Positions 1 through 64,000 of a DNA stretch of 64,000 bases are shown here, piece after piece; within the stretch, counting starts at the first letter, position 1, and every line of letters starts with the position of its first letter. Under the pieces are notes generated by a model that worked only from the letters and a program-made list of their open reading frames with translations, had not been told where the DNA came from and ran no database searches. Both the position numbers and the translations under genes were made by a program. Origin of the DNA: Rhizobium sp. NZLR1 (GTDB lineage Bacteria > Pseudomonadota > Alphaproteobacteria > Rhizobiales > Rhizobiaceae); the NCBI RefSeq assembly GCF_017357385.1, contig NZ_CP071632.1:2733501-2797500 (forward strand), read 5' to 3'.

Positions 1-153
1 CCGGAAACTTTCATCTGGGTCGCGGCGGAAGCCTCGGTGACACGCAATATCCGCGCCTATCTGCTGACGGAAAGAAGCTACCCGCTCGGCTGGATCAAAG
101 CGTCCGGTTATTGGGTGTTCGGCAAGGCTGATGCGACGGAAAAGTTCGCTTAA
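1..153 (+). CDS. Siderophore-interacting protein (SIP/ViuB family), C-terminal fragment
   Basis: The window opens inside a reading frame that runs to a TAA at 151-153. The 50 visible residues include WVAAEAS and a WIKASGYW-like end, which match the C-terminus of FAD-dependent siderophore-interacting reductases. These cytoplasmic enzymes use NAD(P)H to reduce ferric siderophores and release iron. Only the tail is present, so the FAD-binding part cannot be checked. The assignment rests on the pattern of the last 50 residues. Confidence 0.7.
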   Translation, partial: PETFIWVAAEASVTRNIRAYLLTERSYPLGWIKASGYWVFGKADATEKFA

Positions 154-227
154 GCCGAAGAGCTCGACACTGGCCGCCGCTCCGGAAATCGGGGCGACGG
201 CCGGATAAAACACCGTCTTTACCATTG

Positions 228-250
228 CGATTTAATCGGATGCGATATAT
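228..250. promoter_or_regulatory. Probable OhrR operator upstream of ohrR
   Basis: The stretch CGATTTAATCGGATGCGATA lies about 35 bases before the ohrR start codon. Nearly the same sequence occurs twice upstream of ohr, at 4294-4314 and 4349-4370. The core is close to an inverted repeat (CCGAT-N3-ATCGG). A shared motif in front of a regulator and its classic target points to autoregulation by OhrR. Confidence 0.65.
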
Positions 251-282
251 ATAATTGATAAATATTGAAACAGGATAGGCCC

Positions 283-774
283 ATGCCCGCATCTAAAGCA
301 AAACAGCCCGCATCAAACTCCCCTAAGACTGATGGTGACGGCCGTAAGCTTTCGAACTTCCTGTGCTTTGCGGTCTATTCAGCCAATCTCGCCTTCGGCC
401 GCGCCTACAAGCCGGTCCTGGACGCGATCGGCCTGACCTATACCCAGTATATCGCCATGGTCGCCCTTTCCGAGGAGGACGAACAGACCGTCAGCACGCT
501 GGGGGAAAAACTGTTTCTCGAATCCAACACGCTGACGCCCATTCTCAAGAAGCTGGAGTCAGTCGGCTTTATCACCCGCCATCGCGATCCCGCCGACGAA
601 CGGCAAGTGCGGGTGAGCCTGACGCCGGCGGGACGCGATCTTCTCGAAACCGATCCCAGCTCCGTCCTGATCGACGCCGTCGGCCTCGGCGATGATTTCC
701 CCGTCGTACAGAAATCGGTGACGCGGCTGCGCGACAACCTGCTACGGGCACAGGTCAAACCGGAAAAATCATGA
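283..774 (+). CDS. ohrR: MarR-family organic hydroperoxide sensor/repressor OhrR
   Basis: This 163-residue winged-helix MarR protein resembles OhrR. It has a LCFAVYSANLAF N-terminal helix with the peroxide-sensing cysteine at residue 28, then YTQYIAMVAL, and a recognition region with LESNTLTPILKKLE and DERQVRVSLT in the wing. OhrR represses ohr until its cysteine is oxidised by organic peroxides. No second cysteine is present, so it should be a one-Cys type sensor. The ATG at 283 is preferred over a TTG at 265 because AGGATAGG precedes it. Its target ohr lies at 3864-4259, separated by three unrelated genes. Confidence 0.9.
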   Translation: MPASKAKQPASNSPKTDGDGRKLSNFLCFAVYSANLAFGRAYKPVLDAIGLTYTQYIAMVALSEEDEQTVSTLGEKLFLESNTLTPILKKLESVGFITRHRDPADERQVRVSLTPAGRDLLETDPSSVLIDAVGLGDDFPVVQKSVTRLRDNLLRAQVKPEKS

Positions 775-783
775 TCGCGACAC

Positions 784-1215
784 ATGTCGGCACCTGGTGA
801 TATGCCCGAGATCGCAATCGGCGCATTGATTGTGAATGCGAGCGTTCTACTCGCAAGGCGAAGTTCCGAACGCAAGACGCACGCGGATCGGTGGAGCTTG
901 CCGGGCGGTCATGTCGAGAGCGGCGAAGACGCCGAGACGGCGATGCGCCGGGAATTGTGGGAAGAAATCGGCGTGACGCCGCAGCACTGGCAATCGGCAG
1001 GAATGTTCGTTTCGGAAAGCCCGCCCGGAGCATCCGCCACATTCCACGTCTATCACGTCGATCGATGGCAGGGCTCCCCGCGACTTATCGGTGATGAACA
1101 CACAGCGCTCAGATGGTTTGCCGCCGCCGAGATAGACTGCGAAACCGAGCTGGCACCGCCTCAGCTCGGTGAAATCCTCGCAAAGCTCGTCTCGCAGCAG
1201 AGCCGCAAAGAGTGA
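784..1215 (+). CDS. Nudix hydrolase
   Basis: This 143-residue protein carries a complete Nudix box at about residues 42-64: GHVESGE, seven residues, then RELWEEIG. It fits the GX5EX7REUXEEXGU metal-binding signature. Such enzymes hydrolyse nucleoside diphosphates linked to another moiety; the substrate here is unknown. It starts 9 bases after ohrR on the same strand and may be co-transcribed with it. A second in-frame ATG at 802 is possible. A role in cleaning oxidised nucleotides would suit the context but is only an inference. Confidence 0.85.
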   Translation: MSAPGDMPEIAIGALIVNASVLLARRSSERKTHADRWSLPGGHVESGEDAETAMRRELWEEIGVTPQHWQSAGMFVSESPPGASATFHVYHVDRWQGSPRLIGDEHTALRWFAAAEIDCETELAPPQLGEILAKLVSQQSRKE

Positions 1216-1260
1216 AGGCGCGTTGCGCGAACCCGGTTCGGCACAATGCACTTTTTTGCC

Positions 1261-2559
1261 TTACTGGCGCAGCGATCCAAATGCCGTCCTCAGCTCAGCC
1301 GCCATAGCCATAGGCTGTTCCCAGGCGGCAAAGTGGCCGCCTTTGTCGAGCCTGTTGTAGTGAATGAGTTTCGGATAGGCCTTCTCCGACCAGCTCTTCG
1401 GCGCCGCATAGATTTCGTCGGGAAAGGCACTCACGGCAACCGGAATCTTGATGCCCCTGGGGTCGAAAAAGCCTCCCGATGGAAAATGCGCATTGTCCCA
1501 GTAGAGGCGTGCAGAGGAGATTGCGGTATTCGTCAGCCAGTAGAGCGTGACGTTGTCGAGGATATCATCCTTCGTCAGCCCCTCAGGCTTTCCGTCGAAA
1601 ACACGGGCGATCATCTGGTAGCTGCGTATGTCGTGGTCGAGCATCCAGGCCGCGAGACCGACCGGCGAATCGACGATCCCGTAGAGCGTTTGCGGCCGGT
1701 TGTTCATCTCGATGGCGTAGCCCAGCCCATTCTTGTAGAAGTCGTCGAGCTGATCCCAGGCGTGCTTTTCATCGGGCGAGAGGCCTGCGGGCGGCGGCCC
1801 GCCGGCGGCGAGCGCCTTGGCGATATCGGCCGGAACCGTGGCCGCCATGTTCGTGTGGATGGCGAGCAATCCCGGCGGTTCCTGCAAAGCCATCAGCTCC
1901 GTGACCGCATTCCCCCAATCGCCGCCCTGCGCCACGAACCTGGTGTAGCCGAGGCGCTGCATCAGCGTCACCCAGGCACGAGCAATGCGAGGAGGATTCC
2001 AACCCGGCGCAGTTGGCTTGCCGGAGAAGCCATAGCCTGGCAGTGATGGGATCACCACATGAAACGCGTCCGCTTCGCCGCCGCCATGCGCGGTCGGGTC
2101 GGTGAGCGGCTCGATGATCTTCAGTTGCTCGATGATCGAGCCAGGCCACCCATGGGTGACGATGATAGGCAGCGCATTTTCATGCTTGGAGCGGACGTGG
2201 ATGAAGTGGATATCCAGCCCATCGATCTCGGTGACGAACTGCGGCAGCGCATTGAGCCGGGCCTCCATCTTGCGCCAGTCGTAATCCCTCGCCCAATGGT
2301 TCGCGAGCTTCTGGATCGTCTCGCACCGTACGCCCTGGCTATCATCCGTAACGGTCTCCTTGTCCGGCCAACGGGTCGCCGCGACGCGCCGGCGCAGATC
2401 GTCGAGCGCCTCCTCGGGGAAGTTGACGCTGAAGGAGGTAATCGTCTCGCCGCTCGCCTCGGCGCTCCCGGTCCCGCCAAGCATGCTAATGGCCCCGGCT
2501 GCCGCGGTGGCGGCCAGCAGTTCGCGCCGGGTGGGCATTGATAGGGATGTCGGTGACAT
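1261..2559 (-). CDS. Tat-exported epoxide hydrolase, alpha/beta fold
   Basis: This 432-residue protein begins with a twin-arginine signal (MPTRRELLAATAAAGAIS) and is probably periplasmic. The epoxide hydrolase N-terminal domain follows, then an alpha/beta-hydrolase core. HGWPGS supplies the oxyanion hole, GGDWG carries the nucleophilic aspartate, and GGHFAAWEQP carries the catalytic histidine. The family opens epoxides to diols. The ATG at 2559 is chosen because GGAGAGGAAAG precedes it, and because the upstream extension to 2634 would bury the Tat signal. The physiological substrate is unknown. Confidence 0.88.
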   Translation of the reverse strand: MSPTSLSMPTRRELLAATAAAGAISMLGGTGSAEASGETITSFSVNFPEEALDDLRRRVAATRWPDKETVTDDSQGVRCETIQKLANHWARDYDWRKMEARLNALPQFVTEIDGLDIHFIHVRSKHENALPIIVTHGWPGSIIEQLKIIEPLTDPTAHGGGEADAFHVVIPSLPGYGFSGKPTAPGWNPPRIARAWVTLMQRLGYTRFVAQGGDWGNAVTELMALQEPPGLLAIHTNMAATVPADIAKALAAGGPPPAGLSPDEKHAWDQLDDFYKNGLGYAIEMNNRPQTLYGIVDSPVGLAAWMLDHDIRSYQMIARVFDGKPEGLTKDDILDNVTLYWLTNTAISSARLYWDNAHFPSGGFFDPRGIKIPVAVSAFPDEIYAAPKSWSEKAYPKLIHYNRLDKGGHFAAWEQPMAMAAELRTAFGSLRQ

Positions 2560-2685
2560 GACGCTTTCCTCTCCGTTCGATCTGCAGGAATGGACGAGGA
2601 TCGACTGGCCGACCTCGTTGCAACAGTAGGTCATTCGCGTCTGCCCGGACTATGCGCCGGGGCTATGGAGGGGTCAATTACCCTG

Positions 2686-3759
2686 TCAGGCTATGTCTCG
2701 ACCGCCGCGAATGGGCCTCTCAGGCTGACGCGATGCCACGGCAAGGGCGCCCTCCTCCATCATCTCGGCCGCCTTGGCATAACCGCCGTCCATTCCATCG
2801 AGGAAATGCAGGTGCGAATCCGGGCGGCCGGATGGCACGAGGCAGGTCATCAGCGCATGCGACTGGCGGTGCAGTCCGAAATCGACCTCGCCGCGCGCCC
2901 GCGCCGCAATGAGCATGGCCTCGACGCCGTCGATCTGCTCCGGCGCGCAGTCGAGCGTCAGGCGCAGGCCGTCGTCGAACTTGCGGAAATCCGAATTGGA
3001 GGCGACCTCCGACCAGTGCGGAGCATCGACCCGCTTTCCGCCGTCCCTGTGGACAGCCATATTTCCGGGAAGTGGATGAGACCGGCGCGGCGCGGCGTCG
3101 AAAACCCCAAGCACGCGCTTCGCCAGCGCCGCAAAGACCTCTGGGCTGGTATCGTCACGAGGCTCGACCAAGAGCGACAGGATCTCACCCCGCTGGCTTG
3201 GGAACGGCGCCCAGTCGCAGCTCAGGCCGGTCAGGTTAGGCCTCATAGCATAACGGCCGGGCTTCACCAGATAGCACCCATTCTTGATCTGTCGCTCCGC
3301 CCATTTGAGCCCGCCTCCGGCAAACATCGCATAGGTCGCACTCTCGGAAGCGGCATAGCGCGCGATCCTGACATCACGTCCATTCGCGCGGATTTCGCCG
3401 ACAGTGACGAGCCCAACACGCAGGTCGAGATGAAGATCGGATTTGGCAAAGCCCGCCACATCACGCAGGGCCGATGTCGCGGCCATGATGCCATTCGCCG
3501 ACAAGGCGAAGGCCGCTCCGTCTCCGCGAAACACGAAGGGGAAATCGAACGAGCCCCAGGCATTGCCGAGTGCGGCGATGATCGATGCGCCGGCATAATT
3601 GACGTCTTCATAGCGCCCGGAGCGGATCGCCTCAGTCGAGCTGACGACGTCGGTGATGCCGATCAGCCAATCGTCAGGCAGCGGCTCGTAGACCTCGGGA
3701 TCGAGCACAAGCGAAAACTCGTCATAGGCCCGGCGCAGCTGCGCATCGCTGTTGATCAT
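2686..3759 (-). CDS. DUF3095 family protein, cyclase-related
   Basis: This 357-residue cytoplasmic protein matches the DUF3095 pattern. LPDDWLIGITDVVSSTEAI, GRYEDVNYAG and FPFVFRGDGAAFAL echo the metal-binding motifs of class III nucleotide cyclases. The family has no established function; a cyclase-like fold and nucleotide binding are inferences. GGAGGA precedes the ATG at 3759. It lies head-to-tail with ohr upstream and the epoxide hydrolase downstream, all on the minus strand. Confidence 0.8.
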   Translation of the reverse strand: MINSDAQLRRAYDEFSLVLDPEVYEPLPDDWLIGITDVVSSTEAIRSGRYEDVNYAGASIIAALGNAWGSFDFPFVFRGDGAAFALSANGIMAATSALRDVAGFAKSDLHLDLRVGLVTVGEIRANGRDVRIARYAASESATYAMFAGGGLKWAERQIKNGCYLVKPGRYAMRPNLTGLSCDWAPFPSQRGEILSLLVEPRDDTSPEVFAALAKRVLGVFDAAPRRSHPLPGNMAVHRDGGKRVDAPHWSEVASNSDFRKFDDGLRLTLDCAPEQIDGVEAMLIAARARGEVDFGLHRQSHALMTCLVPSGRPDSHLHFLDGMDGGYAKAAEMMEEGALAVASRQPERPIRGGRDIA

Positions 3760-3863
3760 GGCACGTCCTCCGATCGGCAGGGTTGCTGCCAGCTCAGAAA
3801 CGGGTCTGCCGCCGATCGGCAGACCCCCGCTTGGAATGTCGGCGCGAGGCCGGCCCTTCCCGT

Positions 3864-4259
3864 TCAGACAAGCTTGGTTTCGACGTCGATGTTGCCGTGG
3901 ACCGCCTTGGAATAGGGGCAGATGCCGTGGGCTGCCTCGATCAGCTCCTGCGCGATCTCGCGATCGATGTCTGCCAGGCTGACATTGAGCCGTGCACGCA
4001 GGAAGTAGGAGCCGTTGTCGCCGTTGAGCGTAATCTCGGCATCGACTTCAGGACCGGCCGGCAGCGTGATCTTCCGCTGCGCGGCAGCGAGCTCGATGGC
4101 GCCGATATAGCAGGCCGACCAGGCGGCGCCGAACAGGTTTTCGGCCGCCGGATGCGGCTGCGGCAGTTTGATGTCGAGCGTGCCATCGCTACTGCGCGCA
4201 TAGCCGTTGCGGCCGCCGGTGATGTGGGTCTTGCCGGCAAAGAGAAGCTTCTCGGTCAT
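3864..4259 (-). CDS. ohr: Organic hydroperoxide reductase Ohr (OsmC/Ohr family)
   Basis: The 131-residue protein reduces organic hydroperoxides using two reactive cysteines. These are visible in WSACYIGAIE (about residue 49) and HGICPYSKAV (about residue 113). It opens with KLLFAGKTHITGGRNGYARS, typical of Ohr. AGGAT lies ahead of the ATG. Two copies of the putative OhrR operator lie upstream (4294-4314 and 4349-4370). The regulator gene itself is 3 kb away instead of adjacent, as is usual. Confidence 0.93.
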   Translation of the reverse strand: MTEKLLFAGKTHITGGRNGYARSSDGTLDIKLPQPHPAAENLFGAAWSACYIGAIELAAAQRKITLPAGPEVDAEITLNGDNGSYFLRARLNVSLADIDREIAQELIEAAHGICPYSKAVHGNIDVETKLV

Positions 4260-4293
4260 GATTCATATCCTTTCGGTTTGATTTTTACGCGCA

Positions 4294-4314
4294 TCCGATT
4301 TGATCGGATACGCG
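4294..4314. promoter_or_regulatory. Probable OhrR operator 1 upstream of ohr
   Basis: TCCGATTTGATCGGATACGC lies about 35 bases upstream of the ohr start codon. It matches the motif in front of ohrR at 228-250 and includes a CCGAT/ATCGG inverted repeat. Confidence 0.65.
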
Positions 4315-4348
4315 TTAATAGGCCGAACCGAATTCGATGTCAACACTA

Positions 4349-4370
4349 TTCCGATTTAATCGGATACGAT
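4349..4370. promoter_or_regulatory. Probable OhrR operator 2 upstream of ohr
   Basis: CCGATTTAATCGGATACGAT is a second, almost identical copy 55 bases further from ohr. It could also act on the plus-strand reading frame beginning near 4419. Confidence 0.6.
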
Positions 4371-4418
4371 TTATTTGGAGAGCAAGAAGAGCCCGCTCAA
4401 CCCAACGGCGTCGGCAAC

Positions 4419-4742
4419 ATGTGCGAGGTCTATCGCCTGACGACCGTCTTCGGCAGCGCCCCGACCGATCCGGCCGCCGAAGCCTTTGGGCATGACGCCG
4501 CCGAGCAAGTGATGCGGTCGCAATTCGGAAACATGGCAATGTCGCAGTATCCGGCAAGCATGCGGATCACCGAGCCTGAGGATGCTTTTCTGGCGCTGAC
4601 CTCCTATCCGCCCGGCGAAGGCGCCGACGAGCCTCAGCTCAGCCGCTTCCGCCAGGCCATCGCCGATGCCTTCCGGCAAGGCGGCAGCGCGCTCGATGTC
4701 AGCAAGGAGACCGGGCTGTTCCTCAGCAGGAAGCCGGCCTGA
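4419..4742 (+). CDS. Hypothetical protein, 107 residues
   Basis: This frame reads divergently from ohr and has a plausible composition. Its second half (ITEPEDAFLALTSYP, then FRQAIADAFRQGGSALDVS) loosely recalls the layout of DUF982 proteins, but I do not claim membership. No clear ribosome binding site precedes the ATG at 4419, and the frame is open further upstream. Frames on the other strand look like shadows. If real, it would share the ohr operator region. Confidence 0.35.
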   Translation: MCEVYRLTTVFGSAPTDPAAEAFGHDAAEQVMRSQFGNMAMSQYPASMRITEPEDAFLALTSYPPGEGADEPQLSRFRQAIADAFRQGGSALDVSKETGLFLSRKPA

Positions 4743-4787
4743 TCGGATCACGGCCTTCCATCGCGACCGGCCGAGGCAGACCGGCGC

Positions 4788-5135
4788 TCAGACCTTTTCT
4801 TTCTTCTTGATCTTTTCCTTCGGCTCCACCGGTGCATCGGGCGTCGGGGCCAGAAGCTTGCGCAGCGATGAAATCTTGTCCTTCACCAGCGGCCGGAAAC
4901 GCGTCGCGCGATAGGGCATGTCGGCCGCGCCGTAACCTTCCGGCCCGTCGTCATTGCCGCGATTGATTTCCGCGAGCTTCACCCCGATGAACGTGCCGTC
5001 GATATAATGGGTATATTCGCCGACCCAGCGGATCGTATAGATCTCGCCCTTGCGAATGAGTTGGTCGATGCTGACATGCTTGAAGGTATCGTTAATACAG
5101 ACGACCTTCTGGCCGACATGGAAATCATAGCTCAT
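4788..5135 (-). CDS. Conserved hypothetical protein, 115 residues
   Basis: This is a soluble protein with no signal or membrane segment. The N-terminal part (HVGQKVVCIND, then LIRKGEIYTIRWVGEYTHY) reads like a small beta-barrel domain. The C-terminus is a lysine-rich tail (EPKEKIKKKEKV) that could bind nucleic acid or be disordered. Function is unknown. It lies downstream of the extensin-like gene on the same strand, 136 bases away. Confidence 0.65.
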   Translation of the reverse strand: MSYDFHVGQKVVCINDTFKHVSIDQLIRKGEIYTIRWVGEYTHYIDGTFIGVKLAEINRGNDDGPEGYGAADMPYRATRFRPLVKDKISSLRKLLAPTPDAPVEPKEKIKKKEKV

Positions 5136-5271
5136 GGATCAAACTCTCGAACGGCAATCCGCTTGACCGATCTATAGCGCGCCGGACCGCAGGGATGAAC
5201 CATTTTCTGCCAGCGGGCTTTTTTGCCGCGACAAAGCCGCACCCGCGCGCCACGGTTCAAGGCGAAATGCA

Positions 5272-6585
5272 TCAGTCGCAATAGGCCTTGCTGCTCTTGC
5301 GGGACCGCAGATCGAAATGGAAATGGTTCCAGTGTTCGGGGTTGCTGCCAGGGCCGAGCACGGTATTGAAATAGCGGCAACTGTCGCTGCGCACCGCCTT
5401 CAGCAGCCGGCCTTCGCGCAGCGAAAAGAGACCCTTTTTGCGTACGTCGATCTCGTGGCCGTTCTTCAGCACGAACTTGCCGACGTCGATCGCGTTGCCG
5501 CGAGCGTGTTCCGACATCGGATTGTATTTCTGCCGGCTGTTGTTCATGCGCCGGCAGGAATAGCCGCCGAGCGGCTGGATCGTCTTGATGCCGCTCCAGT
5601 AGCGGTAGCGGGCGGACGGTGCCAACTCGTTCTTCACCCATTTGGCGAAGGCGAGCGTCACCTGGCAGTTCAGCGTCACCGCCGGCTGCACGCCAATATT
5701 GCCGGAAAGCCCCTTCAGCGACACCGGATAGGGCACCTGACAGGCAGGCCCGTTGGAAATCGGCGCCTTTTCGTCGAAGAGCACACCCATACGCTTCAGC
5801 TCGCGCCGGCAGGCAAGCTCGGAGGTCGGCATGACGCTGGGGTCGACGGGTGCCGCCGGTTCGCTCATCATCGGATTGTTCGGTCGCAGCATCGCGACCT
5901 CTTCGCTTTCGTCCTCTTCCGGAACGCGTGACGGCGCCACCACAGGGCTGCCGTCGTTCCAGGCCGGCGCCCGGCTCATTTGCGCTTGTGCCGCCGGCTG
6001 CGGCATCGCCCGCGGTACGGGCTGGCGTAGCGGCTGGTTCACCTGCTTCGGGCTATCGGTGCCGATTCCGTCAACGACCGGCTCCGTCGCATTTCCCTCG
6101 GCGATCTGCTGCTGTTGTTCCTGCGCCAACCCGACGACCGGCTCTGCCCCAAGCTCGTCATCCATATTGACGCCGCCGGACGGGACCGCAAGGTTCTGCG
6201 TGCCGCCCCAATTGCTGCTCGACTGGCCCGCCGCCAGCGCCTCGTCGCTGTCGATCATCGGCAGGCGGCCCCTGCGCGCCGCCGGCGCGGCATGGCCGGC
6301 GCCGGCAAGGTTCGGCGTATCGAGGTAGTCGACGGACCCCTGGCTATTGCCGGCAGGCGCACTGGAAACTGGATAGGAGGCCTGGCTTTCCGCGGGCGCA
6401 AGGCGCTCCGAACGCGCCATGCGGACCGAGGGCGCCATGCGCGCCGCCGGCGAGATCGAGCTCACTCTGGTGCCGTTGTCGACATTGGCCGGCGGCACAA
6501 GCCCCTCGCTGATCGAACAGGTGGTCAGCGACGCCGAGAGCAGCAGGGGCAAAAGGGCTCGCCGAGGAAAGGAAACAAACGCCAT
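5272..6585 (-). CDS. Extensin-like C-terminal domain protein, cell envelope
   Basis: The 437-residue protein begins with a hydrophobic export signal ending in LTTC, a poor lipobox. About 220 residues of Pro/Gln/Ala/Ser-rich low-complexity sequence follow. A C-terminal extensin-like domain starts near residue 255. It carries SEHARGNAIDV and HWNHFHFDL, matching the HxxxxxxD and HxH zinc ligands of LAS-type peptidases (D-Ala-D-Ala peptidases). It probably acts on peptidoglycan in the periplasm, with the linker spanning the envelope. Enzymatic activity is an inference from the metal motif. Confidence 0.8.
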   Translation of the reverse strand: MAFVSFPRRALLPLLLSASLTTCSISEGLVPPANVDNGTRVSSISPAARMAPSVRMARSERLAPAESQASYPVSSAPAGNSQGSVDYLDTPNLAGAGHAAPAARRGRLPMIDSDEALAAGQSSSNWGGTQNLAVPSGGVNMDDELGAEPVVGLAQEQQQQIAEGNATEPVVDGIGTDSPKQVNQPLRQPVPRAMPQPAAQAQMSRAPAWNDGSPVVAPSRVPEEDESEEVAMLRPNNPMMSEPAAPVDPSVMPTSELACRRELKRMGVLFDEKAPISNGPACQVPYPVSLKGLSGNIGVQPAVTLNCQVTLAFAKWVKNELAPSARYRYWSGIKTIQPLGGYSCRRMNNSRQKYNPMSEHARGNAIDVGKFVLKNGHEIDVRKKGLFSLREGRLLKAVRSDSCRYFNTVLGPGSNPEHWNHFHFDLRSRKSSKAYCD

Positions 6586-6696
6586 ACTCTTATCGCTTCC
6601 GCAGGCCGACTGGGCAGTGACAGAAAAAACTCACTCCAATTTTAATTAAGAACGGTGAATGAAAACTTACCGGCACAATCTGAACGCGACGAATAT

Positions 6697-6720
6697 GAAA
6701 AAGGCCGCTTTCGCGGCCCT
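6697..6720 (-). terminator. Intrinsic terminator of the heme peroxidase gene
   Basis: Read on the minus strand, AGGGCCGC-GAAA-GCGGCCTTTTTC forms a GC-rich hairpin followed by a T run. It lies about 70 bases after the peroxidase stop codon. Confidence 0.85.
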
Positions 6721-6791
6721 GAGATTGGCGATAGATGCAACTTTTGCTCGGCGTCCTCCCCGGCCACTCCCGCAGCCTTGCTCGACATCGG

Positions 6792-8360
6792 CTACCTGTT
6801 GGTGAAATTGATCAGATCCGCCATGGTGAAATGCCCCGCCCCTGCGCTCGGCAATGTCGGCCGCCATTTCGGCCATTGCGCCAGGAAGGAATGCCGATCC
6901 TCGCGGATCAGGCCGGCGATGACCTCGGCGATGATCGTGCCGCCGACCGGCCCGAGATGCTGGCTGTTTCCAAAGATCTCCGCCTCGCGCAGGATGTAGA
7001 ACCACAACGGCGCGTTATCCTTGAAAATCCCGGACTGATCGCTCAGCAACGCGCCGCGCGCCCGCTTCCTCTCGGCATCCTCGCTGTCGAACAGCTGCTC
7101 ATCCGACAGCGCCTCCATTTCCATATGGCGCGCCACCGCCTGGCCGGAAGGCAGTCCGAGCCGCCAGCCGCGCAGCAGGTTCAAGGCGGCGAGCGCCCTG
7201 CGGATATGGATCGGCTCCCTTTGGTGATCGGGCAGGCTCGTCAGCGGATCGACCAACGTCGTATCGAGCTTGTAGGAGGGCTGCGGCAGGACTGCGCCAG
7301 CCGGCGGCGCCCCTTCGGGCGCGACCCCGTCGAAGAAGAAGGCCCAGTCGATCGCCCAGAAGTCGGGTAACTCGCGAAAACCGTTCAAATTTGCCCGCGG
7401 GTGCTGGATCACGTCAGTCAGAGAGAAAATCGGAATGCGATTGAACTTTGCCTTTTTCCCGTTGAACCGCTGCTCGATCGGGTCGGGCCTCGTGACGGTT
7501 CGGTTCAGCGAATAGCTCGGTCTCACCATTGTATGACCGTATCGGTATGCCGCCACCGAGAATTCGACGGGGATGAAGGCGTAGCGGCCCTGTGGATTGT
7601 AGAAGCGGACATTCGGCTTTTCGCCTCTCCCGACGATGACGCGCTCGTAGGTCTCTTTGCCGATGATACGGGGCAGGAAATCATGCAGGACGATCCACTG
7701 GTAGTGCCAGCGCACCGTCTGCTGACAGAGCCCGAAATCGCGGCTGCGCGACGTATCGACGACCTTGTTGTGGAACCGGAGGAAGGTGGCGTGGAGCTGC
7801 GAGACGATCACGTTTTCGTCGTTGCGCTTGTCGCCGAGCAGCGCGCGCCGGATTTCGGCCGCGTTCCTCGGCAGATCGGGGCGGCTGTTTCGAGTCTTGT
7901 CGAAATCCTTGTCGTCCCCGAGCAACAGATGAAGTTCATCGTCCTCGTAGAGGAAAGGCTGATCGGCCGGCCCCGAACCATAGACGGAGTCCAGGTCGAG
8001 GCGTGGCGTACGGAAATCCTGCAGAGCATCCGGATCGTTGAAGCGGTCGAGCGACGAGACCGGATCGAATGTGATGTCATGATCGAGAAACTGACCGAAA
8101 TAGGTGAATCCGGCAGGAATTGCCGGGTTCTCGTCTTCGGGCTCCCGCTCGTCAAGCGCGACATCGACGGGTTTTCCCTCTTCGATCTTCTCGGCGAACT
8201 CCCCCTGGAACATCGTTTTCGCAAGATCGGTGAGTGCATCCTCGGTAAACGCGGCGGCCGGCAGGTTGCGAAACATCCTCCCGAATCTCTGGTCGCGAAC
8301 ACTCGAATGCGCGACGCTATCCATGCCTCTTACTGGCGAACCATGCTTGCTGCGAGCCAT
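6792..8360 (-). CDS. Animal-type heme peroxidase (peroxidase-cyclooxygenase superfamily)
   Basis: The 522-residue protein belongs to the bacterial branch of the animal heme peroxidases. GQFLDHDITFDP supplies the distal histidine and calcium-binding aspartate. YRYGHTMVRPSY supplies the proximal heme histidine. RTPRLDLDSVYGSGP is another family block. No signal peptide is visible, so it may be cytoplasmic or exported by a non-classical route. GGGAGG precedes the ATG. It is monocistronic, with its own terminator. Substrate is unknown. Confidence 0.87.
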   Translation of the reverse strand: MARSKHGSPVRGMDSVAHSSVRDQRFGRMFRNLPAAAFTEDALTDLAKTMFQGEFAEKIEEGKPVDVALDEREPEDENPAIPAGFTYFGQFLDHDITFDPVSSLDRFNDPDALQDFRTPRLDLDSVYGSGPADQPFLYEDDELHLLLGDDKDFDKTRNSRPDLPRNAAEIRRALLGDKRNDENVIVSQLHATFLRFHNKVVDTSRSRDFGLCQQTVRWHYQWIVLHDFLPRIIGKETYERVIVGRGEKPNVRFYNPQGRYAFIPVEFSVAAYRYGHTMVRPSYSLNRTVTRPDPIEQRFNGKKAKFNRIPIFSLTDVIQHPRANLNGFRELPDFWAIDWAFFFDGVAPEGAPPAGAVLPQPSYKLDTTLVDPLTSLPDHQREPIHIRRALAALNLLRGWRLGLPSGQAVARHMEMEALSDEQLFDSEDAERKRARGALLSDQSGIFKDNAPLWFYILREAEIFGNSQHLGPVGGTIIAEVIAGLIREDRHSFLAQWPKWRPTLPSAGAGHFTMADLINFTNR

Positions 8361-8842
8361 TTCGGCCTCCCTCGGTTACTGAACTGGAATGCGGCAGCGA
8401 TGCGATGAGGGGCAGCGTTATCGGATGCGGAGGACTGGAATCCTCGAATTCGGGAGACACACGACGGCCATGCCAAGGCCGCCGTGGCCGTGGTCCCGGA
8501 TAGTTTGCGAAATTGGAGAATTATGGTGGCTTCCGCAACGACAGCAATCGCTATCGTCGAAATGCCCTGCCCTCAACTACAACCTGAATGAAGCATAACG
8601 GAGGATAAATTGCAACGAGATTCGCTTATGGATTGAATCTGCTGCCTTTTACCAAGCACATCGCCTGGGTATATCAGCCTGAATTTCTTGGAATTCCGCC
8701 GGTCCACGATCCTCTCTACTCCGGATCATGCTGCGTCGCGATTCCGCGATGATGCCGCCACAACGAAAAAGAGCCGTCGTAGCGGCTCTTTTCCTGACGT
8801 TCCGATCTGAAGCTGTTTCGAGGCGTTGCTTCGCTCTTCTAC
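8361..8842. other. Intergenic region, 482 bases
   Basis: It contains the upstream region of the peroxidase gene and the chemoreceptor terminator (8766-8792). I see no convincing gene; the short frames here have no ribosome binding sites or recognisable sequence. Confidence 0.6.
8766..8792 (-). terminator. Intrinsic terminator of the chemoreceptor gene
   Basis: AAAAGAGCCG, a short loop and CGGCTCTTTT form a near-perfect hairpin with A/T flanks, about 50 bases past the stop codon at 8843. Confidence 0.85.
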
Positions 8843-10660
8843 TCACGCGGCCCGCGTATACCTCGCTTCGGCCCGCTGCTCCGCGCGCAGGCGGAAATTC
8901 GCAAGCAGCGTCTTCAGCTGGGTGCTCTCGTCGGCAAGCGTGCGGCTTGCCGCCGTCGTCTCCTCGACCATTGCCGCGTTCTGCTGCGTCATCTGGTCCA
9001 TATGATTGACGGAGCCGTTGATCTCGTTGAGCCCGGTCGACTGCTCGCGGGCTGCCGTCGCAATCGATGCCACGTGGTCGTTGACGCGGTTGACCAGCCC
9101 TTCGATCTCCACCAGCGCCTCGCCCGTCGAGCGCACCAGCGCCACTCCGCCCTCGACTTCCGCCGCCGACCGGCTGATCAGCGTCTTGATCTCCTTGGCC
9201 GCATTGGCCGAACGCTGCGCGAGTTCGCGCACCTCCTGGGCGACGACGGCAAAGCCACGGCCCGCCTCGCCGGCGCGCGCGGCCTCGACGCCGGCGTTCA
9301 GCGCCAGAAGGTTCGTCTGGAAGGCGATCTCGTCGATCACGGAGATGATCTGGTTGATGCGGCTCGAGGATTCCTCGATGCGGCCCATCGCCGTCACCGC
9401 ATTGCGGACGATGTCGCCGGAGCGCCCGGCGCTGACTTTGGTCTCGGCCACCATCTCGCGCGCCTCGTTCGCCCGCTCGGATGCCGTCTTGACCGTCGCG
9501 GTGATCTCGTCGAGTGCCGCTGCCGTCTCTTCGAGGGCTGCCGCCTGCTGTTCGGTGCGCTTCGACAGATTGCCGGTCGCTTCGCTGATGTCGTTGGCGC
9601 TCTCGTTGACCACGCGGCTCGATTCGGCGATCGCCTGGATAACGCCGTTCAACGCATCGACGGCGGTGTTGAAATCGCTTCTAAGCTTGGCGTAATCCTC
9701 GCCGATATCGTCGATCGCAACTGTCAGATCGCCGCCTGCGAGCTTTTCCAGGCCAACGCCGAGCGCCTGCATTGCCCGGTTTTGCCGGTCGGAGGCCGAG
9801 CGCAGGCTTGCCTCGTTGCCGCGTCGCTCATCCTCGATCTGCCGCTGCCTTTCATCTTCCCGTCCGCGCAGCGCGCTGCGTTCGTCGACGGAGTCGCGCA
9901 GCACCAGCAATGCCTTGGCCATCTGGCCGATCTCGTCGCGCCGGTCGCTGCCGGCGATTTCCACTGACGCCTCTTCGGCGGCGATCGCATTCATCGCCGC
10001 CTTTAGCCGGGCGATCGGCGCCGTGACGCTGCGCACGATGGCGTAAGCGATGGCAATCGTGGCGGCGGCCCCGAGCAGGCAGAGCACCGCCGCCCAGATC
10101 GCGTTCTGACGATAGAGCGCGGCAAGATCATCGGCATAGACCCCGGTGCCGACGATCCAACCCCAGGGCTCAAAACCGGCGACATAGGAATATTTCAGCA
10201 CCGGCTGATCGGCGCCCGGCTTCGGCCAGTAATAGTCGACGAAACCCTTGCCATCCTTCTTCACCTTGTTGACGAATTCGACGAACAGGAATTTGCCGTT
10301 CGGATCCTTCATCTGCGAGATATCAGTGCCATTAAGCGCCGGCTTGATCGGGTGCATCACCATGGTGGGATGCATGTCGTTGATCCAGAAATAACCGTCG
10401 GCGCCGTAGCGCATCGCACCGATCACGTCCTTGGCGGCCGCCTGCGCCTGTTCGCGGGTCATCGTGCCCGCCTGCTCCATCCTGTAATATTTGTCGAATA
10501 TGCCGAGCGCCGTCGCATCCATCTGCGCCAGCCCCGCCTTCCGCTCCGCTTCCAGTTCGGAATAGGAATAGTTCAAAAAGAACACCATCGTCGCCGCCAG
10601 CACGGCAAGGGTGAAGCCTACGAGGCAGTAAAGGCGGGTGGAAATCTTGACGTTGCGCAT
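8843..10660 (-). CDS. Methyl-accepting chemotaxis protein with single Cache sensor
   Basis: A 605-residue membrane chemoreceptor. Order: cytoplasmic start, TM1 (about residues 10-32), a periplasmic Cache_2-type domain with [12 protein letters not shown] and [11 protein letters not shown]2 (about 185-207), HAMP, and a long signalling domain. The kinase-contact tip [20 protein letters not shown] is intact. It should signal to CheA/CheW. No C-terminal CheR-docking pentapeptide is present; it ends ARYTRAA. The ATG at 10660 with a nearby GGGAA is preferred over a 38-residue upstream extension. Cache_2 domains often bind small carboxylates; the ligand is unknown. Confidence 0.93.
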
Positions 10661-10948
10661 GGGGTTCCCGGCGATTCTCGTAAATGATGTAGACCCATCT
10701 TGAATTGCCGGAATTACTGGAGCGTAAAGCTTATTTAGAGAATGATTAAATACCGTGAGGGAAGGCCGAAGCACTTAAAGTCAACCGTTTGAAATCGAAT
10801 GGAATTTCGATAGGCAACGGCTGCAATATTTTTCGCCGCGCTTAGCTGCAGCGCCGGGCCATGCCGTCTTTTACAGCCCACAGCCTTTGCACTAGGCTAT
10901 CGTCCAGTGAATCGCCGGCCTACGGCCCACACCAGATGGAGACCCTTG

Positions 10949-11335
10949 ATGACCGATGCCGCCAAACCGAGAGGCGAATTGACGCTCAGGACGCTTGCCA
11001 TGCCCGGCGATGCAAATCCGGCCGGCGATATCTTCGGCGGCTGGGTCATGGCGCAAATGGACCTTGCCTCAGGCATCCGCGCCACCGAGCGCGCCAGAGG
11101 CCGCGTCGTCACCGCCGCCGTCAAGGAAATGGCCTTCGAGCTGCCGGTCAAGATCGGCGACACGCTGTCGGTCTATACCGATATCGATCGCGTCGGCCGC
11201 ACCTCGATCACGCTGATCGTTGAAGCCTGGGCGAACCGTGCACGTTACGCCAAGATGGAAAAGGTCACAGCCGGCACCTTCATCATGGTGGCGCTCGACG
11301 AAGACGGCAAACCGAAACAAGTTCCCGAGGCGTGA
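10949..11335 (+). CDS. Acyl-CoA thioesterase, YciA-like hotdog fold
   Basis: The 128-residue protein has the single hotdog domain of YciA-type enzymes. GDANPAGDIFGGWVMAQMD contains the catalytic aspartate region. Next come VVTAAVKEMAF and a ...AGTFIMVALDEDGKP C-terminus. It hydrolyses acyl-CoA to free acid and CoA in the cytoplasm. The ATG at 10949 follows ATGGAGAC. It is divergent from the chemoreceptor and has no operon partner. Confidence 0.88.
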   Translation: MTDAAKPRGELTLRTLAMPGDANPAGDIFGGWVMAQMDLASGIRATERARGRVVTAAVKEMAFELPVKIGDTLSVYTDIDRVGRTSITLIVEAWANRARYAKMEKVTAGTFIMVALDEDGKPKQVPEA

Positions 11336-11674
11336 CGGACCAGGGGTCGAGAGCATGGAAATGGTCGGCTCGCCGGAGGTCTTCCTTCACATCAAGGTGG
11401 TGATGGGCATGGTTATCAGCTCGCAGGCGGCACCAGCAACGATCAGCCGGTGCCCCGTTAGGGGCCTCGAAGACCAGGGCGGCGGTTGACGCCGTCGAGC
11501 AGCGTCCATTTGCCGAGGCCGGTGGCCAGCCCCGTCCTTCGAGGCTTCGCCCTGTGGGCTACGCACCTCAGGATAAGGCTGGAGAGGGCGGGCCGGCATC
11601 CTTGCTCTTCGCCTACGCTCCGAGCACTGAACTTCTTGGGTACAAGCGAATGACGGGGAGAGCGGGATTTCTCC
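11336..11674. repeat. Intergenic region carrying a RIME-like palindromic repeat
   Basis: The core at 11534-11578 begins GTCCTTCGAGGC and ends ACCTCAGGATAAGG. The same half-sites recur at 15131-15167, 24865-24911, 24976-25023 and 59273-59310. The rest of this 339-base gap shows no convincing gene. Confidence 0.7.
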
Positions 11675-12859
11675 TCACCCACGCAAAAACTGCGACCCCT
11701 TGTCAAACCCCAACCCGGGAAAGATCTTCCCCGTCAGATCATCCACGCCGACATCGAACTGCCGATACAACATCGCCGCGGCGAGTTCGCGCACGTCGGC
11801 GGTCGGCATCAGGTCGCGGTCGTCGAGCAGCTGACCGTCGCCGATGCCCGGCCAGCGACCGAGGATGCGGCCGCCGTTGATGGCGCCGCCGGCAAGCAGG
11901 GCGCAGCCGCCGGTGCCGTGGTCGGTGCCGGCGGAGCCGTTCTGGCGGGCGGTGCGGCCGAATTCGGTCATGGCGAGCACCACCGTCTTTGCCCAGATCT
12001 CGGCCCCAAGCGTCGTCTTCAGCGTGTTGATCGCCTGCGCCAGATCCCGCACCGGCCGCTTGAACTGGCCGGCCTGGCCGATATGCGTGTCCCAGCCTGT
12101 GATCGAGAAGCTGGCGATGCGGTAGTCGCCCTTCAGCATGTTGGCCGCAAGCGCTGCCACATCGGCGGTCTTTTCGCCGCGCTGGCCATCCGGCTCGACC
12201 ATCATCGAGGCGGTGTCGGCCCGCGTTGCCTCGGCAAGTGCAGCAGCAAACGGCGGATCGCCGGCATAAAGCCGCATCAGGAATTGCATCTCGTCGCGTG
12301 CCGGCGCCAGATTGGAATCCGACGCCCAGACGTCGACGTCGTTCGGGCCGGAGAGAATAAGCTCCGTCGAGGGGTTGACGTCGATCGCCTTGCGCGCATC
12401 CGAGCGCGGAATGGCGGCGAGCGCTCGGTTCAGCCAGCCAGTCTTTTCCTCGGCGACATGTTCGCCGCCGGATTCCAGCATGTCCTGCCCATCGAAATGG
12501 CTGCGCTGGTCGCGATAGGGCGTCGACACCGCGTGCACGAAGGCAAGCTCCCGGCTCTTCCACAGCGGCATCAGGTCGGCAGCGGCGGGATTGAGGCCGA
12601 AATGCCCGTCGAGATCGAGAAGCCCTGTATCTGGCGTCAGCGCCAGCGTCGGCCGGAGCGCGGCAAAACCGGCATCGCCATAGGGCTGCACTAGGTCCAG
12701 CCCGTCCATCGCGCCGCGCAATACGATGGTGACGAAACGATTGTCTCCCGGCATCGCCGCAAAGGTGACCGGCGTGAAGACGGGGGCAGCGGCCAGACAG
12801 CAGGCCGACGTCAGAAAGCCACGGCGGGAAAGCGAGATCCGGTTCATGGACAGCGTCAT
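11675..12859 (-). CDS. DUF1501 family protein, Tat-exported
   Basis: The 394-residue protein starts with a twin-arginine signal (LSRRGFLTSACCLAAAPVF). It carries the DUF1501 blocks IVLRGAMDGLDLVQPYGD, SITGWDTH and MTEFGRTARQNGS followed by GTDHGTGG. The family is related to sulfatase/phosphatase-like folds, but its activity is not established. It follows the DUF1800 gene by 10 bases, with AGGAGG before its ATG. The pair recurs in many genomes and probably works together in the periplasm. Confidence 0.88.
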   Translation of the reverse strand: MTLSMNRISLSRRGFLTSACCLAAAPVFTPVTFAAMPGDNRFVTIVLRGAMDGLDLVQPYGDAGFAALRPTLALTPDTGLLDLDGHFGLNPAAADLMPLWKSRELAFVHAVSTPYRDQRSHFDGQDMLESGGEHVAEEKTGWLNRALAAIPRSDARKAIDVNPSTELILSGPNDVDVWASDSNLAPARDEMQFLMRLYAGDPPFAAALAEATRADTASMMVEPDGQRGEKTADVAALAANMLKGDYRIASFSITGWDTHIGQAGQFKRPVRDLAQAINTLKTTLGAEIWAKTVVLAMTEFGRTARQNGSAGTDHGTGGCALLAGGAINGGRILGRWPGIGDGQLLDDRDLMPTADVRELAAAMLYRQFDVGVDDLTGKIFPGLGFDKGSQFLRG

Positions 12860-12869
12860 GACGAGCCTC

Positions 12870-14381
12870 CTATCGGCGGTTGAATTCGGGCGATGCCAGC
12901 ACCAGCGTCAGTCCGCTGATCTTGTTCGGCGCCTGCGACACGACGCGGATCGTCTCATCGCGCGCCGCATCGGCAAGCGTCGATTTCAGAAATTCGCGCG
13001 GATCCTCGTCGCGCCCGAACTGTGCAGAAGCCCGCCTTGCCCAGGCCAACCGCTCGGCAAGCTGGCTGCCGGTAATCCAGGTGGAGAAGCCTTCCTCGAA
13101 GCCGGCCGGGCTCGGCGGCAGCCAGGTCGGCTGGCCCATGCGCTTCAGCGCCCCCTGCCCCAACGCCCGCGCCGTCCGGAAGGCCTTGAGCCGCGTGTCC
13201 CTCGCCTCGCCGGCAGGACCCGTCGCTACAGGCGACCCTGCCATTCCAGGCGTATTCGCCGCCATGTCGCCCTCATCGGTGCCTTGCTGGTTTGCCGCCA
13301 GGAAACTGCCGACGACGCCGTTGACCGGCCCCGCATTCAGCGCCCTCAGACCCGCAATGACATAATCGAAAGGCTGGCGCGCCTTGGCGCCTTCGTCACG
13401 CCAGGCGGCAGGATGGTCGAGCATGGCGGTGTAGACGGCTGTGAGATCACCATCCGTCTTCTTCCAGGCCATGGCCATGTCGGACACCATCCCCTCGTCG
13501 GGCTGGTCGGAGATAAAGTGCACTGCAAGCTTGCGGCTGATATGCGCCGCCGTCTTCGGGTGGATGGCGAGATCGTCGAGCATGTCGAGATAGTCGTCGC
13601 GTGAGCGCTTGCGCCCGCCATAGCTGACGCCGAGCACCTCATGCGTGCCGGGCTCTGAGATACTCGGCCGGAAGGCGATGTCCATCTCCTTGCGGTCGAT
13701 GGTGAGCCCCGTCAGCACCATGGCCGCCGCCGTGACATCTGCCTGGCTGTAGCCGCTGCCGGCGCCGAGCGTGTGCAGTTCCAGCAGTTCGCGACCCAGA
13801 TTTTCATTCAGTCCCTTGTTGCGCTTGATGCCGCCGGCTGAATCCGGCCCGAGCGAATCCGCCTGGTCGAGATAGATCAGCATGGCCGGATGGGCCGTGG
13901 CGCTGCGCAGCAGATCACCGAACCCGCCCGACATGAACGGCCGGATCGCCTCGGCCTCGTAGAGCGGTACGATAAGGCGCATCGGCAGGCTTTTATTGGC
14001 GCTGGTGGAGAAATGATTGGTCCAGAAGGTCGCCAGCCGCTCGTAGAAGCCGTACGGCGACAGCACCGCCTGCATCAGGCGCAGATTTACATCGTGCTGG
14101 AACTGCTGCTGCGCTTGCCGCTGCACGCCCTTCCGCATCTCGCGCTGCGTCGTATCGTCGGTCACCGACTTGGCGTCCTGGCGGATCTGCTTCAGTTGCT
14201 CCTGCAGGCTGAGGATCGCGCGGTGGCGGGTCTCGGGTCCGCCAAGCGGAAAGTCCGGCGTTGCCGCCGCCCCCTTGCTGAGCTGACCGATCAGGTCGTC
14301 CTTGCTTTGCGGCGGCGCCTCACCCGGACGGAAACCATAGCCGAACCGGATCGCCGCCATCGTCGGGAAAGAGAGGCTCAT
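12870..14381 (-). CDS. DUF1800 family protein
   Basis: The 503-residue protein shows the DUF1800 features RFGYGFRPGE near the N-terminus, FWTNHFSTSANK, NENLGRELLELHTLG and a C-terminal NKISGLTLVLASPEFNRR. It is the first gene of a two-gene operon with the Tat-exported DUF1501 protein. It has no obvious signal of its own and may be exported in company with its partner; that is an inference. AGGAG precedes the ATG at 14381. Biochemical role unknown. Confidence 0.88.
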   Translation of the reverse strand: MSLSFPTMAAIRFGYGFRPGEAPPQSKDDLIGQLSKGAAATPDFPLGGPETRHRAILSLQEQLKQIRQDAKSVTDDTTQREMRKGVQRQAQQQFQHDVNLRLMQAVLSPYGFYERLATFWTNHFSTSANKSLPMRLIVPLYEAEAIRPFMSGGFGDLLRSATAHPAMLIYLDQADSLGPDSAGGIKRNKGLNENLGRELLELHTLGAGSGYSQADVTAAAMVLTGLTIDRKEMDIAFRPSISEPGTHEVLGVSYGGRKRSRDDYLDMLDDLAIHPKTAAHISRKLAVHFISDQPDEGMVSDMAMAWKKTDGDLTAVYTAMLDHPAAWRDEGAKARQPFDYVIAGLRALNAGPVNGVVGSFLAANQQGTDEGDMAANTPGMAGSPVATGPAGEARDTRLKAFRTARALGQGALKRMGQPTWLPPSPAGFEEGFSTWITGSQLAERLAWARRASAQFGRDEDPREFLKSTLADAARDETIRVVSQAPNKISGLTLVLASPEFNRR

Positions 14382-14502
14382 GGCCGGTCAACTCCTGATC
14401 ACGTGGTAGTGACAAGCTGCCAGCCGATTGCGACGCCAATCTGTAGGAAATGTGGCGATTTCCGGACATGGACGATTTGTAATCTGTTGAAAAAATTAAA
14501 GT

Positions 14503-14850
14503 TTATGCCCGGAAGATAAAGGATGCCCCGATCGCGATGAGCGCGAAGCCGATCGCATGATTCCACGTCAGGTTCTCGCCGAGCCAAAAGATCGAGAAGC
14601 CGGCAAAGACCAGCAGCGTGATCACCTCCTGCATCGTCTTCAACTGGGCCGTCGTATAGACCGCCGAGCCGATACGGTTGGCCGGCACCGCCAGGCAATA
14701 TTCGAAAAAGGCGATTCCCCAGCTGACCAGGATGGCAAGGAAGATGGCACTGCCCTTGTGCTTGAGATGCCCGTACCAGGCAAAGGTCATGAAGATGTTG
14801 GACGCAAACAGCATGACGACGGGCCAGAGGGCGGCGGGAGAAAACGACAT
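14503..14850 (-). CDS. DMT-superfamily small membrane protein (DUF486)
   Basis: The 115-residue protein has four hydrophobic segments and the DUF486 features FMTFAWYGHLKHK, VSWGIAFFEYCLAVPANRIG and LKTMQEVITL. It sits in the inner membrane and resembles half of a drug/metabolite transporter. The substrate is not known. It stands alone, 121 bases upstream of the DUF1800 start. Confidence 0.85.
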   Translation of the reverse strand: MSFSPAALWPVVMLFASNIFMTFAWYGHLKHKGSAIFLAILVSWGIAFFEYCLAVPANRIGSAVYTTAQLKTMQEVITLLVFAGFSIFWLGENLTWNHAIGFALIAIGASFIFRA

Positions 14851-15221
14851 GGAATAACTCGGGGCTGTGGAGCGGGCATAGGTAATCCGGCCAGATACCG
14901 GCAGGCCTTACCTAGCACGCCACCATTCGACGGCAAGCCCCAAGGCTCAGACCAATCGTCTCACGCCGGCGCGACGATGTGGATCGGTGATCGGGGTATT
15001 GCACCACGGCTCTGGGGGCCGCGGCATCCCCGACGCCCCTCATGCTGAGGCGCGCAGCCCGAGAGGGCGGAGCCTCGAAGCACACGCCAACATTACTTCT
15101 TGCTTTCATTCGGTGCCGGCACGCCCGCCTCGTCCTTCGAGGCCCTGCGGGGCACCTCAGGATGAGGCTCTCTGGGGCGCCCACGCATGCTCGCTATCTC
15201 GGCAGCCGTCACAACCGACAC
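14851..15221. repeat. Intergenic region with two RIME-like repeats
   Basis: One element at about 15038-15081 contains CCTCATGCTGAGG and AGCCTCGAAG. A second at 15131-15167 contains CGTCCTTCGAGGCCCTGCGG and ACCTCAGGATGAGG. They are in opposite orientation, about 50 bases apart, forming a mosaic. No gene is evident. Confidence 0.72.
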
Positions 15222-16031
15222 CTAACCGCCATCCGGCACCCTGCCCCGACACGCCCACGCCACCGACGCGAAGGACCGCGGCCCGTCGGGCTCGCCGGCC
15301 TCATATGCCGCCCTGACCGCGCCATCCACAGCCGTTCGCTTCGCCGGATCCAGCCCAGCGACATACTTGCCGAGCGGCCCCTCACCGGCGGCAATCGGTT
15401 CCCAGTAATCGTCGAAGGAGAGGTATTCCATCCGGATCAGCAGCGATGTCTCCTCGACGTCGACAAGGCCCTGGCTGACGAAACTTTCCTTCATTTCTCC
15501 CGGTCGCATCATCGGCTGAAAACAATATCGGCGGCGCAGCGGCAACGCCTGCTCATCGAGCATGACAACAGTGTCCCACATCATCCGCATGCCGGACATC
15601 CCGCCATAGTGGTCCCAGACGGCGGCGGCGACCATGCCGCCCGGGCGAACGACACGGCGCATTTCGGACACCGCCTTTCCCGCCTCCGGCACGAAATGCA
15701 GCACGAGCAGCGACATCGCCCGGTCGAAGCGGTTATCCTCGAACGGCAGCGCGCAGGCATCTGCCTGTCGGATCGCGATCCGCGGATCGGTATTGCGCCG
15801 CGTCGCCGCCTCGACGAAAACCGGCGAATAATCGATGGCGGCGATCTCCTTCAAGCCTGGTCTTTCCGCCAGCGTAAAAGCCAGACTGCCGGTGCCGCAG
15901 CCGACATCGAGCACTCGATCCCCATCCGCCAATCCGGCGAAATCGATCAGCAGCGGCGCCAGCCTCTTGCTCCAGCGCCCCATCAGCCGCTCATAACCAT
16001 CCGCACTTTCGACATTGAAACTCGACGGCAT
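15222..16031 (-). CDS. Class I SAM-dependent methyltransferase
   Basis: The 269-residue protein has a Rossmann-type SAM site: motif I VLDVGCGTGSLAF (about residues 43-55), an acidic end of strand 2 (AAIDYS), and the motifs DACALPFEDNRFD and MRRVVRPGGMV. It resembles the UbiE/COQ5-like methyltransferase_11 group. The methyl acceptor is unknown. The ATG at 16031 follows GAGGGAGG; an upstream ATG at 16049 is less well placed. Confidence 0.85.
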   Translation of the reverse strand: MPSSFNVESADGYERLMGRWSKRLAPLLIDFAGLADGDRVLDVGCGTGSLAFTLAERPGLKEIAAIDYSPVFVEAATRRNTDPRIAIRQADACALPFEDNRFDRAMSLLVLHFVPEAGKAVSEMRRVVRPGGMVAAAVWDHYGGMSGMRMMWDTVVMLDEQALPLRRRYCFQPMMRPGEMKESFVSQGLVDVEETSLLIRMEYLSFDDYWEPIAAGEGPLGKYVAGLDPAKRTAVDGAVRAAYEAGEPDGPRSFASVAWACRGRVPDGG

Positions 16032-16109
16032 CGAAGCCTCCCTCTTCAAGAACGATGGTCTATCGCCGTAGAGCCGAGCGATCCGTCGCCTCGCACAAGG
16101 CGCGTCGGG

Positions 16110-16149
16110 CTCTCCGTCGTCCCCGGTTCAAGCCGGGAACGACGGAGAG
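16110..16149. terminator. Long inverted repeat after the NmrA-like gene
   Basis: CTCTCCGTCGT and ACGACGGAGAG flank a second short GC stem, giving an almost perfect 40-base palindrome. It starts four bases beyond the stop codon at 16154. It may act as a terminator for that minus-strand gene, although no T run follows. Confidence 0.6.
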
Positions 16150-16153
16150 TGTA

Positions 16154-17035
16154 TCAGGCGGATGCCTTGCCGAGAACGCTCCAGTCGAAGCCGCGCGCCC
16201 AATCGGCATAGCTGTGCCAGCCGACATCGGGGAAATCGCGGCGCAGGGCAGCGATGTCGACATCGTAGCCGGTGCGGTTGAACCATTCGAACATCAGCGC
16301 CGCGTCCTCGCTCTGCTGCCGCATCGCGGCGATCGGCAGTTCGCGGTAAGCAATCGGCCGATCGAGCGCCTCGGATAGGATCTTCGCCTGCTGCTCGCCG
16401 GACAATTCGTCGCCGGCAATATCGAAACGCTTGCCGAATACCTGTTCGCGCCGCTCGGCCAGTGCTGCGACGAAAGCGCCGATGTCGTCGATGGTGACCT
16501 GCTGCAGCAGCCGGGTTGGCGGCAGGGCCGCGGCATAGACGCGTTGGCGCAGCCCGTCGATCGCCCAGGGCGCCACGGTATTTTCCATGAAGGCGACGGG
16601 CGCGCTGATCGTATAGGGAATGCCGAGGCCTGCGATATGCTTTTCGACGAGGTACTTGCTGTCGAAATGCGGAATGCCGGTCTTCTTGTCGGCATCGCCA
16701 ACGGAGGAATAGATCAGGTGCCCGATTCCGGCGGCCTTCGCCGCATTGGCGACGGTGATGCCCTGGCGCGTTTCCGCTTCCGTCCCGGCCTCGTAGCTGT
16801 TGCCCATCAGGAACATCGTGTCGACGCCGTTTGCAGCCTTCGCCACGGATGCGCCGTCATTCAGATCGCCGGCGACGACCTCGACCCCTGCCGCAGCCAA
16901 CTGCTTTGCGCCGTCGCCGTCCGGCTTGCGCGAGATCGCCTTGACGCGGTGTCCCCGCGCGATAAGCGCACGCACGACCGCGCCGCCTTGCTGGCCGGTG
17001 GCGCCGGTGACCAGAACGCTTCTAATGTTGCTCAT
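16154..17035 (-). CDS. NmrA-like NAD(P)-binding protein (atypical SDR)
   Basis: The 293-residue protein opens with the dinucleotide-binding motif VLVTGATGQQGGAVVRAL. It continues with HLIYSSVGDADKKTGIPHFDSK and VAFMENTVAPWA, typical of NmrA/HSCARG-type proteins. These sense NAD(P)H redox state or reduce quinone-like substrates. CAAGGAGCAGACAG precedes the ATG at 17035. The gene is divergent from a LysR regulator 101 bases away, which probably controls it. Confidence 0.85.
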   Translation of the reverse strand: MSNIRSVLVTGATGQQGGAVVRALIARGHRVKAISRKPDGDGAKQLAAAGVEVVAGDLNDGASVAKAANGVDTMFLMGNSYEAGTEAETRQGITVANAAKAAGIGHLIYSSVGDADKKTGIPHFDSKYLVEKHIAGLGIPYTISAPVAFMENTVAPWAIDGLRQRVYAAALPPTRLLQQVTIDDIGAFVAALAERREQVFGKRFDIAGDELSGEQQAKILSEALDRPIAYRELPIAAMRQQSEDAALMFEWFNRTGYDVDIAALRRDFPDVGWHSYADWARGFDWSVLGKASA

Positions 17036-17136
17036 CTGTCTGCTCCTTGTTTGTGACTGACGGAGCAAAGTTAGGGCCTGTCGCATTGAACCATAATGGC
17101 TTATAGTTGAGAAACATCGTACCACATCAGGATACA

Positions 17137-18051
17137 ATGCTCGACCTCAACGATATCGTGATCTTCGCCCGCGTCATCGAGGCCGGCAGCTTCACCGCCG
17201 CGGCGCGGCTGCTCGGCATGCCGAAGACAACCGTCAGCCGACGCATTGCCGCTCTCGAGCGCGAACTCGGCGTGCGCTTGCTGCAGCGCACGACCCGCAG
17301 CCTCAGCCCGACGGATGCCGGCCGCCTCTATTACGAGGAAAGCAGCCAGGCGCTCCGCACGATCGAAGGCGCCAACCTGCGTCTTGCGGAAGCAAGAACC
17401 GAGCCTGCCGGCACGATCCGCATATCGGCGCCGGTCGGCTTCGGTGGCCACTTCCTGCAGGATGCGATCTTCGATCTTCTGGCGACCTACCCGAAGTCGA
17501 GGGTCGAGTTGCGGCTGACCGACGACAGGCTGAATCTCGTCGAAAACGGCATAGACCTCGCCTTCCGGACCGGCATCCTGGAGGATTCGACGCTGATCGC
17601 CCGCAAGCTCGGCTCGACGCATCGCTTGCTCTGCGCGAGCCCCGACTATCTCGCCCGCTGCGGCGCGCCCGATCGCCCGGCGGATCTCGCCCGCCACCAC
17701 TGCGTCATCGCCGGCCAATCCACCCATGCGCAATGGCTGCTTGAAGGCCCGCACGGACAGGAAACGGTCTCGGTCTCGGGGCGCTTTGCCGCCAATGAAA
17801 TGCAGGCGGTCATGGCCGCAGCGATCGCCGGTTATGGCATCGCCCGACTGCCCCATGGGGTCGCCAATGCCTGCATCAGGGATGGGCGGCTGTGCCGCGT
17901 TCTCGACGGTTACACGACCCCGGTCGGCGGCCTGCACGTCGTCTATCCGAGCAGCCGGCACCTGCCGCCTCTGGTCAAGACCTTTATCGAACTCGCCGCC
18001 AGACGGTTGAACGCGGGAGCCGATGGCAGCGACGACTTCGCCATCATATAG
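17137..18051 (+). CDS. LysR-family transcriptional regulator
   Basis: The 304-residue protein has an N-terminal winged helix-turn-helix (AGSFTAAARLLGMPKTTVSRR) and a LysR substrate-binding domain (GTIRISAPVGFGGHFLQDAI, then LRLTDDRLNLVENGIDLAFR). AGGA precedes the ATG at 17137. The divergent NmrA-like gene is its likely target. It ends with an unusual GADGSDDFAII tail. The inducer is unknown. Confidence 0.9.
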   Translation: MLDLNDIVIFARVIEAGSFTAAARLLGMPKTTVSRRIAALERELGVRLLQRTTRSLSPTDAGRLYYEESSQALRTIEGANLRLAEARTEPAGTIRISAPVGFGGHFLQDAIFDLLATYPKSRVELRLTDDRLNLVENGIDLAFRTGILEDSTLIARKLGSTHRLLCASPDYLARCGAPDRPADLARHHCVIAGQSTHAQWLLEGPHGQETVSVSGRFAANEMQAVMAAAIAGYGIARLPHGVANACIRDGRLCRVLDGYTTPVGGLHVVYPSSRHLPPLVKTFIELAARRLNAGADGSDDFAII

Positions 18052-18062
18052 CGGTAGCCCCG

Positions 18063-19529
18063 TCACACCCCCTCCAGCACCACCTTGCCATCGAGGCTTT
18101 CGATCAGCATCGAACTGGCCTGGTTGAGGCCGGCAACCTCCACAGCGATGCCATGCGCCCGGAAGCGCTGCACGACCTTGTCGAGTGCGGCAACGGCGGT
18201 GATGTCCCAGAAATGCGCCTCGGAGACGTCGATCAGCACGGTCTTGCCGATCGCGTCCTGAACGTCGAAGGCCTCGACGAAGACGTCGGCGGAGGCAAAG
18301 AACACCTGGCCGGACACACGGTAGATGCGTTGCCCGACGGCTTGATCAGGCGCCACCTCGATGCGCAGCAGGCGGGCGACCTTGAAGGTGAAGAACACGC
18401 CGCTGAGCAGCACCCCGACCGTCACCCCAAGCGCCAGGTTGGCAGTGAAGACGGTGACGACGACGGTCGCCACCATGACGGCGCTCGACATCCGGGGATG
18501 AACGACGACCGCTCTGAGCGACGACCAGTCGAAAGTGTCGATCGATACCATGACCATGATCGCCACCAGCGCGGCGACCGGAACCTCGGAGACCCACGGC
18601 TTCAGCAGCACCATCAGGATCAGCAGAAACGCCCCGGCAAACAGCGTCGAGAGCCGGCCGCGCCCGCCATATTTCACGTTGCTCACCGTCTGGCCGATCA
18701 TGCCGCAGCCGGCAATGCCGCCGAATAGGCTCGCGGCTGCATTGGCAAGGCCAAGACCGGTGCATTCGCGGTTCTTCGAACTCGGCGTATCCGTGATCTC
18801 GTCGACGACGCTCGCGGTCATCATCGATTCCAGCAGCCCGACCATGGCGATGGCAAGTGCGGGTCCGGCGATGATCCGGAGGGTTTCCAGCGTCAGCGGC
18901 ACCGCCGGCCAGCCGAACACCGGAAGCGAATCCGGCAGTTTGCCGAGGTCGGCGACGGTCAGAACGGGAAGTCCGAACCCGATCGAGGCGACGGTCAGGA
19001 TCAGAACGCAGATCAACGGCGACGGGATCGCCGTCGTGATCCGCGGCGTCAGATAGATGATCGCAAGCCCGGCACTCAGCACGGCATATTCCGTCCAGCC
19101 GGCGCCGATGATGTGCGGCATCTGCGCAGCAAAGATCAGGATGGCAAGCGCATTGACAAAGCCGGTGCGCACGGATTTCGACACGAAGCGCATCAGCACG
19201 CCGAGCCGCAGCAGGCCGAACACGATCTGCATCAGCCCCGCCAGCAGCCCGGCCGCGAAGAGATAGGGCAAGCCGTGGGCATGCACCAGCGGTGCCGCGA
19301 CCAGTGCGACCGACCCGGCCGCCGCCGAAATCATCGCCGGGCGTCCGCCGGTGAACGCAATGACGATGCCGATGACGAAAGAGGCAAACAGGCCGACCTC
19401 GGGATCGACCCCCGCCACGAATGAAAAGGCGATGACCTCGGGGATCAGGGCGAAAGTCGCAACCGCACCGGCAAGCATTTCGCGCGTGGGATTGGCGGAC
19501 CAATCACGACGGATGGAGGAAAGCAGCAT
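18063..19529 (-). CDS. SulP-family inorganic anion transporter with STAS domain
   Basis: A 488-residue inner-membrane protein with about ten to twelve hydrophobic segments. GGRPAMISAAAGSVALVAAPL is the SulP hallmark near the N-terminus. A C-terminal STAS domain (about residues 375-488) contains VLIDVSEAHFWDITAVAAL. Members move sulfate, bicarbonate or related anions. The start is uncertain: ATG at 19529 and ATG at 19550 are both in frame, and neither has a strong ribosome binding site. Confidence 0.87.
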   Translation of the reverse strand: MLLSSIRRDWSANPTREMLAGAVATFALIPEVIAFSFVAGVDPEVGLFASFVIGIVIAFTGGRPAMISAAAGSVALVAAPLVHAHGLPYLFAAGLLAGLMQIVFGLLRLGVLMRFVSKSVRTGFVNALAILIFAAQMPHIIGAGWTEYAVLSAGLAIIYLTPRITTAIPSPLICVLILTVASIGFGLPVLTVADLGKLPDSLPVFGWPAVPLTLETLRIIAGPALAIAMVGLLESMMTASVVDEITDTPSSKNRECTGLGLANAAASLFGGIAGCGMIGQTVSNVKYGGRGRLSTLFAGAFLLILMVLLKPWVSEVPVAALVAIMVMVSIDTFDWSSLRAVVVHPRMSSAVMVATVVVTVFTANLALGVTVGVLLSGVFFTFKVARLLRIEVAPDQAVGQRIYRVSGQVFFASADVFVEAFDVQDAIGKTVLIDVSEAHFWDITAVAALDKVVQRFRAHGIAVEVAGLNQASSMLIESLDGKVVLEGV

Positions 19530-19832
19530 GGATAGAGTCTCGCAAAGCATGGCCGGGCTCGCTCTATCGAGCGGTCGTGTCGCGACATGCAGGTTTTGCG
19601 TTATCTGGCGGATCGGCGGCCAGAAGAGCCACCCGGGGTCTCACCGGGTCCGTGGTGAATGTCCGTGGTATAGACGAGATTTTTGCTGCAGCGCAACATT
19701 CAATTTCGCAGGGATGAAAGCGAAAGCTGCGAGCGAAATTGATGCGCCGCTTGCGATCGTGCCGGACGGGGCGATGAAAACTCGCCGCGAAGGTCCTCCT
19801 GCGCGATGGCGCGACTGGAGCCGAAGCCACCC

Positions 19833-20084
19833 TCACTGCCAGAGAAAGTCCGGGCCTGTGCTCTGGGACGTAAGCTTGAGTGTGCCGTCCGGCTGAACCA
19901 CATAGCTTTCGAAAACACGGTAACCGAATTGACCGAGAAAGGTATGTTTGACCACAGTTCCCGGACGATAGGGTGAATGAATGACCTTTCCCCGATAGGT
20001 GAGGCTACCCGAAAGAGGCTGCGGGTCTTGCGCGCTGGCGCAGGCCGTGAGGGTGAAGAGAATGGCAACGAGTGTGTGCTTCAT
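19833..20084 (-). CDS. Small lipoprotein, 83 residues
   Basis: It has a lipoprotein signal MKHTLVAILFTLTAC with a lipobox ending LTAC, so the mature protein would be lipid-anchored. The mature part (GSLTYRGKVIHSPYRPGTVV, then GYRVFESYVVQPDGTLKL) is short and probably all-beta. The ATG at 20084 is chosen because CAGGGAG stands about nine bases before it. Function unknown. Confidence 0.7.
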   Translation of the reverse strand: MKHTLVAILFTLTACASAQDPQPLSGSLTYRGKVIHSPYRPGTVVKHTFLGQFGYRVFESYVVQPDGTLKLTSQSTGPDFLWQ

Positions 20085-20139
20085 CCGGATCATCTCCCTG
20101 GAAGGTCCAGCGACGTGCACGACGTCAATCTCCTTCTTA

Positions 20140-20520
20140 TCAGATCGCTGCCCTGCTGCGGTCGAAATCTTTGCGTCGGGCCGCCTCTGCCCGCGAGAGC
20201 GCGCTGACAATCCTTTCCTCGGAGAAAGGCTTGGAGATCACATCGAACGCTCCAGCGATACCGTTGCCGACACTCTCAGGACTGCCGGTCACGAAAATAA
20301 CGTCCACGCCGAAGCGGTCGATCAGCCGACGGGCAAGCTGAGCGCCGCTCAGCCCGTCGGAGAGGTTGAGATCGACCAGCGCCACATCGCTTTTCTGAGC
20401 ATAGGCGAGAGCTTGCTCAACCGTCGAAACCGGCCCGATTGTCTGGTGCCCGGCCTCTTGCGCAATGCGTTCGAGCTCCAACGCAATAGTATTCTCATCT
20501 TCAACGATCATGACCTTCAT
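20140..20520 (-). CDS. Stand-alone response-regulator receiver protein
   Basis: The 126-residue protein is a single receiver domain. It has the acidic pocket EDE at residues 7-9, phosphoacceptor aspartate 50 in VALVDLNLSDG, T in VTGSPES, and lysine in VISKPFS. There is no output domain, so it likely acts by protein contact or as a phosphate sink. GAGGAGG precedes the ATG. No cognate kinase is adjacent. Confidence 0.88.
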   Translation of the reverse strand: MKVMIVEDENTIALELERIAQEAGHQTIGPVSTVEQALAYAQKSDVALVDLNLSDGLSGAQLARRLIDRFGVDVIFVTGSPESVGNGIAGAFDVISKPFSEERIVSALSRAEAARRKDFDRSRAAI

Positions 20521-20964
20521 GGCTAAGCCTCCTCACCAAAGCCGGGTGCTCGGGCACACTGCCGGTAACGGGTACAACGCCGTCGACCCAAAATGTTTCC
20601 ACTCTGCATTGAATTTCTTTCGGACATCAGACGCCGCCGCTGGCTAATCCTCCACTGCAGCAGCAGAATGCCGTCCAACGGCGCTTCGCCGTAGGAGACA
20701 GCCCGGAACACATCACAGAGGACGAAGGCGCAAAAGTTCCAGCCGCACCGGGCTCGATACGGCAGTGAGCGCTCTTCTGTCAGGTGTTTTTATGGTGGCG
20801 CTGCTGAATGCTGGCGGAAAGCGGATTTGTGCCGAGTCGGCGGCCCACCTGCCCGCCACCGTGACCGGCAAGGCAACGTCCCATGGCGGGAGATCCAATG
20901 ATTTGACAGCGCCTTGCGGCGGACCGAAGCCCTTGGCCTCCGGTCCGCCGCAACTCGACCTCGC
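20521..20964. other. Intergenic region, 444 bases
   Basis: It holds the receiver-gene promoter side and the hairpin at 20914-20953. Overlapping frames on both strands show no ribosome binding site or family resemblance, so I call no gene. Confidence 0.5.
20914..20953. terminator. Hairpin downstream of the DUF899 gene
   Basis: TTGCGGCGGACCG and CGGTCCGCCGCAA form a perfect 13-base stem around a 14-base loop. It ends 11 bases after the minus-strand stop at 20965. There is no T run, so it may be a 3' stabiliser rather than a classical terminator. Confidence 0.65.
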
Positions 20965-21753
20965 TCACGGTTTCGTATTTGCACTTTCGGCCCGGAACGC
21001 CGCCTCGCCGGCGTCGGAGACATCGACCCACTTCTTGTCCGGCTCGGCGTCTGGCACATAAGCGTCGTTCCAGTTCCACCATTTGTAGGTCGGGGTCTGA
21101 GGATAGCCCTCGGGCGAATCCTCCCAGACTTCCTGGCGGCCGAGTGGCGTGATATCGAGGTAGTTCCAGGTGCCGCCCATCTGCTCATCGCCGCGGTTGT
21201 TGATGAAATAGGTGCGGAAGATGCGCTCGCCGTCGCGGTAGAACACGTTGGTGCCGTGCCACTCGTCGACGCCGAAATCCTTGTCGAAACTGTCGGTGAT
21301 CGTCACCCATGGTATCGTCCAGCCCATCCGCGCTTTCAGCCGGGCGATGTCGGCCTGCGGCGCGCGTGAGGCAAATACCAGCGTCGTATCGCGGGCGTTG
21401 AGATGGGCGACGTGAGCCACTTGATCGGCCACCATCGAGCAGCCGCGGCAGGCATGCTCGGGCCAGCCGAAGACGCCTGGCTCGTAGAAGGCGCGGTAGA
21501 CGATCAGCTGGCGACGGCCCTCAAACAGTTCGGGCAGGCTGACCTTGCCCTGGGGTCCCTCGAACGCATAGGCCTTTTCGACCGCCATCCACGGCATGCG
21601 CCGGCGCTCGGCGGCCAGCGCATCGCGCGCACGGGTCTGCGCCTTTTCCTTTACCAGCATCTGCTCGCGCGCCGCCTCCCAAGCCTCCAGCGCCACGACC
21701 GCCGGTCTCTGCATGCTCTGTCCTCTCTTTCCATTTTCGGCTGAAGCAGTCAT
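20965..21753 (-). CDS. DUF899 family thioredoxin-like protein
   Basis: The 262-residue protein carries the DUF899 blocks RRRMPWMAVEKAYAFEGPQG, ACRGCSMVADQVAHVAHLNA and WVTITDSFDKDFGVDEWHG, ending in TPLGRQEVWEDSPEGYPQT. The family adopts a thioredoxin-like fold; the CxxC in ACRGCS is the likely redox-active site. Its reaction is not established. GAGGAG precedes the ATG at 21753. Confidence 0.87.
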   Translation of the reverse strand: MTASAENGKRGQSMQRPAVVALEAWEAAREQMLVKEKAQTRARDALAAERRRMPWMAVEKAYAFEGPQGKVSLPELFEGRRQLIVYRAFYEPGVFGWPEHACRGCSMVADQVAHVAHLNARDTTLVFASRAPQADIARLKARMGWTIPWVTITDSFDKDFGVDEWHGTNVFYRDGERIFRTYFINNRGDEQMGGTWNYLDITPLGRQEVWEDSPEGYPQTPTYKWWNWNDAYVPDAEPDKKWVDVSDAGEAAFRAESANTKP

Positions 21754-21800
21754 GGCTCAATCTCCTCGTTGGGGCGAATTCCCGCGCCTCGAAGCCCGGC

Positions 21801-22289
21801 TCATCGCGCGTTGTTCGGACATAGTCTCGCATCGGAAATCGAACAGTGGGAGTAACAAGTGTGACCGTATTCCCATTGCCCCGATCGCAGCCGCAGCGCC
21901 GGTCCGGATGATGCGTGAACAGGTGCTGGATGGAGCGCGTCAATGACGCCGTCGCCCTGGATGTCTTCGCCCTCGACGATGATATCGCCGAGATGGATGC
22001 CGATCCGGAACTCGAGCCCGTGCTCCGGAAGGGCCACGGCGTTGTGCGTGGCTTTCCGCTGCTGGACCTCCACCGCGCAACGCAAGGCATCGACGACGCT
22101 CTGGAATTCGACCAGCGAACCATCGCCCATGGTTTTGACCAGCCGGCCATGGTGACGCTCGATCGCCGGCTCGAAGACATCATTCTGGTCCGCCTGAAAA
22201 CGCGCACGCGTGACCTCTTCGTCGATCTGGCTCAATCGACTGTAACCGACGACATCGGCGATTAGGATAGCTGCAAGACGGCGCTCCAT
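21801..22289 (-). pseudogene. Truncated class III adenylate/guanylate cyclase
   Basis: The first 115 or so residues match the cyclase domain: ERRLAAILIADVVGYSRLS with the first metal aspartate, VKTMGDGSLVEF with the second, and FRIGIHLGDIIVEGEDIQGD. After GDGV the sequence loses all resemblance where the family continues with its NxAAR catalytic segment. The rest ends in an unrelated tail rich in Cys, Ser and His. Essential catalytic residues and the usual C-terminal part are gone, so it should be inactive. The break near 21945 suggests deletion or rearrangement. Confidence 0.75.
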
Positions 22290-22522
22290 CCCCGGTCTTT
22301 CCTGGAGAGCGAAGGTATTGTTAACAACATCCTATAGTAGGTCCCATCGCGATGCTATCGTCGCACCCGCGCAATAGTCGAATTGGCGGCGAGCGGTCCG
22401 ATAAGAATGGCGCCAGACGAAATACTTCAAGCCATCGCAGCCTTCGACTATCAGCAGAGTTGCCAAAAGCAGGCGAGTATCGGAAGCTTGTTTTTTGGCT
22501 ATAAGGCGACGGATTGTTCGAT

Positions 22523-23290
22523 ATGACCACAGCCTCTTCCAGTCGGCAGACCAGCCACGGCAGCGCCAGGATCTGCCGCGGCTGCTGGGACCAGATGCAT
22601 ATGCCGATCCCGATCGGCGGCCCGCTCGCCTTGCCGTTCCGCGCCTTGGGCATCACCCGCAGCAAGATGAACCCCGATATCTGCACGATCTGCGAACGTT
22701 CCTTTCAGTACGTCAAGAAGCAGCGCCAGATCACCGTCGACGCGACCATCCTGTTTGCCGATATCAGGGGCTTCACGGATCTGTCGGAGCGCATCGAGGC
22801 TGTGCAACTGAGCGAGATCGTCAGCCTGTTCCAGGATCGCTGCGCCCAGGCGATCTGGGCGCATGACGGCATCGTCAACAAGCAGATGGGCGACGGCCTG
22901 ATGGCGATCTTCAATTTCCCGATCGTCCGCAACGATCACGCCGTCGCCGCGATCCGGGCCGCGCAGGAGATCCAGCGAAACTGCGCCGCGGCGCTGAACG
23001 GCCTGGTGCTCGACACATTGCCCGGCCGCACCCTCGGCGTCGGCGTCGGCATCCATTCCGGCGAGGTGCAGATCGGCGAATTCTCGAGCTTCCGCAGTGA
23101 TTTCACCGCGATCGGCGGCATCGTCAACCAGGCGGCCAGGCTTGAATCCCAAGCCGCGGCGGGCGAGATTCTGATCTCTGCGGAAACGGCGACGAAGGCT
23201 CCCGACCTCGCAGCAGGCGCCGAAACGCGCATGCTTGCGCTGAAGGGCATCGAACAGCCGGTGCAAGCAAGCGTGCTGGTGAAGGGCTGA
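22523..23290 (+). CDS. Class III adenylate/guanylate cyclase with N-terminal cysteine motif
   Basis: A 255-residue soluble protein. Residues 17-58 carry two CxxC pairs (C18/C21 in ICRGCW, C54/C57 in ICTICE) that may bind a metal. A cyclase catalytic domain follows: ILFADIRGFTDLS and GDGLMAIFNFP hold the metal-binding aspartates, and GGIVNQAARLESQA holds the asparagine and arginine used in catalysis. It should make cAMP or cGMP. Start at ATG 22523; the ribosome binding site is weak. Confidence 0.87.
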   Translation: MTTASSSRQTSHGSARICRGCWDQMHMPIPIGGPLALPFRALGITRSKMNPDICTICERSFQYVKKQRQITVDATILFADIRGFTDLSERIEAVQLSEIVSLFQDRCAQAIWAHDGIVNKQMGDGLMAIFNFPIVRNDHAVAAIRAAQEIQRNCAAALNGLVLDTLPGRTLGVGVGIHSGEVQIGEFSSFRSDFTAIGGIVNQAARLESQAAAGEILISAETATKAPDLAAGAETRMLALKGIEQPVQASVLVKG

Positions 23291-23432
23291 AGTACCGCAC
23301 CTCTTTTTTCACGCTTTGATTGCTGGGGGAACCGACTGTAAGCGGGTTAACTCAGGAACAAGCGAAGGGATCTCTGGTTCTGACGACGCCCGAAAGGTGC
23401 TCGGCGAGGCTGCCAAGCGCCCCGCCGCTTCC

Positions 23433-23810
23433 TCAGTACTTCATGTTGCGTAATTCCGGAAAATCATAATAACGCAGCAGCTTATCATGGCAGCGATAGT
23501 CGTTCTTTTTCAGGTACAATATCATGTTGTGTTGCAAGCCCAGGCCGATATAGGACCAGTTCGGATTGCTGCGTTCCGTCGTGCGCGTGCAATAAGCGTA
23601 TATCTGCTTTTCCGGATTCAGCAGAACCACGCTGGAAATCTCCGCCTTTACGAAGTTCCCCGGTTTAATGGTTCCCCGCAGAGCGTCGATGTACTCGCGT
23701 CGAACTGCGCTGGAAGGCGGCCGCTGGGAATCTGTAACGGACTGCGGCGCTGGCGTTTGGCAGCCGGTCAGCGCCAGCAGAGCGGCGCAGACAAGGAATT
23801 TGTTTTTCAT
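23433..23810 (-). CDS. Small lipoprotein, paralogue A
   Basis: The 125-residue protein has signal MKNKFLVCAALLALTGC with a clear lipobox (LTGC). The mature part contains SQRPPSSAVRREYIDAL, ISSVVLLNPEKQIYAYC and a C-terminal RCHDKLLRYYDFPE. It is clearly related along its length to the next gene upstream (23948-24337). It probably anchors in the envelope. Function unknown. Confidence 0.78.
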   Translation of the reverse strand: MKNKFLVCAALLALTGCQTPAPQSVTDSQRPPSSAVRREYIDALRGTIKPGNFVKAEISSVVLLNPEKQIYAYCTRTTERSNPNWSYIGLGLQHNMILYLKKNDYRCHDKLLRYYDFPELRNMKY

Positions 23811-23947
23811 TCAGTTGGATCTTCCTCTATTAAAATCGATAGATCGAGCTTTCCGGATGGCGGCGCTACCACGACGCTGGAGGCATGCCGCGCCGCCGGT
23901 CAACAAGGCCTGGAACGGCGACGCGGCCCGAGCCCTCGTCTCTTTCG

Positions 23948-24337
23948 TCAGGTCTTCATGCCGTTCATCTCAGGAAACGGGTAGTAACGCAGCCGCTTGT
24001 CGCGGCATCGATCGTCATTCGCCGTTGCGCCCAGCACTTTGCCCTCTGTGAACGAGACCCCGAGATAGGCCCAGTCTCCCCAGCTGTGCTTCGGCACCAC
24101 CCGGACACAGTAAGCATAGATCTGTTTTTCGGGATCGAGCAGAACGACGCTGGATATGCGCGCCCAGACGACTTCTCCTGCTTCGTGTCTATAGCTTCTC
24201 TTGAACACAATATTGATGAAGTTCTGCCGGACTTCATTTGAGGGCGGACGCTGGGACTCTGCCACGGATTGCGACACCGGGGCGTTGCAGCCGGCGAGCG
24301 CCAGCAGAGCAGCGCAAACAAAGACTTTTATTCTCAT
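23948..24337 (-). CDS. Small lipoprotein, paralogue B
   Basis: The 129-residue protein has signal and lipobox MRIKVFVCAALLALAGC. It shares SQRPPS, ISSVVLL-PEKQIYAYC and RC-DK-LRYY-FPE with paralogue A, 137 bases downstream. The middle of the two proteins differs, so the duplication is old. Both have two conserved cysteines in the mature part that could pair. Confidence 0.78.
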   Translation of the reverse strand: MRIKVFVCAALLALAGCNAPVSQSVAESQRPPSNEVRQNFINIVFKRSYRHEAGEVVWARISSVVLLDPEKQIYAYCVRVVPKHSWGDWAYLGVSFTEGKVLGATANDDRCRDKRLRYYPFPEMNGMKT

Positions 24338-24438
24338 TTCTTAAAGTCTCCAAAGAATCGGAGCGCATGTACGCTGCCTATTCCCACAAACACAGCGGGA
24401 ATAATATTTGCAATACATGGCAAGAAATATCGTTGGCG

Positions 24439-24726
24439 TCACCGGCTGTCGACCGCATGACCGGCATCGTCCTCATGATCATCGATCGGCACGCCGGCTT
24501 CCAGCGCCGCAAGGATAAAGGCCTGCCTCACCGTCTCGGCCGGCATGCGCCCGGCAAGCCAGGCGCGGCAGAAATCAATCGTTCTCTGCTGATGGACGCC
24601 GCCATGGATCGGCCAGTCCGAGACGAGGGCATAAAGCGCATCCTGCGGCGAGCGGAGAACCAGCCGTTCGCCGATTTCAAGATCGATGGAAATCGGTTTT
24701 CCCCAGAAGGACGGATGGTCGCTAAT
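24439..24726 (-). CDS. DUF982 family protein with non-standard (ATT) start or lost start
   Basis: A 95-residue frame matches DUF982, a small family largely confined to Rhizobiales. Visible are FWGKPISIDLEIGERLVLRS, PQDALYALVSDWP, FCRAWLAGRMPAETVRQAF and ILAALEAGV. No ATG, GTG or TTG occurs at the right place. An ATT at 24724-24726 follows AGGTG by eight bases and would begin the protein exactly where the family starts. Either ATT is used, as in a few bacterial genes, or the gene has lost its start and is decaying. Function of the family is unknown. Confidence 0.6.
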   Translation of the reverse strand: MSDHPSFWGKPISIDLEIGERLVLRSPQDALYALVSDWPIHGGVHQQRTIDFCRAWLAGRMPAETVRQAFILAALEAGVPIDDHEDDAGHAVDSR

Positions 24727-25085
24727 GGCAATAACACCTGAAGCTGAATTGACCAGGAATAACTGCGGAAGACCGATCTCGGTTCCAGTGTGCGCCCGGA
24801 TGGTATCACTATTGAAAGGCCGGGTACGCCGACATCGGAAGGATGCAAGAAGCAGCGTTGCGGCGCGTCCTTCGAGGCTCCGTCCGATGGACTGCGCACC
24901 TCAGGAAGAGGAGCGTTGGAGGATGCCGCGCCAGCGCTCAAGAGAGATCTTGAGATAACCGCCGGCGCCCAAGAGAGCCTTATCCTGAGGTGGCCCGCAG
25001 GGGCCCCGAAGGACGATGCGGGTGCGCCGGCTTAGCGGCGCCACGTCCCTAGGTGCCCTGGCAACGAAGCCGCGGCCGCCCGTTG
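24727..25085. repeat. Intergenic RIME-like mosaic
   Basis: One copy (24865-24911: GCGTCCTTCGAGGC ... CACCTCAGGAAGAGG) and an inverted copy (24976-25023: CCTTATCCTGAGG ... CCGAAGGACGATGCGGG) stand 65 bases apart. I see no gene in this gap. Confidence 0.72.
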
Positions 25086-25427
25086 TCAGGCGGGCAACTT
25101 GCAGCCCTTGCTCATACCAGCGGACTGCATGGCGGAAACCTTGCCTTTCGACGCGGCAATCTCGCCTTCCTTGTCTCCCCCCGCAACGCTGCCGATTGGG
25201 ACGCCGACGAGAAAGACGCCGAAGGCATCGCCGTTCGCCGCACTGATCTGCTGCTTCGACAAGTCGTCCAGCTTAGCTCTCTCCTTTTTCAGTTCGACAG
25301 CGAGAGCTTCGCAGCCAAGGTTCGTATAAGCCGCCATCGGAATATCGACCTGCACGATGGCGTCAGGACGTTTGGCGCAACTGGCCAGTGCAGCGGTCGC
25401 CGCGAATGCGATAATGATCTTTTTCAT
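25086..25427 (-). CDS. Small lipoprotein, 113 residues
   Basis: Signal peptide [17 protein letters not shown] ends in a lipobox (LASC). The mature part has a short charged helical stretch ([21 protein letters not shown]), a glycine-rich hydrophobic segment ([17 protein letters not shown]) and two cysteines. This resembles small outer-membrane lipoproteins, but I recognise no named family. It is divergent from uvrB. Confidence 0.72.
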
Positions 25428-25655
25428 GAATGGTCCCCGATTCCCGCAATAGCTGTAACATTGCCGCCCTCAGCGCGGGAGGTGATCCGCTTTTCAACCA
25501 CAGACTTTTTATTTATGTACTCGGGAAAACCTCATTGCAGCCTCTTTGCCAACATTCCGCGCCCAACATTATTCGCCAATCTGAACGATTCATTCGTTTC
25601 CCTTTTGTACTCTTTCCCTCTTCCCTTTCGCGCTAACTCTCTCCATATTCCCGCC

Positions 25656-28600
25656 ATGGCCAAATCTCCGAAGAAATCCCCCGCCCCGAATGGCTTCGAG
25701 GAAGCCCCGCAATCGTCCTTCGAGGGCGCTCCGCTGTCGGGTTCCGTCGCCGATTGGGTAAAGCAGCTGGAGGCAGATGCCGAAAGCTCCGGCGTCGAGT
25801 CGCAGCGCGAAATCGCCTCAAAGGCGGGCAAGCACCGCAAGAAGGTGGAAAATGAGGCGCGCAAGCATTCGGAGGCCGTCGGCGTCAACAAGAAGGTGGA
25901 GATTGCCGCTTCAAAAAGCGCCCGTGGAACTTCGATGGGCGGTTCCACCGACCCGAAGACGCGCGCCGCCGCCGGCCTCAACCCCGTCTCCGGCATGGAT
26001 ACGACGCTGGAGGAAGCCTCGTCGTTGCAGGCCGGCACCGCCGTCACCGCCACCGTCGAGGCGCTGTCGGCGCTGATCGAGAGCGGCAATCCGCTGCACA
26101 AGAACGGCAAGATCTGGACGCCGCACCGCCCTGCCCGGCCCGACAAATCCGAAGGCGGCATTACGATCCGCATGCAGTCGGATTACGAGCCGGCCGGCGA
26201 CCAGCCGACCGCCATCCGCGATCTCGTCGAGGGGCTGGAGAACGGCGACCGCAGCCAGGTGCTGCTCGGCGTCACCGGCTCGGGCAAGACCTTCACCATG
26301 GCCAAGGTGATCGAGGCGACGCAGCGCCCGGCCGTCATCCTGGCGCCGAACAAGACGCTGGCCGCCCAGCTCTATTCCGAATTCAAGAACTTCTTCCCCG
26401 ACAATGCGGTGGAATATTTCGTTTCCTACTACGATTATTACCAGCCGGAAGCCTACGTGCCGCGCTCCGACACCTATATCGAGAAGGAAAGCTCGATCAA
26501 CGAGCAGATCGACCGCATGCGCCACTCGGCGACGCGCTCGCTGCTCGAGCGCGACGACTGCATCATCGTCGCCTCTGTTTCCTGCATCTACGGTATCGGC
26601 TCGGTCGAGACCTATACGGCGATGACCTTCCAGATGTCGGTCGGCGACCGGCTGGACCAACGCCAGCTGCTGGCCGACCTCGTCGCCCAGCAATATAAGC
26701 GCCGCGACATGGATTTCACCCGTGGTAGCTTTCGGGTGCGCGGCGATACGATCGAGATTTTCCCCGCCCACTTGGAGGATGCCGCCTGGCGCATCTCGAT
26801 GTTCGGCGACGAGATCGACGCCATCACCGAGTTCGACCCGCTGACCGGCCAGAAGGTCGGCGACCTGAAATCGGTGAAGATCTACGCCAATTCGCACTAT
26901 GTCACTCCGCGCCCGACGCTGAACGGCGCCATCAAGTCGATCAAGGAGGAGCTCAGGCTTCGCCTGACCGAGCTGGAGAAGGCCGGCCGCCTGCTGGAGG
27001 CGCAGCGCCTGGAGCAGCGCACCCGCTACGATATCGAAATGCTCGAAGCCACAGGCTCCTGCCAGGGCATCGAGAATTATTCCCGTTATCTCACCGGCCG
27101 CGACCCCGGCGATCCGCCGCCGACGCTGTTCGAATACATCCCCGACAATGCCCTCGTCTTCATCGACGAAAGCCATGTCACCGTGCCGCAGATCGGCGGC
27201 ATGTACCGAGGCGACTTCCGCCGTAAGGCGACGCTGGCCGAATACGGCTTCCGCCTGCCCTCCTGCATGGACAACCGGCCGCTGCGTTTCGAGGAATGGG
27301 ACGCCATGCGCCCCGACACCATCGCCGTCTCGGCGACACCGGGCGGCTGGGAGATGGAGCAATCAGGCGGCGTCTTCGCCGAACAGGTGATCCGCCCGAC
27401 CGGCCTGATCGACCCGCCGGTCGAGGTCCGCGCGGCCCGCAGCCAGGTCGACGACGTACTCGGCGAAATCCGCGAAACATCCGCCAAGGGTTACCGCACC
27501 CTCTGCACCGTGCTGACCAAGCGCATGGCCGAGGACCTGACCGAATATCTGCATGAGCAGGGCGTGCGCGTCCGCTACATGCACTCCGACATCGACACGC
27601 TTGAACGCATCGAAATCCTCCGCGATCTGCGCCTCGGTGCCTTCGACGTGCTGGTCGGCATCAACCTTTTGCGCGAAGGCCTCGACATTCCCGAATGCGG
27701 CTTCGTCGCCATCCTCGACGCCGACAAGGAAGGTTTTCTGCGCTCCGAGACCTCGCTGATCCAGACCATTGGTCGTGCCGCGCGTAACGTCGACGGCAAG
27801 GTCATTCTCTATGCCGACCAGGTCACCGGCTCGATGAAGCGGGCGATGGAGGAAACCAGCCGCCGTCGCGAAAAGCAGATGATCTATAACCAGGAGCACG
27901 GCATCACCCCGGAATCGGTCAAGGCCAGGATCTCCGACATCCTCGACAGCGTCTACGAACGCGACCACGTCCGCGCCGATATATCAGGCGTCTCCGGCAA
28001 GGGCTTCGCCGATGGCGGCAACCTCGTCGGCAACAACCTGCAGACCCATCTCAACGCCCTCGAAAAGAGCATGCGCGACGCCGCCGCCGACCTCGACTTC
28101 GAAAAGGCCGCCCGCCTGCGCGACGAAATTAAACGCCTCAAGGCAGTGGAACTCGCCGCCATGGACGACCCGATGGCCCGCGAGGAAGCGAAGGCGATGG
28201 AGGGCAAAAGCGGCCGCCCCAATGGTAAGAACAAAGCAGCGCGCTCGAGTAACAGCCCTCATGGTGAGGAGGCCCAGGGGGCCGTCTCGAACCACGAGGG
28301 CGGGCGTGGAACCTCCTACTTCGCCAAACCCTCGATCGACGACATGGGCCCAGGCACTGACACCGCCACTCCGCTCTTCCGCAAACCCGCCCTCGACGAC
28401 ATGGGCCGCGACATCGCCGAACCCGCCAAGAAGGGCCTGTTCCGCAAGAACGACCTCGACGAAATGACTGTCGGCCGAACGGAAAAGCCAGTCATCGGGC
28501 ATGTGCCGGAAAAGCCGGATGCCGCCAAGGCCACGAAGCGGTTTTCACCGTTGCTTGAGGGGCAGCCGGAGCGCGATGACGTGCGTCCGGTCGTACGCGG

Positions 28601-28688
28601 GAAGACGGGTGTGGGGAGCTATGAGGATCCGGGCGAGCAGAAGCGCAAGGGACGGACGAAGGGGAAGACTGGGCGGCCGGGGCGGTGA
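25656..28688 (+). CDS. uvrB: Excinuclease ABC subunit UvrB, extended form
   Basis: UvrB verifies DNA damage and recruits UvrC in nucleotide excision repair. At 1010 residues it is far longer than the usual 670 or so. A 172-residue Lys/Ser-rich N-terminal extension precedes the core ([16 protein letters not shown] from residue 175). Walker A is [13 protein letters not shown]; the beta-hairpin [12 protein letters not shown], the helicase motif [15 protein letters not shown] and the UVR motif [15 protein letters not shown] are all present. The 200-residue tail carries three F-x-K-P-x-x-D-D-M-like repeats and an embedded palindromic repeat at 28255-28302. The frame is open further upstream, but ATG 25656 begins the typical extension. 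Confidence 0.95.
28255..28302. repeat. RIME-like palindrome inside uvrB
   Basis: GCCCTCATGGT and ACCACGAGGGC pair at 10 of 11 positions around an inner GAGGC/GCC stem. This layout is typical of rhizobial intergenic repeats. It is translated in frame as [17 protein letters not shown] within the UvrB tail. Confidence 0.65.
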
Positions 28689-28756
28689 GGCAAGCGCAGC
28701 GCCGAGTGACCGTGCCCACTCCGCAAATTTACGAACACGGCGAACACCACCTCCCT

Positions 28757-29455
28757 TCACCCACACCCCGTCCTCCCCGTCCCCGCCACCAGCGCAAAAT
28801 AAATCCGCTCCACCCGACAGGCAGCACTCCTGGCGCTCGCCTCAAACCCCGCCGCCGGCCATCCGCGTCGAGGGCTGCCGTCGGCCGCGATCAGCCAGTA
28901 CCAGCGCTCGTCTGACCCCGTCAGATCGATCTTGAAGATCCGCCCCATGCAGACATCGCCATGGAACCCGATGAAATCGTCGCCGGCCTTCTCCTTCCAG
29001 GAGTGCCGCCATCTTCCCCTCGGCGTCTCGCCGCTGATGACCATCTCCCAGCTCTTCCACCCGTTATAGTCCGATTGCGCCGTCAGCGAGCCATCATAGG
29101 GTTTCGGCTCGATCTGCAGGCACCTTTCCAAAAACTCCGCGACCGAGTTGCAAACGGTGCTCCATGCCTCGTCATTGTGCCAGGTCAGCTTGTAGGCGAA
29201 CTCATCGGAGACATTCTTCAAGGCTGCGGCGACGGCAGAGGCGACGCCTTCCCTGCTCGCCGGTTCGCCGTGCAGCCTGATGTGGAGATAGGTGCAGAGA
29301 AAATCTGCCGTATCTCGCGCGATCGGCTCGATGACATCGAGCTTTCGGCGCTTGCCAACCTCATAGCCGCCAAAATCCCGAATACGACGCTGAGGCTGTT
29401 TGCGAAGGGCATTATTGAGGAACGACCTTAGGAGCGTTCCGATATCGTCTTGCAT
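28757..29455 (-). CDS. Hypothetical protein, 232 residues
   Basis: The protein begins MQDDIGTLLRSFLNNALRK; GGAGAGGAAA sits ahead of the ATG at 29455. It contains TWHNDEAWSTVCNSVAEFLE and a tryptophan-rich stretch (SDYNGWKSWEMVISGETPRG, then WRHSWKEKAGDDFIGFHG). There is no signal or membrane segment. I recognise no family. It lies downstream of the SRAP gene, on the same strand. Confidence 0.6.
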   Translation of the reverse strand: MQDDIGTLLRSFLNNALRKQPQRRIRDFGGYEVGKRRKLDVIEPIARDTADFLCTYLHIRLHGEPASREGVASAVAAALKNVSDEFAYKLTWHNDEAWSTVCNSVAEFLERCLQIEPKPYDGSLTAQSDYNGWKSWEMVISGETPRGRWRHSWKEKAGDDFIGFHGDVCMGRIFKIDLTGSDERWYWLIAADGSPRRGWPAAGFEASARSAACRVERIYFALVAGTGRTGCG

Positions 29456-29525
29456 GCGTTTCCTCTCCTCATGAGGATGTCTCTGCCGCATGGTTTCGTG
29501 AATGGCTCCGCCCGAGCCGGTAAAG

Positions 29526-30248
29526 TCAGATCAGCGTCGGTTCCGGATCGTCCTCGACTTCTTCGATGATCTCCGGCCTGTCGTTCTTCGGAGAGCCGAC
29601 ATCTCGGCCGATCTTCCACATCGTCATCAGCTCCGCCGGGAAGGGTTTCAAGAGATGGTTCGGGTCCGGCTCAGGCGACAGCCATCTCTCGTAATCCTCG
29701 CGATGCAGGATGACGGGCATGCGGTCATGAATCGTCGCCATCATCTCGTTCGGCTCACAGGTGACGACGGCGAAGTTGCGGATGGACGCGCCCTTCTCAT
29801 CCGTCCATGCTTCCCAGATGCCGGCGAGCGCAAAAGGCGAGCCGTCCGTCATGGCGATGGCATAGGGCTGCTTGTTCTTGCCGGTCCCGTGAATGTCCTT
29901 CCATTCGAAGAAGCCATTGATCGGAACGAGGCAGCGACGCAACCGGTAGGCAGAGCGGAACATGCCGTTGGAGCTGATCCCCTCGCAGCGGACGTTGACC
30001 GGCGGCGGCCTGCCGCCGGGCTTCGCCCAGGAAGGCATCAGACCCCAGCGCGCGGTCACGAATATGGGGCCTAACGTATCGGGTTCGCGCACGATATCCC
30101 TGATAATAATAGGATAATCTTGCGACGGCGCTCCATTCCATCGGGGAAAGCGATTTCCCAGCCCGTCGATATCCCCGCCCTTCACCGCAAAGGCGAAATT
30201 GCTGATCAATTCTTCAAGCGAAGTTTTAACGAAGATGCGTCCGCACAT
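29526..30248 (-). CDS. SOS response-associated peptidase (SRAP/YedK-HMCES family)
   Basis: The 240-residue protein begins MCGRIF, so after methionine removal the cysteine becomes the N-terminal nucleophile. That residue cross-links abasic sites in single-stranded DNA. Other family residues are WNGAPSQDYPI, VNVRCEGISSNGMFRSA, LVPINGFFEWK and the catalytic histidine in IHDRMPVIL. A LexA-type box 29 bases before the start supports SOS control. Two gene-lengths away, uvrB reads toward it. Confidence 0.93.
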   Translation of the reverse strand: MCGRIFVKTSLEELISNFAFAVKGGDIDGLGNRFPRWNGAPSQDYPIIIRDIVREPDTLGPIFVTARWGLMPSWAKPGGRPPPVNVRCEGISSNGMFRSAYRLRRCLVPINGFFEWKDIHGTGKNKQPYAIAMTDGSPFALAGIWEAWTDEKGASIRNFAVVTCEPNEMMATIHDRMPVILHREDYERWLSPEPDPNHLLKPFPAELMTMWKIGRDVGSPKNDRPEIIEEVEDDPEPTLI

Positions 30249-30276
30249 TGCGCTCTCTGTCGATGGAGTATTAGAT

Positions 30277-30291
30277 GTTCCGATTATGTTC
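30277..30291. promoter_or_regulatory. Alphaproteobacterial LexA box (GTTC-N7-GTTC)
   Basis: GTTCCGATTATGTTC matches the direct-repeat SOS operator known for alphaproteobacteria. It lies just upstream of the SRAP start codon at 30248. Confidence 0.82.
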
Positions 30292-30505
30292 TCGACAGAG
30301 ACGTCGTCAACGAAGCGTCAGTTGTGTCCATTCAGGAATGCCCCTTCGCGGCCATGAGGACACAGAAATGAAGGATGAGAAGTGGGCGCCCTGACCTCAA
30401 GGCTGAGAGGAGGCCTGCCCCAGCCATCGGTCTATTGCGAAGCAAGCGGAATTGGCGGAGAAAACACGTCCGGCAAGCGGCGCGACTACGAATCGGAAAC
30501 CACCC

Positions 30506-30892
30506 ATGCCCGAACTCCGCATCGACCCCTTCCCCTCGCCCGCCGAACTCAACGCCCTCTGGTCAGCCGCCTGGAGCACGCCGAAAGCACCGGATTTCTC
30601 TCGCATCCTGCCCCGCAGCCTCGCCCATATCGGCGCCTATCACGACGACACACTCGTCGGCTTCGTCAACGTCGCCTGGGATGGCGGCATTCATGCCTTC
30701 ATTCTCGACACCTCAGTGCATCCCGACACGCGCCGGCAGGGGATTGCGACGCGGCTGGTCAGGGAAGCGACGAGAGTTGCGCAGGAGCGCGGCGCTGAGT
30801 GGCTGCATGTCGATTTCGAACCGCACCTGACCGGCTTCTACCGCGGCTGCGGATTTTCCCCCACCGCGGCGGGCCTCATCAAGCTCGCATGA
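30506..30892 (+). CDS. GNAT-family N-acetyltransferase
   Basis: The 128-residue protein has the acetyl-CoA-binding core LDTSVHPDTRRQGIATRLV (R/Q-x-x-G-x-A) and the C-terminal GFYRGCGFSPT typical of GNAT enzymes. The acceptor substrate is unknown. The ATG at 30506 follows GGAAACC; the frame extends upstream without a better start. Confidence 0.85.
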   Translation: MPELRIDPFPSPAELNALWSAAWSTPKAPDFSRILPRSLAHIGAYHDDTLVGFVNVAWDGGIHAFILDTSVHPDTRRQGIATRLVREATRVAQERGAEWLHVDFEPHLTGFYRGCGFSPTAAGLIKLA

Positions 30893-31286
30893 GAGGTCTC
30901 AACAGGCCGCCCTCAAACGGCAGGCGCCAAGCCCGTCATCAGGCGGAATAGCGACGCCGACGGTCAGGCGCCGACGCGCAATGCCAAAGCGCGCCAAACG
31001 AATACAGTTTTTCACGCTTATACCGCGAGCTTATGTCCGAATAGGAGGGGTATAAATTAAAAGACTAAAATACGCCTTTTGGTTTGCAAATTTAAAGTCC
31101 TTTCCCAGTATTTCAGCCTTACTTTTTCGTTAAAAGACCAAGAAAAAATCACAATTTTTCATTGAAAACTTCATTAATGGTTGGCATAGATCCCCGTGGG
31201 GTTGTCGTCGGCCGAGCCGATAAACAGTTCTTTCGGGGATTTCTCATATTTCAGAGTAAAACGCATCTTTTGGGGAAGATTAAAAT
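30893..31286. other. AT-rich upstream region of the RTX-like gene
   Basis: This 394-base stretch is much richer in A and T than its surroundings, especially 31015-31190, as expected of a promoter and leader. GGGGAAG precedes the start codon at 31287. I see no gene in it. Confidence 0.5.
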
Positions 31287-34200
31287 ATGGCCTTGAATAT
31301 TCTGGATACAAACGGCGCCCCAATGGCCAACACCGGCGCCGAGTTCGAAGCCTACGACGTTATCCGCTACTCTGAAGCCAATCCTTCCGGACCTGTCTCC
31401 CTCACCGTCTCCGACTCCTCCACCGCGGACCTAGCTGACGAACTGGGCTCGGTATCGGCGGATGTGACCGGCTCGAGCGGCGACAACACGATCACGACCG
31501 GTGCCGGCAACGACATCCTCTCAGGCGGCGACGGCGCGGACACACTGACCGGTGGCGCCGGCGACGACATAATCTACGGCAATGCCGGCAACGACAAATT
31601 GGTCGGCGGTGATGGCAACGATCGAATCACCGATGGCGGTTTTAACTTTGGACCTGAGGGCCCGCTGCCGGAAATCCTGAACATCGACGCAGGCAACGGC
31701 GACGACGTCATAACCATAGACAGCTTCGCTGCGTTTACGTCGGGAACGATTGACGGCGGTGATGGCATCGATGCGTTGCGCACCTGGTCGCTCCACGGCC
31801 TGACGCTCAACAATGTAGAAAACCTTGAAACGGCAGCATTTCAGATTAGCGGTTCGAGCGCAGAGTTCGAGAGCTTTGATAGGATCGTAAGGTCAACTGA
31901 CCCCGTCTTCAGTTATGACCCCTCGCTGGTGGTGATGGACAGCGCCCACCTCGATCTTTCCGACGAACTGGGAGATCTTGGCACTCTTGTCCGCGGCTTC
32001 TCCGGTATTGACGTCAAAACCGGCGACGGCGACGATGAGTTTGCCGGCAGCAACGTCAACGACATTTTCGACGGCAGCGGCGGTAGCGACCTCATCAATG
32101 GCAACGACGGCGATGATAAACTGACCGGCGGCGCCGGCAACGACACCATTGATGGCGGCGCGGGCATCGACACGGCTGCATTTGCAGGCAATTTCGCTGA
32201 TTACTCCTTCGCGGTCGACAATGGCAGTCGCGTCGTGACGAGCGTGCTGGAAGGCACGGATAGACTGACAGACGTTGAATTCGCGCGCTTTGCCGATGGC
32301 GTCTACGACTTCGGGACGGAAACCTTCACGGTCAACAGCACCGAGCCGGGCACCCCGCTGAATATTCTGGACACGAATGGCGCGACGATTACCAAAATCG
32401 GCGCTGAGTTCGAAGCCTACGACGTCATCCGCGACTCCGAAATCAATCCTCTCGTCCCGGTCAACCTAGTCATCTCGGATTCAGGCACTGTAGACCTTTC
32501 CGACGAACTGGGCTCTGGCTCCGCCAATGTGATCGGCACAAGCGGCAACGATGTGATTACGACAGGCGCAGGCAACGACAATATTGCAGGCGGCGACGGC
32601 GCAGACACGCTGAACGGCGGCGCAGGATACGACAGCCTCAATGGTGGCGTTGGCAATGACACGCTGAATGGCGGTGACGGCAATGACCACATCTCTGGCG
32701 ACGTCGGGAACGACGTGATCAGAGGCGGCGCTGGCAACGATACGATTGACGATGGTGAACTTTTCGGCCTAAGCGCGGAAGTCATTGACATCAATGCGGG
32801 CGACGGCAACGATTCCATAAGCGTAGGAACATTGGCTCCGCTGAATTCCGGAACGATTGATGGCGGCGATGGGATCGATACGCTGCAAGCCGCTTCGCTC
32901 CGGGGCTTGACGATCAAAAACATCGAAGTCCTTGAGACGGCAGGATGGTCGGTCGCCGGATCGAGCGCACAATTGGAAAGCTTCGATAAAATCGTCTGGT
33001 CGACCGATCCGTTTGGCGACTTTCGCGCCGCAGTGACACTGACGGACAGCGCCCACCTCGATCTCGCCGACGAGTTGGGAGATCTGGGAGCGTTCGTCGA
33101 CGGCGATGCCTTCGGCATTGACGTCAAGACCGGCGGCGGTAACGACGAGTTCACCGGCACCGACGGCAACGACATTTTCGACGGCAGCGGTGGCAACGAC
33201 ATCCTCAATGGCAATGCCGGCGACGACAAATTGACCGGCGGCGCCGGCAACGACACCATTAATGGCGGCGCGGGCATCGACACGGCGCTGTTCGCAGGCA
33301 ATTTCGTCGATTATTCCTTTGCGTTGAACAATGGCGATCACTTCCTCACAAGTGTTGCGGAAGGGACGGATACGCTGACAGGCGTCGAATTCGCCCGCTT
33401 TGCCGATGGCCTCTACGATTTCGGCACGGAAACCTTCACAAGCAATGATACCCAACCGAATGTGCCTTTGAATATCCTCGATACGTATGGCTTCATAACG
33501 ACCATGACCGGCGCCGAGTTCGAAGCCTACGATGTCATCCGCAACTCGCCAACCGATCCTCTCGCCCCCGTCATTCTGTTCCTTTCAGATTCCGGGACGG
33601 TAGACCTTTCTGACGAACTGGGCTCGGCCGTCGCAGATGTGACCGACTTCGGCGGAGGCGATTCGATCATCACCACCGGCGCAGGCAGCGATAAAATCGC
33701 AGGCGGTTACGGCGCCGATACGTTGAACGGCGGCGACGGAAACGATTGGATCCATGGTGGAGATGGCAACGACACTCTGAACGGCGGTGATGGCAGTGAT
33801 TTGCTCACGGGCGGAGATGGCAATGACATTCTGAATGGAGGCGACGGCGATGACCAGCTCTCGGGCAACACCGGGAATGACGTCATCAGAGGCGGCGCCG
33901 GCAACGATTTTATCTCGGATGGTGAACTGTTCGACGTTACCCCTGAGGTCTACGACATCGATGCGGGCGAGGGCGACGATGCCATAACTATTCAAAGATA
34001 TGATTCACTGGCTTCCGGAGCAATCGACGGCGGTGCCGGGATTGATACCTTGCAAGCCTCCACGCTGACAGGCCTGACGATCAAGAACATCGAAACCCTT
34101 CAAACGATTGGCCTGGTTGAGGGTTCGAGCGCGCAGTTCGAAAGCTTTGATAAGATCATCTGGTTGACCGATCCGTTCGACAGTTCGCGCGCGTCATTAG

Positions 34201-35198
34201 CTGTGACGGATGGCAACCATCTCGACCTTTCCGATGAGCTGGGAGATGTCGGGGCGTTCATTACCGGTTACACCTCCGGCATCGACGTCAAGACCGGCGG
34301 CGGCGCCGACGAGTTTGTCGGCACCAACGGCAACGATATTTTCGACGGCAGTGGAGGCAACGACCTTTTCAATGGCCGTGCCGGCGACGACAAATTGATC
34401 GGCGGCGCAGGCATCGACACCGCGATCTTCTCAGGCAATTTCGCCAATTATTCCCTGGCTTTGAACAATGGCGATCACATCCTGACCAGCGCCGAGGAAG
34501 GAACCGATACGCTGACAGGCATCGAATTCGCGCGTTTTTCCGATGGCGTCTACGATTTCGCCACGGAAACATTCAAACTCAACAATACGGCACCGACCAA
34601 TATCCAGCTCTCGAAAACCTCCCTCTCCGAGGATACACCGATCTGGACAACGCTCGGCCTGCTGAGCGCCAAAGACTCAGACGGCGACAAGCTTACTTAC
34701 AAGCTCATCGACGGCGCCGACGATCACTTCCGCCTCAATGGCAATCGCATCGTTACCTCGAAGGCCTTCGACTACGAGACGGACAAATCCCACACGATCA
34801 AGGTTGCCGTCTCCGACGGCAAGGTCACCGTCGAAAAGGCCATCACGATCAACGTGCTCGACGTCAACGAAACGCCGATCAACCACGCTCCGATCAAGCT
34901 CTCGTTCTCGCGCAGCTCGGTCTCCGAGAACGTCGCGATCGGCACATCGGTCGGTCTCCTCTCAGCAGTCGATCCGGAAGGCGGCACGGTGAAGTGGCGG
35001 CTGACCGATGATGCGGACGGCATCTTCAAGCTCGTCGGCAACAAGATCCAGACGAAGGCCGCGATCGACTTCGAAAGCAACCACAGCCTGACCTTCACCG
35101 CCGAAGCCTATGACGCGGCTGGAAACACCACCAGCCACGACTTCACGTTCGCCGTGAAGGACGTCTTCGAGCCATCGTTTTCGAGCCTGCTGCACTAA
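31287..35198 (+). CDS. Large RTX-like repeat protein with cadherin-like C-terminus, paralogue 1
   Basis: A 1303-residue acidic protein with no signal peptide. Three modules of about 365 residues start at residues 1, 358 and 728, each opening LNILDT. Each module holds two units in which AEFEAYDVIR- or AQFESFDKI-type sequence is followed by DLSDELG, a run of calcium-binding GGxGxD nonapeptides, and NIDAGDGND...IDGGDGIDTL...LTIKNIE. Two cadherin-like domains end the protein (about 1101-1303). This fits a type I secreted calcium-binding surface or adhesion protein, though no ABC exporter is in the window. The stop codon replaces a residue present in paralogue 2. Confidence 0.82.
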   Translation: MALNILDTNGAPMANTGAEFEAYDVIRYSEANPSGPVSLTVSDSSTADLADELGSVSADVTGSSGDNTITTGAGNDILSGGDGADTLTGGAGDDIIYGNAGNDKLVGGDGNDRITDGGFNFGPEGPLPEILNIDAGNGDDVITIDSFAAFTSGTIDGGDGIDALRTWSLHGLTLNNVENLETAAFQISGSSAEFESFDRIVRSTDPVFSYDPSLVVMDSAHLDLSDELGDLGTLVRGFSGIDVKTGDGDDEFAGSNVNDIFDGSGGSDLINGNDGDDKLTGGAGNDTIDGGAGIDTAAFAGNFADYSFAVDNGSRVVTSVLEGTDRLTDVEFARFADGVYDFGTETFTVNSTEPGTPLNILDTNGATITKIGAEFEAYDVIRDSEINPLVPVNLVISDSGTVDLSDELGSGSANVIGTSGNDVITTGAGNDNIAGGDGADTLNGGAGYDSLNGGVGNDTLNGGDGNDHISGDVGNDVIRGGAGNDTIDDGELFGLSAEVIDINAGDGNDSISVGTLAPLNSGTIDGGDGIDTLQAASLRGLTIKNIEVLETAGWSVAGSSAQLESFDKIVWSTDPFGDFRAAVTLTDSAHLDLADELGDLGAFVDGDAFGIDVKTGGGNDEFTGTDGNDIFDGSGGNDILNGNAGDDKLTGGAGNDTINGGAGIDTALFAGNFVDYSFALNNGDHFLTSVAEGTDTLTGVEFARFADGLYDFGTETFTSNDTQPNVPLNILDTYGFITTMTGAEFEAYDVIRNSPTDPLAPVILFLSDSGTVDLSDELGSAVADVTDFGGGDSIITTGAGSDKIAGGYGADTLNGGDGNDWIHGGDGNDTLNGGDGSDLLTGGDGNDILNGGDGDDQLSGNTGNDVIRGGAGNDFISDGELFDVTPEVYDIDAGEGDDAITIQRYDSLASGAIDGGAGIDTLQASTLTGLTIKNIETLQTIGLVEGSSAQFESFDKIIWLTDPFDSSRASLAVTDGNHLDLSDELGDVGAFITGYTSGIDVKTGGGADEFVGTNGNDIFDGSGGNDLFNGRAGDDKLIGGAGIDTAIFSGNFANYSLALNNGDHILTSAEEGTDTLTGIEFARFSDGVYDFATETFKLNNTAPTNIQLSKTSLSEDTPIWTTLGLLSAKDSDGDKLTYKLIDGADDHFRLNGNRIVTSKAFDYETDKSHTIKVAVSDGKVTVEKAITINVLDVNETPINHAPIKLSFSRSSVSENVAIGTSVGLLSAVDPEGGTVKWRLTDDADGIFKLVGNKIQTKAAIDFESNHSLTFTAEAYDAAGNTTSHDFTFAVKDVFEPSFSSLLH

Positions 35199-35273
35199 GC
35201 GCTGATCTAACCTCAACATGATCGCTCCCAGATTCAGGGATGCGTCGCCAACCTCTTTTTTGAAAGTTTGAAT

Positions 35274-38060
35274 ATGGCCTTGAACATTCTGGACACCAAC
35301 GGCGCTACAATTACCAAGACCGGCGCTGAATTCGAAGCTTACGACGTTATCCGCTACTCCGCCGCTAATCCTCTCTCCGCCGTCGCCCTCACCGTCTCAG
35401 ATTCCAGCGTGGCAGACCTCGCCGACGAGTTGGGCTCGGTTTCCGCGAGCGTCAGGGGCTCGAGCGGCCCCAATACGATCACGACGGGCGCCGGCAACGA
35501 CACCATAGTGAGTGGTGGTGGCGCAGACACGCTGAGCGGCGGCGCCGGTAACGACTTGCTCAATGGTGAAGCAGGCAATGACACGCTGAATGGCGGCGAT
35601 GGCAATGACGAGATTTACGGCGGCGTCGGCAATGACGTCCTCAAGGGCGGCGCGGGTAATGACACGATTAGCGACGGAGATTATTTTTCCGATGTCGCTG
35701 AAACCTTCAATATCGATGCCGGCGATGGCAACGACAAAGTGATTTTGTTCACCGGCTCTTTCGCCAAGATATCGGGAACGATAGACGGCGGGGCCGGCAC
35801 CGACACGCTGCAAGCCAATGATCTGACAGGCCTGACGATCAAGAACGTCGAGATTCTCCAGCCTGCGACATCCAGCGTGACCGCATCGACGGCACAATTC
35901 GAATCCTTCGATAAAATCATCGGTACCGGCTCCGATTCTTCCGTGCAGCTGGTCTTGACAGACGGCGCCCATGTCGATCTTTCCGACGAGTTGGCAGGCA
36001 AGCTAAACTACATCTTTGGCGGCCCTAACGTTTCCGGCATCGACGTCACGACCGGGAGCGCTCGCGACCTTCTCACCGGAACTGCCGGCAACGACATCTT
36101 CGACGCCGGCGACGGTAACGACTACATCAACGGCAATGGTGGAAATGACCGGTTGATCGGTGGCAAGGGCGACGACGTAATCGTCGATGGTGATGTTTCG
36201 AGTCTTTCATCAGAAGTCTTCAATATCGATGCCGGCGACGGAAACGATATCGTAACCCTCCAGACACAATCTCAGGGGCTTTCCGGCACGATCGATGGCG
36301 GTACCGGCATTGATACACTGCGCGTATCCAGGATAGCCGGGCTGACGATCAAGAATTTCGAAATTCTTGAAACGAATGAGTATGGCTTTACCGGTTCATC
36401 CGCGCAGTTAGAAAGCTTTGACAAAATCTCGGGAACGAAGGACGCTTTCGGCTCCTCCATCGCCATCTTGAGATTGACGGACAAGGCCCATGTCGATCTT
36501 TCCGACGAGCTTGGAAACAGTCGGGCTAGTATATTTGGCACGGTCTCCGGTATTGACGTCAAGACTGGCGGCGGTGACGACATATTTACGGGAACCGACG
36601 GCAACGATACTTTCGATGGTAGCGGCGGCAACGACACGATCAACGGCAATGCCGGCAACGACAAATTGACCGGCGGCGATGGCAACGATCAGATCTTCGG
36701 CGGCGTCGGAAATGACGTCATCAAAGGCGGCGCGGGCGACGATAAAATCACCGATGGCGATAATATGTCGACCGCCCCTGAGGCCTTCGATATTGATGCC
36801 GGCGATGGCAATGATGCCATCAACTTGCAGTCACACTCTTCCGCGCTTTCCGGAGTAATCGATGGCGGCGCCGGCACGGACACGCTACAGGTCATCAAAC
36901 CTACTTTAGGCCCGGGGCAGGAATCCATCGGGCTTGCCGGCCTGACGATCAAGAATGTTGAAATTCTTGAAACGGCGGGAGCCGAGGTTCTCGCTTCGGC
37001 CGCCCAGTTCGAAAGCTTCGACAAGATCGTCAAATACGACAAGCCGGGTTACGAGAACGATGTCCTCGCACTGACGCTGACAGACAGCGCCCATGCTGAC
37101 CTCTCCGACGAACTGGCAAACCGCCACGTCGACATCTATGGCACCGCCTTCGGTATCGACGTCAAGACCGGCGGTGGCGACGACTATTTCTTCGGGACCG
37201 ATGGCAACGACCGATTCGAAGGTGGCGCCGGCAATGACGCACTGTTTGGCGGCGCTGGCATCGACACGGCGGTCTTCTCCGGCAATTTTGCCAATTATAC
37301 CTTCGCGATGAACAATGCTGATCATATCCTGACGAGCGCCAAAGAGGGTACCGATACGCTGCGTGATATCGAAATCGCTCGTTTTGCCGATGGTGTCTAC
37401 GATTTCGCCAAGGGCACCTTCACGGCTGACCATAATGCCGCGCCGACCAATATCCAGTTATCGAAAACCTCCCTGCTGGAAAATACCCCGATCTGGACCA
37501 CGCTCGGCCTGCTCAGCGCAAAGGACGCCGATGGCGACACGCTTACCTACAAGCTAATCGACGGCGCCGACGATCACTTCCGCCTCAATGGCAATCGCAT
37601 CGTCACCTCGAAGGCTTTGGACTACGAGACAGCCAAATCGTACACGATCAAGGTGGCGGTGTCCGACGGTAAGGTCACGGTCGAAAAGGACATCACGATC
37701 AACGTCCTCGACGTCAACGAAGCCCCAGTCAACAAGGCGCCGATCAATCTTGCCTTCTCGCGCGGCTCGATATCCGAGAATGTCGCGATCGGCACCTCGG
37801 TCGGCCTTCTCTCCGCCGTGGATCCGGAAGGCGGCGCGGTGAAGTGGCGGCTGACCGACGACGCGGACGGCATCTTCAAGCTCGTCGGCAACAAGATCCA
37901 GACGAAGGCTGCGATCGACTTCGAAAGCGACCACAGCCTGACCTTCACCGCCGAGGCCTATGACGCGGCTGGAAACACCACCAGCCACGATTTCACGATC
38001 GCCGTGAAGGACGTCTTCGAGCCGTCGTTTACCAGCCTGTCGCATGAAGCGTTGATTTAA
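35274..38060 (+). CDS. Large RTX-like repeat protein with cadherin-like C-terminus, paralogue 2
   Basis: A 928-residue paralogue 75 bases downstream, starting with the same MALNILDTNGA. It has four FESFD/DLSDELG units instead of six, separated by RTX nonapeptide runs (GGDGNDQIFGGVGNDVIKGG). The same two cadherin-like domains follow, near-identical to paralogue 1. It ends FTSLSHEALI, four residues longer than paralogue 1. Secretion by a type I system is inferred from the RTX runs and absence of an N-terminal signal. A TTG at 35268 is a less likely start. Confidence 0.82.
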   Translation: MALNILDTNGATITKTGAEFEAYDVIRYSAANPLSAVALTVSDSSVADLADELGSVSASVRGSSGPNTITTGAGNDTIVSGGGADTLSGGAGNDLLNGEAGNDTLNGGDGNDEIYGGVGNDVLKGGAGNDTISDGDYFSDVAETFNIDAGDGNDKVILFTGSFAKISGTIDGGAGTDTLQANDLTGLTIKNVEILQPATSSVTASTAQFESFDKIIGTGSDSSVQLVLTDGAHVDLSDELAGKLNYIFGGPNVSGIDVTTGSARDLLTGTAGNDIFDAGDGNDYINGNGGNDRLIGGKGDDVIVDGDVSSLSSEVFNIDAGDGNDIVTLQTQSQGLSGTIDGGTGIDTLRVSRIAGLTIKNFEILETNEYGFTGSSAQLESFDKISGTKDAFGSSIAILRLTDKAHVDLSDELGNSRASIFGTVSGIDVKTGGGDDIFTGTDGNDTFDGSGGNDTINGNAGNDKLTGGDGNDQIFGGVGNDVIKGGAGDDKITDGDNMSTAPEAFDIDAGDGNDAINLQSHSSALSGVIDGGAGTDTLQVIKPTLGPGQESIGLAGLTIKNVEILETAGAEVLASAAQFESFDKIVKYDKPGYENDVLALTLTDSAHADLSDELANRHVDIYGTAFGIDVKTGGGDDYFFGTDGNDRFEGGAGNDALFGGAGIDTAVFSGNFANYTFAMNNADHILTSAKEGTDTLRDIEIARFADGVYDFAKGTFTADHNAAPTNIQLSKTSLLENTPIWTTLGLLSAKDADGDTLTYKLIDGADDHFRLNGNRIVTSKALDYETAKSYTIKVAVSDGKVTVEKDITINVLDVNEAPVNKAPINLAFSRGSISENVAIGTSVGLLSAVDPEGGAVKWRLTDDADGIFKLVGNKIQTKAAIDFESDHSLTFTAEAYDAAGNTTSHDFTIAVKDVFEPSFTSLSHEALI

Positions 38061-38069
38061 TCGCGATAC

Positions 38070-38105
38070 GATCGCCGGTGGACGCAAGATGCTTCACCGG
38101 CGATC
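38070..38105. terminator. Hairpin after the RTX-like gene pair
   Basis: GATCGCCGGTG and CACCGGCGATC form a perfect 11-base stem with a 14-base loop, 9 bases after the stop at 38060. It lacks a clear T run. Confidence 0.65.
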
Positions 38106-38290
38106 CCGACAAAGAGAGGCCGGACTCCCCGCCTCGCTACGAGCGGCCGACTTTCCTGGTAATCGCCCGCAGACACCGGCCGGAGACTGGCAAGGCCAGC
38201 GGCCGTGCCCGGGCAATCTCCTTTCAAAAATGCAGCTCCACCTGGACGTCCGTTTCGGTTATGATTTCTGCTCATCCGAGGAGAGCCCGC

Positions 38291-38758
38291 ATGCGTCTTC
38301 CCACATTCATCCTGGCCCTTGCCGTGTCGGCGCTTGCAGCCTTGCCCGCATCGGCCGAGACCTACAAGACACCGAAGGCGTTGCTCAAGGCGCTCTACAG
38401 TTACAACACCGACAATAGCGACGCCGAGGCGCCCTCGCCTTATTCGATCTTTTTCTCCGACCATCTGAACGAGCTGCTCCAGGCCGATCTCGACAACACG
38501 CCCGATGGCGATGTCGGCGCGATCGACTTCGATCCCGTCATCGCGGGCCAGGACGGCGCGGCGAGCGACGTCAGGATCGGTCAGCCCATCCTGCTGGATA
38601 ATAAGGCCGAGGTGGAAGTGCAGTTCGAAAACGGCGACGAGGTGACGCTCTTCTACACGCTGGTGCGGCAGCACGGCGGCTGGAAGGTCGACGATATCGC
38701 CAATCAGAAGGGGAATAATCCGTGGAGCCTAAGCGCTTTGCTGGGTGATGCGCAGTAG
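38291..38758 (+). CDS. DUF3828-type periplasmic protein
   Basis: The 155-residue protein has a cleavable signal (MRLPTFILALAVSALAALPA, then SAE). The mature part resembles DUF3828: ALLKALYSYNT near the start, SDHLNELLQADL, DFDPVIAGQD and a closing GGWKVDDI. Such proteins are small periplasmic NTF2-like folds of unknown function. GAGGAGAG precedes the ATG at 38291. Confidence 0.75.
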   Translation: MRLPTFILALAVSALAALPASAETYKTPKALLKALYSYNTDNSDAEAPSPYSIFFSDHLNELLQADLDNTPDGDVGAIDFDPVIAGQDGAASDVRIGQPILLDNKAEVEVQFENGDEVTLFYTLVRQHGGWKVDDIANQKGNNPWSLSALLGDAQ

Positions 38759-38859
38759 CGGTAGCTATAGCACCGAAAGAGCAAGTGCCGCACCCTTTAC
38801 TCGAGCACTAACGAGGGGAACTGGCCGAGAGAGCTAAGCGTTTCCGTGAGTTGAAGCGA

Positions 38860-39948
38860 TCATGAGTCAGTCTGGGCTGAGACATGAGGTCTCAATGAGC
38901 CTTCCACTTTGACTTTATCCCGGTCCTGAAGCCCAAGGGCTGTGACCGTCAAAACGATGACTCCGATGGCGCCTGGGCTGACTGGAAGCTGAATGAATGC
39001 ACTTACAATAGCGCCGGAGACGAGCAGCAATATCTGGATCAAGGCGATAATGATTGCGATCACAATCAGACGAATATTCGCGACCTTGAGTCTCCTAATA
39101 TAAGAGAAAACAACGAGCGGGATCAGGATCGATGCTATTGCGAGAACGATAACTTGCAGGGTCGCCCCTTGCGCTGCAGCAGCAAGACTTGGGGCAATGA
39201 AGGCGATGACGCCCAACACATAAACTGCAGCGGTGATAGCAAGGACCGGCGGCCAGATGAGAATTTCCTTGGGCTCGACCGCTTCTCCTTCGACGACGCC
39301 AGTTTCACGACATGCCGATCTCCACAAGACAGACGTTACAACCACGGCCGCGACCGACATCACGAGATAAACCGCGACGATCAGCCATTGCGTCGAAGGC
39401 ACGGCTCCGGTTCTCGTCATTTCGACTGACATGATTACGTTGTTTGGTAGGCCTAACAGGATTGGAATCGAATAGACCGGCCAGAAGCCGTCGCGCAGGC
39501 CCGCGATCCTTATCCGGTCGGAAAGAAAGATCGTAAACGCCGTCGCGCCCATGTAGGATGCAATCGTGAGGATGGTGAAATTAGTCACCTCGTCATCGAC
39601 GAGAGGCGTCGCGGCCAAGCCGCCTGATATGCCGCAAGCCTGCATAGCCGCAACGACTAGCGCGATCACAACGACAACAGCTCCTGGGCCGATGTTTCCG
39701 CTTTGCTTGTCCTTCCGCTTGAGCCAAGGAAAACCGATCAACCGTGCAATTTCCGCAAGTCCCAGCGCGGCGTAGAGGGGCATCAGTCCGAGGGCTAGGA
39801 TCGATACACGAGAGAGCATGCCGGAATCGACAGTGTAACTCTGGCCGGTAAAGGCATCCAAATCGATCCCAGGGAGTGGGACGTGCAAACCCAGCACGTA
39901 AACGATGCCGACAAACGCGAAGGTGATGACCGTTTGCCGCGAATCCAT
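38860..39948 (-). CDS. Divergent SecY-like membrane protein
   Basis: A 362-residue, roughly ten-segment membrane protein. The start RQTVITFAFVGIVYVLGLHV followed by PLPGID matches TM1 of SecY, RVSILALGLMPLYAA matches TM2, and IRIAGLRDGFWPVYSIPILL with GLPNNV matches the TM4-TM5 region. The conserved SecY C-terminal cytosolic loops are not recognisable, and the protein is about 80 residues short. It is probably an accessory SecY paralogue or a relative with a new role. GAAGGAAG precedes the ATG at 39948. No accessory Sec or secreted partner is adjacent. Confidence 0.65.
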   Translation of the reverse strand: MDSRQTVITFAFVGIVYVLGLHVPLPGIDLDAFTGQSYTVDSGMLSRVSILALGLMPLYAALGLAEIARLIGFPWLKRKDKQSGNIGPGAVVVVIALVVAAMQACGISGGLAATPLVDDEVTNFTILTIASYMGATAFTIFLSDRIRIAGLRDGFWPVYSIPILLGLPNNVIMSVEMTRTGAVPSTQWLIVAVYLVMSVAAVVVTSVLWRSACRETGVVEGEAVEPKEILIWPPVLAITAAVYVLGVIAFIAPSLAAAAQGATLQVIVLAIASILIPLVVFSYIRRLKVANIRLIVIAIIIALIQILLLVSGAIVSAFIQLPVSPGAIGVIVLTVTALGLQDRDKVKVEGSLRPHVSAQTDS

Positions 39949-40670
39949 TCGACTTCCTTCGGTCACCGATCTTGATGGTTCGCGTCTCGCGAGTGCCATC
40001 CATAGCGTGTAGTGAGTCCGATCATGCGAAGTCAAGGACTTCCGAATCGGACTTAAGCACTCCTTGCATTCTGGCCACCAACCGGTAGCGCTCCATGATT
40101 TTCTTCCAAAGTGCCCGGCCTGACTATTTGGCTAGCCAGCACTCCAGCTTGGCCGAGTTCCAATCAATTTTCGTGGAGCTTCGACCACTCGGTCCAGCTT
40201 GGTCCTCTCCCGTACCCTCTCGGTCACGTTCCGAAAGTCTCCAAAATCTGAGGCTTGCGGGCTGTGACCAAATCCTGTTTGCCGACGCCACCACCGCTCA
40301 TCCCGTTTCGGAACGGAATCCCGCTCTGGCACAGCCATGCAAGGAACCGCTAACTCTTCCTCAAGTATCTGAATCTTCGACATTTCCTGCCATCGATGCG
40401 GGCATGCCAAAATAATCCCACTTGCTTTTTGCCCGAAAAGCTGCCACCAATTTGATACTCGGGCATTTGCATGCCGGTGACTGGACAGATGTGGTAATCC
40501 CTTCCGTTTGGAAGGCGGCGCGGGACTACCCGCCTACGTAGACGTTCTTTCCCCGTACGTGACTTCTCCGACTGACCCTTCGTCCCCATCGATCGGGGCG
40601 AAAGCTAAAGCCGTCCGCTTCCTCTCGGGGGCGCGGATACTACACAGACTAAGGGAAAAGGACGATCCCA
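39949..40670. other. Intergenic region, 722 bases
   Basis: It separates the SecY-like gene from the cold-shock gene. Short overlapping frames occur on both strands (for example 40132-40410 minus), but none has a ribosome binding site or a recognisable product. The last 60 bases are probably the long leader of the cold-shock mRNA. Confidence 0.5.
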
Positions 40671-40883
40671 ATGGCCACCAAGGGCACCGTAAAATTCTTC
40701 AACCAGGACAAGGGTTTTGGTTTCATCACGCCGGACGGCGGCGCAAAGGACGTTTTCGTCCATATCTCTGCGCTGCAGGCTTCTGGCATCCAGTCGCTGC
40801 GCGAAGGCCAGCAGGTTACCTTCGACACCGAGCCGGACCGCATGGGCAAGGGCCCGAAGGCCGTCAACATCTCGGCTTCGTAA
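40671..40883 (+). CDS. Cold-shock protein, CspA family
   Basis: The 70-residue protein is a single OB-fold cold-shock domain with RNP1 (KGFGFI) and RNP2 (VFVHI). It opens [18 protein letters not shown]. It binds single-stranded RNA or DNA as a chaperone. It is followed by its own terminator at 40909-40940. Confidence 0.95.
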
Positions 40884-40908
40884 GTCAGACTTCCGCTTCG
40901 GCGGCATG

Positions 40909-40940
40909 AACGGCGCTCCGCAAGGGGCGCCGTTTCTGTT
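40909..40940 (+). terminator. Terminator of the cold-shock gene
   Basis: AACGGCGC and GCGCCGTT form a perfect 8-base stem around a 10-base loop, then TCTGTTT. It starts 25 bases after the stop codon. Confidence 0.8.
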
Positions 40941-41066
40941 TGCAGCGTCACCGTCATTTGTCGATCGCACCGCCAGATGTTATATGCGCGCTGAAGAGAT
41001 GGTCCCGCCCCCGCGGCGGTGCGGGGCCCTTGCGGCACCCAGAGAACAACGAATTATGGAACGTCG

Positions 41067-42068
41067 ATGACGCAGAAGAGCCCGATTTTTGCGGTCGCCC
41101 CGATGATCGATTGGACGGATCGGCATTGCCGCTATTTCCATCGCCAGATCAGCCGGCAGGCGCTGCTCTATACCGAGATGGTGGTGGCCGATGCGATCAT
41201 CCACGGTCCGCGCGACCGGCTGCTCGGCCATGACGCCGCGGAACATCCGCTGGCGCTGCAACTCGGCGGATCGGACCCGGCCAAGCTTGCCGAGGCGGTG
41301 AAGATCGCCGAACCCTACGGCTACGACGAGATCAATCTCAATGTCGGCTGCCCCTCCGACCGCGTGCAGTCGGGCACCTTCGGCGCCTGCCTGATGCTGA
41401 CGCCGGAGACGGTGGCCGAATGCGTCGGGGCGATGAAGGCGGCAGCGACCGTGCCGGTGACAGTGAAATGCCGGATCGGCGTCGACGAGCAGGAGCCGGA
41501 ACAGGCGCTGCCGGCGCTGATCACCCGCGTTCTAGATGCCGGCGCCGACGCAATCTGGATCCATGCCCGCAAGGCCTGGCTGAAGGGCCTGAGCCCGAAG
41601 GAGAACCGCGAGATCCCGCCGCTCGACTACGACATTGTCTATCGGATGAAGCAGCGCTGGCCCGACATCTTCATCGGCATCAACGGCGGCATCCGCACGC
41701 TTGATGAAGCCGCCGCCCATCTCGAACATGTCGACGGCGTCATGCTGGGCCGGGCCGCCTACCAGAACGCCGCGATCCTTTCCGAAATCGACCAGCGCTT
41801 CTTCGGCGCGCCGGCGGGCGAACCGGATTGGGAAGCGCTGCGTGATCGGATGATGGCCTATGCCGAACGCCACATCGCGGCCGGCGGCCGGCTGCAGCAC
41901 GTGGCCCGCCATATGGTCGGCCTCTTCACCGGCCTGCCCGGCGCCAGGCGCTACCGCCAGATCCTGTCGACCGATGCAGCCAAGAGCGGCGCCGGGCCGG
42001 AGGTGCTGGCGGCGGCCTTTGCGGCTGTCGATTTTTCAGGGACGGAGCAGGAGGCGGTCAGCGCCTGA
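41067..42068 (+). CDS. dusA: tRNA-dihydrouridine synthase DusA
   Basis: The 333-residue FMN enzyme reduces uridines in the tRNA D-loop. It has the N-terminal FMN site FAVAPMIDWTDRH, the catalytic cysteine in LNVGCPSDRVQSG, ALQLGGSDP, the FMN-phosphate GINGGIRT and DGVMLGRAAYQNA. The motif set is of the DusA subgroup. The ATG at 41067 is preferred; the frame extends 16 codons upstream without a better start. Confidence 0.93.
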   Translation: MTQKSPIFAVAPMIDWTDRHCRYFHRQISRQALLYTEMVVADAIIHGPRDRLLGHDAAEHPLALQLGGSDPAKLAEAVKIAEPYGYDEINLNVGCPSDRVQSGTFGACLMLTPETVAECVGAMKAAATVPVTVKCRIGVDEQEPEQALPALITRVLDAGADAIWIHARKAWLKGLSPKENREIPPLDYDIVYRMKQRWPDIFIGINGGIRTLDEAAAHLEHVDGVMLGRAAYQNAAILSEIDQRFFGAPAGEPDWEALRDRMMAYAERHIAAGGRLQHVARHMVGLFTGLPGARRYRQILSTDAAKSGAGPEVLAAAFAAVDFSGTEQEAVSA

Positions 42069-42086
42069 CGTGAGGTGATGTCTTTG

Positions 42087-43046
42087 TCAGGGCGTCCGCG
42101 CCGTCGGCAGCAGGGTCTTCTTCACGATCCGGCCTGCTACTGAAAACACCAGGATCTCGGTATCCCTCTCGATTCTGCTGCCATCCATCAATCGGACGAT
42201 ATCATCGACGCCGCCGACCGGACTGCCGTCGATAGCGAGGATATAATCGCCCTCCTGCAGCCCTCCCTTTGCCGCCGGCCCTTCCGGCTCGACGCGGCGG
42301 ATGCGGACGGAGGTCGTCTGCACCGTGCCCGCCGCCAGTGCCACCCGGCGCGGCAGCACGATCGTATCGCCTGAAATACCGATGAAGGCGCGCCTCACCT
42401 GGCCGTAGCGGAGAATTTCCGAAACAACGAAATTGGCCGTATTCGACGCCACGGCAAAGGCGATGCTCTGCGCGCCCTGGATGACGGCGGTGTTGACGCC
42501 GATCACCTCCCCGCTGGAAGACACCAGCGGTCCGCCTGAGTTGCCGGGATTGAGCGCCGCATCGGTCTGGATGACATCCTCCATCAGCCGGCCGCTGGCT
42601 GCCCGCATCGACCGGCCGAGCGCTGAGACGATACCGGCGGTGACAGTCCACTCGAAACCGAGAGGATTTCCGATCGCGATGGCGATATGGCCTCGGCGCA
42701 GGCGTTGGGAATCTCCGAGCTTCGCCCAGGCGCCGGTGCTTGTATTGGCGCGAATGAGGGCGATATCGGTATCGACATCGCGGCCGAGCACACGGCCCTC
42801 GGTGACGAAGCCATCGGGCGTGGTAATGCGAACGACCTTGGCGTCGTCGACGACATGGCTGTTGGTGATGATCAATCCATCAGGCGAGATGGCAAAGCCC
42901 GACCCGTGCCCCTGCCGGCCACCGACCCTCTCGATCCGGCTGACGGCCGGCCCGACCGTGTCGACTGCTGCCGCGATCGATTGCGAATAGACATCGATCA
43001 GCGCCCCGTCATTCTGAGGCGCTATCGCCTTGTCCATGTAACCCAT
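42087..43046 (-). CDS. HtrA/DegP-like serine protease (S1C) with one PDZ domain
   Basis: The 319-residue protein has the trypsin-like triad: His in ITNSHVVDD, Asp in RDVDTDIALI and Ser in LNPGNSGGPL. One C-terminal PDZ domain follows (GGLQEGDYILAIDGSPVGGV). No signal peptide or membrane anchor is visible, unlike periplasmic DegP/DegS relatives, so it may act in the cytoplasm. GAGGAT precedes the ATG. It converges with dusA. Confidence 0.87.
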   Translation of the reverse strand: MGYMDKAIAPQNDGALIDVYSQSIAAAVDTVGPAVSRIERVGGRQGHGSGFAISPDGLIITNSHVVDDAKVVRITTPDGFVTEGRVLGRDVDTDIALIRANTSTGAWAKLGDSQRLRRGHIAIAIGNPLGFEWTVTAGIVSALGRSMRAASGRLMEDVIQTDAALNPGNSGGPLVSSSGEVIGVNTAVIQGAQSIAFAVASNTANFVVSEILRYGQVRRAFIGISGDTIVLPRRVALAAGTVQTTSVRIRRVEPEGPAAKGGLQEGDYILAIDGSPVGGVDDIVRLMDGSRIERDTEILVFSVAGRIVKKTLLPTARTP

Positions 43047-43544
43047 GATTTAATCCTCAGGCGGGAGTAACGGTCGTCCGCGGCCAAAGCGGTCTCGGTT
43101 GCGACGGTTCGCCATCATACTGTTGTTGAGGATTAGATGGTTGGGCGTCGACCGGCGTTCAAGTGAGCGTGGGCGGCTGCCTGAAATTGCGGGAGCACGC
43201 GAACATAACTAGCCGGACAGATATATCGAACTACCCGGACAGATATCTTGAACGAACGGAAAAAAACTGGCTCATTGCAGACGTTCGCCCGTGAAATCAG
43301 CTGCCGTCGCGACGCCATCAAGCCTGTTGCGGCGACCATCGCACCGGGCCATACAAACTTCTGTCATATCAACATAATAGAAAAGGGTATTCAATAACAA
43401 CATCAGCATATTCCGCCGGTGTTACCTCACGCCCCAGCTTCTTGCTCAAGCCTTCGGGGCAACGGCGCTCGTAGTCTTGCCAATTCCGCCGGCGACGGCG
43501 CAAACTTCCGACCGCATCAATCCAATCAACCAAGGAGCCATGAC
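43047..43544. other. Intergenic region with a direct repeat
   Basis: This 498-base gap contains the CCGGACAGATAT repeats at 43213-43256 and the upstream region of the chloroperoxidase-like gene. I see no gene in it. Confidence 0.5.
43213..43256. repeat. 22-base direct repeat, possible insertion-sequence end
   Basis: CCGGACAGATATATCGAAC and CCGGACAGATATCTTGAAC are spaced 22 bases apart. Repeated CCGGACAG units of this kind resemble the multiple terminal repeats of IS21-type elements. No transposase is present, so this would be a remnant at most. Confidence 0.35.
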
Positions 43545-44381
43545 ATGAGCACAGTCACGACTAAGGACGGCGTCGAGATCTTCTACAAGGATTGGGGGCC
43601 GAAGACTGCCCAGCCGATCATGTTCCATCATGGCTGGCCGCTATGCTCCGACGACTGGGACGCCCAGATGCTGTTCTTCCTCGAGAAGGGCTACCGGGTC
43701 GTCGCCCATGACCGGCGCGGCCACGGCCGCTCTACCCAGGTGGGCGACGGTCACGACATGGATCATTACGCCGCCGATGCCGCAGCCGTCGTCGAGCATC
43801 TCGATCTCAGGAATACCGTCCATATCGGCCACTCCACCGGCGGCGGCGAAGCGACCCATTACGTCGCCCGCCATGGCCAGCCGCAGGGCCGCGTCGCCAA
43901 GCTCGTCATCATCGGCGCCGTGCCGCCCATCATGGTAAAAACCGATGCCAATCCCGGCGGCCTGCCGATCGAGGTCTTCGATGACCTGCGCAGGCAGCTC
44001 GCCGCCAATCGCTCGCAGTTCTACCGTGACCTGCCGGCCGGCCCGTTCTACAGCTTCAACCGACCGGGTGCGAAAGTATCGGAACCGGTCATCAACAATT
44101 GGTGGCGCCAGGGCATGATCGGCGGCGCCAAGGCGCACTACGACGGCATCAAGGCCTTCTCGGAAACCGACTTCACCGAAGACCTGAAGATCATCACCGT
44201 GCCGACCTTCGTCATGCACGGCGACGACGACCAGATCGTGCCGATCGCCGACTCTGCGTTGCTCTCGTCCAAGCTGCTGCAGAACGCCACGCTGAAGGTC
44301 TACGAGAAATTTCCGCACGGCATGTGCACGACCCATGCCGACATCATCAATCCGGACATCCTCGCTTTCATTAAGGAATGA
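43545..44381 (+). CDS. Alpha/beta hydrolase, non-heme chloroperoxidase type
   Basis: The 278-residue protein matches cofactor-free haloperoxidases/perhydrolases and related esterases. It has HHGWPLCSDDW with the oxyanion-hole tryptophan, nucleophilic serine in IGHSTGGGEA, aspartate in VMHGDDDQIVP and histidine in FPHGMCTTH. There is no signal peptide. AAGGAG precedes the ATG at 43545. These enzymes are usually esterases in vivo; peroxidase activity is a side reaction. Confidence 0.9.
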   Translation: MSTVTTKDGVEIFYKDWGPKTAQPIMFHHGWPLCSDDWDAQMLFFLEKGYRVVAHDRRGHGRSTQVGDGHDMDHYAADAAAVVEHLDLRNTVHIGHSTGGGEATHYVARHGQPQGRVAKLVIIGAVPPIMVKTDANPGGLPIEVFDDLRRQLAANRSQFYRDLPAGPFYSFNRPGAKVSEPVINNWWRQGMIGGAKAHYDGIKAFSETDFTEDLKIITVPTFVMHGDDDQIVPIADSALLSSKLLQNATLKVYEKFPHGMCTTHADIINPDILAFIKE

Positions 44382-44384
44382 TCC

Positions 44385-44423
44385 GTCATGCCGCGGGCGC
44401 CGGTGAGGCGCCCGCGGCATGAC
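44385..44423 (+). terminator. Strong hairpin after the chloroperoxidase-like gene
   Basis: GTCATGCCGCGGGCGCC and its exact complement enclose a 5-base loop, giving a perfect 17-base stem. It begins four bases after the stop at 44381. Confidence 0.75.
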
Positions 44424-44552
44424 TTGACCGCCACGACAGATTTGAGCACCCGTCGGCTGCAATAGACGGGCGACGCCGACCACCTCGATTTTTTGAGAGC
44501 GGCTCCCTCGTTTTCTCATGAAACCGTTTTCGCCGATTTGCGTTTAGCGGCC

Positions 44553-44729
44553 ATGACAAGAGAACGTGAACCCTCATCAAAGGCTTACCGGCAGGATCGC
44601 TTCGAAAACACCGAGCGAGCCGCCAAGGAAACCATCGAAGCAGAGCAGCGGGCTCGCCGCGAGAAAACCAAAAGGCTGAAAGAACTGCGTCTGTCGCAGC
44701 AAAGCGGCAAGGACCCCGCAACCAGGTAG
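44553..44729 (+). CDS. Small charged protein, 58 residues
   Basis: The protein MTREREPSSKAYRQDRFENT continues as a single highly charged helix (Glu, Arg, Lys rich). It has no hydrophobic segment. The ribosome binding site is weak and the frame continues upstream, so the start is uncertain. It looks like a typical small rhizobial protein of unknown function. Confidence 0.5.
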   Translation: MTREREPSSKAYRQDRFENTERAAKETIEAEQRARREKTKRLKELRLSQQSGKDPATR

Positions 44730-44934
44730 ATTTCCATGCTCGCGCTGCCTGTCAGGCCGACACGACCATCGGTCTCATACCCATGCGCACTGCCCTCGTC
44801 CGTATCCTTCCGGGCGTGCGCGCCCCGAATTGTTTTTGAATATCGGACGTTCGCCCATCTTGCAGAGCAAGGATCACGAAATTATCTTTTTTTCACCGAT
44901 AGCGATTCACGGCATCGAAAGAGGGCAGATTGCG

Positions 44935-45150
44935 ATGTCAGACAAGCTGTTCAGTACGCGTGACGAACCGCTCGCATCCGAAGATCTCGATGTGTGCAGG
45001 CGTGTCCATGAAGCGCTGTGTAGAGAGCTCCAGATTGACCGATCAGGCGAGGAAGCCGCCCGTCTAGGCGCACTTATCATCGAGCTCTACCGGCAAGGCG
45101 TGCATGACGAGAACCAGCTTCGATTGCTGGCCGGCGGGAAGCGAACCTGA
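44935..45150 (+). CDS. Small conserved hypothetical protein, 71 residues
   Basis: The protein begins MSDKLFSTRDEPLASEDLDV. It is predicted helical: VCRRVHEALCRELQIDRSGE, then AARLGALIIELYRQGV. GAGGGCAG precedes the ATG at 44935. The layout resembles small soluble rhizobial proteins of unknown role. Confidence 0.65.
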   Translation: MSDKLFSTRDEPLASEDLDVCRRVHEALCRELQIDRSGEEAARLGALIIELYRQGVHDENQLRLLAGGKRT

Positions 45151-45360
45151 TAACGCGCAACCCGCTATACGCTCGAACGCAGCATTCTTTCCGGTCTCCG
45201 GCAGGCCGCGACCCACCGCATCGACCGCCGTTGGCCGAGTCCCATTTTACCCCGCTGCGTTAGCAGATGCGCACATACATCGCGCCTTTCATCCCAAAAT
45301 GAAACCAAACCCCTTCCCGTGCGTTACCCCCTCGAACATCCGTTACCCAAGGTGAGAGAA

Positions 45361-45843
45361 ATGAACAGATTCGCCATCATTGCCCTGTCGATAGCGACGG
45401 CTTTCTCCGGAATGCCGGCCTCGGCAGGCCCTGCCTTCGTGCCGAGTCCGGCGCAATCGGCGCAACCGGCGTCTCAAAGTGCCGCCCATATCATGACCGT
45501 CGGCTGCAACAACTTCACCAATTGCCCTGGGCAGTTCGGTAATGATCACAGGTGGTACCGAAACCGCCACCACTATCGCGATGGCAGCTACTACCGCGAC
45601 GACCGCTATGGATGGGATCGTGGCTATAATCGTCACTATCACCACCATGACAATAGCGGCGCCATCATCGGCGGGCTCGCTGCCGGCGCGCTCATCGGCG
45701 GCATCATCGCCTCGCAGCCGCGCGCCTATTCTTCACGCGCCTACAGCTCGCATGCCGACTATTGCTACAGCCGCTACCGGTCTTACCGCGCCTACGACAA
45801 TACCTTCCAGCCGAGCTACGGCCCGCGCCGCGAGTGCCAATAA
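45361..45843 (+). CDS. BA14K family protein
   Basis: The 160-residue protein has an N-terminal signal (MNRFAIIALSIATAFSGMPA). A His/Tyr/Arg-rich segment follows, then one membrane-like glycine-rich segment (GAIIGGLAAGALIGGIIAS) and the C-terminal BA14K signature ADYCYSRYRSYRAYDNTFQP. The name comes from a 14-kDa Brucella immunoreactive protein with lectin-like properties. GGTGAGAG precedes the ATG. It has its own terminator. Confidence 0.87.
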   Translation: MNRFAIIALSIATAFSGMPASAGPAFVPSPAQSAQPASQSAAHIMTVGCNNFTNCPGQFGNDHRWYRNRHHYRDGSYYRDDRYGWDRGYNRHYHHHDNSGAIIGGLAAGALIGGIIASQPRAYSSRAYSSHADYCYSRYRSYRAYDNTFQPSYGPRRECQ

Positions 45844-45866
45844 ACCGATCCACCCGTCAACAGCGA

Positions 45867-45893
45867 GCCTCGCATGAAAATGCGGGGCTTTTT
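45867..45893 (+). terminator. Terminator of the BA14K gene
   Basis: GCCTCGCAT, a GAAA loop and ATGCGGGGC are followed by five T residues, 24 bases after the stop codon. Confidence 0.87.
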
Positions 45894-45938
45894 GATGCCG
45901 CACGGGCAACGCCTGGGGCAAGACTGAGCGTGTATCTC

Positions 45939-46808
45939 TCAGTAGGTCGCCGCCGGTTTCGGCTTCTTCTCGGTCCATTGCGGCGGCGCGCCGTATTTGG
46001 CGGCCACAGCTCCCATCAGTCCGGGCGACCGGCCAAAGGCGTCGCAGGCGGCGTATTTCGGTTTTCCGCCGAGCCAGGATTTCATTCGCTGCCCCGACGG
46101 CAGCGAGATATCCAATCCCTTCGGTTCCTTGCCTTTGATCAGCATGCGGGAAAATTCGCTGCTGAATTTCGACGCCAGGCCATAGGCGTCGCCGACTTCG
46201 GAAACGCGGGGAGTGTTCTGCAGCGAGTTTGCCCCGCGCGACCAGACGATCGCCGCCCGCTGCACACCATCGCGGTCGACGGCCTCAGCCTCGACCGCCA
46301 GTCCACCGAGGCCGGCCGGCAGCCGCGGCACGCCGACGGGCAGCACGAAACCGGTGCCAACCGTCACAACGGTGGAAACACCCGCCATCGCCTTATTGGT
46401 CGGTACAATGTCGGTGACAACGGAGCGGATCGTCAGGTCCGCCGGTTGGCCTGAAGAGACCAGCTGATATTTGTCGCTGAGCGAAATGCAGAGCGCCCGG
46501 TCCAGCGCGTTCGCCACCATCACCCGGTCGGCGTCCGATTTGACGCGGGTCGCGGCGCTGAAAGCGAAGGTTGTCGGCACGATATTCACCGTCTTTGCCG
46601 GGCTAAGGCGCGTCCCATCGACATAGACGCGCGATTTCGACAACTTGCCCTTCGGCGGGCCGAGATTGCCGTAGAAGGAAAGCGTGCCGGCCCCCTTGAG
46701 GGGCACCGAGCTGCACCCTGCCGCTGTCATGGCAAGCGCCACCGGCAAGGCGAGAGACAAGCCCCTCGGAGCCTGTAGGAAAGAAAATGAAAATGGATTG
46801 CTGCGCAC
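45939..46808 (-). CDS. DUF3313 family lipoprotein
   Basis: The 289-residue protein has a signal ending ALAMTAAGC with a lipobox, then the DUF3313 pattern: LSKSRVYVDGTRLSPAKTVN, DRALCISLSDKYQLVSS and DLTIRSVVTDIVPTN. It is probably an outer-membrane lipoprotein of unknown role. I choose a GTG start at 46808 because GGAGG lies nine bases before it. The upstream ATG at 46838 falls in a dispersed repeat. Confidence 0.78.
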   Translation of the reverse strand: MRSNPFSFSFLQAPRGLSLALPVALAMTAAGCSSVPLKGAGTLSFYGNLGPPKGKLSKSRVYVDGTRLSPAKTVNIVPTTFAFSAATRVKSDADRVMVANALDRALCISLSDKYQLVSSGQPADLTIRSVVTDIVPTNKAMAGVSTVVTVGTGFVLPVGVPRLPAGLGGLAVEAEAVDRDGVQRAAIVWSRGANSLQNTPRVSEVGDAYGLASKFSSEFSRMLIKGKEPKGLDISLPSGQRMKSWLGGKPKYAACDAFGRSPGLMGAVAAKYGAPPQWTEKKPKPAATY

Positions 46809-46835
46809 GCTGTCTGGCCTCCGTCGCCGATAGCG

Positions 46836-46936
46836 CATAACCCCGAAAATCGAAATCGATTTCCGGAAAGGATTATGCGCAGGTTTAAAGCGCTAGAGCG
46901 TCCTTGGCGCGTCTTGTAAGACGCGCCGCGCTCTAG
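46836..46936. repeat. Rhizobial intergenic palindromic repeat
   Basis: It is a compound element. GCATAACCCCGAAAATCG and an inverse copy ending GGATTATGC lie first. CTAGAGCG...GGCGCGTCTT and AAGACGCGCC...CGCTCTAG follow as a 44-base palindrome. Both halves look like the rhizobial dispersed repeats. Confidence 0.75.
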
Positions 46937-47023
46937 TCTCAGGCGAAAGTGGCGGTCGAGAATTGCCGCAACATTACAGGTCGCTTCCGGCGGGCGGTTG
47001 CGGCTCAAGCCAGCCTGACCTAC

Positions 47024-48379
47024 CTATGCGAGTTCGATCATCACTCGTGTCCCGGCTGCACTGCTCTCGATGCTGACCGCGCCGCCATGGTTTGCGGCGA
47101 CCTGCTTGACGAGGCTGAGGCCGAGACCGGCGCCCTTGCTTCTTGGAGTGACGCGATAGAAGGGCTCGAACACCAGTTCGCGATGTTCGGCCGGAATGCC
47201 TGGCCCCTCGTCGGCGACGCTGATCCTGCCGCCGCCGGAAGCCGAGCGCGATATCGCGACCGTGATCATGCCCCCATTGCCGCCGTGGTCGATGGCATTG
47301 CGCACCAGGTTGCTGACCGCCCGCGGTAAGGCGGAAGGGCTGCCGCGGCGTTCAAGGCTCTCCACCTCGCTTTGAAAGCAGATCTGGTAGCCGCCCGCGA
47401 TTGCCAGTGGCGCGAGGTCGGCAACCACAGTGCGGGCGATGCCGACGAGATCGACCGTTTCGTCAAGATCGGCCGCCTGGTCGTTTCGCTCGAAATCGAG
47501 CAGCTGTTCGGCCGCCTCGGCCAGCCGCGCCACGTCGTCGAGCAGCCGCTGCCGCTCGCGGCCATCGGGCATGCCGTCGATACGCGTCTGCATGATGGCG
47601 ATCGGCGTCCGCAGCTCATGCGCCGCATCGATCAGGAAGCGCTGGCGTTTGCGGAATTCATTCTCCAGCCGCTCCAGCGTACTGTTGAAGGCGGTCACGA
47701 GCGGCGACACTTCCCGGGGAATGCCGCTCACGGGAAGGCGTGCGCCCTGCCGGCGCGGCTCGATTGCCGCTGCGGCACGCGCCACGTCGCTGATCCCCCT
47801 CAGCGCCCGCCCGACAATCCGGGGCACAGCAAAAAAGACCGCCGGCAGAGCGACCGCCAGCAGCGGCACATAGATCGGATAGGTCTCTGTGAGCATGGTC
47901 AGGAAGGTGGCGCTCCGGCTCGGGTTGCCGCCATACATCACCCGGAAAGGCCCGATCCCCGTCTCGACACTGTCGATCGAGGCGCTCTCGCCGGTAAAGG
48001 CGGCACCGCGTATATCGGCCTCCTTGATCAGGTGCACATAGGGGCCAAGCACCTGATAGGCCTCCGGCACGGCGCCATAGGAAACAGTCTGCCCGTCCGG
48101 CGCAGCTACGACGAACCAGAGCCTGTCGCTCTCGGCCTTGAAGGCGCTAAGGCGCGGGCTGTCGACGATGACGAGCTTGCCCTGCGTATCGCGGATCAGC
48201 GCCTCATCGAGCGCTGCGGTCAGCCTGTATTCCATGGCGACGTTCGGCGAGAGGATCATCGCCCCGTAAACGCAAAGGCCGACGATGACAGCCGCCACCA
48301 CGGCGACGAAAACGATGCTGAGCTGCCAGCTGAGCCGCCACCAAAGCGACGGATTGGCGTATTGCACCTTGGCCATCAT
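47024..48379 (-). CDS. Two-component sensor histidine kinase
   Basis: A 451-residue membrane kinase. TM1 (about residues 20-43) and TM2 (about 170-190) flank a periplasmic sensor region, then a HAMP-like segment. The dimerisation histidine is in IDAAHELRTPIAIMQTR. The ATP-binding domain has NLVRNAIDHGG (N box), DEGPGIP (G1) and GAGLGLSLVKQ (G2). Its start overlaps the stop of the response regulator by four bases (ATGATGG), so the two are translationally coupled. Signal unknown; the architecture resembles QseC/TctE kinases. Confidence 0.92.
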   Translation of the reverse strand: MMAKVQYANPSLWWRLSWQLSIVFVAVVAAVIVGLCVYGAMILSPNVAMEYRLTAALDEALIRDTQGKLVIVDSPRLSAFKAESDRLWFVVAAPDGQTVSYGAVPEAYQVLGPYVHLIKEADIRGAAFTGESASIDSVETGIGPFRVMYGGNPSRSATFLTMLTETYPIYVPLLAVALPAVFFAVPRIVGRALRGISDVARAAAAIEPRRQGARLPVSGIPREVSPLVTAFNSTLERLENEFRKRQRFLIDAAHELRTPIAIMQTRIDGMPDGRERQRLLDDVARLAEAAEQLLDFERNDQAADLDETVDLVGIARTVVADLAPLAIAGGYQICFQSEVESLERRGSPSALPRAVSNLVRNAIDHGGNGGMITVAISRSASGGGRISVADEGPGIPAEHRELVFEPFYRVTPRSKGAGLGLSLVKQVAANHGGAVSIESSAAGTRVMIELA

Positions 48380-49047
48380 TCTTCCTTCATGAGATAGCCG
48401 ACGCCGCGGATATTATGGATCGCGACACCGGCGCCGGCATCGATCAGCCGCTTGCGCAGCCGCGAAATATGCGCATCGAGCGCATTCGACTGGATTTCCT
48501 CTTCGTAATTATAAACCGCCGCCTCCAGTGTCGAGCGGAGCACGGTCTTCTCCTTCCTCCTTGCAAGGGCGGCCAGCACCAGAAGTTCGCGTCGCGGCAG
48601 GTCGAGCGGCACCGTTGCGACAGTGACGCTGAGATGCAGCGGATCGATCACCATCCGCCCGGCGGTAATCTGCAATTCGGCAAGACCCGGCGCCCGCCGC
48701 AGCACGGCCCGCAGCCGCGCCATCAGCTCTTCGACCAGGAACGGCTTGCCAAGATAGTCGTCGGCGCCCAGGTCCAGCCCTTCAACCCGTTCCTTCGGCT
48801 CGTTGCGCGCCGTCAGCACAATGATCGGCGTATCCTTCCCCGTCCGCCTCAGCTCTGGAATGAAGCTCAGCCCCTCTCCATCGGGCAGGCGCCGGTCGAG
48901 CAGGATCGCGTCGTAGAGGTTCTGCCGCGTCAGCTCGACGGCATCGGCCAGGTGCATCGTGTGGTCGGTGACGATCGCATGTTTGCCAAGCGCTGCCGAC
49001 AGCGCCTCGGCCAGCTCCCGCTCGTCTTCTATCAACAATATCCGCAT
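48376..49047 (-). CDS. OmpR/PhoB-type response regulator
   Basis: The 223-residue protein has a receiver domain (EDE near residue 8, phosphoacceptor aspartate 51 in AILLDRRLPDGEG, lysine in LGKPFLVEEL) and a C-terminal winged helix (NALDAHISRLRKRLIDAGAG, then IHNIRGVGYLMKEE). It is the partner of the overlapping kinase gene. The upstream region is shared with a divergent 48-residue membrane protein. Confidence 0.92.
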   Translation of the reverse strand: MRILLIEDERELAEALSAALGKHAIVTDHTMHLADAVELTRQNLYDAILLDRRLPDGEGLSFIPELRRTGKDTPIIVLTARNEPKERVEGLDLGADDYLGKPFLVEELMARLRAVLRRAPGLAELQITAGRMVIDPLHLSVTVATVPLDLPRRELLVLAALARRKEKTVLRSTLEAAVYNYEEEIQSNALDAHISRLRKRLIDAGAGVAIHNIRGVGYLMKEE

Positions 49048-49186
49048 CGCCCGCCTGTTCTCTTGACCTTCCCTCTGTCCGCCACAAGGGTTGCGGCAGC
49101 ATTGCGGAGCTTGCAAGGCAGCCGGTCATGCTGCCGCAATTGTTGAGGTCCAGTACAAAGGACATCCGCGGCATCTGGAGATCAAG

Positions 49187-49333
49187 ATGATCCGACCTAT
49201 CCTCCGTTTCCTCAAGAGGCATTTCCTCTCCGCCTTCATCCTCGCCGCGCTGCTCGCAGCCCCGCTCGTGATACTGCACACGCTCCAGGAAAAAACAGCG
49301 TTCGAGAGCGGCCTGCTGATGGAGATCCGATGA
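49187..49333 (+). CDS. Small membrane protein, 48 residues
   Basis: The protein has a basic start (MIRPILRFLKRHF), one membrane helix (LSAFILAALLAAPLVILHTL) and a short acidic tail. CTGGAG precedes the ATG at 49187 at good spacing. It is divergent from the two-component system and could be its target or accessory. Function unknown. Confidence 0.6.
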   Translation: MIRPILRFLKRHFLSAFILAALLAAPLVILHTLQEKTAFESGLLMEIR

Positions 49334-49353
49334 CCGGGCGGACCTCAGGCGAT

Positions 49354-49887
49354 TTAGCCGGCTGCCTTGCAATAGGCCGAGAAGGCCTGAAGATAGGCCT
49401 GCACCCTCAAACGGTTCTCCACCGTCGCGACAGCCCGAAACACCTCGGCCGGTTCCAGCTTCATCAAAGGAAGCCGCAGAAAGATATCGTCCGCGAAGCG
49501 GTCGGTGATGGTCGCAAGGATCGTGCGCAGACCTGCCAGCATGTCATCGCCCCGATGTGATGCGTGCAGCAGTGCAACGGGCCTGTGGACGATCTGCTCT
49601 CCTGACACCAGCCAGTCGATCGCATTCTTGAGGCCGCCGGGAATGGATCGCACATATTCCGGGCTGGCGATGATCACCCCGTCGCTCCGAGCGATCACGT
49701 CGATGAAATCCCGCACCGCCGCCGGCAGGGATTCCCCCTCGAGATCAGGCGAGAATACCGGCAGGTATCCCACGCCATCGAAGATCGCAATCTCGATCTC
49801 ACTTGGTGCGACGACGCTGATGGCCCGCAGCATGGCCGTATTGGTGGAATCGCGCCGAGCGCTGCCGGATATTGCGAGAATCTTCAT
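49354..49887 (-). CDS. NADPH-dependent FMN reductase (flavodoxin-like)
   Basis: The 177-residue protein opens MKILAISGSARRDSTNTAML, the FMN-phosphate loop of the ChrR/Lot6-like reductases. It contains VIIASPEYVRSIPGGLKNAIDW, the family flavin motif. It reduces quinones, dyes or metals using NADPH. The ATG at 49887 starts the beta strand of the fold, so the upstream frame is not used. Confidence 0.88.
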   Translation of the reverse strand: MKILAISGSARRDSTNTAMLRAISVVAPSEIEIAIFDGVGYLPVFSPDLEGESLPAAVRDFIDVIARSDGVIIASPEYVRSIPGGLKNAIDWLVSGEQIVHRPVALLHASHRGDDMLAGLRTILATITDRFADDIFLRLPLMKLEPAEVFRAVATVENRLRVQAYLQAFSAYCKAAG

Positions 49888-50090
49888 GACCCCAACAGCG
49901 ATCGATTGATCACCGCTGTCAACGCAAAAGGCTGCGGCGCCGCGCGTGTTTTCGGATGCGCGAAGGATGCCGCAGCACTTTGAATTGGGCGATTGAGTGA
50001 CAGCCAAAAGCGACTTTTGCTTGCACTGGCCGAGCCCGGCGTTAGCCTGGGTTCCAATCCTCACAGCTGCCGAGTCGGCGGGAAATACAT

Positions 50091-51092
50091 ATGACGGCTT
50101 TGATCGAAGCCCGGGGCGTCAGCAAACGCTTCCGGCAGCACAAGAGATTTCCGGGCTTTCTGGGCGCGCTAAAGACGCTGGTGACGAGCGAATATACAGA
50201 GGTTCTGGCCGTTTCCGACATCGATTTCGACGTCGCGGCCGGCGAAGCTGTGGGGTATCTCGGCCCCAATGGCGCCGGCAAATCCACCATGATCAAGATG
50301 ATGACCGGCATCCTGGTACCGAGCGCCGGCACGCTTACCGTGCTTGGCCGCACACCGCATCTCAAGCGAATGGACAATGCGCGCGAGATCGGCGTTGTCT
50401 TCGGCCAGCGCAGTCAGCTGTGGTGGGACCTGCCGCTGGTCGACAGTTTCACCTTGCACCAGCGCATCTACGATATATCAGCCGCCCGCTATGCCGATAA
50501 CCTCCGGCGCTTCAGCGAGCTGCTCGACCTCACGCCCTTTCTCGACCGCGCGGTGCGCCAGCTCAGCCTCGGCCAGCGCATGCGCGCCGAGATCGTCATG
50601 TCGCTGCTGCACGATCCGAAGATCCTCTTTCTGGACGAACCGACCATCGGGCTCGACGTGGTCGCCAAGGATGCGGTGCGGCGCTTTCTTGCGGAGATCA
50701 ACCGCGAGCGCGGCGTCACCATCATCCTCACCACCCATGACCTGCAGGACATCGAAACCATCTGCCCGCGGCTGATCATGGTCGATCACTCGAGGCTGAT
50801 CTTCGACGGCGAATTGAGGAGCCTGCGCGGGGCATTGGGCTCGGCCCGGCGACTGACACTCGAATTTGCCAGCGATCCGGGACCTTTGCCGCTCAAAACG
50901 GCGTCGCTGGTCAGCGACGAGGGCCTGCGCAAGAATTATCTGATCGAGCGCGAAGACATATCGCTGGTCAAAATCCTTTCGGAGGTGGGAAGCGAGCGCG
51001 ACCTCAAGGATGTGGCGCTGCACGAGCCCGACATCGAAGAGGTCATCCGCACCTTCTACCAGGGCCGCGACGCCCGGGCGCGAGCATCATGA
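50091..51092 (+). CDS. ABC-2 type exporter, ATP-binding protein
   Basis: The 333-residue protein has Walker A GPNGAGKSTMIKMMTG, Q-loop GVVFGQRSQLWWDLP, signature RQLSLGQRMRAEI, Walker B ILFLDEPTIGLD and the H-loop in LTTHDLQDI. It drives the two permeases that follow. Its stop (TGA at 51090-51092) overlaps the first ATG of a 47-base tandem repeat. The substrate is not evident. Confidence 0.92.
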   Translation: MTALIEARGVSKRFRQHKRFPGFLGALKTLVTSEYTEVLAVSDIDFDVAAGEAVGYLGPNGAGKSTMIKMMTGILVPSAGTLTVLGRTPHLKRMDNAREIGVVFGQRSQLWWDLPLVDSFTLHQRIYDISAARYADNLRRFSELLDLTPFLDRAVRQLSLGQRMRAEIVMSLLHDPKILFLDEPTIGLDVVAKDAVRRFLAEINRERGVTIILTTHDLQDIETICPRLIMVDHSRLIFDGELRSLRGALGSARRLTLEFASDPGPLPLKTASLVSDEGLRKNYLIEREDISLVKILSEVGSERDLKDVALHEPDIEEVIRTFYQGRDARARAS

Positions 51093-51229
51093 GCGCTTAT
51101 TTCGCCTTCACCCGCAGTGCCCGGGCACGGACACCATGAGCGCCTATCTCGCCTTCACCCGCAACGCCCGGGCGCGGACACCATGAGCGCATATCTCGCC
51201 TTCACCCGAAACGCCCGGGCGCGGGCACC
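51089..51229 (+). repeat. Three tandem 47-base repeats at an ABC ATPase/permease junction
   Basis: Copies begin at 51089, 51136 and 51183, and a partial fourth begins the permease at 51230. Each starts ATGAGCGC and encodes a 16-residue peptide (MSAYFAFTRSARARTP in copy 1) ending in TGA, which overlaps the next ATG as ATGA. Each unit combines a copy of the ATPase gene end with the permease gene start. The chain implies repeated termination-reinitiation. No ribosome binding site is visible at each ATG. Confidence 0.9.
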
Positions 51230-52030
51230 ATGAGCGCTTATTTCGCCTTCACCCGAAGCGCCTTCCACGCGCAGCTCGCCTACCGCAACGAGGTCTGGGC
51301 CAACATCTTCGGCAAACTGGTGCAGGTCGTCGCCCGCGTCGCCATCTGGCTGGCCGTTTATGCCGGCGTCGGCGCAACCGTGGTCGACGGCGTCTCGCTG
51401 CAGCAGATGGTGACCTATGCGCTGCTCGGCGGCGCAGTGATGGGCGCCACCCGGCCTGAGAGGATCATCGGCGAGATCGGCCGGTCGCTCAAGACCGGTG
51501 ACATCGCTGTCTGGTTGCTCAAGCCGCTGTCCTATCCGCTCTATCTGTTCGCTAATGAATCCGGCAGCTTTTTCTATCGCCTGGCAACGCAGGTCATCCC
51601 GACCGTCGCCTTCACCGCATTGTTTTACGGCATGCTGCCGCCGGCAAGCCTGTTTGATGGCCTGATGTTCATTGCCTTCTGGGCGCTGTCCTTCGTGCTC
51701 GTATTTCTGATGTCGGCGGTCTCCGGGCTCGTCGCCTTCTGGCTGATGACGAGTTTCTCGCTGGACTGGATCCTCGGCGCCCTGCTGCATCTCTTCTCGG
51801 GCCTGCTGGTGCCATTCTGGTTCTTTCCCGAACCGCTGGCGACGATTGCCCGCCACCTGCCCTTCGCCTGGGTCGTCTATTATCCGAATGCGGTCTATCT
51901 CGGCAGGCTTTCGGCTGCCGACACCTGCCTTCATCTCGGCCTCGGCCTTGTCTGGGCCGGAGTGTTCCTCTTGGGCGTGCTCTGGCTGTGGCGCTCAGCC
52001 TCCCGCCGCATCACCGTGCAAGGAGGCTGA
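51230..52030 (+). CDS. ABC-2 type exporter, permease 1
   Basis: The 266-residue protein has about six membrane helices (VARVAIWLAVYAGVGATVV, AFTALFYGMLPPASL, LVFLMSAVSGLVAFWL). It begins MSAYFAFTRSAFHAQLAYRN, and shorter copies of that start lie upstream as tandem repeats. It follows the ATPase gene and precedes a second permease by one base. ABC-2 systems of this two-permease type export lipids, sugars or drugs; the substrate is unknown. Confidence 0.85.
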   Translation: MSAYFAFTRSAFHAQLAYRNEVWANIFGKLVQVVARVAIWLAVYAGVGATVVDGVSLQQMVTYALLGGAVMGATRPERIIGEIGRSLKTGDIAVWLLKPLSYPLYLFANESGSFFYRLATQVIPTVAFTALFYGMLPPASLFDGLMFIAFWALSFVLVFLMSAVSGLVAFWLMTSFSLDWILGALLHLFSGLLVPFWFFPEPLATIARHLPFAWVVYYPNAVYLGRLSAADTCLHLGLGLVWAGVFLLGVLWLWRSASRRITVQGG

Positions 52031-52031
52031 C

Positions 52032-52835
52032 GTGCTCATTCATCACCTCCGCGTCATTCCGTTGCTGGTGCGGATGCATGTCCGCTCAAAGATGGAATAT
52101 CGCGGCGCTTTCTGGCTCGATCGTTTCGCGCAGATCCTTTCCTATGGCAGCGTCTTCGCCACCATTGGCATCCTGCTCGCCCGCTTTCACACGCTGGGCG
52201 GCTGGACCTTGCCGGAGCTGGCGCTGTTGTTCAGCTTCCAGCTGCTCGCCTATTCTCTCGGCGCCGCGATGAGCTTCGTGCAATTGCGCGACCTTGAAGA
52301 ACTGGTGCGGCTCGGCACTTACGATACGCTGCTGGTCAAGCCATTGAGCCCCTGGGCCTACCTGGTCTTTTCCGGCCTCAATATCGGCTATGCCGGCCAT
52401 GTCATCCTCGCGGCAGCGCTGATGGGCTGGGCCATTCTGTCGGTCGACTTCACCTGGTCGGTTTGGTCCGTGTCGTTCCTCATTGCCACGCTCATCAGCG
52501 CGACGCTTTTGACCGGTGCGCTGATCACCATGATCGGCGCGACGGCGCTGATGTGGGTGCGGTCCAACCATTTGTTTTCGATCTTCTTCGGCTTTTGGGA
52601 ACTGACCCGTTACCCCCTTAACATCTTTCCCGGCGGCATCCAGATCACCCTCATCACCGCGGTTCCGTTGGCCCTGACCAGTTCGGTCCCGGTCGGCGCC
52701 CTGCTCGGCAAATCTATCCCGCTCCTTGGGGACTGGGCCGGGCCAGTGGCGCTCGCCGCCGGCCCCGTTTGGGTGTTGATATCGATCGCTCACTGGCGAT
52801 ACGCCACCGGCAAATACCAGGGCGCCGGCGGTTGA
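52032..52835 (+). CDS. ABC-2 type exporter, permease 2
   Basis: A 267-residue membrane protein with about six helices. It has RVIPLLVRMHVRSKMEYRGA at the N-terminus and SFVQLRDLEELVRLGTYDTL in the middle. The start is GTG at 52032, well placed after AAGGAGG, one base beyond the permease 1 stop. Together with permease 1 it forms the heterodimeric membrane part of the exporter. Confidence 0.85.
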   Translation: MLIHHLRVIPLLVRMHVRSKMEYRGAFWLDRFAQILSYGSVFATIGILLARFHTLGGWTLPELALLFSFQLLAYSLGAAMSFVQLRDLEELVRLGTYDTLLVKPLSPWAYLVFSGLNIGYAGHVILAAALMGWAILSVDFTWSVWSVSFLIATLISATLLTGALITMIGATALMWVRSNHLFSIFFGFWELTRYPLNIFPGGIQITLITAVPLALTSSVPVGALLGKSIPLLGDWAGPVALAAGPVWVLISIAHWRYATGKYQGAGG

Positions 52836-52847
52836 CCTTTCTCGAAA

Positions 52848-53369
52848 TCAGGAGACCGGCGCCGACGATTTTGCGCGGACCTCGAGGAACGCCGCCGTCA
52901 GCTTCGCCAGCACCGCCGAAGTGCACGTGCCGTTGGCTCCACCGATCGGATCGACGATATGGATCTGCCGGAGATCCTCCATGAATTCGTCCCAGAGCGG
53001 CGGCCCGCCTTCTTCGAGAAGCTGCGCGCGGATGCTCAGTTCCTCGCTGACAGGCAGATGGCGCCGCCCCCAGGCGCCGATCATGGCGAAGACGGGAACA
53101 AGCTGGATGGCCGGCTCCTCGAGGCTGTAGATTGCTTTCTGGCTGTGGCTCGGATCGTCCCGCTTGCTGATAAACCCGAGCGAGAGCAGGCGCTTCAGCC
53201 TGGCTGCTAGAATGTTGGAGGCGATCCCCTCCTCCGAATGGGTCAGCAGATCGCGGAAATGGCGGCGGTTGCCAAACATGATGTCCCGGATGATGATGAG
53301 GGTCCACCTGTCGCCCAGCACTTCCATCGTCAGGTTGATCGGGCAGCCCGAGCGCAGTTCGACATCCAC
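52848..53369 (-). CDS. HxlR-family transcriptional regulator
   Basis: The 173-residue protein carries the HxlR winged helix: CPINLTMEVLGDRWTLIIIR, FGNRRHFRDLLTHSEEGIAS and ILAARLKRLLSLGFI. It is divergent from a DHFR-like gene, and an 11-base inverted repeat lies between them. It probably represses itself and its neighbour. The inducer is unknown; the C-terminal 50 residues are longer than in minimal HxlR proteins. Confidence 0.88.
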   Translation of the reverse strand: MDVELRSGCPINLTMEVLGDRWTLIIIRDIMFGNRRHFRDLLTHSEEGIASNILAARLKRLLSLGFISKRDDPSHSQKAIYSLEEPAIQLVPVFAMIGAWGRRHLPVSEELSIRAQLLEEGGPPLWDEFMEDLRQIHIVDPIGGANGTCTSAVLAKLTAAFLEVRAKSSAPVS

Positions 53370-53385
53370 CAGGCATCTCCTTCAA

Positions 53386-53434
53386 AAAACTGGTTGCATT
53401 ATAGGATCACTTATGCGACAAAACAACCAGTTTT
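53386..53434. promoter_or_regulatory. Inverted repeat between the HxlR and DHFR-like genes
   Basis: AAAACTGGTTG and CAACCAGTTTT are perfect 11-base arms separated by 27 bases. They sit in the 90-base divergent promoter region and are probably the HxlR operator. Confidence 0.7.
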
Positions 53435-53459
53435 AATTTGCAATCAGATGGAGGAAACC

Positions 53460-54101
53460 ATGTCCAAGGTTCGTGTCGCAGCATTTTCCCTTTCCGTGGA
53501 TGGTTTCGGCGCCGGGCCGGAGCAAAGCATGCAAGATCCACTCGGCAAGCGCGGAACTGAGATGTTTCAATGGTTTTTCCATACCCGCACGTTTCGCGCG
53601 ATGCAGGGAAAGGACGACGGCTCGCAAGGAATTGACGAGGATTATGCCGCCCGTGGCATGGCCAATTTCGGCGCCTTCATCCTCGGCCGCAACATGTTCG
53701 GCCCCATCCGCGGCGATTGGCCTGATAAGGCCTGGAAGGGCTGGTGGGGGCCAAACCCGCCCTACCATGCGCCAACCTTCATCCTGACGCACTATCCCCG
53801 CGAACCCCTCGTCATGGAGGGCGGCACGACCTTTCACTTCGTCACCGGCGGCATCGAGGACGCCCTTGAAAAGGCGAAGGCCGCGGCCGGCGGCAAGGAT
53901 GTGAAGATCGGCGGCGGGGTCAGCACCGTGCGCCAATATCTTCAGGCCGGCCTGATCGATGAATTGCATTTCGCCCTCTCGCCCGTCGTGCTCGGCAAGG
54001 GCGAAGCAATGTTCACCGGCATCGACCTGCCCGCTCTCGGCTTCCGCGTCGCCGAGCATGTCGCCACCGAACACGCCACGCACATCGTGCTCGCAAAATA
54101 A
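53460..54101 (+). CDS. Dihydrofolate reductase-like (RibD C-terminal) protein
   Basis: The 213-residue protein has the RibD C-terminal/DHFR-like pattern: VRVAAFSLSVDGFGAGPEQS, FGAFILGRNMFGPI, DVKIGGGVSTVRQYLQ, ELHFALSPVVLGKGEAMF. It is probably an NADPH-dependent reductase; the substrate is unknown and true folate reduction is unlikely. GGAGG precedes the ATG. It is divergent from the HxlR gene, a frequent arrangement in proteobacteria. Confidence 0.87.
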   Translation: MSKVRVAAFSLSVDGFGAGPEQSMQDPLGKRGTEMFQWFFHTRTFRAMQGKDDGSQGIDEDYAARGMANFGAFILGRNMFGPIRGDWPDKAWKGWWGPNPPYHAPTFILTHYPREPLVMEGGTTFHFVTGGIEDALEKAKAAAGGKDVKIGGGVSTVRQYLQAGLIDELHFALSPVVLGKGEAMFTGIDLPALGFRVAEHVATEHATHIVLAK

Positions 54102-54130
54102 ACGAGCCGCCGATCGGAATCGGCATTCGT

Positions 54131-54430
54131 TCACACCAGCGCGTGCCGCAGGATGCCTGCGGCGGCAATGGCGATGATGACGGTCGGCAGCACGGGCAGC
54201 CGGGCTGCCGCCAGCATCGTCACCGCAAGAGCAATCAGATCCGCCGGCCGGCCGGTGACGAAGTCGGGTGCGATGACAGTGATCAATACGCAGCCCGGAG
54301 CACTCTCCATGACGATGCGCAGGCGCGGGCCGAGCGCGCGGTTGCGCAGGAAGAGATAGCCGCCGATGCGGGTGAGATAGGTGACCGTCGCCATCAGCAC
54401 GATCGCGGTGAGGTAAAGCGGATCAGCCAT
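54131..54430 (-). CDS. azlD: AzlD-family branched-chain amino acid exporter subunit
   Basis: The 99-residue inner-membrane protein has three to four helices and the AzlD features TAIVLMATVTYLTRIGGYLF and PGCVLITVIAPDFVTGRP. It forms an exporter with AzlC, whose stop overlaps its start by eight bases. Confidence 0.87.
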   Translation of the reverse strand: MADPLYLTAIVLMATVTYLTRIGGYLFLRNRALGPRLRIVMESAPGCVLITVIAPDFVTGRPADLIALAVTMLAAARLPVLPTVIIAIAAAGILRHALV

Positions 54431-55148
54431 CGGCGCGCGCCATCAGGAATGCCGCGGCAACGCCGGATAGCGCGCCTGCCGGAACATACCAGGCCCCCGG
54501 TAGCGCCAGGTAGGTTGCAGCCGCGAAGAACAGGCTGACGAGCCAGGGAAGTGCTGCTTTCGCGCCCTTCCACATGCCGGCGAGCATCACCAGGAACACG
54601 GCCGGAAACGCCATGTCGAAACCGTATTCGGTGACGTCGCCGAGGATCGGTCCGACCAAGACGCCGATGGTCGTGAAGATGACCCAGCAAAAATAGAGGC
54701 CGAGCGCCACGCCGAAGAAATAACCCAGGCTGAGATTGGCCCGGGCCTTCCTCGCATCCGCCAGTCCCATCGCCCAGCTCTCGTCGCACATGAAGAACAG
54801 CGCCATCAGCGCCTGTCTTTTCGACAGATGGCGAATGAAGGGGGCAAGTGCTGCTCCCATCAGCAGATGCCGGCTGTTGACGAGAAAGGTGATGGCGGCG
54901 ATGAGAAGCACGTGCGGCGGCGAGGACCAAAGCTCCACAGCGGCAAACTCCGATCCGCCGCCGAAATTCAGCCCCGTCATCAGCGGCACCTCAACGGCCG
55001 TAAATCCCTTGCCGGCGGCCTGCGCGCCGAGCACCAGCGCAAACGGCACGAAGCCCAGCATGATCGGGATCGCCGCCTTCAGGCCGCGCCATGCCTCGGA
55101 TCGCCCTTTTGCGGGCATGCTGATGTCTTCAGAGATGCAGTCCGTCAC
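54423..55148 (-). CDS. azlC: AzlC-family branched-chain amino acid exporter subunit
   Basis: The 241-residue inner-membrane protein matches AzlC: RGLKAAIPIMLGFVPFALVL, VNSRHLLMGAALAPFI and CDESWAMGLADA. With AzlD it exports branched-chain or other amino acids. The start may be GTG 55148 or ATG 55118. Divergent from it is an Lrp-family regulator, the usual controller. Confidence 0.88.
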   Translation of the reverse strand: MTDCISEDISMPAKGRSEAWRGLKAAIPIMLGFVPFALVLGAQAAGKGFTAVEVPLMTGLNFGGGSEFAAVELWSSPPHVLLIAAITFLVNSRHLLMGAALAPFIRHLSKRQALMALFFMCDESWAMGLADARKARANLSLGYFFGVALGLYFCWVIFTTIGVLVGPILGDVTEYGFDMAFPAVFLVMLAGMWKGAKAALPWLVSLFFAAATYLALPGAWYVPAGALSGVAAAFLMARADG

Positions 55149-55250
55149 CTCGGTAACCCTTGTTATCGAAAGCGTGCCGCGAACAGCGGTGCGTCGCCTG
55201 AATTATTATCGCAATCCCGAGAGCGATTGGTTGCGTTCTCAAATATGTAT

Positions 55251-55265
55251 TGCCATTTTATTGGC
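55251..55265. promoter_or_regulatory. Inverted repeat in the azlC-lrp intergenic region
   Basis: TGCCATTTTATTGGCA-type arms (TGCCA and TGGCA) around an AT centre lie 42 bases before the Lrp start. They fit an Lrp/AsnC operator. Confidence 0.5.
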
Positions 55266-55307
55266 ATCCCGTGCCAATGACTAGCCAATCACGAGCAGAG
55301 GACGCCA

Positions 55308-55766
55308 ATGAAGCTGGATTCCATAGATCGCGCCATACTCCGCGTCCTGCAGCAGGACGGCAGAATCCAGAACACCGAACTGGCCGCCAAGGTCGGACTG
55401 TCTCCGTCACCGTGTCTGAGGCGCGTCAGGATGCTCGAAGAAGCCGGGATCATCAGACATTACGTCGCATTGCTGGACCCGGTGAAGCTCGACATGGGCT
55501 TCAGCGTATTTGTCCGCATCTGGTTGTTGGCTCAGGACGAAGAGACGACGGCGGCCTTCTGCCGTGCGGCGGAGAAGCTGCCCCAGATCGTCGAATGCCA
55601 TCTGATGGCCGGCGACTGTGATTTCATCCTCCGGGTCGTGGCTCCAGATCTGGACGGCTACAGGCGCTTCCAGATGGAACACCTCGGCCGCATCGAAGGC
55701 GTCCGCAACATCAAGACGGAAATCCCGATGCAGAAGATCAAGCAGTCATGGCAGGTTCCGGTCTGA
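55308..55766 (+). CDS. Lrp/AsnC-family transcriptional regulator
   Basis: The 152-residue protein has an N-terminal helix-turn-helix (RIQNTELAAKVGLSPSPCLR) and a C-terminal RAM domain (CHLMAGDCDFILRVVAPDLD). Its divergent neighbours azlCD export amino acids, so it probably senses one of these and activates export. A second Lrp protein lies at 59362-59865. Confidence 0.9.
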   Translation: MKLDSIDRAILRVLQQDGRIQNTELAAKVGLSPSPCLRRVRMLEEAGIIRHYVALLDPVKLDMGFSVFVRIWLLAQDEETTAAFCRAAEKLPQIVECHLMAGDCDFILRVVAPDLDGYRRFQMEHLGRIEGVRNIKTEIPMQKIKQSWQVPV

Positions 55767-56067
55767 CGACCGTGAGAAAAAGAACAAGGCGCCGGCATTC
55801 TTCAATTCGCGCGCATGTCCGTCGAGATCTACGAACGCTCCGAGGACGCATTCCTCGAAACGTTCTGTCTTGAGCATGATGCCGATCGACAAGCTCAGAT
55901 TGCCAGAGGATACGGGCGTCCGGCCGGGCAGGCACCAAACCGTGTCAGAGAAATAGCGGTGGTGTAGCTGGGGAATGAGCGTAGAGTGAGCGCCATCGGC
56001 CCATCGGCATCGGCACTTCCGCTTGAGAGACCATAGGTGCTCTTGCCGCTTTTCGGATGGCACGACG
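55767..56067. other. Intergenic region, 301 bases
   Basis: It separates the Lrp gene from a small gene. A minus-strand frame (55746-55877) starts MLKTERFEECVLGAFVDLDG but has no ribosome binding site, so I do not call it. Confidence 0.4.
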
Positions 56068-56271
56068 ATGCTCCTATCGCTCATCTCACTCAATGATGAT
56101 GAAATAACAATCGTCACCGATGCAGTTCGGCTATGGTGCTGCGAGAGGAAGCTCGACATCGACAGCATCGAAGGGCGCCGCGCCATCACCATTGCCGTCG
56201 ATCTCATCCAGATGAACACTGACCGCGACAGGCTTTTTACCGAGCTGTCGAAGCAGTTGGACCACCAGTAG
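56068..56271 (+). CDS. Small hypothetical protein, 67 residues
   Basis: The protein begins MLLSLISLNDDEITIVTDAV and contains RLWCCERKLDIDSIEGRRAI, ending in a charged helix. The composition is that of a real soluble protein, similar in style to small rhizobial regulators. Start: ATG 56068; the frame opens 15 codons upstream. Function unknown. Confidence 0.55.
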   Translation: MLLSLISLNDDEITIVTDAVRLWCCERKLDIDSIEGRRAITIAVDLIQMNTDRDRLFTELSKQLDHQ

Positions 56272-56297
56272 GACCCGACGGCGGTGGCTCGAGAGGC

Positions 56298-57173
56298 TTA
56301 AAGTCGCTTTTCAAAAAACGTGTCGGGATATGGGTCGTCATTGAACCGGTCGATCTCATGCCAGCCGGTTCCGCGATAGAGCTGTTGCGCCTCGGAAAGC
56401 GCACTGTTCGTATCCAGACGGAGGAGCTTGACGGATAGCTCGCGGGCGATGGTCTCGGCGGCAAACATGAGGCGTGTTGCGAGCCCGAGGCCACGCGCGG
56501 AGGGGGCGACCCAGAGCCTTTTGATCTCCGCGACCTCGCCACCGCTACCCTTCAACCCGACGCAGCCGATCGGCAGGCCATCGGACAAGGCCACCAGGAA
56601 CGCACCGCGCGGACGGGTCATATCCTTGGCGTCGGGATCGCGGGACAGCGATACATCGAAGCCCTTCTCAAACCGGCGTGAAAGTTCGCCGTAATATTCG
56701 CTCAAGCAATAGCTGGCGTCCTCGTGCCGAGGGTCCGTCTCCTCGATCACGATCTGGTCGCGCCTCAGCGAGGAAGCAACGATGTCCATGGCGCGTAGGA
56801 GTTCTTCCGGGCGGCGATGGCGTGCCAGAAATCCCTCCGCCTGCGCATTGGAAAGCGCTTCATAAGCCTGGAACTCGGACTGACCGATTTTGGTCAATCT
56901 GGCGATGCGGCGACGCGCGTCCTGAGGGTTCGGCACCGTCTCGATGAGCCCCTCCTCTTCCAGACTGCGCAGCAGACGGCTCATCAAGCCCGAGTCCAGA
57001 CCGAGGTAATCGCGGATCACGGCAACATCCGATTGTCCCCGTCCGATCGAATTGAGCACGCGGGCAGCCCCGAGCGGACGCCCGCGCCCGAGGAAAGAGC
57101 TGTCGAGAGCGCCGACTTCGGAAGTGACGGCACGGTTGAAGCGACGGACGCGGGAGACAGGATCGCAAGCCAT
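56298..57173 (-). CDS. Bifunctional MarR-type regulator / GNAT acetyltransferase
   Basis: A 291-residue fusion. An N-terminal MarR winged helix spans about residues 1-140 (DYLGLDSGLMSRLLRSLEEE, GLIETVPNPQDARRRIARLT). A GNAT domain follows (EIKRLWVAPSARGLGLATRL, RLDTNSALSEAQQLYRGTGW). The family is common in proteobacteria; its effectors are unknown. The start codon directly abuts a 24-base perfect palindrome, leaving no room for a Shine-Dalgarno sequence. The mRNA may be leaderless and autorepressed. Confidence 0.87.
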   Translation of the reverse strand: MACDPVSRVRRFNRAVTSEVGALDSSFLGRGRPLGAARVLNSIGRGQSDVAVIRDYLGLDSGLMSRLLRSLEEEGLIETVPNPQDARRRIARLTKIGQSEFQAYEALSNAQAEGFLARHRRPEELLRAMDIVASSLRRDQIVIEETDPRHEDASYCLSEYYGELSRRFEKGFDVSLSRDPDAKDMTRPRGAFLVALSDGLPIGCVGLKGSGGEVAEIKRLWVAPSARGLGLATRLMFAAETIARELSVKLLRLDTNSALSEAQQLYRGTGWHEIDRFNDDPYPDTFFEKRL

Positions 57174-57197
57174 ATTATCTGACTTAAGTCAGATAAT
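57174..57197. promoter_or_regulatory. Perfect 24-base palindrome at the MarR-GNAT start
   Basis: ATTATCTGACTTAAGTCAGATAAT reads the same on both strands and ends exactly at the ATG of the MarR-GNAT gene. It is the obvious candidate for the operator of this MarR protein. Confidence 0.8.
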
Positions 57198-57287
57198 TGA
57201 TCCTGTCAATTCTGAGATCAAAAGCAGAGGTCTCGCCGGTCGGCGGTTTGCAGCCATCTTGCGGATCCCCATCCCCTCGCCTAAGGG

Positions 57288-58127
57288 ATGGTAACGTCCC
57301 GCAAGGCCTCCCCCGTGTTCCGTTTTGCTCTCCACGTCCTGATCGTTCTCCTTCTGACGCTGCTCACGCAGATCAGCGGCATCGCCTATCTCATCGCCTT
57401 GGCCGCGTCGCGCGCCTGGGGCATCCGGCGCTTTCTGACGAAGCTCGCCATCTTCCTGTTTTGCTATGCCGGTGCGACATTTGCCGCGAGCCTCGCAGCC
57501 CCGATGGTCGGGCGGGTACCCCTCTCCTGCATATCAAGCGCCACAGACAGGCTCGTGGTCCGCTCCCCGATCTATTGCCTGCTGAACCGCAACTACGTCA
57601 CCCCTCACCTGCGCGATCTGGCAAAAGCGCTTGCCGCCCACATGAACGAGGAATTTCCCGGTACCGTCACCGTCGCGCTGGATGCGAATTTCCCCTTCGT
57701 CAACGGCTTTCCGCTGCTGCCGCACCTTTCGCATGCCGACGGAAAAAAGCTCGACTTCGCCTATTATTACAAGGATGCGGACGACGCTTTCCTGGATGGC
57801 GTCACCCGCTCCCCGATCGGTTATTTCGCTTTCGAGCAGCCCGCGCCGGGCGACGAATTGCCATGCCAAGGGCGCAATGACTGGCTTACCACACGCTGGG
57901 ATTTCGACGCGCTGCAGCCGTTGTTTCCGGCCTATGGCATCGAGGAGCAGCGCACATCGGCCGCGGTCGCCTGGCTGACGAGCGAAGGCGTGGCGCGCTT
58001 CGGCCTGCAGAAGATCTTCATCGAGCCGCATCTGAAGAACGCGCTTGGCATTACCAACAGCCATGTCCGCTTCCAAGGCTGCCGCGCCGCCCGCCACGAC
58101 GACCATATCCATATCCAGGTTGAATGA
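57288..58127 (+). CDS. Membrane-anchored protein with possible M15-like metal site
   Basis: The 279-residue protein has two membrane helices (FALHVLIVLLLTLLTQISGI and LTKLAIFLFCYAGATFAASL) followed by a soluble part. There, LSHADGKKLDFAYYYKDADD and a C-terminal HDDHIHIQVE resemble the HxxxxxxD and HxH zinc ligands of LAS (M15/M74) peptidases. That fold would make it an envelope peptidoglycan enzyme, but overall similarity to known families is not apparent to me. The ribosome binding site is weak. Confidence 0.6.
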   Translation: MVTSRKASPVFRFALHVLIVLLLTLLTQISGIAYLIALAASRAWGIRRFLTKLAIFLFCYAGATFAASLAAPMVGRVPLSCISSATDRLVVRSPIYCLLNRNYVTPHLRDLAKALAAHMNEEFPGTVTVALDANFPFVNGFPLLPHLSHADGKKLDFAYYYKDADDAFLDGVTRSPIGYFAFEQPAPGDELPCQGRNDWLTTRWDFDALQPLFPAYGIEEQRTSAAVAWLTSEGVARFGLQKIFIEPHLKNALGITNSHVRFQGCRAARHDDHIHIQVE

Positions 58128-58204
58128 GCGTAAGCTGGGAGGATTGAAAAGCCCTAATGCGCCACACGGACTATGTCAGACGAGAGTGGGGAGGTTTGCT
58201 CCGT

Positions 58205-58819
58205 ATGAATATTTTCATTCTGCTGATCGGTTTTCCAGGCGTCGGGAAACTCGCGATCGCCAAAGAATTGAGCCCCCTTTTTTCCGCAAAGATTGTCGAC
58301 AATCATTGGTTCAATAACCCGATACTGCGCCTCATCGATGATGACGGGACATCTCCCCTCCCAAACGGAATATGGGAATACACCGGAAGAGTTCGGCAAG
58401 CCGTCTTGGATGCGATCGTCGCCTATGGCGCGCCCTCGGCAAACTTCATCTTCACGCATGCCGGTATTGAAGGCGATGAACGCAGCATGCGCACTTTTCA
58501 ACAAATTGCTGCCGCGGCTCAACAGCGCCAAGCCTTGCTGGTGCCGATCCGATTGCTCTGCGACGAGGATGAGTTGGCACGCCGCATTTCTACACCCGCA
58601 CGCCGCGTCCACTTAAAATCAATAGATGTAGAAGCCTCGAGAGAACGCAGCCGACGAGCTTGCGTTCTCGATCCTCAACATCAAAATACGCTCGTCCTGG
58701 ACGTAACTTTCGCATCACCGGGGGAAAGTGCGGACGCTATTCGAAACCATGTTTTGAACGCCGCATCTAGCCGGAATGTCGCAACCATCTCTGCCGCAGG
58801 TGATGGGATGGAGCAATAG
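58205..58819 (+). CDS. P-loop kinase-like protein
   Basis: The 204-residue protein has an N-terminal Walker A-like loop (LLIGFPGVGKLAIAKEL) followed by a DNHWFNNP stretch and VPIRLLCDEDELARRIS. It resembles shikimate/gluconate-kinase-like P-loop proteins with a GxPGxGKLTIA loop, except that the serine/threonine position is alanine. The substrate is unknown and activity is uncertain. GGGAGG lies 15 bases before the ATG. Confidence 0.65.
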   Translation: MNIFILLIGFPGVGKLAIAKELSPLFSAKIVDNHWFNNPILRLIDDDGTSPLPNGIWEYTGRVRQAVLDAIVAYGAPSANFIFTHAGIEGDERSMRTFQQIAAAAQQRQALLVPIRLLCDEDELARRISTPARRVHLKSIDVEASRERSRRACVLDPQHQNTLVLDVTFASPGESADAIRNHVLNAASSRNVATISAAGDGMEQ

Positions 58820-58847
58820 GCCCTCATCGGCCCAGGGGAGACATGCC

Positions 58848-59213
58848 ATGAAAGCCCTCTCGATCCTCTTGCTGATCGAAACGTGCCTCTATGCCACTGC
58901 CTCGCTCACCCATGCCGGCTTTATCCTCGAAGGACACGAGCATCACCAGGCGATGATTGCCGAAGCGGTGATAGCCGCCGCTCTTTTGCTCGGCCTGATC
59001 TCGCTTGTCCTGAACCGGCGATGGAGCCGAACGGCGGCGCTTTGCGCCCAGGCCTTCGCCCTCCTCGGCACCCTCGTCGGCGCCTTCACTATCGCCATCG
59101 GCGTCGGGCCACAGACCACGCTCGATTATATCACCCATGGCGCGATGATCCTGCTCCTGGTCTTGGGCATCATCTGGCTGACGAGAACCAGCAACCCTCC
59201 TCCCCGTGATTAG
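58848..59213 (+). CDS. Four-helix membrane protein, 121 residues
   Basis: Hydrophobic segments near residues 3-20, 35-55, 62-85 and 95-112 predict four membrane helices. The first is followed by HAGFILEGHEHHQAMIAEAV. GGGGAGAC precedes the ATG at 58848. No family recognised; it may be an uncharacterised membrane protein typical of Rhizobiales. Confidence 0.65.
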   Translation: MKALSILLLIETCLYATASLTHAGFILEGHEHHQAMIAEAVIAAALLLGLISLVLNRRWSRTAALCAQAFALLGTLVGAFTIAIGVGPQTTLDYITHGAMILLLVLGIIWLTRTSNPPPRD

Positions 59214-59272
59214 TGCCGCTCTCTCGCCAGCCTCACTGAGGTGCCCCTATCCCAGGCGCACCCTCTCTCCGG

Positions 59273-59310
59273 CCTCATCCTGAGACGCCCCGCAAGGGCC
59301 TCGAAGGACG
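59273..59310. repeat. RIME-like palindromic repeat
   Basis: CCTCATCCTGAGACGCCCCG and CCTCGAAGGACG are the inverse of the half-sites seen at 15131-15167 and 24976-25023. Confidence 0.7.
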
Positions 59311-59361
59311 GCGCTGGCCACCCGACGGCACCCATACGACGGGCAAGGCGCCACGCGTGAC

Positions 59362-59865
59362 CTATCGCAGCGGCAGCTCGTAGCTTCGCTTAAGCGTTTC
59401 CATCGGCACGTCGGTCTTGACGCTGAGGACGCTCGGAATGTGGGTCAGGTGGTCGGCCTGAAAACGCCAATAGCTGTGCAAATCGGTGGTGACGATGCGA
59501 AGCACGGCGTCGCACTCGCCCGTCGTCAGGTAACATTCCATCACCTCGGGAAACCGTCTCACGGCTTCGGCGAAGCGCAGGGCGACCTCGGCATCCTGGG
59601 TCTTGAACCATACGCGGGCAAAAACCGTCAGCCCCGCCCCAACCTTTGCCGGATCCAGCACGGCGACATAGCGATCGATGATCCCGGCTTCTTCCAGCAG
59701 CCGCACGCGGCGCAGGCAGGGCGAATGTGACAGGCCTACCTCCTTTGCCAGCTCGACATTCGAAATGCGCCCGTCGCGCTGAAGTACGCGCAGAATGTGG
59801 CGATCGATCGCATCGAGTGCATCCGACGGCGAATTGAAAGCTTCCAGCGCAGAACCAAATTTCAA
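59362..59865 (-). CDS. Lrp/AsnC-family transcriptional regulator (second copy)
   Basis: The 167-residue protein has the Lrp helix-turn-helix (RISNVELAKEVGLSHSPCLR) and RAM domain (CYLTTGECDAVLRIVTTDLH). The only available start is TTG at 59865, since a TAA lies three codons upstream; a long AT-rich stretch follows, as for a promoter. The likely target, divergent from it, would normally be an amino-acid enzyme or exporter, but only a short frame at 59995 is there. Confidence 0.85.
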   Translation of the reverse strand: MKFGSALEAFNSPSDALDAIDRHILRVLQRDGRISNVELAKEVGLSHSPCLRRVRLLEEAGIIDRYVAVLDPAKVGAGLTVFARVWFKTQDAEVALRFAEAVRRFPEVMECYLTTGECDAVLRIVTTDLHSYWRFQADHLTHIPSVLSVKTDVPMETLKRSYELPLR

Positions 59866-59994
59866 ACGATTTTAAAAATCCCACCCGAAAAGCTAATCGA
59901 TTTTAATTTTATTATTAAAATTTTCTTGTTGCAGCGCAAAAAAATTTAACCATTATTTCTGTAGACGCTCAGGTTGTTCGTTGGAGAAACTCGC

Positions 59995-60168
59995 ATGACT
60001 GTGACATTTCCGCTATCCGAGAAGCGCGACGCAGAGTTATTGCTGAAGCACTTGACGTTGCACAAACTCAGCTGTCCGGGAAACTGTGTCGTGTCGCTCA
60101 AGGCGTACGTCGCCCACGTTTCTTCCTCTCATACCACGGCACTCGGTACCGCTCGTACCGCTTGGTAA
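59995..60168 (+). CDS. Short hypothetical frame, 57 residues
   Basis: A good Shine-Dalgarno (TTGGAGAAAC) precedes the ATG at 59995. The product (MTVTFPLSEKRDAELLLKHL...) is not recognisable. It may be a small protein or the remnant of a longer gene once controlled by the divergent Lrp regulator. Confidence 0.35.
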   Translation: MTVTFPLSEKRDAELLLKHLTLHKLSCPGNCVVSLKAYVAHVSSSHTTALGTARTAW

Positions 60169-60235
60169 TGATCGAATGTCTTGGGCTCCTTGCCGAATGT
60201 TCGTGCCTTTCGCTTTTGCTCAAGGCGTCGACCGC

Positions 60236-60826
60236 CTATCTCGCTGCAGGCAGCCTCATGCCGGCGAACTTCAGGATATCCTCGATCTTCGTGTCGAGAT
60301 CCGCGTCGGGTTCGACCTGGCCGTCTATCATCAGCAAGGCAAGGCCGTGCGTCAACGACCAAAGAAAGAGCGCGGCAATCGGCACATCCTCAGGCGTCAG
60401 CCGTTTTTCCAGATCGTCCTTCATCTGCCGGTAAACCCGCGCCCGCGAGGCGCGGATCGCTTCATTTCCTTTGGAATAGGCCTGAAAACTCTCCCCGAAC
60501 ATCAGCCGATAGAGGCCCGGATTCGCGCGGGCAAAGGCGACATATGCGATGCCGCCGGCAAGCAGGTGTCGCCGGGGACCATCCAGGGCGGCATCAATGG
60601 TTTCGCTGAGTTCGGCAAAGCCTTGTTCGGCAAGTGACGCCGCGATGGCGTCAAGGCTGTTGAAATAATGGTAGGCCGCCGGAGCCGAGACCCCGGCGCG
60701 GCGACCGATTTCCCGCATGCTGAGCGCCGCCGGGCCTCCCTCCTCGATAAGCGCCCTTGCCATCGCCAGTAACGTGGGGCGCAGATTGCCGTGATGATAG
60801 CGGGTCGCTGTTTTATCCCTAGTCAT
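60236..60826 (-). CDS. TetR/AcrR-family transcriptional regulator
   Basis: The 196-residue protein has a TetR DNA-binding domain (ALSMREIGRRAGVSAPAAYH, then YFNSLDAIAASLAEQG) and a C-terminal helical ligand domain (GLYRLMFGESFQAYSKGNEA). It is divergent from a methyltransferase gene with a perfect inverted repeat between them, and probably represses that gene and itself. Confidence 0.9.
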   Translation of the reverse strand: MTRDKTATRYHHGNLRPTLLAMARALIEEGGPAALSMREIGRRAGVSAPAAYHYFNSLDAIAASLAEQGFAELSETIDAALDGPRRHLLAGGIAYVAFARANPGLYRLMFGESFQAYSKGNEAIRASRARVYRQMKDDLEKRLTPEDVPIAALFLWSLTHGLALLMIDGQVEPDADLDTKIEDILKFAGMRLPAAR

Positions 60827-60848
60827 GTCTTGATCTAATCTTTACATC

Positions 60849-60867
60849 GTTAAAATCGTGTTTTAAC
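60849..60867. promoter_or_regulatory. Inverted repeat, probable TetR operator
   Basis: GTTAAAA-TCGTG-TTTTAAC is a perfect 7-base inverted repeat, 22 bases before the TetR start codon, in the shared promoter region. Confidence 0.7.
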
Positions 60868-60937
60868 CTGCCCGCGATGACAAGGGTCAGCTACGGTCCG
60901 GGCGTCGGGACCAAGGTTTACAGACAACGAGGCTTTC

Positions 60938-61768
60938 ATGCGAGCATCGGAACCAAGCCGCACCGCGCTGGGCGCTGCAGCCTACAGGGCGGCGCACCAG
61001 AACGTCGATGGCGGCGCAATCTTCTTCGACCCCTACGCTCGCCGGATACTCGGTGAGGAGGCGAGCGCCGAGGCTGACCTGAAAGCCCGGGACCCCTCTA
61101 CGCGATCCTTTCGCCTCTTCATGGCGGCACGCAGCCGATATGCCGAAGACTGCCTTGCCCTGTCCGTAGCAAGAGACGTCCGGCAGGCAGTTATCCTCGG
61201 CGCCGGGCTCGACACCTTTGCACTGCGCAATCCCCATGCCGGCCTGAAGGTCTTCGAAGTCGATCATCCTGCCACGCAAAGCTGGAAGCAGACGCGGCTG
61301 AACGAAACCGAGCTGACGCACGCCCCGCCGACATTCGTTCCGGTCGATTTCGAGCAGGAAGATCTCAAAGAGTGCCTCGTCGCGTCCGGCTTCAAGCTGG
61401 AAACGCCATCCTTCTTCATCTGGCTCGGCGTCGTGCCCTATCTCAAGGAGGCGTCGGTCTTTTCCCTGCTGCGCTTCGTCGCCGGCCTGCCGAGCGCATC
61501 CGTCGTCTTCGACTACAGCGAACCCCTCGAAAATTATTCACCCGAACGCCGTGCCCGCGCGGCGGAAATGGGATCGCGCACGGCTGCGGCCGGCGAACCG
61601 TGGCTGACACACTTCGATCCGAAGGAAATCTCCGAGCGATTGCTGAGCCTGGGGTTCGTTTCTCTGGAGGATCTCGGCCCCACCGAAATGGCAAAGCGCT
61701 TCTTCGGCCTGCCAAGGGATGCACCGGATCGCGGCGCTGGCCCGCACGTCATATGGGCGGGGAGATAG
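60938..61768 (+). CDS. SAM-dependent methyltransferase, leucine carboxyl methyltransferase type
   Basis: The 276-residue protein matches the TIGR00027/PPM1-like group: SRTALGAAAYRAAHQ, RDVRQAVILGAGLDTFALRN (SAM site), VFEVDHPATQSWKQTRL. Such enzymes methylate carboxyl groups or unknown small molecules. GAGG precedes the ATG at 60938. It is probably controlled by the divergent TetR protein. Confidence 0.87.
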   Translation: MRASEPSRTALGAAAYRAAHQNVDGGAIFFDPYARRILGEEASAEADLKARDPSTRSFRLFMAARSRYAEDCLALSVARDVRQAVILGAGLDTFALRNPHAGLKVFEVDHPATQSWKQTRLNETELTHAPPTFVPVDFEQEDLKECLVASGFKLETPSFFIWLGVVPYLKEASVFSLLRFVAGLPSASVVFDYSEPLENYSPERRARAAEMGSRTAAAGEPWLTHFDPKEISERLLSLGFVSLEDLGPTEMAKRFFGLPRDAPDRGAGPHVIWAGR

Positions 61769-62103
61769 GAATAGTCGTAACGATTGAATTGCGACACTTG
61801 GACCTCAGCGTTGTAGATGACAGCATCCAGCCGGCTCACGCATAACCGGCGTATCCATTCGGCAGGTCATGCGGGCGGGGATGTTAAAGCATGTCGCGGA
61901 AAAGTTTGCAGCGGTTTTGCGGCAACGACATGCGTAAAAACAAAGAGCTAAAGCGCAAGGAGGGAATCTGAAAGATCGCGACGCGCTTTAGTCACGGCAG
62001 ACTGCCGTTGCAGTGCTTGCAAAAATTCCTATTCTCGGCGTCACCGATGGCGATGAAAAGCTGAGGCATCCGGTTTATTGCGATAGGAATTTTAGATCAC
62101 ATC
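61769..62103. repeat. Intergenic region with a large rhizobial repeat
   Basis: The element covers about 61883-61991. CATGTCGC and GCAACGACATG form one palindrome (61890-61932), and CTAAAGCG and CGCTTTAG flank a second (61949-61991). This compound repeat is of a type common between rhizobial genes. No gene lies in this gap. Confidence 0.78.
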
Positions 62104-63018
62104 ATGACGACACTCAGCCGCCCTGATCTCAGCGACATCAACCATGGCGACTGGGTGGATCGCCGGTTACCGGCCGCATGGCGGCCATACACGCGACTGG
62201 CGCGGCTCGATCGCCCGGTCGGAATCTGGTTGACGCTTTTCCCATGCTGGGCCGCCCTCATCCAGGCATCGCACGGTCTGCCGAACTTCTTGCAGTTGGC
62301 GATCTTCTCTCTCGGCGCCGTGCTGATGAGAAGTGCCGGTTCCACGGTCAACGACATCGCGGATCGGAAGTTTGACGGCCATGTGGAACGGACTCGCTTC
62401 CGGCCCCTTGCAAGTGGGGAGCTCCGCACCCTGCACGCCTTCGTCTTTCTGGCCGTGGAACTCGTGGCTGCGGCATCGCTTCTACTCTTCCTGACACCCT
62501 ATACGTGCCTGGTGGCAATCTCGGTTCTGCCGCTGGTCTTCATCTACCCGCTCTGCAAGCGCTTCACCCACTGGCCCCAGGCCGTCCTGGGTGCAGCGTT
62601 CAATTGGGGGATGCTGATGGCATGGGCCGAGCTTGCAGGCCATATTCCGGCCGGCGCCGTCTTGATGTGGGGCGGGGCCATCGCCTGGCAGATCGGTTAT
62701 GATACGGTCTACGCCTATGTCGATCTGAAGGATGATACCCGCCTCGGCCTGAAGTCGACGGCAATCCTGTTCGGCAGGCACGGCAAGATGTGGATCGGCT
62801 TGTTCTATGCTCTGGCCGTCGGGGCCTGGTCGCTCGGCGGCTGGCTGCTGGACATGTCGCCGCCTTATGCAATCGGAATGCTGGTCATCGCCGCTCATCT
62901 CGCCTGGCAGACCCGGCGGATCGACCTTGCCCGCCCCGACCTGAATTACCGCCTCTTCCTCGCCAATATCCTGACGGGCGTGCTACTCGCCTGCACGGCT
63001 TTGTCGGGCACATTTTGA
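62104..63018 (+). CDS. ubiA: UbiA-family prenyltransferase, probable 4-hydroxybenzoate octaprenyltransferase
   Basis: The 304-residue membrane protein attaches a polyprenyl chain to 4-hydroxybenzoate in ubiquinone synthesis. The two aspartate motifs are STVNDIADRKFDGHVERTRF (with NDxxD) and DTVYAYVDLKDDTRLGLKST (with DLKDD). It has about eight membrane helices. It is followed 13 bases later by a phosphodiester glycosidase gene. The exact substrate within UbiA is inferred. Confidence 0.9.
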   Translation: MTTLSRPDLSDINHGDWVDRRLPAAWRPYTRLARLDRPVGIWLTLFPCWAALIQASHGLPNFLQLAIFSLGAVLMRSAGSTVNDIADRKFDGHVERTRFRPLASGELRTLHAFVFLAVELVAAASLLLFLTPYTCLVAISVLPLVFIYPLCKRFTHWPQAVLGAAFNWGMLMAWAELAGHIPAGAVLMWGGAIAWQIGYDTVYAYVDLKDDTRLGLKSTAILFGRHGKMWIGLFYALAVGAWSLGGWLLDMSPPYAIGMLVIAAHLAWQTRRIDLARPDLNYRLFLANILTGVLLACTALSGTF

Positions 63019-63031
63019 CGAGGTCGAGACC

Positions 63032-63817
63032 GTGAGACCAATGACCTATCTGAAACAGGGCATGCTCGCCGCGGCCATGATGCTGACAGCAATGATGATG
63101 TCCCCACATCGAGCGCATGCCGGACAATGCGAGCGGGAAACCTTTGAAGATGCGGCATACGTCGTCTGCACATTGGACCTTGAAAAAGCCGACCTCCGCC
63201 TGTTCTGGAAGGGCGCCGATGGCGCACCGTACCGCACCTTTTCAAGCCTTGCCGAAGCCGTTCACGCGGCGGGGAAGACGCTGGTGTTGGCCGTCAACGC
63301 CGGCATGTACCGGGCCGATTTTTCGCCGATGGGACTGTATGTCGAAAACAGCAGGGAATTGAAACCCGCCAATACCGCAAAGGCCGAAAGCTCCGCCAGC
63401 CAGGTACCCAATTTCTACAAGAAGCCGAACGGCGTGTTCTTTCTGAGTGAAACCGGCGCAGGCATCCTCCCTACAGATGAATTTCTGAAGCTTGCGCCCA
63501 AAGTGCGGTTCGCTACACAGTCCGGCCCGATGCTTGTCATCGCCGGCACGCTGAACCCGATCTTCATCCCAGGCTCGACGGATCGAACCCGCCGAAGCGG
63601 TGTCGGCGTCTGCGCGGCCGGCACGGTTCGCTTGGCGATCAGCGAAGACGGGGTGAATTTCGACGATTTCGCGCGGCTCTTCCGCGATAATCTGAAATGC
63701 CCCGACGCCTTGTTTCTCGATGGCGGAAACGGTGTCGGGCTTTACCATCCGGCAATGGGCCGCAACGACCGCTCCTGGCACGGCGGTTACGGCCCGATCC
63801 TCGGGCTTGTCGAATAG
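63032..63817 (+). CDS. Phosphodiester glycosidase (NAGPA-like, DUF2233) family protein
   Basis: The 261-residue protein has a signal peptide (about residues 1-30, ending SPHRAHA). The mature domain shows LVLAVNAGMYRADFSPMGLY, KPNGVFFLSETGAGIL, FATQSGPMLVIAG and PDALFLDGGNGVGLYHP, the pattern of the N-acetylglucosamine phosphodiester glycosidase fold. It is likely a periplasmic or secreted glycosidase of unknown substrate. GTG at 63032 has GAGG upstream; an ATG at 63041 is possible. Confidence 0.85.
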   Translation: MRPMTYLKQGMLAAAMMLTAMMMSPHRAHAGQCERETFEDAAYVVCTLDLEKADLRLFWKGADGAPYRTFSSLAEAVHAAGKTLVLAVNAGMYRADFSPMGLYVENSRELKPANTAKAESSASQVPNFYKKPNGVFFLSETGAGILPTDEFLKLAPKVRFATQSGPMLVIAGTLNPIFIPGSTDRTRRSGVGVCAAGTVRLAISEDGVNFDDFARLFRDNLKCPDALFLDGGNGVGLYHPAMGRNDRSWHGGYGPILGLVE

Positions 63818-63855
63818 AACCGGTATTCATTGAGGCGGGCGTTGAGCCTTGTGCC

Positions 63856-63954
63856 TCATCTATCATCCGGCCGGTCACCAAAAAACCTTGCCGTGGCCGT
63901 GATCAGCCGGTCCAGCATATCGACGTTCTTACAAGTGTTGAAAATGTGATCCAT
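63856..63954 (-). CDS. Very small protein, 32 residues
   Basis: The frame MDHIFNTCKNVDMLDRLITA continues as an amphipathic helix (TARFFGDRPDDR). GGGAGG lies five bases before the ATG, an ideal ribosome binding site. I see no other gene on either strand in this end region. It converges with the phosphodiester glycosidase gene. Confidence 0.5.
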   Translation of the reverse strand: MDHIFNTCKNVDMLDRLITATARFFGDRPDDR

Positions 63955-64000
63955 GGGAGCCTCCCAAACTTGGTGTGCCCCCTTATGCGCCCGAGCGAAC

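Follow-up and report, generated by a model that had tools for sequence, protein, structure and literature searches.

A tandem array of three 47-nt units joins an ABC ATPase gene to a permease gene in Rhizobium sp. NZLR1. We consider it likely that this array arose by tandem duplication of the termination-reinitiation junction between the two genes, the copies having been kept as stepping stones for the ribosome. Because each unit is 3n-1 nt long, ribosomes could be handed over from one copy to the next until the permease start is reached.

A chain of overlapping reading frames between an ATPase and a permease gene

The window analyzed here is a 64,000-nt stretch of NZLR1 DNA. On its forward strand, open reading frames and domain matches identify an ABC ATPase gene (PF00005, 333 aa, 50091 to 51092), a first permease gene (permease 1; PF06182, ABC2_membrane_6, 266 aa, 51230 to 52030) and a second (permease 2; PF06182, 267 aa, 52032 to 52835), the latter with a GTG start and a strong Shine-Dalgarno (SD)-like match. 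A first-pass annotation had described three tandem 47-nt units between the ATPase and permease 1; the sequence and Tandem Repeats Finder (TRF) both confirm them, at 51089 to 51229. TRF, whose count includes the partial copies at the end of the ATPase gene and at the start of permease 1, places the whole array on the forward strand at 51070 to 51262, with a period of 47, 4.1 copies, 88% match and a score of 288, the top of the 11 tandem-repeat rows for the window. Elsewhere in the window, TRF reports several 27/54-nt tandem arrays (32589 to 35666) whose GGDGND-like reading we take to resemble calcium-binding RTX repeat proteins.

Each unit is composed of 27 nt that resemble the permease start and 20 nt that resemble the ATPase end. 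To judge from its likeness to the last 20 nt of the ATPase gene before the first ATG, the second half probably derives from that gene end. The first ATGA (51089 to 51092) combines the ATPase stop TGA (51090 to 51092) with the start of mini-ORF 1. Unit alignment then delineates, all on the forward strand, mini-ORF 1 (51089 to 51139, unit 51089 to 51135), encoding MSAYFAFTRSARARTP, mini-ORF 2 (51136 to 51186, unit 51136 to 51182), encoding MSAYLAFTRNARARTP, and mini-ORF 3 (51183 to 51233, unit 51183 to 51229), encoding MSAYLAFTRNARARAP. Each specifies 16 residues and a TGA stop overlapping the next ATG (17 codons, 51 nt), and the stop of mini-ORF 3 overlaps the ATG of permease 1 at 51230. ATGA is found at all four junctions, so that the ATPase stop and the permease ATG are members of one chain, as had been proposed. 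The peptide start given earlier, MSAY[FL]AFTR[SN]A, also stands, although it is followed by five residues and not by six. Differences between the copies had been described as mostly synonymous, which overstates the case within the window: read by eye, six codons vary, three of them synonymously (codons 3, 9 and 13) and three with a change of residue (codon 5, F/L; codon 10, S/N; codon 15, T/A).

Distribution among relatives

Among 148 genomes of the genus, a protein search returned a permease match (E <= 1e-50) in 52, of which 47, the window included, are orthologues with 83-100% identity; the junction was read in each of the 47. Named genomes, when scanned, yielded 37 loci: 8 were new, and the other 29 had a permease identical to one in the set, which brings the total to 55 orthologous junctions. 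Species names were assigned to loci through identical permeases. In a draw from the family, 8 of 394 genomes matched, five of them outside the genus.

A bare 4-nt overlap is observed at 45 of the 55 junctions, including the Devosia loci; at one of these (L015) it reads GTGA. The other ten junctions carry units: a single one in six (L006; L007, R. esperanzae CNPSo 668; L008, R. aethiopicum HBR26; L009; L010, R. pisi DSM 30132; and L018, Rhizobium sp. R635), two in three (L003, R. lentis SEMIA 4036; L004; and L005, Rhizobium sp. J15) and three in the window alone. All 15 units are exactly 47 nt long and open, with ATGA at both ends. Copy number, which the first-pass annotation had suggested comparing between strains, thus varies from 0 to 3 between related species. 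An assembly error, also raised there, is very unlikely, since the three copies all differ, the window lies inside a 4.58-Mb contig, and nine other genomes carry one or two units of the same length.

Eleven distant homologues (L094 to L104, 37-52% identity) were kept outside the set, and no array was seen in the stretches printed for them. In two of these (L103 and L104), the permease frame continues in phase from the ATPase ATGA, at offsets of 45 and 63 nt, so that the N-terminus is longer. At L078, from a Devosia ginsengisoli metagenome-assembled genome, the permease frame is open for 648 codons, against 264-266 in the other orthologues printed, perhaps through fusion of the two permeases or an assembly effect.

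Coupling by termination and reinitiation

In the mechanism that we propose, a ribosome would end the ATPase at the first ATGA and restart in the permease frame; it would then read through the copy of the ATPase tail, now in the ATPase frame, stop at the next ATGA and restart again, the cycle being repeated until the real permease start. That ribosomes actually walk the chain is our inference from its layout and from published coupling experiments. According to excerpts of PMC10666635, a spacing of 38 nt cut reinitiation by 80-90% in two E. coli gene pairs and fully in a third, a spacing of 22-23 nt nearly or fully abolished it in H. volcanii, and in two E. coli pairs the terminal 15 nt of the upstream gene were enough for coupling; the unit carries 20 nt of upstream-gene-like end. 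With coupling mostly or fully lost at about 20-38 nt, a rule that derives from E. coli and Haloferax, a bare gap of 47-141 nt would be expected to silence permease 1; the chain would avoid this and should therefore be needed. Counter-evidence exists: the same excerpts cite synthetic operons with coupling across 73-850 nt, and in the part of PMC6728339 available, one of five overlapping E. coli pairs tested was not coupled.

Across the 45 zero-copy junctions, we simulated 295,425 duplications with lengths of 20-120 nt. Duplications of 3n-1 nt formed a chain in 97% of cases, so that this striking design needs no special selection to arise, while those of 3n+1 nt broke coupling in 99.9%. Duplications of 3n nt extended the N-terminus in 76%; as these would also keep the permease translated, the phase of the array was not forced.

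Sequence constraint on the chain and its peptides

Across the 15 units, the ATGA letters are changed in 0 of 60 instances versus 77 of 645 for the other letters (Fisher P = 0.0016, an approximate value as the units are related to one another). A single change has a risk of about 10% of breaking the chain, yet among at least 40 substitutions not one has done so (a chance of about 1.4%, or of 4% if 30 substitutions are assumed); a shuffled unit interior stays open in 84% of cases. The absence of any broken chain in 15 related units carries modest statistical weight.

Evidence on the encoded peptides is mixed, with a leaning to little constraint. Among units, pN/pS is 0.23 in the permease-like codons 2-9 and 1.48 in the ATPase-like codons 12-16, which lie beyond what the permease supplies; it is 0.13-0.16 in real permease heads and, over the whole unit, 1.16 and 1.09 in the other two frames. 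Comparison of units with the permease head of the same locus yields 63 differences, 44 of them synonymous, against 26-30% expected without constraint (nominal P 1.8e-11, with shared changes counted more than once). By itself, this figure would argue for a constrained peptide start. Yet 8 of 120 unit codons specify a residue that no real permease head shows, versus 3 of 376 in a leave-one-out count on real heads, a roughly eightfold rate (Fisher P = 0.0008), all eight in four genomes (L003, L004, L008 and L009); strongly altered units read MSVHIALTR in L008 and MSACPAFTR in L003. We attach less weight to the synonymous excess because 13 of 16 third-position synonyms are already present in real heads, so that finding 110 of 120 unit codons there cannot separate selection from inheritance. 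The synonymous pattern of the first-pass annotation is real across species in the permease-like half, where it admits more than one reading. In ours, the chain is kept, and the pattern itself may come largely from permease ancestry or exchange. We also observed that synonymous sites are unequally alike across species (pS 0.135 in unit tails, 0.45 in unit heads and 0.285 in the permease body). The alike tails, few sites in all, may result from recombinational spread or from a requirement at the nucleotide level beside the restart site.

Origin and history of the units

Comparison of the 17-nt unit tails with their closest counterparts in other species gives 0-3 mismatched letters. Outside the window, unit tails differ from their own ATPase tail by 6-11 of 17 letters; in the window the figures are 1-2 against units of other species and 2-4 of 17 against its own ATPase tail, the most unit-like of all, which would fit local exchange. 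Since unit tails are nearer to units of other species than to their own ATPase tails, the units probably share ancestry, and a separate local origin in each species is unsupported. The unit thus probably had one origin, followed by descent with loss or by spread through recombination. With likeness to the own ATPase so weak outside the window, derivation from the ATPase rests on position, frame and the window's copy.

The array is patchy on trees of the ATPase and permease genes (53 loci, L081 and L082 being left out): its carriers are three of six loci in the R. pisi group, six of eight in the group that contains R. lentis and R. aethiopicum HBR26, and the window on its own, the support for its placement being weak. 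Dollo parsimony gives one gain and 7 losses on this tree, Fitch parsimony 7 changes against a shuffle mean of 9.3 (P 0.025). Both results are compatible with descent with losses and with recombination, which could not be told apart. The ATPases of L005 (two units) and L038 (none) are 98.4% identical, which indicates that unit number can change between close relatives. Gain and loss, we infer, involve entire units and proceed by slippage, by deletion or by recombination between lineages. The window ATPase is closest to that of R. phaseoli JHI366 (L011; 94.7% over the 711 nt compared), whereas its permease is 86.6% identical to that of the same strain, which is not its nearest; this mismatch suggests a recombination breakpoint near the array. 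As for the 47-nt length, the best zero-copy case (L014) has 10 matches among 12 letters at lag 47, but longer exact matches are frequent at other lags, so that microhomology as its cause is suggestive only.

Alternative explanations

The mini-ORFs might make a functional peptide, either regulatory or a decoy that mimics the permease N-terminus. The low pN/pS of codons 2-9 and the synonymous excess over the own permease head speak for such a role; however, we judge it improbable and disfavour it, given that codons 12-16 look unconstrained and units contain head-unseen residues (though in four genomes only), that some units are badly altered, and that synonymous differences would also arise if units had repeatedly exchanged sequence with permease heads of other lineages. 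It is likewise quite improbable that permease 1 starts independently, by scanning or de novo, with the array as an inert spacer. Duplex energies, calculated with what we take to be the anti-SD letters, lie between -3.5 and -4.5 kcal/mol for the four junctions of the window, close to the random-site median of -3.3, and reach -13.1 at the start of permease 2. The permease 1 start in the window and the 15 later junctions all have a background-level SD match (best -4.5). The first junction, over 55 loci, has a median of -4.8 and a best of -9.0 (random 5% mark, -8.1), so some relatives do reach SD-like energy there, and the long-range coupling cited for synthetic operons points the same way. Against an inert spacer stand an ATGA that is invariant in 15 units and ten arrays of which none is 3n+1 or frame-broken. 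Array RNA folds slightly better than its shuffles (z -1.93, 7/200), an excess too weak to build on.

Unit number could also be under selection as an adaptive rheostat, each reinitiation step lowering permease 1 relative to the ATPase and slippage setting the subunit ratio. The difference between L005 and L038 is in keeping with this, as is the statement, in the excerpt of PMC6728339, that full coupling efficiency is not generally established; yet 45 of 55 orthologues manage without an array and neutral gain and loss would yield the same pattern, which makes such selection unlikely. Copy-number tuning of permease dose, as the first-pass annotation had put forward, is possible. Its idea of repeated reinitiation fares better: as the duplicated-junction model has it, reinitiation is the best-supported reading, given a chain intact in 15 of 15 units, a background SD match and the published distance dependence, and each added unit is expected to lower permease 1 translation somewhat. 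The array would then persist mainly through tolerance, the chain keeping coupling alive, and not for its peptides.

Relation to known systems

The closest known thing is the mycobacterial MIRU. In both, a small ORF is tied to the next gene by a -4 overlap (15 of 15 units here; excerpt of PMC12548453 for MIRUs), and MIRUs can be tandem: at senX3-regX3, the portion of PMC4213456 available gives three 77-bp units in H37Rv and two of 77 bp plus one of 53 bp in CDC1551. MIRUs, however, are dispersed among 41 sites of the M. tuberculosis H37Rv genome (PMC2734929, in excerpt) and are described as apparently mobile (PMC12548453, in excerpt), whereas the Rhizobium unit was found at one locus and resembles the gene ends of that locus. 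A tail-plus-start motif with up to 3 mismatches hits 4 sites in the NZLR1 genome, all within the array, with no dispersed copies; the tail motif with up to 1 mismatch hits 13 sites in 9 of the 148 genus genomes, all at this junction (array-bearing genome G080 is too diverged for the pattern). The array may thus work like a MIRU without being interspersed like one, and insertion of a mobile MIRU-like repeat is extremely improbable.

The ATGA junction is shared with termination-reinitiation pairs (PMC6728339, in excerpt), and 4-nt overlaps occur preferentially between genes for subunits of a single complex (PMC10666635, in excerpt). Such a stop/start overlap is present at the window's four junctions and at 45 zero-copy orthologues; known pairs have one junction per gene pair, whereas array loci have 2-4 in series. 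In the bicistronic design of synthetic biology, a short ORF delivers the ribosome to a gene, as we propose for the array (PMC12548453, in excerpt). That design is engineered, with one leader, while the array is natural and tandem. The bicistronic-design leader has an SD sequence of its own. No description of the array or of a duplicated ATGA junction was present among the literature matches listed, a scope that lay mostly outside subscription journals. We place the array as a new form of coupled gene junction.

Implications

The array illustrates how a gene overlap could take up inserted DNA, and even multiply it, while its translational coupling is preserved. The series of 0, 1, 2 and 3 units offers a natural means to measure the cost of each reinitiation step, and the 3n-1 rule predicts where other such arrays should occur. 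A bolder and decidedly tentative possibility is that of an evolvable cascade, in which any 4-nt overlap can copy itself through 3n-1 duplication and unit number sets the dose of the downstream subunit. If this were true, such junctions would constitute a general class of bacterial expression VNTRs, self-propagating and seamless.
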